Source of the DNA: a virus
IMG/VR virus record: IMGVR_UViG_2162886015_000007
Coordinates: 1 to 25,972 of that record
Direction: 5' to 3' (one strand)
DNA length: 25,972 nt
The notes beneath the pieces were generated by a model that was given only the letters and a program-made list of their open reading frames with translations, did not search any database and had not been told where the DNA came from. Both the position numbers and the translations under genes were made by a program. Positions 1 to 25,972 of the stretch are shown piece by piece (the first letter of the stretch is position 1; the number at the start of each line of letters is the position of its first letter).

Positions 1-364
1 GTACCCCTTGAGCGGAGGGGCACTCCACCCGGCCGATCCATGTCCCGGCGTCCCCGGCGTCCCGGCGGAGCCGGGAGGGGACCGCAGGGGGATGCGGGTA
101 CGTGGACGCCGGGGCGCGGATGCGCGGCGGTGGCGTGGTCCGGGACGGGCCGACCTGACGGACCGGTCCCCAGCCTCCCTTGGCCGGCCACGGCTGCACC
201 TGGTGCGCGTAGCTCGGTGAGAGGGCCGGGCCGGTTCTCGCGGAGGCGGTGAGCGACCTGCCACGCCCGCGGCCACGTCGTCGGGCCGGTCCTACCGTCG
301 GCCGGGCCGAGGCCGACGCCGAAGCGACGGTGCCCGGACCTCCGGAGGACCGGCGGCGGTCGTT
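1..364. other. Non-coding flank, no gene recognised
   Basis: The open frames here overlap each other on the plus strand, are rich in Arg, Gly and Pro, lack ribosome binding sites and match no family I know. I see no gene. Near the right end, 8-bp arms at 296-303 and 311-318 could fold as a hairpin downstream of the minus-strand gene that stops at 365. Confidence 0.5.
296..318 (-). terminator. Possible terminator hairpin after the MmpS-like gene
   Basis: Perfect 8-bp arms (CGTCGGCC and GGCCGACG) enclose a 7-nt loop about 50 bp downstream of the stop of the minus-strand gene at 365. There is no T-run, which is common for Streptomyces terminators, but short G+C hairpins also arise by chance at this composition. 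Confidence 0.3.
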
Positions 365-994
365 CTAGCTCCAGCCGCCGAACAGGCCGCCGCTGAGCTG
401 CGCCGAGCAGATGTTGTATCCGCCGGCGGCGTGGCCGGTCTTGGTCTTCCCGTCCACGGTCACCGAGCAGTGGATGTCGCCGCCGCCCGACAGTTGCGCG
501 GTGACGACGTAGTACATGGCGTCGTCCTTCAGCGTGAGCGTCTTCGTCATCGGCAGACCACGGCCTTGCAGGTTGTCGCTGTCGCTGCCGTAGGTGATGT
601 CCAGGCCGGACGGCGCGGACCCCCACACCTTGAACACGACCTTGTCGGCGGACGCGGCCGCCTTCGTCTTCTTCGGCTTGGCCTTCGTGGTGGCGGCCTT
701 CGCCGCCTTCGCCGTCTTCGTCACGGTGACCGTCGGGGCGGGGGCGGCCTTCGCCTTGCTCTTGGCGGTTTCCGTGACGGTGACGCGCGGCGCGGGCTTC
801 GCGGCGGCGGCCGTCTTCTGATCGTCGCCGGAGGAGCCTATGCCGACGCCGATGAACAGGATGAACAGGGCGGCGGGAATGGCGATCCGCTTACGAGCCC
901 ACTTCGGGCGGCCGGTGGGCTGCGGCGGCACCGGAGGCGGCGGTACCTGGCTCCAGCCGAACGGTCCGGACGGCGGCGGCTGGTTCTGCGACAT
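365..994 (-). CDS. Membrane-anchored MmpS-like protein
   Basis: The product is 209 aa. Residues 1-35 are Pro-rich and cytoplasmic in style, residues about 37-54 form one hydrophobic segment preceded by Arg and Lys (WARKR), and residues about 60-117 are an Ala/Lys/Thr linker with a repeated VTVT motif. The C-terminal domain (about 118-209) has the MmpS-like pattern: a VW-G-AP start, DITYGSD, an M-Y-V-TAQL strand, and two cysteines (CSVTVDG and NICSAQ) that could form a disulfide. The start is the ATG at 994 because an AGGGGGG Shine-Dalgarno precedes it; the frame is open further upstream without one. MmpS proteins partner MmpL transporters in mycobacteria, but no MmpL gene is visible here, so I infer only a surface-anchored accessory role. 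It diverges from the nuclease gene at 1304. Confidence 0.7.
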   Translation of the reverse strand: MSQNQPPPSGPFGWSQVPPPPVPPQPTGRPKWARKRIAIPAALFILFIGVGIGSSGDDQKTAAAAKPAPRVTVTETAKSKAKAAPAPTVTVTKTAKAAKAATTKAKPKKTKAAASADKVVFKVWGSAPSGLDITYGSDSDNLQGRGLPMTKTLTLKDDAMYYVVTAQLSGGGDIHCSVTVDGKTKTGHAAGGYNICSAQLSGGLFGGWS

Positions 995-1065
995 GTGTCC
1001 CCCCTGGGTGGTGCGTTGAGGGATGAACGTAACGGTGTAGGTGAGAGTTCTGTAAGAGTCATGGA

Positions 1066-1098
1066 GGTACGGTGATGAAACCGTAACGAAATGTGAAC
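1066..1098 (-). promoter_or_regulatory. Tandem 11-mer repeats, PHO-box-like
   Basis: On the minus strand two abutting 11-mers, GTTCACATTTC and GTTACGGTTTC, occupy 1098-1077, and a weaker third (ATCACCGTACC) follows to 1066. Tandem 11-bp units beginning GTTCAC are how PhoP sites are built in Streptomyces. The array lies about 75-105 bp upstream of the MmpS-like start. Regulation by PhoP is inference from spacing and the first unit only. Confidence 0.3.
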
Positions 1099-1303
1099 CT
1101 TCAACGAACTTGCTCCGCCCGGAGCTCGGGACGGGGTGGTTGCCGGATCGCGAGGGGTCCGGGTCCTGCCGACCCTCCGCCAACCGGCAACGGGACGAGG
1201 GTGGTTCGCCATACACGACATCAGGCCGCGCCCGCCAGTCAGCCCCGGTGCAAACGCGGTACAGCTACGCTTCCGCACAGATCGCGTCCCCGGGGGAACC
1301 TTC

Positions 1304-1954
1304 ATGTCGCCACGCCGCACCCGCGGTTCGTCCTGCCAGTCGGTCGTCATCCGCCTCGTGTGGACCGTCGGTATTCCGCTCGCGGTTCTCCTCCAACTGG
1401 TCAAGCACGTTCCGGAAGTCGGCATCCCGTTGATCCTGGCCGCGGCCGCCGGCGGCATCGTCTACGCGGTGCACCGCGCCCGCGACGCCGAGCAGCAGCG
1501 CCTTGAGGCCGCCCGCCAGGCGCGGATTCGCGAGGTGCAGTCACGGGAGATCGCCCGCTACCACACCCTCGGCTCCAAAGAGTTCGAGCACGCCATCGCC
1601 TATCTGTGCCGGCGGGACGGGTGCACGGACGTCGAGGTGAGCGGTGGAGCCGGAGACCTGGGAGCCGATGTCGTCGCGACCGCCCCGGACGGACGGCGGA
1701 TCGTCATCCAGTGCAAGCGGTACGGGCCCACTCACAAGGTCGGATCCCCCGATATGCAGCGGTTCGGGGGCACTTGCTTCACGGTGCACCATGCCCAGGT
1801 TGCCGTGGTGGTCACCACGAGTACCTTCACGCGGCACGCCATCGGCTACGCCGCCACGCAGGGCATTCGCCTCTACGACGAGCAGGCCCTCGCGGGATGG
1901 GCGTCGCAGACCGGCCCGGCCCCCTGGCAGCAGGCCGGTCAGCGGGCCGCGTAG
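1304..1954 (+). CDS. Membrane-anchored Mrr-type restriction endonuclease-like protein
   Basis: The product is 216 aa. Two hydrophobic stretches near residues 14-32 and 40-56 probably anchor it, followed by a charged helix (about 58-84). A PD-(D/E)xK nuclease domain of the Mrr_cat type covers about 88-200: FEHAIAYLC opens it, GGAGDLGADVV carries the metal-binding Asp (D122), and IQCKRYG carries the QxK pair (Q136, K138). The TTSTF strand and terminal LYDEQAL helix also fit. The start is the ATG at 1304 behind GGGGGA; the frame is open to 1136 without a better site. Membrane-tethered Mrr-like proteins are common in Streptomyces chromosomes, so this is probably a host gene flanking the element. 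Its substrate is unknown. Confidence 0.8.
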   Translation: MSPRRTRGSSCQSVVIRLVWTVGIPLAVLLQLVKHVPEVGIPLILAAAAGGIVYAVHRARDAEQQRLEAARQARIREVQSREIARYHTLGSKEFEHAIAYLCRRDGCTDVEVSGGAGDLGADVVATAPDGRRIVIQCKRYGPTHKVGSPDMQRFGGTCFTVHHAQVAVVVTTSTFTRHAIGYAATQGIRLYDEQALAGWASQTGPAPWQQAGQRAA

Positions 1955-2340
1955 TCGCCGCAGCAGGGATCAGTGGGCGCGGGCGGCGAGCCGGCCCGGC
2001 CCGGATGCGTTCCCCGCCCCTTGTGCGCGTGACGCGTGCGCGTGCCGTCGTCAGGCCGTCCGGCCAGGGTGGGGCATGAGTTCACCCCTTGTGCGAAGCC
2101 CCCGCCCTGGTCCCGGGCAGCGAGACGAAGTGCCCCCGCGGCCATCGACAGCATCGGCGACGAGCCGGCGGGGCCTTCGTCGCCTCCCGTGCCGGACGGG
2201 TGGGAGATGATCACGTCGAGTGGCCGCTGAGAGCGCCGACTCCCAGCCGGTCGCATCCGGATTCGGGGAGCGGATGCCGGGCGAGGCCGAGAGCGGACAG
2301 CGAGGGCGTTGCTGCACGTCGTCGACCCCACCCGCATCTG
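1955..2340. other. Non-coding region between nuclease gene and integration site
   Basis: I see no gene with a credible start and no tRNA in this stretch. Open frames exist on both strands, but their translations are low-complexity Arg/Pro/Gly/Ala without ribosome binding sites. It probably belongs to the host side of the left junction. Confidence 0.5.
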
Positions 2341-2409
2341 TCAAACGTTCTGCCCGTTGCCGCCGGTCCCGGACGCCACCTTGATGCCCTTGGTGATCGT
2401 GTCGATTAC
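2341..2409 (-). pseudogene. 3'-end fragment of a host-like gene (cyclophilin-like tail?)
   Basis: Directly downstream of the integrase stop, in another frame, the minus strand reads VIDTITKGIKVASG, then TGGNGQNV and a TGA at 2341-2343. The phrase resembles the C-terminus of cyclophilin-type peptidyl-prolyl isomerases (DVIDTI..), but the match is short and made by eye. The frame overlaps the integrase stop by a few bases, and the reading to its right is integrase. That is what remains when an element integrates inside the 3' end of a gene and the element's own copy of the core restores the gene at the far end. The parent gene would be rebuilt at attR, outside this window. Confidence 0.4.
2341..2409. 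other. Candidate attL core
   Basis: The junction between integrase sequence and the orphan 3' coding fragment falls at or just left of 2409. Tyrosine integrases often use the 3' end of a gene as target, with int next to the site, as here. The exact core cannot be set without attR. Confidence 0.4.
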
Positions 2410-3782
2410 AAATCGCCTAGCATCGGAAGGCCGCTGAACTGCGGAAACCCCTTAAGAGAAGGGGGTATTGGGAGAGGATTGGGAAACGGTGGCGTCCAAA
2501 GTCCTCGGGCCACGACTTCCTTCTCCCACACGCCTTGCAGGTACTCGACGATACGCTCCTCCATCGTGATCGTCACACGCGTGTAGATGCCCTCGACGCC
2601 GACCATCTCGTGCCCCATCCGGGCCTCCTTGGCCACCGTGGGAATGTCCGCCCCCGGCTCGTCCAGAAGCTCCCGGTGCCAATGCCGCAGCCGGTACAGA
2701 TCCTGCCCGGCCATCTCCGGCACCGCCGGGATCGCCGGCCGAACATGCCGCAGGTACTGCGCCCTTGGCTTGCGTTCCTCGGCGCCGTCCCGGATCGGCC
2801 TCCAGTAGTTCTGCGTGAACTCGGTCTTCAGGAGATGGCCACCGGTCATCGCCGGGAACGTCCACGGCGAAGCGTGGGACGCCAGGAGCGCCTCGTGGAT
2901 CTCGTGAAGGAATGGCGGCATCACCAATGTTCTGTGCGAGTCGTACTTCGGACCGGCCAGCGTCGGTTTGTGGTCCACGTAGTACGCCTGATGCTGAACC
3001 CTCAGGGCGTGCATCCCCTTGTACCGCTTCGTCGCGTCCCGCCCGCGACCCGGGACCGGGTCGGCCGCGGGCCAGTTGGGCGAGGAGAAGCCGCGTTGCA
3101 TGCCGACCATTTCGCCGGGCGGCCTCATGCCGGTGAACGCGAGCGTCCAGATATAGGCCCAACCTGTGTAGCCCCACACGTGGAACGCGTTGACGGCTAG
3201 CTGGTAGACGGCTTGGAACGGCAGTTCGTGCTTGATGCGCCTCGTCTGCTTCTTCTTGTACCGGCCTCGGCGCCGCTGCTCGATGATGGGCGACTCGCTG
3301 CGCATCTTGTACTTGAGGACCGCGTCCTCCATCAGCATCTTGAAGACGCCGCGGACTGCACTCGCGTAGTTGTCGGAGTACTGGTCGTTGACACGCCGCT
3401 TCCAGGCGTCGTACTCGATCGGCGTGATGTCGCCGACGGGCCGCTGAGCCCAGTACGGCTCGATGACGGACTTGATGATGGAGCGGTACGTCTTCGTCGA
3501 GTTGGGCCGGATGTCGGCAGCGTCGAACCACAGCCACACGTAATCCGACATCAGGGTCGACGAGTTCGTCTTGGGGATGCCCTTGCCGTGCCGGGCCTCA
3601 TACTCGCGGTCCAGGCCGTAGTTGTATGCCTCGTCCTCGTCCTCGAACGGGACGCCGGCCTTGGGCCCTGATGCGGATTCGTACCGCTTCCGCCGCGTCG
3701 GCTTGCCGTCCGAACCGACGGCGTACTCGCCGCCCCACCACTTCACGCGGATGCTGTTCCCGCGCGTCTCCACATAAGGCAT
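2406..3782 (-). CDS. int: Tyrosine-family site-specific integrase
   Basis: The product is 458 aa. It has an N-terminal arm-binding-like segment (about 1-60, with GGEY and an RKRYES patch), a SAM-like core-binding domain (about 72-165) and a catalytic domain (about 185-425). Catalytic positions visible are R220 in FTGMRPPGE, K279 in GPKYDSHRT, R366 in LYRLRHWH, H391 in MGHEMVG and the nucleophile Y400 in GIYTRV. The usual His of the HxxR box is Tyr here (Y363). A Pro-rich tail of about 30 residues follows (PPFPNPLPIPP). The start at 3782 is the ATG giving MPYVETRG. The gene reads toward the candidate attL and its stop touches it. It should drive integration and, with a directionality factor, excision. 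Confidence 0.95.
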   Translation of the reverse strand: MPYVETRGNSIRVKWWGGEYAVGSDGKPTRRKRYESASGPKAGVPFEDEDEAYNYGLDREYEARHGKGIPKTNSSTLMSDYVWLWFDAADIRPNSTKTYRSIIKSVIEPYWAQRPVGDITPIEYDAWKRRVNDQYSDNYASAVRGVFKMLMEDAVLKYKMRSESPIIEQRRRGRYKKKQTRRIKHELPFQAVYQLAVNAFHVWGYTGWAYIWTLAFTGMRPPGEMVGMQRGFSSPNWPAADPVPGRGRDATKRYKGMHALRVQHQAYYVDHKPTLAGPKYDSHRTLVMPPFLHEIHEALLASHASPWTFPAMTGGHLLKTEFTQNYWRPIRDGAEERKPRAQYLRHVRPAIPAVPEMAGQDLYRLRHWHRELLDEPGADIPTVAKEARMGHEMVGVEGIYTRVTITMEERIVEYLQGVWEKEVVARGLWTPPFPNPLPIPPSLKGFPQFSGLPMLGDL

Positions 3783-3858
3783 GCACGCCCCCTTGGGTGG
3801 ATTGAGGTCGCGGTAGTCCGGCAGGCACCCCTGCCGCCGGGACTCCGCGGCCAGTTGC

Positions 3859-4053
3859 TCAGGTGCCGAGCCAGCAGTTCCGGCAGCCTTCGCAATCTCC
3901 TCCTGCGCGCTTCACGATCTCTCGCATCGAGCGCTGTGCATCATCGCTCGTCTCGATCTCGGGAGGCGCTACACAGATCATTCTCCCATCGGCCGGACCG
4001 GCCCATCCAGTGAACTCAGGACTGACGTCGACGATGGACAGAGTGCTCCGCAC
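3859..4053 (-). CDS. Small Cys-tailed protein upstream of integrase, unknown
   Basis: I do not recognise this 64-residue protein. It reads VRSTLSIVDVSPEFTG at the start and ends with a CEGCRNC cluster that could bind a metal. The GTG at 4053 is chosen because GGGGGA lies 7 nt before it; the frame stays open to 4176 but the extension has no such site. It lies 76 bp upstream of int on the same strand and may be co-transcribed. A directionality-factor role is possible by position only. Confidence 0.5.
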   Translation of the reverse strand: MRSTLSIVDVSPEFTGWAGPADGRMICVAPPEIETSDDAQRSMREIVKRAGGDCEGCRNCWLGT

Positions 4054-4217
4054 AACTGGTTCCCCCTTCCGGGTACTAACGGGGAACCCCCAAGGTGTTC
4101 CCATGACTCTGCCATGTCCTGGGCTGGTTGGGACCAGGTGGGACCAAAGAGAGGCATGGAAAATCGACCGTCGCACACCGAATCCAGAGGGTTGTACGCC
4201 GATCGACTGAGTTTGGA

Positions 4218-4634
4218 TCAGACCACGCCCCGTTTGTGCAGCTCATCCAGTACACGCCGGTTCAGGTCCAGGATCTCGTCAGCCGTCAGATCTCCCTTGA
4301 AGCCGATGGCTGCGGAGTTGACCGCGTCGCCGACCTGACGCTTCAGGTCCTCCTTGGGGATGACCGCAATGCCGCCATCGGCTGCCGCCGGCGAGGCCTC
4401 GGAGATGACGGGCTCGCCGCCTTCGAGGACGCGACTGCAGCTGCCGGGCGCCCATTGGAGGGCGCGCTCGATGCCGGTGTAGGAGGTTGCCCGGACGTCC
4501 TCGCGGGCTGCCTCGACCTTTTTCCAGGTGTCCTTGCTCATGCCGGCGAGCCGTGCGGCCGGTTCGATGCCCAGCCCGAGCTCCAGGCGACGCTGCCGCA
4601 CGAGGTGCGCGAGGCGTCCGAGGTCATTACCCAT
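4218..4634 (-). CDS. XRE-like helix-turn-helix regulator
   Basis: The product is 138 aa. Residues about 2-65 read as a Cro/CI-type domain: LAHLVRQRRLELGLGIEPAA, then AGMSKDTWKKVEAA as turn and recognition helix. The C-terminal half (about 90-138) is acidic and helical with LTADEILDLNRRVLDEL and may dimerise. The ATG at 4634 has AGGA 8 nt upstream; an ATG at 4643 is in frame but sits too close to that site. It diverges from the HTH gene at 4834 across a repeat-rich spacer, the arrangement of a phage immunity or switch region. Which of the two proteins keeps lysogeny cannot be told from sequence. Confidence 0.7.
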   Translation of the reverse strand: MGNDLGRLAHLVRQRRLELGLGIEPAARLAGMSKDTWKKVEAAREDVRATSYTGIERALQWAPGSCSRVLEGGEPVISEASPAAADGGIAVIPKEDLKRQVGDAVNSAAIGFKGDLTADEILDLNRRVLDELHKRGVV

Positions 4635-4798
4635 GGGGCACATCCTGCCAGGACCCGCTAGGACCAGCTAGGAGTGGGGTCCAGCCAGGCCGGAACGCGA
4701 CGGGTCAGTAGCGCAAAGTGATTGCTCCTTCGCTTGCCGGTGAAGCGCTACCTAGAACCTCACGCTAAGTCGATCCGCTAAAACACGCTAAGAGGCGG

Positions 4799-4827
4799 TA
4801 GACGTAGCCGCTAGAAACCGCTAAGTT
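4799..4827 (+). promoter_or_regulatory. Candidate promoter, leaderless HTH gene
   Basis: A -35-like TAGACG (4799-4804) and a -10-like TAAGTT (4822-4827) are 17 bp apart. The -10 ends 6 bp before the ATG at 4834, so transcription could start at or next to the start codon. No Shine-Dalgarno precedes that ATG, consistent with a leaderless message. Confidence 0.5.
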
Positions 4828-4832
4828 AGCGG
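4818..4832. promoter_or_regulatory. 15-bp palindromic operator
   Basis: CCGCTAAGTTAGCGG is a perfect inverted repeat with 7-bp arms around one central base. It covers the proposed -10 and ends one base before the ATG at 4834, so a bound protein would block the promoter. Its arms are the same GCTAA unit repeated upstream. Confidence 0.65.
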
Positions 4833-4833
4833 C

Positions 4834-5088
4834 ATGGAACAACCCCCTCCCACCTACCAGGTGAAAGGGGCGGAAATCCGCAAGCTCCGCATGCAGGCAG
4901 GGCTGAGCACCGACGAGCTGGCCAAGGCAGCACTCATCAGCAGGCGCTACCTCAACCACCTCGAAAACGGATACCGCACCCGCATGAGACCCGGTCCCTA
5001 CCAGCGGCTCCGCACTGCGCTCGGCCTGCCGGCCGACTCCGAACACATCCTCCAGACACCCTCGCCCAACCCCCCTGAGAAGAGGTGA
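4834..5088 (+). CDS. Small XRE-family HTH regulator
   Basis: The product is 84 aa, nearly all a Cro/CI-type fold: IRKLRMQAGLSTDELAKAA (helices 1-2), then LISRRYLNHLENGYRTRM with the YLNHLENG pattern of the recognition helix, and a Pro-rich tail. It has no effector domain, so it resembles a Cro-like or Rep-like small regulator. The ATG lacks a ribosome binding site and sits just after the palindrome at 4818-4832, which suggests autoregulation. The next gene starts 1 bp after its stop. Confidence 0.8.
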   Translation: MEQPPPTYQVKGAEIRKLRMQAGLSTDELAKAALISRRYLNHLENGYRTRMRPGPYQRLRTALGLPADSEHILQTPSPNPPEKR

Positions 5089-5089
5089 C

Positions 5090-5443
5090 ATGTCCCCCCG
5101 CAAGCCCACCCCCACTGCCACCCCCGAGGGCTTCTACAACGTCAACGCCGCCGTCGTCCGGCTCGGACTCGCACAGGACGAGAACGACACCACCGGCCGG
5201 CGCTGGCTCCGCGACGGGTGCAACCGCAAGCCCGAAGACGGCAAGGGCAAGCCGTTCCCCCACAGCCGGCTGAACGGACAACTCGTCTTCAGCGAGTCCG
5301 ACCTCGCCGAGATCTACGACATGCACCGCAACGCCCCCACCCGGCGCGGTCGCGCCCGTGGAAGTCGAGTCACCCGCAAGCCGGGCGGCGGGCAGCGCAT
5401 CGAGCACCCGCGCGAGACCGCCGAGCTGCAGCCCGCCGCTTAA
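5090..5443 (+). CDS. Winged-helix DNA-binding protein, Xis/MerR-like
   Basis: The product is 117 aa. The core (about 14-82) reads FYNVNAAVVRLGLAQ, WLRDGCNRK, FPHSRLNGQLVFSESDL and AEIYDMHR, which fits a helix-turn-helix with a wing as in excisionases and MerR-type phage proteins. The Arg-rich tail (TRRGRARGSRVTRK) could add DNA contacts. It is probably co-transcribed with the regulator 1 bp upstream; GAAGAGG at the end of that gene is its ribosome binding site. It could be the directionality factor for the integrase or an early activator; sequence alone does not separate these. Confidence 0.6.
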   Translation: MSPRKPTPTATPEGFYNVNAAVVRLGLAQDENDTTGRRWLRDGCNRKPEDGKGKPFPHSRLNGQLVFSESDLAEIYDMHRNAPTRRGRARGSRVTRKPGGGQRIEHPRETAELQPAA

Positions 5444-5545
5444 CGGCCAAAGCCCCAACCGCCGGATCGCACTCCGACAGCCGGGGCTCCGCGGCCAAAA
5501 GCCGCACGATCCACCACTCACCACTCAGAGAGAAGAGGCAGACCG

Positions 5546-5986
5546 TTGCCTGACATCGTCTCATCCGCCTTCGAGGCCACGAAGGTCTCGCCCGTGACTG
5601 AGCTACGGGATGCCGTGGCGAAGCTCCGCAAGCACGTGAAGCACGCGACCGACGGCCCCTGGGTGACGAGCTCCGTGTGGTCGCCGCGCGCCACCTGCAC
5701 GAGCGCCGTCTACTCCCACGCCCACTCGCCGGGCTCGGTCGAGTCCGAGGTCGTGGCGTCCGGGCGGATCCGTTCCGGCTATGGCGGGATCCGCGAGCCG
5801 TGGAACGCCGAGTACATCGCCCTCATGCAGCCCGCCCTCGGCAAAGCCCTCGCGGACCTGCTGGAGCTGGAGGCGGACGTCATCGCTGAGCGGATCGCCC
5901 AGAACGGCAGCGACGAGCACGCGGTCGACCTCGGCGGCGACCACGCCCTGACCATCGCCCGGTTGATCAACGGCGGTGCCCGATGA
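5546..5986 (+). CDS. Conserved phage-type protein, unknown; paralogue of 23677 gene
   Basis: The product is 146 aa with a TTG start at 5546, chosen because GAGG lies 7 nt upstream. I do not recognise a fold. The middle has DGPWVTSSVW and a variable region; the C-terminal part reads EYIALMQPALGKALADLLE, then DHALTIARLINGG. The same layout (MHPGVAAAIAAWLQ, then HALAVARQINGT) occurs in the product of 23677-24012, so the two are distant paralogues. It opens a chain of overlapping genes, and its stop overlaps the next ATG. Confidence 0.75.
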   Translation: MPDIVSSAFEATKVSPVTELRDAVAKLRKHVKHATDGPWVTSSVWSPRATCTSAVYSHAHSPGSVESEVVASGRIRSGYGGIREPWNAEYIALMQPALGKALADLLELEADVIAERIAQNGSDEHAVDLGGDHALTIARLINGGAR

Positions 5987-6591
5987 GCGACTACGCCTCC
6001 TCGCTGACCCGCTTCACCAACGAGACCCGCGACCACGAGCTGACGGTCCTGCAGGACCAGGGCATGTACCGGCACCTCGTCTTCACGGACCCGAAGGGCA
6101 GCTTCTACCGCTTCGACCTGGTGACCTGGCCGAACAACCTCTTCGTCCGTGGTGACGGGATCAGCTTCGGCTTCTCCATCCACCCGACGGTCGACCTGTT
6201 CCGCCTGTTCCGTGAGTCCAACCACGGCGACATCAACCCCGGCTACTGGCAGGAGAAGGTCACCGCCGGTCGGGGTGACGTCAAGGACTGGTCGGAGAAG
6301 AAGTTCCGCACCTGGCTGATCGACGAAGCCGCTGTCGCTGAGGCCCGCTACCCCGGCGCCGTTGCGGCGGTCGGCCAGCAGATCCTCCACTCCGAAGACC
6401 ACAGCCTTGAGTACCGCGGGACCGCCGAGTATGCGGTCGCATCGTTCAGCCACGGCGACTTCCGGCTGAGGATTCCCGACGAGTGGGAGCAGTCCTTCGA
6501 CGACTTCTCGTGGGAGTACCTCTTCGCCTGCCACGCGATCGTCTGGGCCATCGGCCAGTACGACGCCGCCCCGAAGGCGGTGGCGGCATGA
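5983..6591 (+). CDS. Unknown 202-aa phage protein
   Basis: No family recognised. The protein is rich in aromatic residues (FYRFDLVTWPNNLFVRGDG, SWEYLFACHAIVWAIGQY), has no membrane segment or signal peptide and looks like a soluble folded enzyme or binding protein. It starts within the stop of the preceding gene (ATGA) and ends over the next ATG, so translation is probably coupled on both sides. Its size and ordered composition set it apart from the short genes around it. Confidence 0.8.
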   Translation: MSDYASSLTRFTNETRDHELTVLQDQGMYRHLVFTDPKGSFYRFDLVTWPNNLFVRGDGISFGFSIHPTVDLFRLFRESNHGDINPGYWQEKVTAGRGDVKDWSEKKFRTWLIDEAAVAEARYPGAVAAVGQQILHSEDHSLEYRGTAEYAVASFSHGDFRLRIPDEWEQSFDDFSWEYLFACHAIVWAIGQYDAAPKAVAA

Positions 6592-7058
6592 ACGCCGAGA
6601 CGTTCAACTGCCGCTACTCGGTGGGTACCCCGGTCATCGCCTATCCGGTGACGCGCGATGACGAGGCCCTGGTCACCAGGACTCGCACCCCGGCTTGGGA
6701 GCTGGGACATGGCGACCCGGTCGTCTCGGTGGACGGCTACGCGGGCGGCATCTGCTTCACCCACGTCGACGTGGTCACCGAGGCCGAGTGGGAGACGGCG
6801 CGCACTGAAAGGGACGCCACGGTCGTCGCCCGCCGAACTGCCCTGCTCGCCGCGATCCAGGCCAGGCCGTCCGGTGAGTGGACGGTCGAGCGTGCAGGGA
6901 TGGCGATTCGGCGGGCCGGATTCCAGTCCTGGAACCACCGCACAGCCTCCGGCGACTTGGAGGCCCTCGTCGCCGACGGGCACCTCGTGGTGCACACGAA
7001 GGTCGTCGTCAGCGGCTACGGCTTGGCTGGCGCGACCTCGCCGGCGGTGGCCTCATGA
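6588..7058 (+). CDS. Unknown 156-aa protein with winged-helix-like end
   Basis: The N-terminal half (about 1-75) is beta-rich with GTPVIAYPVTRDDEALVTRTR and a VSVDGYAGGI loop. The C-terminal half (about 90-150) reads LLAAIQARPSGEWTVERAG, then a helix and SGDLEALVADGHLVVH, the order of a winged helix. DNA binding is an inference from that pattern. It overlaps both neighbours by 4 bp. Confidence 0.7.
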   Translation: MNAETFNCRYSVGTPVIAYPVTRDDEALVTRTRTPAWELGHGDPVVSVDGYAGGICFTHVDVVTEAEWETARTERDATVVARRTALLAAIQARPSGEWTVERAGMAIRRAGFQSWNHRTASGDLEALVADGHLVVHTKVVVSGYGLAGATSPAVAS

Positions 7059-7378
7059 CCGCCGTCAACCGCCGCGTCGCTGCCGCGATCGCCGAGCAGG
7101 GCATCCCGCTGACCGCCGACCTGGTGGAGACCGTCGTCAAGTGCCGGTGCGACGAGCCCGGGGCGGACCCGTACTCGTGCGAGGCCGACGACTGCACGAC
7201 CGAGTTCTCCGAGCTGAACCCCTTCGGCTCCGCACGGCCGGTCAACGTGCCCGGCATCGAGGTCTCCCGCACCTGTCGGTGCGGCTGGACAACGGCCTGG
7301 CACGTGGACGACGGGTCGGCCGAGGAAGAGCTGCACCACCACATCGCCCGTGCCCACGGTCTGGAGGCGACGTCATGA
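7055..7378 (+). CDS. Small Cys-rich protein, possible zinc binder
   Basis: The product is 107 aa. Two cysteine groups are visible: KCRCDEPGADPYSCEADDC in the middle and RTCRCGW near residue 80, followed by HHHIARAHG at the end. The second group with the His cluster resembles a degenerate zinc finger. The function is unknown. It overlaps both neighbours by 4 bp. Confidence 0.7.
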   Translation: MTAVNRRVAAAIAEQGIPLTADLVETVVKCRCDEPGADPYSCEADDCTTEFSELNPFGSARPVNVPGIEVSRTCRCGWTTAWHVDDGSAEEELHHHIARAHGLEATS

Positions 7379-7617
7379 CCCGCCCGATCTCCGACCTGGA
7401 CGTGTCGCTGCCGACGCTCCGCGACCGGATGGCCGCCCTCGTCGAGCGGCAGAAGGCCGACGCGGCAGCCGAGCGTCTGCGCCTCCTCCTCGCCGAGCAG
7501 CCCCACCAGCCCGCCACGGCCGGCGACCTCGCCGAGTACCGCCATCTCCTCTACGACGCCGACTCCGACGCCAGCGTCCCCGCCTTCCCCTACCCGACCT
7601 CGCTGGAGGCGTCATGA
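7375..7617 (+). CDS. Small helical protein, unknown
   Basis: An 80-residue protein, mostly helical: LPTLRDRMAALVERQKAD, then AERLRLLLAEQ. The acidic end reads YDADSDAS. No motif is recognised. It overlaps the genes before and after by 4 bp. Confidence 0.6.
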   Translation: MTRPISDLDVSLPTLRDRMAALVERQKADAAAERLRLLLAEQPHQPATAGDLAEYRHLLYDADSDASVPAFPYPTSLEAS

Positions 7618-7856
7618 CGACTCGCATCATCGGCGGCATCACCGTCAACCTCGGCACCGGGCCGATCCACACCAGCTACGGCCACAGCGACTTCGACGGC
7701 ACGCCCACCGCCCGCCTGCAACTCGGGCCGGACCTGGTCATCTGCGCTTCGTCTGCCACCCCGGAAACCCTGCGCGCCCTCGAAGAGGCCATCGCCGAAC
7801 TGCGGACGTGGTCCGAGCGGCAGGCCCGTCTCGCTGTACTCCCCGAGGTGGCGTGA
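7614..7856 (+). CDS. Small protein, unknown
   Basis: An 80-residue protein: a beta-rich start (TTRIIGGITVNLGTG), a DGTPTARLQLGPDLVI strand pair, then a helix (ETLRALEEAIAELRTW). It may be a small binding protein; no family is recognised. Its stop shares a base with the next ATG (TGATG). Confidence 0.6.
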   Translation: MTTRIIGGITVNLGTGPIHTSYGHSDFDGTPTARLQLGPDLVICASSATPETLRALEEAIAELRTWSERQARLAVLPEVA

Positions 7857-8002
7857 TGACCGCCGTCATCGACCTCCTCGCCCTCCCCGACAAGGGCCTC
7901 GTCGTCCCCGGCATCGCGGCCTGGCTCGGCTACCCGCCCGCCGAGGACGAACCGGAGAGCTACGAGGCCTATCTGGAGCGGCTCAGCGGGGAGCCCGTCT
8001 GA
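7856..8002 (+). CDS. Very small protein (48 aa), unknown
   Basis: It reads MTAVIDLLALPDKGLVVPGI, then an acidic end (EDEPESYEAYLERL). Support comes from TGATG coupling at both ends and codon use like the neighbours. No function is assignable. Confidence 0.5.
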   Translation: MTAVIDLLALPDKGLVVPGIAAWLGYPPAEDEPESYEAYLERLSGEPV

Positions 8003-8214
8003 TGGGCGCCGAACTTCGCCAGGAGGGCCTCCTCGTCGGCCGCACCAACGCCGAGCAGCAGGCCGAGCTGGAGCGCAGGGCCGCGGTCCGGATCGCCGAC
8101 CAGGTCGCCGCCGAGCACCCGGACCTCACGGTCGCGGAGCTCGTCAACGACCCGGCCATCGTCGCCGGGTTGCGTGAACTCCTCGCCGTCATCGGCCTCC
8201 GGAAGCCCACGTGA
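8002..8214 (+). CDS. Small helical protein (70 aa), unknown
   Basis: A strongly helical, charged protein with NAEQQAELERRAAVRIADQV and VAELVNDPAIVAGLRELL. It starts in a TGATG overlap and ends over the GTG of the next gene. Confidence 0.55.
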   Translation: MGAELRQEGLLVGRTNAEQQAELERRAAVRIADQVAAEHPDLTVAELVNDPAIVAGLRELLAVIGLRKPT

Positions 8215-8354
8215 CCGCCCCGCTCCCGGCTCCGGGCCTGTTCAACAACCCCGTCGCCTGGGCCTGCCTCCGCCTCGCCGTCCAGGTCGCCTACCTCGAA
8301 GCCCAACTCGCCGCCCTCACCACCCAGCAGCAGCACCTGAAAGGAACGTCGTGA
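8211..8354 (+). CDS. Very small protein (47 aa), unknown
   Basis: This GTG-started frame fills the space between two real genes and overlaps both by 4 bp (GTGA at each end). It reads VTAPLPAPGLFNNPVAWACL, then a helix AVQVAYLEAQLAAL and a QQQ run. Its stop region also holds the AAAGGA site of the next gene. Support is mostly positional. Confidence 0.5.
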   Translation: MTAPLPAPGLFNNPVAWACLRLAVQVAYLEAQLAALTTQQQHLKGTS

Positions 8355-8701
8355 TCACATCCACCGACGCCGAGGTAGCCGATCTCCTCGACAAGGCTGC
8401 CGACGTCATCGACGCTAACGGGCACTGCAAGCGGGACCTGTACGACCACCGACAGGCCGCAGCCGGCACCAGCCTCGTCGACTGCCGGGTCGACATCATC
8501 GGCGCCCTCAACATCGCCGCGCACGGCACCCCCCGCTACGCCGGCCACGATCTCCGCGTCTGGGCCGCCGAACAAGCGATCCTCGCCCGGATTCCCGAGG
8601 CGGCGATCGTCACCTGGAACGACGCCAAAGGGCACGGCAAGCGGGAGGCCGCCAAGCTCCTCCGCGACACCGCGGAAAGCCTGCAGGCGGTGACGGCATG
8701 A
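8351..8701 (+). CDS. DUF6197-like protein
   Basis: The product is 116 aa from a GTG with AAAGGA upstream. The pattern LLDKAADVIDANGHCKRD, then a small-residue helix with DIIGALNIAAHG, then VTWNDAKGHGKREAAKLL fits DUF6197-type actinobacterial proteins, whose mark is a C-terminal WND motif followed by a helix. The biochemical role of that family is not known to me. It overlaps the neighbours by 4 bp on each side. Confidence 0.6.
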   Translation: MITSTDAEVADLLDKAADVIDANGHCKRDLYDHRQAAAGTSLVDCRVDIIGALNIAAHGTPRYAGHDLRVWAAEQAILARIPEAAIVTWNDAKGHGKREAAKLLRDTAESLQAVTA

Positions 8702-9069
8702 ATTTCACTCTCCGCGGCACCGGCCTCCGCCGCTACACCCGCAAGCACCTCGTCCACGACCGGGACGCTGCCCGCGCCGAAATCCTTCGCCTCGAAGGCG
8801 TCCTCCGTGCTGCCGACAGCGAGGCGCTGGGCCTCCGCGAGGAGATCTCCCAGCTGAAGGCGAACGCAGTCGACGTCAGCGTCGAGCGCCAACTCCGCGC
8901 CGAAGCCGACGAGCGGGCCGCCGAAGCAGAGGCCAAATACCTGGCGTTGAAGGCGACATCGGACAACGAGCACGCGATCACGCTGTCCCCGATGCACCGG
9001 CCGGCCGACCCCGACGACACCGTCACCCAGCCCATCCCGCTGTGGCAGGCCGTACTCGCCGCCACCTGA
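8698..9069 (+). CDS. Coiled-coil protein, unknown
   Basis: The product is 123 aa. The basic start (LRGTGLRRYTRKHLVHDRD) leads into about 70 residues of heptad-like helix (ARAEILRLEGVLRAADSEAL to ERAAEAEAKYLALKA). The end is DPDDTVTQPIPLWQAV. It is the last gene of the coupled chain and a hairpin follows at 9075. Confidence 0.65.
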   Translation: MNFTLRGTGLRRYTRKHLVHDRDAARAEILRLEGVLRAADSEALGLREEISQLKANAVDVSVERQLRAEADERAAEAEAKYLALKATSDNEHAITLSPMHRPADPDDTVTQPIPLWQAVLAAT

Positions 9070-9074
9070 AGCTC

Positions 9075-9108
9075 CCGGCCGCCCGGCCGAAGAGGTACGG
9101 GCGGCCGG
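9075..9108 (+). terminator. Hairpin ending the small-gene chain
   Basis: Perfect 11-bp arms (CCGGCCGCCCG at 9075-9085 and CGGGCGGCCGG at 9098-9108) enclose a 12-nt loop 6 bp after a stop codon and 71 bp before the next start. There is no T-run; function as terminator or processing site is inferred from position. Confidence 0.55.
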
Positions 9109-9178
9109 TGAAAAGCAGAACCCCCGCCCGGGTCTAGCGGACGGGGATCCCACACCAGCATCCCAGGAGAGATCACCA

Positions 9179-9916
9179 ATGGGCTTCTTCAAGAAGGACA
9201 CCACCACCACCCTCCCCGCCCCGACCGGTCAGGGCCCGGCGATCAGCCTCGACAAGGTGCCGTCCAGCCTCGTCAACCTCACCAAGACCGCCGCCGTCAG
9301 CCTGGAGAAGCAGGGCCTGACAGGGCAGCGGGCCGCCGTCTACCTGGTCCTCGACCACTCCGGCAGCATGATGCCGTTCTACCGCGACGGCAGCGTCCAG
9401 CGCCTCGCCGAGCAGGCCCTCGGCCTGTCCATGAACCTCGACGACGACGGCACCGTCCCCATCACCTACTTCGGGTCGACGGTCGACTCGATGTGCGACG
9501 TCCGCCTCGACAACTACACGGGGATCATCGACCGCACCCACACCGCCTCCGCCTGGGGCTCAACCAACTACGTGGCCGCGATGCGGAACGTCATCGACGA
9601 GCATGAAGTATCCGGCGCCACCGACCCGGGCTTCGTCATCTTCCAGACCGATGGTTCCCCAGACAACCAGGGCGCTGTCGAGCGGATGCTCCGCGACGCG
9701 TCCCGACTCCCGATCTTCTGGGCGTTCGTCGGGTTCGGCGGCAACATCCGCTTCCTGGAGAAGCTCGACGACCTGCGCGGTCGGAAGGTCGACAACGCGT
9801 CCTTCTTCCACGCCCGCGACCCGCACAGCGTGAGTGACGCGGCCCTGTACGACGGGATCACCCACGAGTACGCCGGCTGGCTCGCTGCTGCCACTGCCGC
9901 CGGAATCGTGCGATGA
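9179..9916 (+). CDS. TerF-like von Willebrand factor A protein
   Basis: The product is 245 aa. A short start (MGFFKKDTTTTLPAP) precedes a vWA domain of the TerF C-terminal type (about 50-240). A complete metal-ion-dependent adhesion site is visible: DHSGSM (D59, S61, S63), the Thr of GSTNY (T129) and the Asp of QTDGS (D158). The PITYFGSTVDS and FWAFVGFGGN strands fit the family. TerF belongs to tellurite-resistance (Ter) clusters thought to act in envelope stress and phage defence, but no TerD, TerC or kinase partner is present. AGGAGA precedes the ATG. Hairpins at 9075-9108 and 9988-10027 bracket it, so it may be its own unit. A cytoplasmic scaffold or sensor role is inferred. Confidence 0.85.
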   Translation: MGFFKKDTTTTLPAPTGQGPAISLDKVPSSLVNLTKTAAVSLEKQGLTGQRAAVYLVLDHSGSMMPFYRDGSVQRLAEQALGLSMNLDDDGTVPITYFGSTVDSMCDVRLDNYTGIIDRTHTASAWGSTNYVAAMRNVIDEHEVSGATDPGFVIFQTDGSPDNQGAVERMLRDASRLPIFWAFVGFGGNIRFLEKLDDLRGRKVDNASFFHARDPHSVSDAALYDGITHEYAGWLAAATAAGIVR

Positions 9917-9987
9917 CCCGCTTCCTCTGATCCACAACCGCAAAGACCGGTCGCGTCGAGTCCCCCCAACTCCGCGGCCACCCAGGG

Positions 9988-10027
9988 CGCCTCGCCCCGC
10001 ACCACACCCCCCGGTCGGGGCGAGGCG
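9988..10027 (+). terminator. Hairpin after the TerF-like gene
   Basis: Perfect 12-bp arms (CGCCTCGCCCCG and CGGGGCGAGGCG) enclose a 16-nt loop, 71 bp after the TerF-like stop and 65 bp before the recT start. It probably terminates or attenuates transcription between modules. Confidence 0.55.
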
Positions 10028-10092
10028 TCCGCCCATCAGCACACCCATTTCGCGCAGAACACACAGCTCAGAAGCGAACAGGAGCACCACCA

Positions 10093-11166
10093 ATGAGCAC
10101 CGACATCGTCAAGCACCAAGGCTCGGCCCCGGCCAACCTGGACGGGTCCGTCCGCTTCGCCCAACTCCTGGCCGACGCCGACCTCCTGCCTCGCCAGTTC
10201 GTCAACAAGCCCGCCAACGTCCTCTACGCCGTCGAGTACGGCCGCACCCTCGGCATCACCCCGATCGCCGCGATCACCGGCATCCACGTCATCGAGGGGA
10301 AACCGTCGGCGTCGGCAGGGCTGATCGGCGGCCTCGTGCGGCAGGCCGGCCACAAGCTGCGCGTGAAGAGCGACGGAAAGTCGTGGGCCACCGCGCAGAT
10401 CGTTCGCGCCGACGACCCCGACTTCACCTACGAGTGCACGTGGGACCTGGAGCGCGCGGCGCAGGCAAGCCTGTGCGAGATCAAGAACAACAAGCCGTGG
10501 GCCCGCGACCGCAACGGGAAGCCGACGGCGTGGGAGAAGTACCCGGCCGCAATGCTGAAGGCGCGAGCGATCACCGAGGTGGCGCGCGACGCATGCGAGG
10601 ACGTCCTGTTCGGGCTGCACTACACACCCGAAGAGCTGGGCGCGATCGTCAACCAGGACGGCGAGCCCGTCGAGGCCGAGGTGCAGCAACTGCGCCGCGT
10701 CGAACCGATCCGGGCCGACCAGTGGACGACGCCCGAGCCGGAGCGGAGCGGAGAGTTCGAACCGCACGCCGAAGCGCAGGTGCTTGCCGACCGGGCAGCC
10801 GAGGCCGCGACGCGCGACATGGTCAACGCCATCGCAGCCGAGGCCAAGAACACCGTTCCGGCAGACGCCCGCGTGAAGGCTCCGGACACCAGCGAGCCGG
10901 ACACCCTGCGGGACTACCTGGCACGCAGGTGGGCGGCGCTGCCGAAGCCGGAGGAGGAGCAGGGCGACGACATCCCCGACGCCGAGGTTGTCCCCGACGA
11001 CGACGCCGACCACGCCGCGGCTGTCGCCGAACTCCGCGCCGCCGCCGAAGCGGCGAATCTCAGCGACTTCGAGCAGGGCGCATACGGGGCGCTCGGCTGC
11101 TCCATCGAAGACGCCTCCGCCAACGCGCTCCGCGCCCTCGCCGCACAGATCCGCCCCGCCGCATAA
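10093..11166 (+). CDS. recT: RecT-family single-strand annealing protein
   Basis: The product is 357 aa. The RecT-type core covers about 15-210: a helix with FAQLLADADLLP, VEYGRTLGITPIAAITGIHV, EGKPSASAGLIGGLVRQAGH, a beta region through CTWDLERAAQASL, and WEKYPAAMLKARAITEVARD, DVLFGLHYTPEEL as the closing signature. The rest (about 215-357) is acidic and of low order, ending in an Ala-rich helix, as is usual for actinophage versions. It would anneal single strands in phage recombination or replication. No RecE or YqaJ 5'-3' exonuclease gene is adjacent; the nearest nuclease is the DEDDh gene at 11750. Confidence 0.85.
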   Translation: MSTDIVKHQGSAPANLDGSVRFAQLLADADLLPRQFVNKPANVLYAVEYGRTLGITPIAAITGIHVIEGKPSASAGLIGGLVRQAGHKLRVKSDGKSWATAQIVRADDPDFTYECTWDLERAAQASLCEIKNNKPWARDRNGKPTAWEKYPAAMLKARAITEVARDACEDVLFGLHYTPEELGAIVNQDGEPVEAEVQQLRRVEPIRADQWTTPEPERSGEFEPHAEAQVLADRAAEAATRDMVNAIAAEAKNTVPADARVKAPDTSEPDTLRDYLARRWAALPKPEEEQGDDIPDAEVVPDDDADHAAAVAELRAAAEAANLSDFEQGAYGALGCSIEDASANALRALAAQIRPAA

Positions 11167-11178
11167 CCCGCACAGGAC

Positions 11179-11207
11179 GGGCCGGCCCGCGGCAATCGGG
11201 CCGGCCC
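11179..11207 (+). terminator. Hairpin after recT
   Basis: Perfect 11-bp arms (GGGCCGGCCCG at 11179-11189 and CGGGCCGGCCC at 11197-11207) enclose a 7-nt loop, 12 bp after the recT stop. It has no T-run. It may reduce read-through or protect the recT message end. Confidence 0.55.
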
Positions 11208-11234
11208 ACCCCACCAGCAAACCACGGAGCCCCC

Positions 11235-11753
11235 ATGGACCTCGCACAGCTCGCCCTCGAAGAGGCCGCCCTGAAAGCCCTCTCCGACACCGTCAATGAC
11301 CGCCTCAAGGAGGTGAAGAACGCCATGCAGGAGCAGCTCGTCGACAACGGAATCTCCAAGGTCACCGCCTCCCTGCCCGACGGCACCAAGGTCGCCACGA
11401 TCAGCCGCTCCGACGCCAAGCCTGCTGCAGTCGTCATCGACGACGACGCGTTCCTCGCCTTCGTCCGCGGCATCGCCCCCAGCGAAGTGACCACCCGGCT
11501 CGTCACCGAAGTCCGCCCCGCCTACCGCACCACCGTGCTCGCCCAGATGACCGCGGCCGGCGTGCCCCGGATCGTCGACACGGAGACCGGCGAACTCCAC
11601 GACGTCCCCGGCGTCGAAGTGAAGGCCACCCGCGCGCTCACCCACTCCGTCCGCCCGGCCGCCGGCGGCAAGGAGGCCATCGCCGAGGCCTGGCGGACCG
11701 GGCAGCTCGCTCACCTCAACCTCCTGCAGATCGAGGCCGGTGAGGCGTCGTGA
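11235..11753 (+). CDS. Phage recombination-module protein, unknown
   Basis: The product is 172 aa. It begins with a long helix (LALEEAALKALSDTVNDRLKE), then a beta-rich region with SLPDGTKVATISRSDAK, and VETGEL-like DTETGELHDVPGVEVK, ending in helices with EAIAEAWRTGQLA. Proteins of this layout recur beside RecT genes in actinophages, to my recollection. It may bind or adapt the recombinase; no catalytic motif is visible. It overlaps the exonuclease gene by 4 bp. Confidence 0.6.
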   Translation: MDLAQLALEEAALKALSDTVNDRLKEVKNAMQEQLVDNGISKVTASLPDGTKVATISRSDAKPAAVVIDDDAFLAFVRGIAPSEVTTRLVTEVRPAYRTTVLAQMTAAGVPRIVDTETGELHDVPGVEVKATRALTHSVRPAAGGKEAIAEAWRTGQLAHLNLLQIEAGEAS

Positions 11754-12730
11754 GCTGGCACACCGAACCCCTCCTCGGCTTCGACCTGGAGACCACCGGC
11801 GTCAACGTCGAGACCGCCCGCATCGTCACCGCGGCGGCCGTCGACTGGAAGCCCGGCGACAGCATCGACACCCTGCCCGACCGGGCCCGGATGTGGCTCG
11901 CCGACCCCGGCATCCGTATCCCCGCCGAAGCGACCGCCGTCCACGGCATCACCACCGAGCAGGCCCGCGCCAACGGTCGGCCCGCCGCCCAGGTCGCGGA
12001 CGAGATCGCCGACGTCCTCGCCTCCACCCTGGCCACCGGCATCCCGGTCGTCGCGATGAACGGCCGCTACGACTTCACCGTCCTCAACCGCGAACTCCGC
12101 CGCTACCAACTCCCCACCCTGCAGCAGCGCCTCGGCACCGAGGTCACGCCCGGCCCGGTCATCGACCCGTTCATCCTCGACAAGCAGGCCGACAAGTACC
12201 GGCCCGGGTCCCGCAAGTTGGAGGCGCTCGCCGTCCACTACGGCGTCACCCTCGCCGCCGCACACACCGCGGACGCCGACGCTCTCGCCGCCGTCGAGGT
12301 GGCCGTCGCCATCGGCGAGAAGTACCCGCAGCTCCACGTTCACCCCGAGCAGCTGCACGTCTGGCAGATCCGGTGGGCTGCCGACCAGGCGGCCGGCTTC
12401 CAGCAGTACCTGCGGAAGACGGACCCCTACGCGGTCATCGACAGCGAGTGGCCGCTCGTCCCGCTCACCCCGGAGCGCAAGGTCCGCGCGATCGTGGCCG
12501 ACCTCGCCGAACGGTGGGAGCAGATGGCCGGCCCGGCCCCGGACCCGAGCCAGGGCCTGTTCGTCGACGAGGTGACGCCCGCCGAGTCGGCGCGGATCGA
12601 ACGCGCCCACACCTACCGCACCGCGGCTTCCGACCTGCGGGACGTGCTCCGCACCGGTCGGATCCCGCACGGCCTTGCGACCGACGCCGAGCTGGAGCAG
12701 CACGGCACACCCGAGGAGTCCGCGTCATGA
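11750..12730 (+). CDS. DEDDh-family 3'-5' exonuclease
   Basis: The product is 326 aa from a GTG overlapping the previous stop. The exonuclease domain covers about 5-190. ExoI is GFDLETTG (D12, E14), ExoII is NGRYDF (D108) and ExoIII is HTADADA (H172, D177), the His-x4-Asp form that defines DEDDh enzymes such as DNA polymerase III epsilon and RNase T. Residues about 195-326 have no recognised domain. By family it degrades single strands from the 3' end, giving 5' overhangs or trimming flaps. It follows recT with only one small gene between them. Confidence 0.85.
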   Translation: MSWHTEPLLGFDLETTGVNVETARIVTAAAVDWKPGDSIDTLPDRARMWLADPGIRIPAEATAVHGITTEQARANGRPAAQVADEIADVLASTLATGIPVVAMNGRYDFTVLNRELRRYQLPTLQQRLGTEVTPGPVIDPFILDKQADKYRPGSRKLEALAVHYGVTLAAAHTADADALAAVEVAVAIGEKYPQLHVHPEQLHVWQIRWAADQAAGFQQYLRKTDPYAVIDSEWPLVPLTPERKVRAIVADLAERWEQMAGPAPDPSQGLFVDEVTPAESARIERAHTYRTAASDLRDVLRTGRIPHGLATDAELEQHGTPEESAS

Positions 12731-13074
12731 CCGCGACCGTGCAGCCCGCCCTGGACGGGTCCGTCCCCGAGCCGCGGCAGACGAAGACCCAGCGGCATGC
12801 CGAGGACTACGAGACGTGGCTCGCCGAAGTCTGGCCCAAGTTCATCGAGGCTGCCGCCACGGGCCGCGTCTTCACTTGCTACGAGATCGCCGACGCCCAC
12901 GACCTGCCGCAGCCGCCCAACCCGCAAGCCCACTGGGGCAGGTTGATGACCCTCCTCCAGGACGAGGGCTTCGTGAAGAAGGCGGGCTGGGCCTGCTCCA
13001 GCCGGCCCACCGTCCACCACAGCGGGGTGCGGACCTGGAAAGGCACCGCCGCGGCACGGAGGGCAGCCGCGTGA
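12727..13074 (+). CDS. Winged-helix-like phage protein
   Basis: The product is 115 aa. After a basic start comes YETWLAEVWPKFIEAAATGR, then VFTCYEIADAHDLPQPPNPQ, HWGRLMTLLQDEGFVKKAGW and a wing-like SSRPTVHHSGVRTW. This is a common small protein of actinophage early regions, probably a DNA-binding winged helix. It overlaps its neighbours by 4 bp and 1 bp. Confidence 0.65.
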   Translation: MTATVQPALDGSVPEPRQTKTQRHAEDYETWLAEVWPKFIEAAATGRVFTCYEIADAHDLPQPPNPQAHWGRLMTLLQDEGFVKKAGWACSSRPTVHHSGVRTWKGTAAARRAAA

Positions 13075-13196
13075 TGCGCCTCGCAGACCGCCCCCTCGGC
13101 CGCATCTACCTGGCCCTGATCGCCGCGGGTGCCGTCGTCGGCGCCACGGCCGCGGCCGTCACCTGCCTCGTCGAGGCGCGCGGGAGGCGGACGTGA
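13074..13196 (+). CDS. Small single-pass membrane protein (40 aa)
   Basis: A basic start (MRLADRPLGR) precedes one hydrophobic segment (IYLALIAAGAVVGATAAAV) and an Arg-rich tail. It starts in a TGATG overlap with the preceding stop. The role is unknown. Confidence 0.5.
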   Translation: MRLADRPLGRIYLALIAAGAVVGATAAAVTCLVEARGRRT

Positions 13197-13414
13197 GCCC
13201 CATCGCCGACTGGGCCATCGACGTGATCGCCGCGAACCCAGTCCTCGCCGTACTCGCCCCCACCGTCTTCGTCGCCGTCTGGTGCGCACTCAACGCCATC
13301 AGCCGGCAGGTGGAACGGCGGCGGGAGAGGCGCGCGGAAGCCCACGCCATCCACCAACTCGAACTCTTCGCCAACGACCCGGACAACCACCAAGAGGAGG
13401 AACCCCATGCCTGA
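13193..13414 (+). CDS. Small membrane protein (73 aa)
   Basis: GTG start overlapping the previous stop. A hydrophobic segment (VLAVLAPTVFVAVWCALNAI, about 17-36) is followed by a basic coiled stretch (ERRRERRAEAHAIHQL) and an acidic end. It forms a pair with the membrane protein just upstream, so they may work together. It overlaps the next start by 8 bp. Confidence 0.55.
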   Translation: MSPIADWAIDVIAANPVLAVLAPTVFVAVWCALNAISRQVERRRERRAEAHAIHQLELFANDPDNHQEEEPHA

Positions 13415-13814
13415 GATGCGAGAGCGCCCCTTCATCGCCGCCGCCGTCCGCGGCCGGAACCTCCGCTTCGTGCCGCCGATCAAGGAGTTCAGCACCCGCC
13501 GCATCGACTGGTACGCCGTCGAGCGCGTCCTCAACAACGACCAGCCCCTGCCGCCGCTCAATCCCGACGAACTCCGGGAAGCCGCGCTCTGGCTGCGCCG
13601 CCACGACGTCGCACGCCTCGCCGTCTCGGCCCGCCTCAGCGTCTACGAGCGGCAGGTCAAGGAGTGGGAGGCCGACGCCGACATGCTCCCCGCCGACCAG
13701 CTGTGCGCCCTCGACGGCTGCAAGCAGGCGAGCGCCGGCCGTGGGCTCTGCGCCAACCACCTCGGGCAGCAGCGGACGGCCGAGAAGCAGGCCCAGCTGG
13801 AGGTGGCCGCATGA
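13407..13814 (+). CDS. Small zinc-finger-like protein, unknown
   Basis: The product is 135 aa with GAGGAGG before the ATG. The middle is helical (NPDELREAALWLRRHDVARL, with LSVYERQVKEW resembling a recognition helix). Near the end, CALDGC, then GRGLCANH gives a C-x4-C plus C-x2-H set that could bind zinc. A DNA- or RNA-binding role is inferred. Confidence 0.65.
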   Translation: MPEMRERPFIAAAVRGRNLRFVPPIKEFSTRRIDWYAVERVLNNDQPLPPLNPDELREAALWLRRHDVARLAVSARLSVYERQVKEWEADADMLPADQLCALDGCKQASAGRGLCANHLGQQRTAEKQAQLEVAA

Positions 13815-14227
13815 GCACCCGCGCCGCCATCGAGGAACTCCTGCACGCCGGGTACAGCGACCGGGCGATCGCCCGCCAGGTCCACGTCCGCACCGACAGC
13901 ATCGCTGGAATCCGAGCCCGACTCGAACTCCCCGTGCACAAGCCCGGACCCACGCGCTCCAGCTCGCACGAAGACCTGTTCTGGCGGCGAGCCGTACCCA
14001 CCGCCGCTGGCCACCTGATCTGGCCGTCCAGCACCATCTTCGTCCGCATCGGCAGCGAAGGCCCCCGGCAGTCCGCCTACCGGATCGCCTTCCGCATCCG
14101 CTACCAGCGCGAGCCCGCCGGCTTCGTCCTGCCCGGCTGCGGCATCGCCCGGTGCGTCCACCCGCAGCACGTCGAGGACCAGCAGATGCGCGACAGCTAC
14201 AACGCGATCTTCGGGAGGGCCGCATGA
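13811..14227 (+). CDS. HTH plus HNH-like (degenerate) protein
   Basis: The product is 138 aa. Residues about 3-40 are a resolvase-type helix-turn-helix (GYSDRAIARQVHVRTDSIAG). The C-terminal part reads PGCGIARCVHPQHVEDQQ, which matches the treble-clef core of HNH nucleases in actinophages (C-x4-C-V-x-P-x-H). The usual HH or DH pair before it is not evident, so it may be catalytically degenerate. It overlaps the methyltransferase start by 4 bp. Confidence 0.65.
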   Translation: MSTRAAIEELLHAGYSDRAIARQVHVRTDSIAGIRARLELPVHKPGPTRSSSHEDLFWRRAVPTAAGHLIWPSSTIFVRIGSEGPRQSAYRIAFRIRYQREPAGFVLPGCGIARCVHPQHVEDQQMRDSYNAIFGRAA

Positions 14228-15171
14228 TCGGCACCGAACTCTTCGCCGGCCCCGGCGGATTGGGCCTCGCCGCCGAGCAGGCAGGCATCCGCACCATCGG
14301 CATCGAGTGGGACGCCAACGCCGTCGCCACCCGGGTCGCCGCCGGGCTGGCCACCGTCCACGGCGACGTCACCAAGTACGGGCCCGCCGACATCCCCAGC
14401 CTGATCCTCACCGGCGGCCCGCCCTGCCAGACGTTCACGGTCGCCGGCAACGGCGAAGGCCGCGCCGAGCTGGAACGGATCATCGACGCCGTCAAGCGGA
14501 TGGGCGGCCGACAGCACGTCGACCCGCACGAGTTCGCCGACCCGCGCACCGCGTTGGTCCTCGAACCGCTCCGCTGGGCGCTCGCCGACTACGAGACCAG
14601 CTACAACGCGATCGTCCTGGAGCAGGTCCCGCAGGTACTGCCCGTGTGGGAGGCCTACGCCGACGTGCTCCGCGAGGAGGGCTACTCGGTAGCCACCGGG
14701 GTGCTGGCCGCCGAGCAGTACGGGCTGCCGCAGACCCGCAAGCGGGCAGTGCTGATCGCCCGACTCGTCGGCGACGCGGTGCTCCCGGCGCCCACGCACC
14801 GGCCGTACCGCAAGGGCGTCCCGCGGTCCGACGGCGACCCGGGCCTGCTGCCGTGGGTGTCGATGGGGGAGGCCCTCGACCGGCCGCAACCGTTCACCGT
14901 CGTCTCCAACTACGGGACCGGCGGGGATCCCAAGAAGCGTGGGCGCAGGACGAGTTCGGAGCCGGCGGCCACGGTCACCGGGAAGATCAACCGCAATCGG
15001 ATCGTCGCTGCCGACGGCCGGGAGCTGCCGCGGTTCACCCATGCCGAAGCTGGCCGACTGCAGGGGTTCCCCGCGGACTGGCCGTGGAGCGGCAACGAGA
15101 TCGCTCAACAGGTTGGTAATGCCTGCCCGGTGCCGCTTGGGGTCGCGCTGATCAAGGCGGCGATCCAGTGA
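14224..15171 (+). CDS. C5-cytosine DNA methyltransferase
   Basis: The product is 315 aa, short but complete for the family. Motif I is LFAGPGGLGLA, motif IV is GGPPCQTFT with catalytic C68, motif VI is LEQVPQVLP (the usual ENV is EQV here), motif VIII is QYGLPQTRKR and motif X is QQVGNACPVPLG near the end. The target-recognition region (about 185-260) is brief. It would methylate the C5 of cytosine in a short site using S-adenosylmethionine. No cognate restriction gene is adjacent, so it looks like an orphan phage enzyme that could protect phage DNA or alter regulation. Confidence 0.9.
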   Translation: MIGTELFAGPGGLGLAAEQAGIRTIGIEWDANAVATRVAAGLATVHGDVTKYGPADIPSLILTGGPPCQTFTVAGNGEGRAELERIIDAVKRMGGRQHVDPHEFADPRTALVLEPLRWALADYETSYNAIVLEQVPQVLPVWEAYADVLREEGYSVATGVLAAEQYGLPQTRKRAVLIARLVGDAVLPAPTHRPYRKGVPRSDGDPGLLPWVSMGEALDRPQPFTVVSNYGTGGDPKKRGRRTSSEPAATVTGKINRNRIVAADGRELPRFTHAEAGRLQGFPADWPWSGNEIAQQVGNACPVPLGVALIKAAIQ

Positions 15172-15353
15172 GCGCCGAGATGTACCACGCCATCCGCTGC
15201 GACCAGCACGTCAACGGCGAGCGCTGCGACGAGGAATGGGGCCACCCCGTCCGCGTCGCCCACCACCGCGAACTCCGCCGCCACCTGAAAGACCGCGGCT
15301 GGCGACGCACCCGCGCCGGCCGCGACCTCTGCCCCGACCACGCCAACCAGTAG
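15168..15353 (+). CDS. Small Cys/His protein (61 aa)
   Basis: GTG start overlapping the methyltransferase stop. It holds IRCDQHVNGERCDEEW and DLCPDHANQ, a C/H set like a small zinc ribbon, with a HHRELRRHLKDRGW helix. This resembles small phage zinc proteins of unknown role. It is the last plus-strand gene before the convergent antitoxin. Confidence 0.6.
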   Translation: MSAEMYHAIRCDQHVNGERCDEEWGHPVRVAHHRELRRHLKDRGWRRTRAGRDLCPDHANQ

Positions 15354-15368
15354 CCCACGCATGACGAA

Positions 15369-15386
15369 GCCCCGCCGAGGCGGGGC
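15369..15386. terminator. Bidirectional hairpin between convergent genes
   Basis: GCCCCGC and GCGGGGC form a 7-bp stem around a CGAG tetraloop in the gap between the convergent genes ending at 15353 and 15409. That position suits a shared terminator. Confidence 0.6.
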
Positions 15387-15408
15387 CGGAGGAGGAGGGG
15401 ACGTGACG

Positions 15409-15726
15409 TCAGGTCGAGTCGAGAGCGCGGCGCTTGGCGATAGCCAGCGACTCGCCGAGGATGCGCGCCTTGTGCTTCGCGTCGGGCGTGTCCCCGCCTT
15501 CGAGCTCCTCCACGTAATCACGCAGCTCGCGGAGTGTGGCGTAGTCCTCGTAGCTGACGATCACGGCTGCTTCCTTGCCGCGATTGATGAGCACGGTCGG
15601 CTCGCCACCGAAGCGCGCACGGGCGATGACCTCGCCAAGGACGTTCCGGGCCTCGGCGATCTGGTTCCGGTGGACGGTCGGCCGCTCGCTCATGAGCAGA
15701 TCGTAACTGATAGCCGCGATGGTCAT
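15409..15726 (-). CDS. Phd/YefM-family antitoxin, orphan
   Basis: The product is 105 aa. The Phd/YefM N-terminal DNA-binding fold is visible: VHRNQIAEARNVLGEVIARA, GEPTVLINRGKEAAVIVSYEDYATL. The C-terminal part is helical and charged, where this family binds its toxin. Its ATG has AAGGAGAC upstream. No RelE, YoeB or Doc toxin gene lies on either side. It diverges from the replication module, and its promoter region holds a palindrome that also lies over a forward -10-like element. Family members repress their own promoters, so it may also set replication-gene expression. Confidence 0.85.
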   Translation of the reverse strand: MTIAAISYDLLMSERPTVHRNQIAEARNVLGEVIARARFGGEPTVLINRGKEAAVIVSYEDYATLRELRDYVEELEGGDTPDAKHKARILGESLAIAKRRALDST

Positions 15727-15755
15727 CTTAGTCTCCTTAGCTGTGACGCCTTTCT

Positions 15756-15770
15756 TAGCTATGATAGCTA
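15756..15770. promoter_or_regulatory. Palindromic operator with overlapping divergent -10 elements
   Basis: TAGCTATGATAGCTA is an inverted repeat with 6-bp arms around TGA. Forward it contains TATGAT (15760-15765). On the minus strand it contains TATCAT (15766-15761) with a -35-like TTCAAC at 15788-15783, spaced 16 bp. CTTAGC hexamers lie at 15736 and 15754. A protein bound here could control both the antitoxin and the replication genes. Confidence 0.5.
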
Positions 15771-15857
15771 CGAGGGGGAGGGGTTGAACACACCGCCCTA
15801 AGCGCCCTGGTTCCGCGCGCCCAAATCCCCTTCAGCTCCTCTCTGAAAGAAGTTCCG

Positions 15858-16751
15858 ATGGCCGAGAAGGACAAGCGCACCTACGTCAAGGTGCACGACG
15901 GTCTGCCGGACCACCCGAAGATCATCGAGGCGGGTGGCGAAGCCGGCTGGCTGTACATCTGCGGACTCGCCTACGCCTCCCGGCAGCTCACCGACGGCGT
16001 GATCTCCAAGCGCCTTGTCCGCCGGCTCACCGACGGAAGCAATCCCGAAGCAAGTGCTTCGGCACTGGTTCGCGTTGGCTTGTGGCACGACGGCGAACAC
16101 GACTGCCTCAGCTGCCCTCTCGCGGCACCCGACGCCTACGTCATCCACGACTACCTCGACCACCAGCGTTCCGCTTCCGAGGTTGCAGACCTTCGGGCAA
16201 AGCGAGCAGCAGCAGGTCAGAGAGGTGGTAAGCGGTCCGGAGAGTCCCGTCGAGCCGCTTCCACCGCCGAAGCAAACGACGAAGCACTTGCTTCGGATTT
16301 GGTGAAGCAACCGGGAAGCAAAAACGAACCAGAGACAGAGACAGAGACAGAAGTAAAAGAAAAGAACAGTCGAACTTCTGCGAAGTCCTCGGAAGCCCCT
16401 CCCCGCGAGGACGTTGAGCAGGTCTGCAAGCACCTCGCCACCGTGATCGAGAACGGCGGCGACAAGCGCCCTCCCGTCACCGCCAAGTGGCGCACCGACA
16501 TGCGGCGCCTCTTCGACATCGACGGCATCACCCCAGATCAGGCCATGACCGCCATCGACTGGGCCCACGCCAACAGCTTCTGGCAGGCGCACATCCTCAG
16601 CCCGGCCAAGCTCCGCGACAAATACCCGACCCTCCGCCGCCAAGCCGCTACTGAACAGGCGAAGCGCGCACCGCAGGGTCCGCCGACAGCGCCCCGCGAC
16701 ACCAGCTCCATGACCGAAGAGGAGAAGAAGAGTGCCCTCCAGTTCCGCTGA
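15858..16751 (+). CDS. Phage replication initiator-like protein
   Basis: The product is 297 aa. Residues about 5-100 resemble the N-terminal winged helix of phage replisome organisers (TYVKVHDGLPDHPKIIEAGG, LYICGLAYASRQLTDGVISK, LVRVGLWHDGEHDC, VIHDYLDHQRS). A low-complexity linker follows (about 130-180, including ETETETEVKEK), then a C-terminal helical domain (about 190-270) like those that bind the loader or helicase. It is followed directly by DnaC-like and DnaB-like genes, which supports the call. GAAGCA repeats within its coding sequence may be the origin it binds. GAAAGAAG precedes the ATG. Confidence 0.75.
   Translation: MAEKDKRTYVKVHDGLPDHPKIIEAGGEAGWLYICGLAYASRQLTDGVISKRLVRRLTDGSNPEASASALVRVGLWHDGEHDCLSCPLAAPDAYVIHDYLDHQRSASEVADLRAKRAAAGQRGGKRSGESRRAASTAEANDEALASDLVKQPGSKNEPETETETEVKEKNSRTSAKSSEAPPREDVEQVCKHLATVIENGGDKRPPVTAKWRTDMRRLFDIDGITPDQAMTAIDWAHANSFWQAHILSPAKLRDKYPTLRRQAATEQAKRAPQGPPTAPRDTSSMTEEEKKSALQFR
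16036..16321. repeat. GAAGCA iteron-like array (candidate origin)
   Basis: GAAGCA occurs at 16036, 16047, 16269, 16281, 16304 and 16315, with inverted copies (TGCTTC) at 16055 and 16289 that build two palindromes (16045-16062 and 16280-16295). Steps in the second cluster are 12, 23 and 11 bp. The copies lie in different reading frames (GAA-GCA, AAG-CA, and split GGA-AGC), so protein coding does not explain them. A purine-rich, comparatively A-rich stretch (16316-16375) follows, as next to iterons in lambda-type origins. Confidence 0.5.
16330..16353 (+). repeat. Short CAGAGA tandem repeat
   Basis: The hexamer CAGAGA or its permutation repeats about four times and encodes the alternating Glu-Thr linker of the initiator-like protein. 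It adjoins the iteron-like array. Confidence 0.7.
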
Positions 16752-17355
16752 CGAGCTCAGCCCCCGCGAGTCATGGCTTCGGGACCGCAGCCACCATGCG
16801 CTCGAACGGTTCGACAACCGCACCCCGCTCATCTACCGCCAGCCCATCGACCTTCACGACGACGTCAGCAGGTGGATCGCCGGCTGGGGTGGAACCAGCC
16901 TGTTCCTCACCGGCTCCATCGGCGTCGGCAAGACGCACACCGCCTGGCAGACCTGCCGCCGCTGGCTCGAAGCCTGGTACGCCCCGACCCGCCCGTGGAC
17001 TGCGGGCGGCCCGGACCTCCAGACGTACCGGTCGACGGCCCTGTTCGATGCGCTGCGTCCGGACGGCCCGGACGAGGTGCGGCGCACGCTGGTCAAGGAA
17101 CTCCAGGAGTGCAGCCTGCTGTTCATCGACGACCTCGCCGCAGCCAAGGCGTCCGTGTGGACGCAGGAGCGGCTGTTCGAGATCTTCGACGAGCGGTACA
17201 TCAACCGCCGTCCCGTGATCATCACGTGTGACGTGCTGCCCGGCGAACTGACCGAGGTCACTGGACCGCGGGTCGCCTCCCGGCTCGCCGAGATGTGCGG
17301 CGACAGCATCGTCCTCCTCGAAGGCAACGACCGCCGCAAGGGGGTGGCGGCGTGA
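16732..17355 (+). CDS. DnaC-like AAA+ helicase loader
   Basis: The product is 207 aa from a GTG with AGGAGAAGAAGA upstream, overlapping the initiator gene by 20 bp. Walker A is GSIGVGKTH (61-69), Walker B is LLFIDDL (129-135), and PRVASRLAEM carries the conserved Arg of the DnaC/IstB group. It lacks the long N-terminal domain of E. coli DnaC. It should load the DnaB-like helicase encoded just after it at the phage origin. Confidence 0.85.
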   Translation: MPSSSADELSPRESWLRDRSHHALERFDNRTPLIYRQPIDLHDDVSRWIAGWGGTSLFLTGSIGVGKTHTAWQTCRRWLEAWYAPTRPWTAGGPDLQTYRSTALFDALRPDGPDEVRRTLVKELQECSLLFIDDLAAAKASVWTQERLFEIFDERYINRRPVIITCDVLPGELTEVTGPRVASRLAEMCGDSIVLLEGNDRRKGVAA

Positions 17356-18719
17356 CCACCGAGATCGACGTCTGGGGTCCGGACGACGCGGCACCCGCCC
17401 CCGGCGCGTCCGCCGCCGAAGCCGAACGGATCGTCGCGGCGTCCGTCATGGCCCGGCCCGAGCTGATCGACGAACTCGCCGGAGAGTTCGACCCCGCCGA
17501 CATCCAGAACGATGCGCTCCGCTGGGTGTGGCACGCCGTCGACGAGATCCGCGAAGTCCTCACCAAGGGTGAGATCCGCTGGCAGGCCGTCCATCGGCAA
17601 CTCCAGGCATGGCACGCCAGCGGCTACCTGCCGATCCGCCCCCTCGACCTGAGCCAGCTTGCCCACCTGTACGACTCGGCCCAGTCCTCCTACCAGGCCG
17701 CCTCCTACTACGCCGAGCAGGTCACCGAGGCGGCCGTCGCCCGCCGGCTCCTCGCTCTCGGCGCCGACATCAGCATCCGCGGCCGGTCCGCGGCCTTCGA
17801 CCCCGCCACCGACATCTCCGCCATCCAGGACGCCCTCGACGACATCGTCCGCAACCGCGACACCAGCACCCCCAAGTTGCTTCGCGACGTCATCGGCGGC
17901 GCCCTCAAGCGGTCCGTCACCGAACCCACCAACGAGGAGCGCATTCCCACCGGCTTCATCGACCTCGATGCACTGTTCAGCGGCGGCTTCAAGGCCGGCC
18001 AGCTGGTCGTCATCGCGGCTCGGCCGGCCATGGGGAAATCCACCCTCGGCCTTGGCCTCGCCCGAGCAGCCGCGATCCACAACAAGATTCCGACCCTCTT
18101 CGAATCCCTGGAGATGGGCGAGGAAGAACTCACGGACAACATCCTCTCGGCCGAGGCGCGCGTCCCCCTGCACCACATCAAGGGCGGCATCGTCGACGAC
18201 GCCGGAGTCGCCCGCGAGGCCCGCGCCATGCCCCGCATCAACGCGGCGCCGCTCTACCTCAACGACTCCGCCGGCCTGTCGCTCCCGACGCTCCGCGGCC
18301 GGATCCGCCACCTGGTCCGCACCGCCGGACTCCGCCTCGTGATCGTCGACTACCTGCAGCTCATGGACGCGCCCAAGGCCGAGAACCGGCAGGCCGAAGT
18401 GTCCAAGCTGACCCGCGGACTCAAGCTCATGGCCAAGGAGTTCGGGATCACCCTGATCATCCTGGCCCAGCTCAACCGCGGCCCCGAGCAGCGCACCGAC
18501 AAGAAACCGCTCGTCTCCGACCTGCGCGAATCCGGCGCCATCGAGCAGGACGCCGACATCGTCATCCTGCTGCACCGCGCGGACGCCTACGAGAAGGAAA
18601 GCCCCCGGGCGGGCGAGGCGGACTTCATCGTCGGCAAGCACCGGGCCGGCCCGACAGCAACGATCACCACCGCATTCCAGGGCCACTACGCCCAGTTCAT
18701 CGACATGGCCCAGACCTGA
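17352..18719 (+). CDS. DnaB-family replicative helicase
   Basis: The product is 455 aa from a GTG in a GTGA overlap; the frame is open further upstream but only inside the loader gene. Residues about 20-125 are the DnaB N-terminal helical domain (ERIVAASVMARPELID, ALRWVWHAVDEI). The C-terminal RecA-like domain (about 190-455) has Walker A ARPAMGKST (223-231), SLEMGEEEL (252-260), Walker B LVIVDYLQLM (329-338), ILAQLNRG, and DLRESGAIEQDAD with HRADAY. It would unwind the fork 5'-3' as a hexamer. The host has its own DnaB, so this is the phage copy. Confidence 0.95.
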   Translation: MTTEIDVWGPDDAAPAPGASAAEAERIVAASVMARPELIDELAGEFDPADIQNDALRWVWHAVDEIREVLTKGEIRWQAVHRQLQAWHASGYLPIRPLDLSQLAHLYDSAQSSYQAASYYAEQVTEAAVARRLLALGADISIRGRSAAFDPATDISAIQDALDDIVRNRDTSTPKLLRDVIGGALKRSVTEPTNEERIPTGFIDLDALFSGGFKAGQLVVIAARPAMGKSTLGLGLARAAAIHNKIPTLFESLEMGEEELTDNILSAEARVPLHHIKGGIVDDAGVAREARAMPRINAAPLYLNDSAGLSLPTLRGRIRHLVRTAGLRLVIVDYLQLMDAPKAENRQAEVSKLTRGLKLMAKEFGITLIILAQLNRGPEQRTDKKPLVSDLRESGAIEQDADIVILLHRADAYEKESPRAGEADFIVGKHRAGPTATITTAFQGHYAQFIDMAQT

Positions 18720-18958
18720 TGAGCATCGACCCAGACGACGTTGCCGCCCTCCGCGGCGACGACGACCTCGTCGACTACCTGCTCTCACTCACCGTGGCCG
18801 CCCCGCCCGAACCCGCGCCAGCCGCAGCCGCAGCCGCAGCCGCGCCCACCGAACCCAGCTACCACATCCCCCGCCGTGGGGCCTGGCCGTGCGGCACCGC
18901 CGCCTCCGGCCCGACACCCGCCCCCTGCAACGACTGCCAGAAAGGAACGGCGTCATGA
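18719..18958 (+). CDS. Small acidic/poly-Ala protein (79 aa)
   Basis: Starts in a TGATG overlap with the helicase. An acidic helix (DPDDVAALRGDDDLVDYLL) is followed by a Pro/Ala linker coded by a GCCGCA tandem repeat, then CGTAASGPTPAPCNDCQKG with three cysteines. The end could be half a zinc ribbon. It may bind the helicase or loader; this is inference from position. Confidence 0.6.
   Translation: MSIDPDDVAALRGDDDLVDYLLSLTVAAPPEPAPAAAAAAAAPTEPSYHIPRRGAWPCGTAASGPTPAPCNDCQKGTAS
18821..18844 (+). repeat. GCCGCA tandem repeat
   Basis: Three copies of GCCGCA and one GCCGCG run in tandem and encode the poly-Ala stretch. Length variation between strains would be expected. Confidence 0.7.
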
Positions 18959-19200
18959 CCCGCCGCCGCAAGCCCGAAGTCCGTGTCCGCCACAGCGCCA
19001 AGGGCTGGGTGATGCCCGACTTCACCGACCTTCACCACTGCACCAGCAACCACCAGCGCCAGCAGGACAGCCGACCCGCCTGCACCGCGATCCCCGTCTG
19101 GAAGGTCGTCGAGGACCACGGCATGCACCTGACCATCGGCTTCTACTGCGACGCCGACCTGCCCGACGAGCACAAGGCGCAAGCAAAGAACGCCGCTTGA
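18955..19200 (+). CDS. Small basic protein (81 aa), unknown
   Basis: It has a basic start (MTRRRKPEVRVRHSAKGW) and three spaced cysteines (HHCTSN, RPACTAI, FYCDAD). AAAGGA in the end of the preceding gene is its ribosome binding site. No family is recognised. Confidence 0.6.
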   Translation: MTRRRKPEVRVRHSAKGWVMPDFTDLHHCTSNHQRQQDSRPACTAIPVWKVVEDHGMHLTIGFYCDADLPDEHKAQAKNAA

Positions 19201-19311
19201 CCTCGCCCGTTGACCCGCGCCCGACCCCCCCCGCCTGACCTGCCAACACGCCACCCCAACAACACCCCCACAGGCCACACCACACCACCACTCACACCAG
19301 GAGAACACCCC

Positions 19312-19764
19312 ATGACCAGCACCGATACCCGCCGTATCCAGCGCCGCCGCACGAAGGGCTGGCGACTCCCCGCCAACGCCGTGATCGTCAGCCGCCCCTC
19401 CCGCTACGGCAACCCCTGCAAGGTCGCGACGATGCAGGAGATGGGCTACGACGACCCGCACGCCGCAGCCGCTGCCGACTTCCGCGCTTGGCTCGACGGC
19501 GACCGCTTTGGCGCCCCCACGGACGACGCCGACCGCCGACGCGCGGTGATCCTCGACGGCCTGCCCTCCCTCCGCGGCAAAGACCTCGCCTGCACCTGCC
19601 GACCCGACAAGACCTGCCACGGCGACTACCTCCTCGACCGCGCCAACCTGCCCGCCGAAGAGCTGGCCGCGTGGATCGACCGAGTCCTGGCCCGCGTCGA
19701 CCGGCAGCGCGTCCGCGACGGCGAGCCCGCCCTGCTCGCGCCTGCTGTCGTTTCCGCCCGTTGA
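19312..19764 (+). CDS. DUF4326 protein
   Basis: The product is 150 aa. The DUF4326 signature is clear: RIQRRRTKGWRLP, IVSRPSRYGNP, AAAADFRAWL, LRGKDLACTC and TCHGDYLL. The Cys pairs (CTC and TCHGD) are the conserved part of the family and could bind metal or a nucleotide-like ligand; its biochemical role is not established to my knowledge. AGGAG lies before the ATG, after a 111-bp C/A-rich leader. Confidence 0.85.
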   Translation: MTSTDTRRIQRRRTKGWRLPANAVIVSRPSRYGNPCKVATMQEMGYDDPHAAAAADFRAWLDGDRFGAPTDDADRRRAVILDGLPSLRGKDLACTCRPDKTCHGDYLLDRANLPAEELAAWIDRVLARVDRQRVRDGEPALLAPAVVSAR

Positions 19765-19804
19765 CCCCCACCCCCGCACCACCACACCCCTGAAAGGCCA
19801 CACC

Positions 19805-20557
19805 ATGACCACCGCTCGCACCCACACCCCCGACGTGATCACCCACGGCGAAGACGGCCAGTCCGTCACCCGCACCGTCAAACTCAAGCGCGCCTGCAAC
19901 GGCTGCGGCCAACTCCTCGGCGACATCGACGACCGAGACGTCGACGGGCACGGCAACCTCACCGACGTCCGCACCGAGTGCTCCCACTGCGCCCCGCTCG
20001 TCGCCCGCGCCACCGCAATGACGAGCTACCGCCGCTACCACCACGACCCCGACCCCAACCACCGCGGCAGCGGACGACTCCCATCCCTCAACCAACTCGA
20101 CGCCAGCCGCCTCGCACGCATCCACTTCACCGCCTACCCCAGCCTCCGCAGCATCCAGGCAGAAACCCACGGGGCGATCACCCTCCTCCAGGGGAACCGG
20201 CACATCCGCCTGGAACCCGGTCCGGACTCACGCCCCAGCCTCCTCACCCAGCGGCAGGCAGAGGACCTCCTACTGATCGCCCAGGTCGGCGACCGCGCCA
20301 GGATCACCGTCACCTCCGCCCAGGGGACGGCTGTCGACGCCGGCCTGCACCGGATTCCGCCGGCCGCGACGGAGCGGCTGATCGGGCACGGGTGGATCGC
20401 GACGACCGGGTTCGAGGGTGCCCCGGTGGGGGTGTCGCTGGCGGGGATCGTCGCGCTGGTGTGGCGGGCGAGCCGGGTGCAGGGCGTGCCCGTGGGTGCG
20501 TGGGCGGATGCGATCGCTGAGGCCCTGCGCGACACGTTCGCCGCACCCACCCCGTGA
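19805..20557 (+). CDS. Zinc-ribbon protein with unknown C-terminal domain
   Basis: The product is 250 aa. The N-terminal zinc ribbon (about 28-62) reads RACNGCGQLLGD, then RTECSHC, the C-x2-C pairs of an actinophage ribbon type. The rest is less clear: HFTAYPSLRSIQAETHGA, a helix-rich middle, and APVGVSLAGIVALVWRASRV. AAAGG lies upstream of the ATG. Nucleic acid binding is inferred from the ribbon. Confidence 0.7.
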   Translation: MTTARTHTPDVITHGEDGQSVTRTVKLKRACNGCGQLLGDIDDRDVDGHGNLTDVRTECSHCAPLVARATAMTSYRRYHHDPDPNHRGSGRLPSLNQLDASRLARIHFTAYPSLRSIQAETHGAITLLQGNRHIRLEPGPDSRPSLLTQRQAEDLLLIAQVGDRARITVTSAQGTAVDAGLHRIPPAATERLIGHGWIATTGFEGAPVGVSLAGIVALVWRASRVQGVPVGAWADAIAEALRDTFAAPTP

Positions 20558-20567
20558 CCACGCAGCA

Positions 20568-20598
20568 CGGCCGGCCCTGTTGATGCCAGGGCCGGCCG
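20568..20598 (+). terminator. Hairpin after the zinc-ribbon gene
   Basis: Perfect 12-bp arms (CGGCCGGCCCTG and CAGGGCCGGCCG) enclose a 7-nt loop 11 bp after the stop codon at 20557. It is close in sequence and size to the hairpin after recT. Confidence 0.55.
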
Positions 20599-20634
20599 CC
20601 CGCCCATCATCCGCCACCCCGACTTGGAGTCCGC

Positions 20635-20991
20635 ATGACCGACACCACCAACCCACAGGCCGACCCACTCGCCGTCGCCCGTGCCACGAACCAGCGCCTC
20701 AACGCCCGCGCCCAACGCCTGGAGTCCGAACTCGCCGCCTACCGCCGGGCCGTCCGCCAGTGGGAGATCAGCGACCAGATGACCTACGTGCCGCTGCGCT
20801 CCCTCGCGGTGATCGCGAAGGCTGCGGGGCTGGCCGTGCCGGAGCGGTGGGAGCTGCACTACGAGCGCGTCGAGCGCCTGGAGGCCGCGCCGTCCGGTCC
20901 CGGCGCCCGCGCCCACCGACCAGACCGCGCTGGAGCGGATCGCCGCTGCCTTCCGCGAGCACTACCTGTCCACCAACCGCGACGACGCTGA
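20635..20991 (+). CDS. Coiled-coil protein, probably 5' part of a frameshifted gene
   Basis: The frame gives 118 aa. Residues 1-84 look real: LAVARATNQRLNARAQRLES is a coiled coil, and a helix-turn-helix-like YVPLRSLAVIAKAAGLAVPE and WELHYERVERLEAAP follow. After about residue 88 the translation turns into Arg/Pro-rich nonsense. A shift of +1 near 20890-20910 instead gives PAPTDQTALERIAAAFREHY, a normal phage-protein phrase that continues to 21631. No start codon other than ATG 21044 exists in that second frame. I read 20635-21631 as one gene with a frameshift, real or from a sequencing error in a G+C run. Confidence 0.6.
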   Translation: MTDTTNPQADPLAVARATNQRLNARAQRLESELAAYRRAVRQWEISDQMTYVPLRSLAVIAKAAGLAVPERWELHYERVERLEAAPSGPGARAHRPDRAGADRRCLPRALPVHQPRRR

Positions 20992-21043
20992 CGCCGATGG
21001 GAACGCCCCGTGCCGCTGCGGTGGCTGGCGCGAGCCCGGCCCG

Positions 21044-21631
21044 ATGGGATCCGACGAGGACGACTGGGACAGCCACCTCGCCGCCGTAGCGCTGGCCGTG
21101 CTGCCCGCGCCCGTCGACCGGGCCACCGTGCTGCGGGAAGCCGCCCAGATCGCCGACGCACTCCCGCGGCCCGACCGATACCAGCACACCCTCGGCGAGG
21201 TGTGGGAGGAAGGCGCCCACGACGCCGCCGCCGAGCTGCGCCGCCTGGCCGCCGAGCCCGTGTCCGGCCCGGGTGGTGTGGTCGGCGAGACACGGCAGGC
21301 CGAGGAGCAGGCCGACCGACTCATCTGCCCAGGACCGAACTGCGACGAGGACGTCACCGACTACAACGAAGACGACCACGTATTCCGCAAGGGCGACGAA
21401 CGCCCGTACTGCTCCGGCGAGTGCGTCGTCGCCGCGTATCGGCTGGAACTCAAGGCCCAGCAGGGCGATGCGCCATCGACGGTCCATGGATGCCCGCCCG
21501 ACGGCTCTGGTCTGACGCCGTGCTGTGGCCGCACGCCGTTCGAACTCCCGCGCACCGACCGGATCAGCAGCGAGGCCACCGTCACGTGCACCGGGCCCGC
21601 CGCCGTGGCCCAGCCCGACGGGGAGGCCTGA
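21044..21631 (+). CDS. Zinc-ribbon protein, probably 3' part of the frameshifted gene
   Basis: From the ATG at 21044 the product is 195 aa, but good coding continues upstream in frame to about 20890 (ALERIAAAFREHYLSTN, CRCGGWREPGP). The ATG has no ribosome binding site. The protein has a helical HLAAVALAVL stretch and a repeat-like ATVLREAAQIADAL. It then has two zinc-type groups, ICPGPNCDED with YCSGEC, and GLTPCCGRTPFELP with TVTCTGP. The last is a phrase I recall from many actinobacterial mobile-element proteins. The whole may be a nucleic-acid-binding scaffold; the function is unknown. Confidence 0.6.
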   Translation: MGSDEDDWDSHLAAVALAVLPAPVDRATVLREAAQIADALPRPDRYQHTLGEVWEEGAHDAAAELRRLAAEPVSGPGGVVGETRQAEEQADRLICPGPNCDEDVTDYNEDDHVFRKGDERPYCSGECVVAAYRLELKAQQGDAPSTVHGCPPDGSGLTPCCGRTPFELPRTDRISSEATVTCTGPAAVAQPDGEA

Positions 21632-21634
21632 CCC

Positions 21635-22033
21635 ATGGCCGACACCCCCGAGCCGATCGTCCAGGCCGCGAAGTACACCGTGAACTGCCTCCCCGAAGAC
21701 GGCATCGACAGCCACGTCTTCGCCCTCACCGTCGAGTACCGAGGCGACGGACGCTGGGGCGTCTACCGCAACGCCCACTGCTGCCTCGGCGCCGACGGCA
21801 CCTGGTCCTACGGCTACGCCTGGCGCGACGGAGCACAGGAACCGGACGGCGACGAGGAGTGGACCGAGTACCACGCGGGCCGCGACGCCTGGCTCGACGC
21901 GCACCGGTTCGACGAGGAGACCGCGCTCCGGCTGGCGAAGGAGCAGGCGCCCCTCGTCACGGTGAACGGCTACACGGTGGCCGACGCGCTGCGCATGGCC
22001 GAGCGGCGCGCGGCGAAGGACCCGACCTCGTGA
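21635..22033 (+). CDS. Unknown 132-aa protein
   Basis: It is beta-rich: KYTVNCLPEDGIDSHVFALT, WGVYRNAHCCLGADGTWSYG, then a charged YHAGRDAWLDAHRF region and a helix VADALRMAERRAA. No family is recognised. It begins 3 bp after the preceding stop and overlaps the next GTG by 4 bp. Confidence 0.65.
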   Translation: MADTPEPIVQAAKYTVNCLPEDGIDSHVFALTVEYRGDGRWGVYRNAHCCLGADGTWSYGYAWRDGAQEPDGDEEWTEYHAGRDAWLDAHRFDEETALRLAKEQAPLVTVNGYTVADALRMAERRAAKDPTS

Positions 22034-22353
22034 CCGCGCTGCTCCTCGTCGACGCGATCGACGCCGCGAGCACGCTCCTCGACGCGGTCCTCGCCTGGAT
22101 CGTGGCCGCCGCGTTCGTGGTCACGGTCTGCCTGTACACGGCGATCCTCACCGGAGCGTGGGCGATACGGCGGGCGTGGCGGGCGGCACGTCGCGTGTGG
22201 ACCGGACGTGCCCTCAGGAAGCCACAGGCGCCCGTCTCCCGGCCTCAGACCCTCCCGCGCGGCTCTCGCGACGCCGGAACCCCTCACAGCCCCGCACAGG
22301 CCCCGTCACGCCCCGCGCCCTCCTGGGCCCACGCAGACAAGGAAGCCGCATGA
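22030..22353 (+). CDS. Small membrane protein (107 aa)
   Basis: GTG start overlapping the previous stop. One long hydrophobic segment (about 22-46, with IVAAAFVVTVCLYTAILTGA) is followed by a basic amphipathic helix (IRRAWRAARRVWTGRAL) and a disordered Pro/Ser tail ending SWAHADKEAA. The last 35 bp recur at 23258. The topology suggests an inner-membrane protein with a basic cytoplasmic side. Confidence 0.6.
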   Translation: MTALLLVDAIDAASTLLDAVLAWIVAAAFVVTVCLYTAILTGAWAIRRAWRAARRVWTGRALRKPQAPVSRPQTLPRGSRDAGTPHSPAQAPSRPAPSWAHADKEAA

Positions 22354-22356
22354 CCG
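22322..22356 (+). repeat. 35-bp direct repeat, copy 1
   Basis: This copy and 23258-23292 match at 33 of 35 positions. It spans the last codons of the membrane-protein gene, an AAGGA ribosome binding site and the ATG of the next gene, so it is a duplicated translation-start cassette. Confidence 0.85.
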
Positions 22357-22817
22357 ACCCCACCATCACCGACCTCCGCCGCGAACTGGAGAAAGCGCAG
22401 ATCGCCCTGATCGCCGCGCTGAAACACCTCGGCGCGCACGCCGAGATGAACGCAGCCCTTCACTGCGCGGACCGCGTCATGTACTCGCCCCTCCACGCCA
22501 AGATCGAGAGCACCATCGACGGCATCGACCACGCCCTCGCCCGCACCGCACAGACCGAACCCACCACACAGTTCGCACGATCTCTCGCGGACACCCAGGG
22601 CCTCGTCAAGATCCTCACCGACCTCGACCGCTGCCTGCACGGCCGCCATCAAGGCGACGACTGCGGCTCCTGTGGCGGCACCTCGCGCGGCAACCACCAC
22701 ATGCGGACGGGCACGGTCATCGGCTACGACCTGCGCGGCAACCACATCGTCATGCCCGACCGCGACTACAAGCACGACCCCGCCGCCTGGCGTATCCGGC
22801 CGGACGGAGGCGAGTAG
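22350..22817 (+). CDS. Unknown protein with Cys/His knuckle
   Basis: The product is 155 aa. The helical N-terminal part has ITDLRRELEKAQIALIAALK. A C-terminal group reads RCLHGRHQGDDCGSCGG, a C-x2-H and C-x2-C arrangement that could bind zinc, then GYDLRGNHIVMPDRDYKH. It starts from the first 35-bp repeat and ends 2 bp before the SLOG gene. Confidence 0.65.
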   Translation: MTDPTITDLRRELEKAQIALIAALKHLGAHAEMNAALHCADRVMYSPLHAKIESTIDGIDHALARTAQTEPTTQFARSLADTQGLVKILTDLDRCLHGRHQGDDCGSCGGTSRGNHHMRTGTVIGYDLRGNHIVMPDRDYKHDPAAWRIRPDGGE

Positions 22818-22819
22818 CC

Positions 22820-23245
22820 GTGACCGACCGCCCGTACCGAATCCTCGTCACCGGATCCCGCGGCTGGGACGACACCACCACCATCGCCGCAGCCATTGAG
22901 CAGGCAGTCCTCGACGCCGGAGCCCGGCCCGTTCTCGTCGTCCACGGAGCGTGCCCCTCGGGCGCCGACTGGCACGCCGACCACTACGCCCGCTGGATGC
23001 GCAGCAAGGGCGTTGCGATCGACGTCGAGCAGCACCGCGCGCAGGACTTCGGACCCTGGCCGTACTGCGGACCCATTCGCAACCGGCACATGGTCGAACT
23101 CGGCGCGGACGTGGCAATCGCGTTCATCGGCCCCTGCACCAGCTCGCGTTGCCGCAAGCCCCGACCGCACCCGTCCCACGGCGCGAGCGGCTGCGCCGAC
23201 CTCGCCGAACAGGCCGGGATCAAGACCCGCAGGTACACCGCGTGA
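22820..23245 (+). CDS. SLOG-superfamily (DUF2493/YspA-like) protein
   Basis: The product is 141 aa from a GTG. The Rossmann-like SLOG signature is clear: RILVTGSRGWDD at the start, VLVVHGACPSGADWHADHYA in the middle, and GPIRNRHMVELGADVAIAF. Two Cys and a His-rich insertion (CTSSRCRKPRPHPSHGASGC) sit before the last helix. SLOG proteins bind or make nucleotide-derived ligands, and some act in defence signalling; the ligand here is unknown. It ends over the GTG of the 15-codon frame. Confidence 0.85.
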   Translation: MTDRPYRILVTGSRGWDDTTTIAAAIEQAVLDAGARPVLVVHGACPSGADWHADHYARWMRSKGVAIDVEQHRAQDFGPWPYCGPIRNRHMVELGADVAIAFIGPCTSSRCRKPRPHPSHGASGCADLAEQAGIKTRRYTA

Positions 23246-23289
23246 CCCACAGCGCCCCCTGGGCCCGCACAGACAAGGAAGCCGCATGA
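23242..23289 (+). CDS. 15-codon mini-ORF bridging two genes
   Basis: GTG at 23242 overlaps the SLOG stop, and the TGA at 23287-23289 overlaps the next ATG. The peptide (VTHSAPWARTDKEAA) copies the tail of the membrane protein ending at 22353 through the 35-bp repeat. It could relay ribosomes to the next gene or be a by-product of the duplication. Confidence 0.35.
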   Translation: MTHSAPWARTDKEAA

Positions 23290-23292
23290 CCG
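23258..23292 (+). repeat. 35-bp direct repeat, copy 2
   Basis: Second copy of the sequence at 22322-22356, two mismatches. It supplies the AAGGA and ATG of the gene at 23286. Confidence 0.85.
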
Positions 23293-23555
23293 CCAACCCG
23301 TCCCTCCGCGACCGCATCGTCGGCATCGCAGGCCCCGACATCGCCGACCGGATCATCGCCGTCCTCGACGAGGAAGCCGTCACCCCCTGCCGCGACGCCG
23401 ACTGTGTGCGCCGTCGGCGGCACTCCCGTATCGACCGCCACCTCTGGCGCCACGAGGCCAACGCCCCGCTCTCCCGCTGGCTGTTCGGCTGGCGCTGCTT
23501 CACCTGCGGTCGGTCGACCTGGCGCCACATCCACAAGCCGGGGACCGCCTCGTGA
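23286..23555 (+). CDS. Small Cys-rich protein (89 aa)
   Basis: A helical start (LRDRIVGIAGPDIADRIIAV) leads to two Cys pairs: TPCRDADCVRRRRHSRIDRH and WRCFTCGRSTW. The set could form one zinc site, with basic residues around it. Nucleic acid binding is inferred. It overlaps the next GTG by 4 bp. Confidence 0.6.
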   Translation: MTANPSLRDRIVGIAGPDIADRIIAVLDEEAVTPCRDADCVRRRRHSRIDRHLWRHEANAPLSRWLFGWRCFTCGRSTWRHIHKPGTAS

Positions 23556-23680
23556 CCCGCGTCGACTGGGGCTGGACCCTCGCCGTCACCGTCATCGTCG
23601 CCCCGTTCGCCTACTGCGCCCTCACCACCATCCGACACACCTGGCACGCACTCACACACCGCAACCGGAGAACCCGATGA
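23552..23680 (+). CDS. Small single-pass membrane protein (42 aa)
   Basis: GTG start overlapping the previous stop. WGWTLAVTVIVAPFAYCALT is hydrophobic and the tail is basic (HRNRRTR). Its stop overlaps the next ATG. The role is unknown. Confidence 0.5.
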   Translation: MTRVDWGWTLAVTVIVAPFAYCALTTIRHTWHALTHRNRRTR

Positions 23681-24012
23681 CCACACCCGCCGACGAGGTC
23701 CACGCGGCAGCGAACAGGCTGCTTGCCCTCGCCGAAGCCGTCGACCATGACATCGCCACCAACCCGTACTGGTCCGTTGAGCGTCCCCAGCCGCACGCCC
23801 ACGCGCCGCTGTATGCACGGGGCATCGACCGTGCAACCCCGGCCGCCGCCGCGTTCGCCGCCGCCATGCACCCCGGCGTCGCTGCGGCCATCGCGGCCTG
23901 GCTGCAAGTTGAGGCGTTCCAGGTCATGCACAACGGCCGCAGCATCGCCACCACACACCACGCCCTCGCCGTCGCCCGACAGATCAACGGGACGGGAGAC
24001 CAGCAGCGATGA
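23677..24012 (+). CDS. Conserved phage-type protein; paralogue of 5546 gene
   Basis: The product is 111 aa. A helix (VHAAANRLLALAEAVDHDI) is followed by a variable middle, AAMHPGVAAAIAAWLQVEA and HALAVARQINGT. That C-terminal layout matches the product of 5546-5986 (residues about 91-143). Proteins of this type recur in Streptomyces prophages, to my recollection, without known function. Confidence 0.7.
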   Translation: MTTPADEVHAAANRLLALAEAVDHDIATNPYWSVERPQPHAHAPLYARGIDRATPAAAAFAAAMHPGVAAAIAAWLQVEAFQVMHNGRSIATTHHALAVARQINGTGDQQR

Positions 24013-24530
24013 CCGACCGCATCCCGCTCGACGACATGACCAGCGACCAACTCGACGCCCTGTACGACCAGCTCGACGAGGCCCGCGACGGCGAACGCGA
24101 ACTCGGCACCAGCGTCACCTACTGGGTCACCCTCGCCACCCGACACCAACTCTGGGGCCAACGCCGCTGGACCGCCTGGAAGTCAGCCCGGGTCAGGGCA
24201 CGCAACGCCGACGCGACCCTCACCCGCGTCCGTGCCCTCCGCGACGACCTCCGCGGCATCACCGGCGCCCGCTACATCGCCGACATGCTCGACAACATCC
24301 TCAACTCGGCGGCCGACGAGCGGCCCGGCGTCTACGCGCGCATGGTCAACCGGCCACTCAGCGACAGCACAGTCGCCGCGATCCGAGCCCGGCTGGAGTC
24401 CGGCACCACACCGACCCGCCGCGTCCGGTGCCGCCCGCCCGTTCCGTGTCCCGCGTGTGCCCGCGCCGGACAAGCCGGACTCGCACCCACCGAACTGCAC
24501 CCCGAATGCCGCAACCAGGAGCAGCACTGA
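24009..24530 (+). CDS. Helical protein with C-terminal Cys pair, unknown
   Basis: The product is 173 aa. The start (LDDMTSDQLDALYDQLDEAR) is a phrase I have seen in other actinophage proteins. Long charged helices follow, then TVAAIRARLESG and CPACARAG, with a late HPECRN. The Cys pair may bind zinc. It overlaps both neighbours. Confidence 0.65.
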   Translation: MTDRIPLDDMTSDQLDALYDQLDEARDGERELGTSVTYWVTLATRHQLWGQRRWTAWKSARVRARNADATLTRVRALRDDLRGITGARYIADMLDNILNSAADERPGVYARMVNRPLSDSTVAAIRARLESGTTPTRRVRCRPPVPCPACARAGQAGLAPTELHPECRNQEQH

Positions 24531-24745
24531 TGGCCGACCCCACCCCCGCCGCCGAAGCCCTCCTCGCCGCATACGACGCCACCCAACTCGCCGAAATGCA
24601 CGCCGCCACTTGCGCCCGGATCAAGCGGGTCCGGGCGCTGCACCGGCGGGAGTACGAGACGTGCACGTGGTGCTCGACGAACGACCGGTACCAGGAGTGG
24701 CCGTGCCCGACGGTGGCCGCACTCGACGGACAGGAGCAGCCATGA
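24530..24745 (+). CDS. Small Cys protein (71 aa)
   Basis: Starts in a TGATG overlap. Helices (AEALLAAYDATQLAEMH, TCARIKRVRALHRREYE) are followed by TCTWCSTNDRYQEWPCPT, a C-x2-C plus C set. It may pair with the HTH gene that begins 4 bp before its stop ends. Confidence 0.6.
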   Translation: MADPTPAAEALLAAYDATQLAEMHAATCARIKRVRALHRREYETCTWCSTNDRYQEWPCPTVAALDGQEQP

Positions 24746-25080
24746 TCCGAGACGACGGGGGACTGGCTGTGAGAGCCCTGACAGTCCGGCAGCGGCAAGT
24801 CCTCAACCTCGTTGCAGCCGGCCACACCAGCGCGCAGATCGGGCGACAGTTCGGCATCGCCGGCCCCAGCGTGCAACGCCACCTCCACGAGATCTACCAG
24901 CAGCTCGGCGCCCACGACCGTGCGCATGCCGTCGCGTTGGCCATCTACCACGGACACATCACCCTCGCCGAACTCGCTCGCATCGCAGCCCCTAAGCCCA
25001 CTCACGACAGCGGCCCGACCGTCGCCGAAGCGAAAGCCGACGACGACGCGCACTGGAACACCAAGTACGACCGCCCCTAG
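24742..25080 (+). CDS. LuxR-type HTH-only regulator
   Basis: The product is 112 aa. The GerE/LuxR helix-turn-helix is clear: LTVRQRQVLNLVAAGHTSAQ, IGRQFGIAGPSVQRHLHEIY, QQLGAHDRAHAVALAIYHG. There is no receiver, PAS or ligand domain, so it is a solo DNA-binding protein. It may activate later phage genes; that is inference from its place near the end of the early region. Confidence 0.8.
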   Translation: MIRDDGGLAVRALTVRQRQVLNLVAAGHTSAQIGRQFGIAGPSVQRHLHEIYQQLGAHDRAHAVALAIYHGHITLAELARIAAPKPTHDSGPTVAEAKADDDAHWNTKYDRP

Positions 25081-25119
25081 CCCAGCCCGCACGCCAGCAC
25101 GCCGCAAGGAGCCACCGCC

Positions 25120-25770
25120 GTGACCGACGCCCACGTCTGCGCCAGCTGCAACGCCAACCTCTGGGACACCGAACTCGCCGCCGGCCGACACGTCTGCTAC
25201 CGCTGCGAAGACCGCGCCGCCGAACAACTCCACACCATTCGCGGCGCCTTCAAGCGCCTCGACAGCCTCGACGCCCTCATGAAGGTCAGCGCGGGCAGCG
25301 ACGGCCCCCGCGGCGCCAGCCGGGAAGCACCCGCACCGCTACGCATCGCGATCCTCAACCAGACCGGGCCCGGCGGCGTCGTCGCCCAGCTCCAGGCCAT
25401 CGAGGACGACTGGCGGAAAGCCCTCGGCTGGAGCATCGCCCCCACCCGGCACCACGGCGACATCGACGGCGTCACCGTCTTCCTGATCAACAACCTGCCG
25501 TGGGCGTGCGAACGCTACGGCGAGATCGCCGACGACCTCGGAACCATCTCCAACATCCACAACACGCTGAACAGCCTCGAAACCGGCGAACGCAAACCCC
25601 GCAGCTTCGCCGCCTACTGCGAGACCGAAGACTGCGAAGGCCAGTTGCGGATCACCCTCTGGACCGCTCGCGCCACCTGCCCGACCTGCTCCACCGGCTA
25701 CGAAAAAGCTGGTCTCGCCGGGCTTCGCACTGAGCTCGACCCCGACCCCGTTCAACAGCCCGCAGCATGA
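25120..25770 (+). CDS. Zinc-ribbon phage protein, possibly regulatory
   Basis: The product is 216 aa from a GTG with AAGGAG upstream. The N-terminal ribbon reads VCASCNANLW and VCYRCEDRA. The middle has QLQAIEDDWRKALGW and a helical section with LGTISNIHNTLNS. The C-terminal ribbon reads YCETEDCEGQ and ATCPTCSTGYE. Ribbons at both ends of a helical core recur in actinophage early proteins. A DNA-binding role is inferred. It is followed by a strong terminator. Confidence 0.75.
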   Translation: MTDAHVCASCNANLWDTELAAGRHVCYRCEDRAAEQLHTIRGAFKRLDSLDALMKVSAGSDGPRGASREAPAPLRIAILNQTGPGGVVAQLQAIEDDWRKALGWSIAPTRHHGDIDGVTVFLINNLPWACERYGEIADDLGTISNIHNTLNSLETGERKPRSFAAYCETEDCEGQLRITLWTARATCPTCSTGYEKAGLAGLRTELDPDPVQQPAA

Positions 25771-25771
25771 C

Positions 25772-25808
25772 GAACGCCCCCGCAGCCAACCCGGCTGCGG
25801 GGGCGTTC
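25772..25808. terminator. Strong bidirectional terminator hairpin
   Basis: Perfect 16-bp arms (25772-25787 and 25793-25808) enclose a 5-nt loop, starting 2 bp after the TGA. It lies between convergent coding ends (25770 plus, 25819 minus), so it probably serves both. It is the longest perfect hairpin I found in the window. Confidence 0.8.
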
Positions 25809-25818
25809 CGTTGCGCGG

Positions 25819-25972
25819 CTACCGGTACCAGTACTTGACGCCCCGGTGGTGCGAGCACGTCCCCCGGAAGTGCGCTGAGTACGAGTACGTCCCGTCCTTG
25901 CACTTCGCCGTAGCCCCACGCGGATGCGGCGAGTTGGCTTTGCAGGCGCCCGTCGTGTGATGCGCACACGAG
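25819..25972 (-). CDS. DUF3761-type protein, 3' end only
   Basis: The minus strand reads, to a TAG at 25819-25821, CAHHTTGACKANSPHPRGAT, then AKCKDGTYSYSAHFRGTC, then SHHRGVKYWYR. The KCKDGTYS, RGTCSHH and GV phrases match DUF3761, a small Cys-rich domain of secreted or membrane-anchored bacterial and phage proteins. The start lies beyond the window. Four Cys suggest disulfides outside the cytoplasm. It faces the early operon and could be a lysogen-expressed gene, which is inference from orientation. Confidence 0.75.
   Translation of the reverse strand, partial: SCAHHTTGACKANSPHPRGATAKCKDGTYSYSAHFRGTCSHHRGVKYWYR

Follow-up and report, generated by a model that had tools for sequence, protein, structure and literature searches.

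An antitoxin is commonly taken to be half of a toxin-antitoxin pair, and orphans are either dismissed as decay or assigned a role in counter-defence. The described systems that bear on the locus reported here differ in how they use such proteins. YefM (yefM-yoeB) of E. coli has an operator whose L palindrome, with a TGTACA core, lies over the -10 element (PMC4803016), and for YefM of S. lividans/coelicolor (yefM/yoeBsl) the divergent promoter region contains a palindrome that covers a putative -10 (PMC3303803). Phd, from the phd-doc pair of phage P1, represses from its operator through an N-terminal dimeric DNA-binding domain (PMC4803016). In the PfiA/PfiT system of Pf4, a filamentous phage of Pseudomonas, both PA0727, the replication initiation gene, and the excisionase gene are expressed more strongly once the toxin gene is deleted (PMC7264888); PfiA does not bind its operator on its own and needs PfiT, and no similar palindrome was found elsewhere in Pf4 (PMC7264888, PMC13048266). 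Orphan antitoxins have also been reported in the leading regions of plasmids, where they were interpreted as anti-defence factors (PMC11541004). Within the open-access literature, our search met no account in which lone Phd/YefM proteins regulate phage replication.

We analysed the complete IMG/VR record IMGVR_UViG_2162886015_000007 (25,972 bases, hereafter the window), whose gene content looks like the early region of a temperate phage of actinobacteria; no structural genes were identified in this record. A codon-usage gene call places the genes from 4834 to 25770 in a plus-strand array with a single exception, an antitoxin gene that is divergent from the initiator, helicase loader and DnaB genes and separated from them by 131 bp. 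The features of the window are as follows.

2406-3782, minus strand: tyrosine-type integrase.
4218-4643, minus strand, and 4834-5088, plus strand: pair of helix-turn-helix regulators adjoining the integrase.
15369-15386: GC-rich hairpin (predicted fold, no T-run) separating the antitoxin from the convergent upstream operon.
15409-15726, minus strand: lone Phd/YefM-family antitoxin of 105 amino acids, ATG at 15726, led by a Shine-Dalgarno sequence.
15409-15693, minus strand: shorter form of the antitoxin, from Met12, homologous to the leaderless start in most relatives.
15733-15738, minus strand: antitoxin Shine-Dalgarno sequence AAGGAG.
15736-15742, minus strand: second half-site AGCTAAG, overlapping the Shine-Dalgarno sequence; a half-site repeat found in other leadered relatives.
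15756-15770: perfect palindrome TAGCTATGATAGCTA (TAGCTAT-G-ATAGCTA), the putative operator.
15760-15765, plus strand: -10-like hexamer TATGAT, facing the initiator, inside the palindrome.
15761-15766, minus strand: -10-like hexamer TATCAT, facing the antitoxin.
15804-15822, plus strand: conserved 19-bp leader block GCCCTGGTTCCGCGCGCCC, between the promoter and the initiator start.
15858-16751, plus strand: replication initiator (PHROG 22834, 118.5 bits; 2447, 82.3 bits; 2514, 74.7 bits).
16732-17355, plus strand: DnaC-like helicase loader (PHROG 50, 98.3 bits).
17352-18719, plus strand: DnaB-like replicative helicase (PF03796, 278.5 bits).

The helix-turn-helix pair next to the integrase looks like the main lysogeny switch. 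By the integrase end, the gene at 1358-1954 has weak similarity to Mrr-like restriction endonuclease domains and is possibly host flank or cargo. A C5 cytosine methyltransferase gene (14224-15171) directly precedes the antitoxin gene, and methylases are frequent neighbours among relatives too. The hairpin at 15369-15386 is probably a bidirectional terminator, and the corresponding convergent junctions of relatives are enriched in hairpins (mean z -0.99, versus -0.06 in random windows). With a hairpin at this junction, the upstream operon would seem to end here, leaving the replication genes to depend on their own promoter.

The antitoxin scores 47.1 bits against Pfam PF02604 (PhdYeFM_antitox; cut-off 29.8) and 40.9 bits against TIGR01552 (cut-off 20.8), which places it in the Phd/YefM family. 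Its structure model (pLDDT 67, pTM 0.39) has YefM, RelB and Phd antitoxins as top PDB matches, none with E below 0.001, and a sequence-profile search of the PDB gave no match. Ahead of the shorter form, a TACGAT hexamer (minus strand, 15705-15700) lies 6 nt from the ATG of Met12, as in the leaderless relatives. Across the phage members, the N-terminal, DNA-binding half is constant and the C-terminal half, which in known Phd/YefM members binds the toxin, varies from ~20 to 60 residues; many phage antitoxins have only ~20 residues beyond the DNA-binding half. The longer C-terminal modules are mosaic between the antitoxin clades A, B and C defined below: L230 (B) and L252 (C) agree at 76% over 45 residues, and L195 (A) and L223 (B) at 83% over 35 residues. 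Modules common to different N-terminal clades indicate domain shuffling within a gene of ~100 codons, and some of them, being conserved across clades, may bind a partner. Whole-gene dN/dS is 0.12-0.36 for pairs among ten clade A genes, with the N-terminal half lower in 8 of 9 pairs. These values show that the gene is under purifying selection and maintained, and the original prediction was therefore wrong to call the antitoxin retired.

The first protein searches returned five Streptomyces genome loci plus one distant match, and 11 viral contigs. The close relatives that extend far enough all have the identical layout, although their initiators may be only ~25% identical or not detectably similar. 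Profile searches extended the set to 73 viral contigs, which fall into three antitoxin clades (A, that of the window, 27; B, 27; C, 19), some of them near-duplicates and all related and found by antitoxin queries, so that the counts given here are not independent events. A large terminase is present in 11 of the 28 records searched (9 of the 11 in clade A), which indicates that the antitoxin is carried by tailed phages. None of the three clade queries had a match in 50,697 deposited phage records, and the control point seems uncharacterised on that account.

The gene upstream of the antitoxin is divergent in all 73 contigs. The upstream proteins form 15 clusters, and most of the 18 that were scanned match PHROG replication initiator families, with four HNH-type or HNH-fused and one DnaB-like; in a small number of clade C loci the upstream gene is a methylase or could not be assigned, and is not an initiator. 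That initiators of several families stand in this position indicates that initiators are exchanged beside a regulator that is retained. The downstream gene is convergent in 68 of the 69 contigs where one could be called, and thus a toxin cannot share the antitoxin operon there. Among these convergent neighbours are WhiB-family regulators (PF02467) at L210:4257-4502 and L206:4303-4566, with similar-looking genes in several others, and a 61-aa gene at L192:4557-4742 that is HicA-like by eye and has no Pfam match.

The protein is a member of the Phd/YefM family yet appears not to be part of a toxin-antitoxin system. The window has no toxin gene adjoining it, all other called genes from 4834 to 25770 being on the plus strand, and the type II arrangement of a toxin in the operon of the antitoxin is equally absent from the 68 relatives with a convergent gene; the sole co-directional downstream gene, in L203, has no toxin match. 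The original prediction of an orphan Phd/YefM antitoxin facing the initiator, loader and helicase genes is borne out in this respect, and the toxin gene next to the antitoxin in relatives that would have spoken against it was found in none of the phages (73/73 divergent, 68/69 convergent downstream). It had also been proposed to look for a cognate toxin elsewhere in the element. We rejected such a partner for the phages, as the three main partner families, ParE (PF05016), Fic/Doc (PF02661) and PIN (PF01850), were absent from all 26 phage records scanned, which are up to 113 kb long and may be fragments. The same antitoxin profile also found more distant chromosomal antitoxins in 393 Streptomyces genomes. 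In at least three of these loci (L171-L173; 42-43% identical over the shared part) a small ParE-like gene lies immediately downstream, and in the two that were scanned this gene matches PF05016. Since chromosomal relatives with ParE exist, the lack of a toxin is specific to the phage branch.

We then consider the site between the divergent genes. The palindrome had been described at 15756-15770 with a forward TATGAT and a reverse TATCAT, and this is exact. It is the sole site in the window at up to 3 mismatches (expected 0.03). Palindromes of equal score arise in 0-6 of 30 shuffles of the homologous regions and are not rare in 130 bp; given this weak result, and a pattern that is common, mostly by chance, across viral contigs, we dropped the significance of the palindrome by itself. 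What counts as evidence is instead that relatives conserve it at a constant position. Likewise, a sigma-70 consensus scan of the intergenic interval gave no full promoter and the initiator-facing hexamer has no recognisable -35 element, so that both -10 assignments rest on conservation.

Each antitoxin clade appears to have its own operator, which co-varies with the antitoxin. In clade A this is ATnATAGCT(AAG), often extended to the full palindrome (13 of the loci L001-L018), and its core ATnATAGCT is present in 23/23 distinct loci. The clade B operator, ATTGTACAA (GAATTGTACAAyGCG), is found in 26/26 distinct loci and the ATCATAGCG type of clade C in 18/18, the latter with TGTACATCATAGCG facing a second TGTACA box. 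An initiator-facing TAnnnT overlaps the operator in 66 of 67 distinct loci (A 23/23, B 26/26, C 17/18), and in most clade A and B loci it stands 83-109 bp from the predicted initiator start. The core ATAGCTAAG has 20 occurrences in 19 clade A records (1.25 Mb), each at the replication promoter, and a reversed control pattern has none in the same records; the clade B site is present in 17 of 17 records searched. The distribution of ATAGCTAAG is what would be expected of a single-target regulator. Thus the locus has a putative palindromic operator over a promoter 5' of its own gene, as is typical of Phd/YefM proteins, and, as for a replication repressor, the site overlaps a replication-gene promoter that is predicted from conservation. 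The claim that the antitoxin sits on the replication promoter is in this way supported by a conserved initiator-facing -10 overlapping the operator.

It had further been suggested that one bound protein could shut both promoters. For the initiator side this stands, whereas on the antitoxin side it does not appear to hold as a general rule. In 12 of the 30 clade A loci the reverse TATCAT is absent; these loci have a leaderless promoter beside the antitoxin start, and in loci without a leader this promoter lies 6 nt ahead of the start codon. Among the clade A loci with a Shine-Dalgarno leader, of which the window is one, 13/13 have an antitoxin-facing TATnAT, versus 5/17 of those without a leader (Fisher p 8.7e-5, ignoring the relatedness of the loci). 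Splitting the loci by leaderless promoter was tried first against the reverse -10 and was uninformative, as a leaderless-type hexamer occurs in every locus; the Shine-Dalgarno split was used instead. The general rule would be one site over the replication promoter, and a two-promoter role is plausible for the subgroup of the window. In most clade A phages the leaderless promoter of the antitoxin is downstream of the operator, whose effect there could be activation or none.

Between this promoter and the initiator, the block GCCCTGGTTCCGCGCGCCC occurs once in the window; 14 related phage records each contain a single exact copy, and of 393 Streptomyces genomes only 2 have it. It stands 36-40 nt ahead of the first start codon of the replication module and, in all clade A and B loci that have it, 38-39 bp from the -10 hexamer. 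The phages that carry it have different initiators (L138, L139, L140, L141, L147, L150, L152). The block could mark a recombination boundary, belong to the promoter, or serve as an RNA or protein site. It matched no Rfam element or tRNA, a repeated site or iteron does not fit with only one exact copy per phage record, and a binding site for the initiator was set aside because the block is likewise found ahead of a methylase gene and of initiators that belong to different families. In many clade B phages (upstream regions of L207-L233) a different conserved leader, gACAGCCCTCATGGGGGCG, which could form a short hairpin, replaces it. In three block-carrying phages, the slot of the antitoxin holds a small non-antitoxin helix-turn-helix gene (L139:1883-2164, L141:7053-7394, L150:4010-4291) with its own GCCAACAT...ATGTTGGC inverted repeat. 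The encoded proteins are unrelated to the antitoxins, and their helix-turn-helix matches are weak, with Pfam scores below the curated cut-offs. That another DNA-binding protein can stand in for the antitoxin speaks for DNA binding as the function of this gene.

We propose, with a probability of about three in four, that Phd/YefM antitoxins have been co-opted in these phages as dedicated single-target repressors of the replication genes. The comparative evidence makes such a replication switch well supported at the level of sequence, through family membership, orphan state, orientation, operator conservation, the single target, the hexamer overlap, regulator exchange and selection. In the window, an antitoxin dimer would bind the 15756-15770 palindrome, probably making a second contact at the half-site 15736-15742, and would cover the -10 of the divergent initiator-loader-helicase promoter. 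In phages of the window type the same site would also cover the -10 of the antitoxin itself and so limit its level. The hairpin behind the antitoxin would cut off the long upstream early operon, leaving the replication genes dependent on the divergent promoter, and replication would be released when the labile antitoxin is lost or is titrated by a rising copy number. A more tentative extension, which we regard as possible rather than probable, is that actinobacterial phages share an exchangeable replication-switch slot, divergent from any initiator, which has taken up, together with their matching operators, no fewer than three Phd/YefM clades and one helix-turn-helix family. The mosaic C-terminal half could then be a replaceable sensor, of a host toxin, a protease or a phage partner, that times the release of replication and gives type-specific replication immunity.

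Other explanations account for parts of these observations. The antitoxin might counteract a type II toxin of the host, such as ParE/RelE or Doc, and so keep infection from being aborted, with the operator as leftover autoregulation. Homologous antitoxins are indeed paired with ParE on host chromosomes, and orphan antitoxins of mobile elements have been proposed to act in this way (PMC11541004), but the gene is always at the replication promoter and not anywhere in the genome, and an unrelated helix-turn-helix gene can take its place. C-terminal modules of 35-60 residues that are conserved between some members and common to several clades would fit a toxin-binding role; however, this half is swapped or reduced to ~20 residues in many members, and it is the DNA-binding half, with the stronger selection in 8/9 pairs, and the operator that stay constant. 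Neutralisation of a host toxin, which the original prediction had put forward as an alternative, is for these reasons disfavoured and in our view unlikely.

We think it slightly less likely again that the antitoxin acts as in phage lambda, repressing the replication promoter and activating its own from one site to give a bistable switch between lysogeny and lysis. The leaderless majority of clade A has the operator upstream of the TTGnnn-16-TACnCT promoter of the antitoxin and on the opposite -10, a geometry that fits a repressor able to stimulate itself. In the window subgroup, however, the operator contains the TATCAT of the antitoxin and the half-site overlaps its Shine-Dalgarno sequence, which suggests self-repression, and a separate helix-turn-helix pair beside the integrase already looks like the main lysogeny switch. 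Lastly, a single gene that runs opposite to a long co-directional array and is exchanged with unrelated genes is typical of cargo, and the antitoxin could be a moron, selfish or accidental, that sits where an insertion between genes is tolerated and has an autoregulated promoter of its own, without taking part in replication. Cargo would leave unexplained both the overlap of the operator with the initiator-facing -10 (66/67) at narrow distances (83-109 bp in most of clades A and B) and a position kept across many initiator families, and we consider it very improbable.

Co-option as a replication repressor would mean that many uncultured and prophage actinobacterial phages appear to use antitoxins to regulate DNA replication as their single target, and to exchange operator and regulator as a unit, and that an 'orphan antitoxin' annotation in a phage is no evidence of a toxin. 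Compared with known systems, the locus resembles the orphan antitoxins of plasmids in being an antitoxin without a toxin on a mobile element, but these were not presented as replication regulators (PMC11541004). It shares with P1 Phd the protein family and a phage origin; Phd, however, works with the Doc toxin in plasmid addiction, and its known target is phd-doc itself. Like PfiA/PfiT it is phage-borne and, in our proposal, would be tied to expression of a replication initiation gene, whereas Pf4 has a complete toxin-antitoxin pair and the window has an antitoxin alone, with its site on the initiator promoter. YefM is paired with the YoeB toxin as co-repressor, in contrast to the phage relatives, which have no adjoining toxin gene, and the window operator TAGCTATGATAGCTA does not contain TGTACA. 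Nevertheless, the window antitoxin and YefM belong to the same Pfam family and have a palindromic operator over a -10, and the TTGTACAA/TGTACA operators of the clade B and C phages closely resemble that of YefM.
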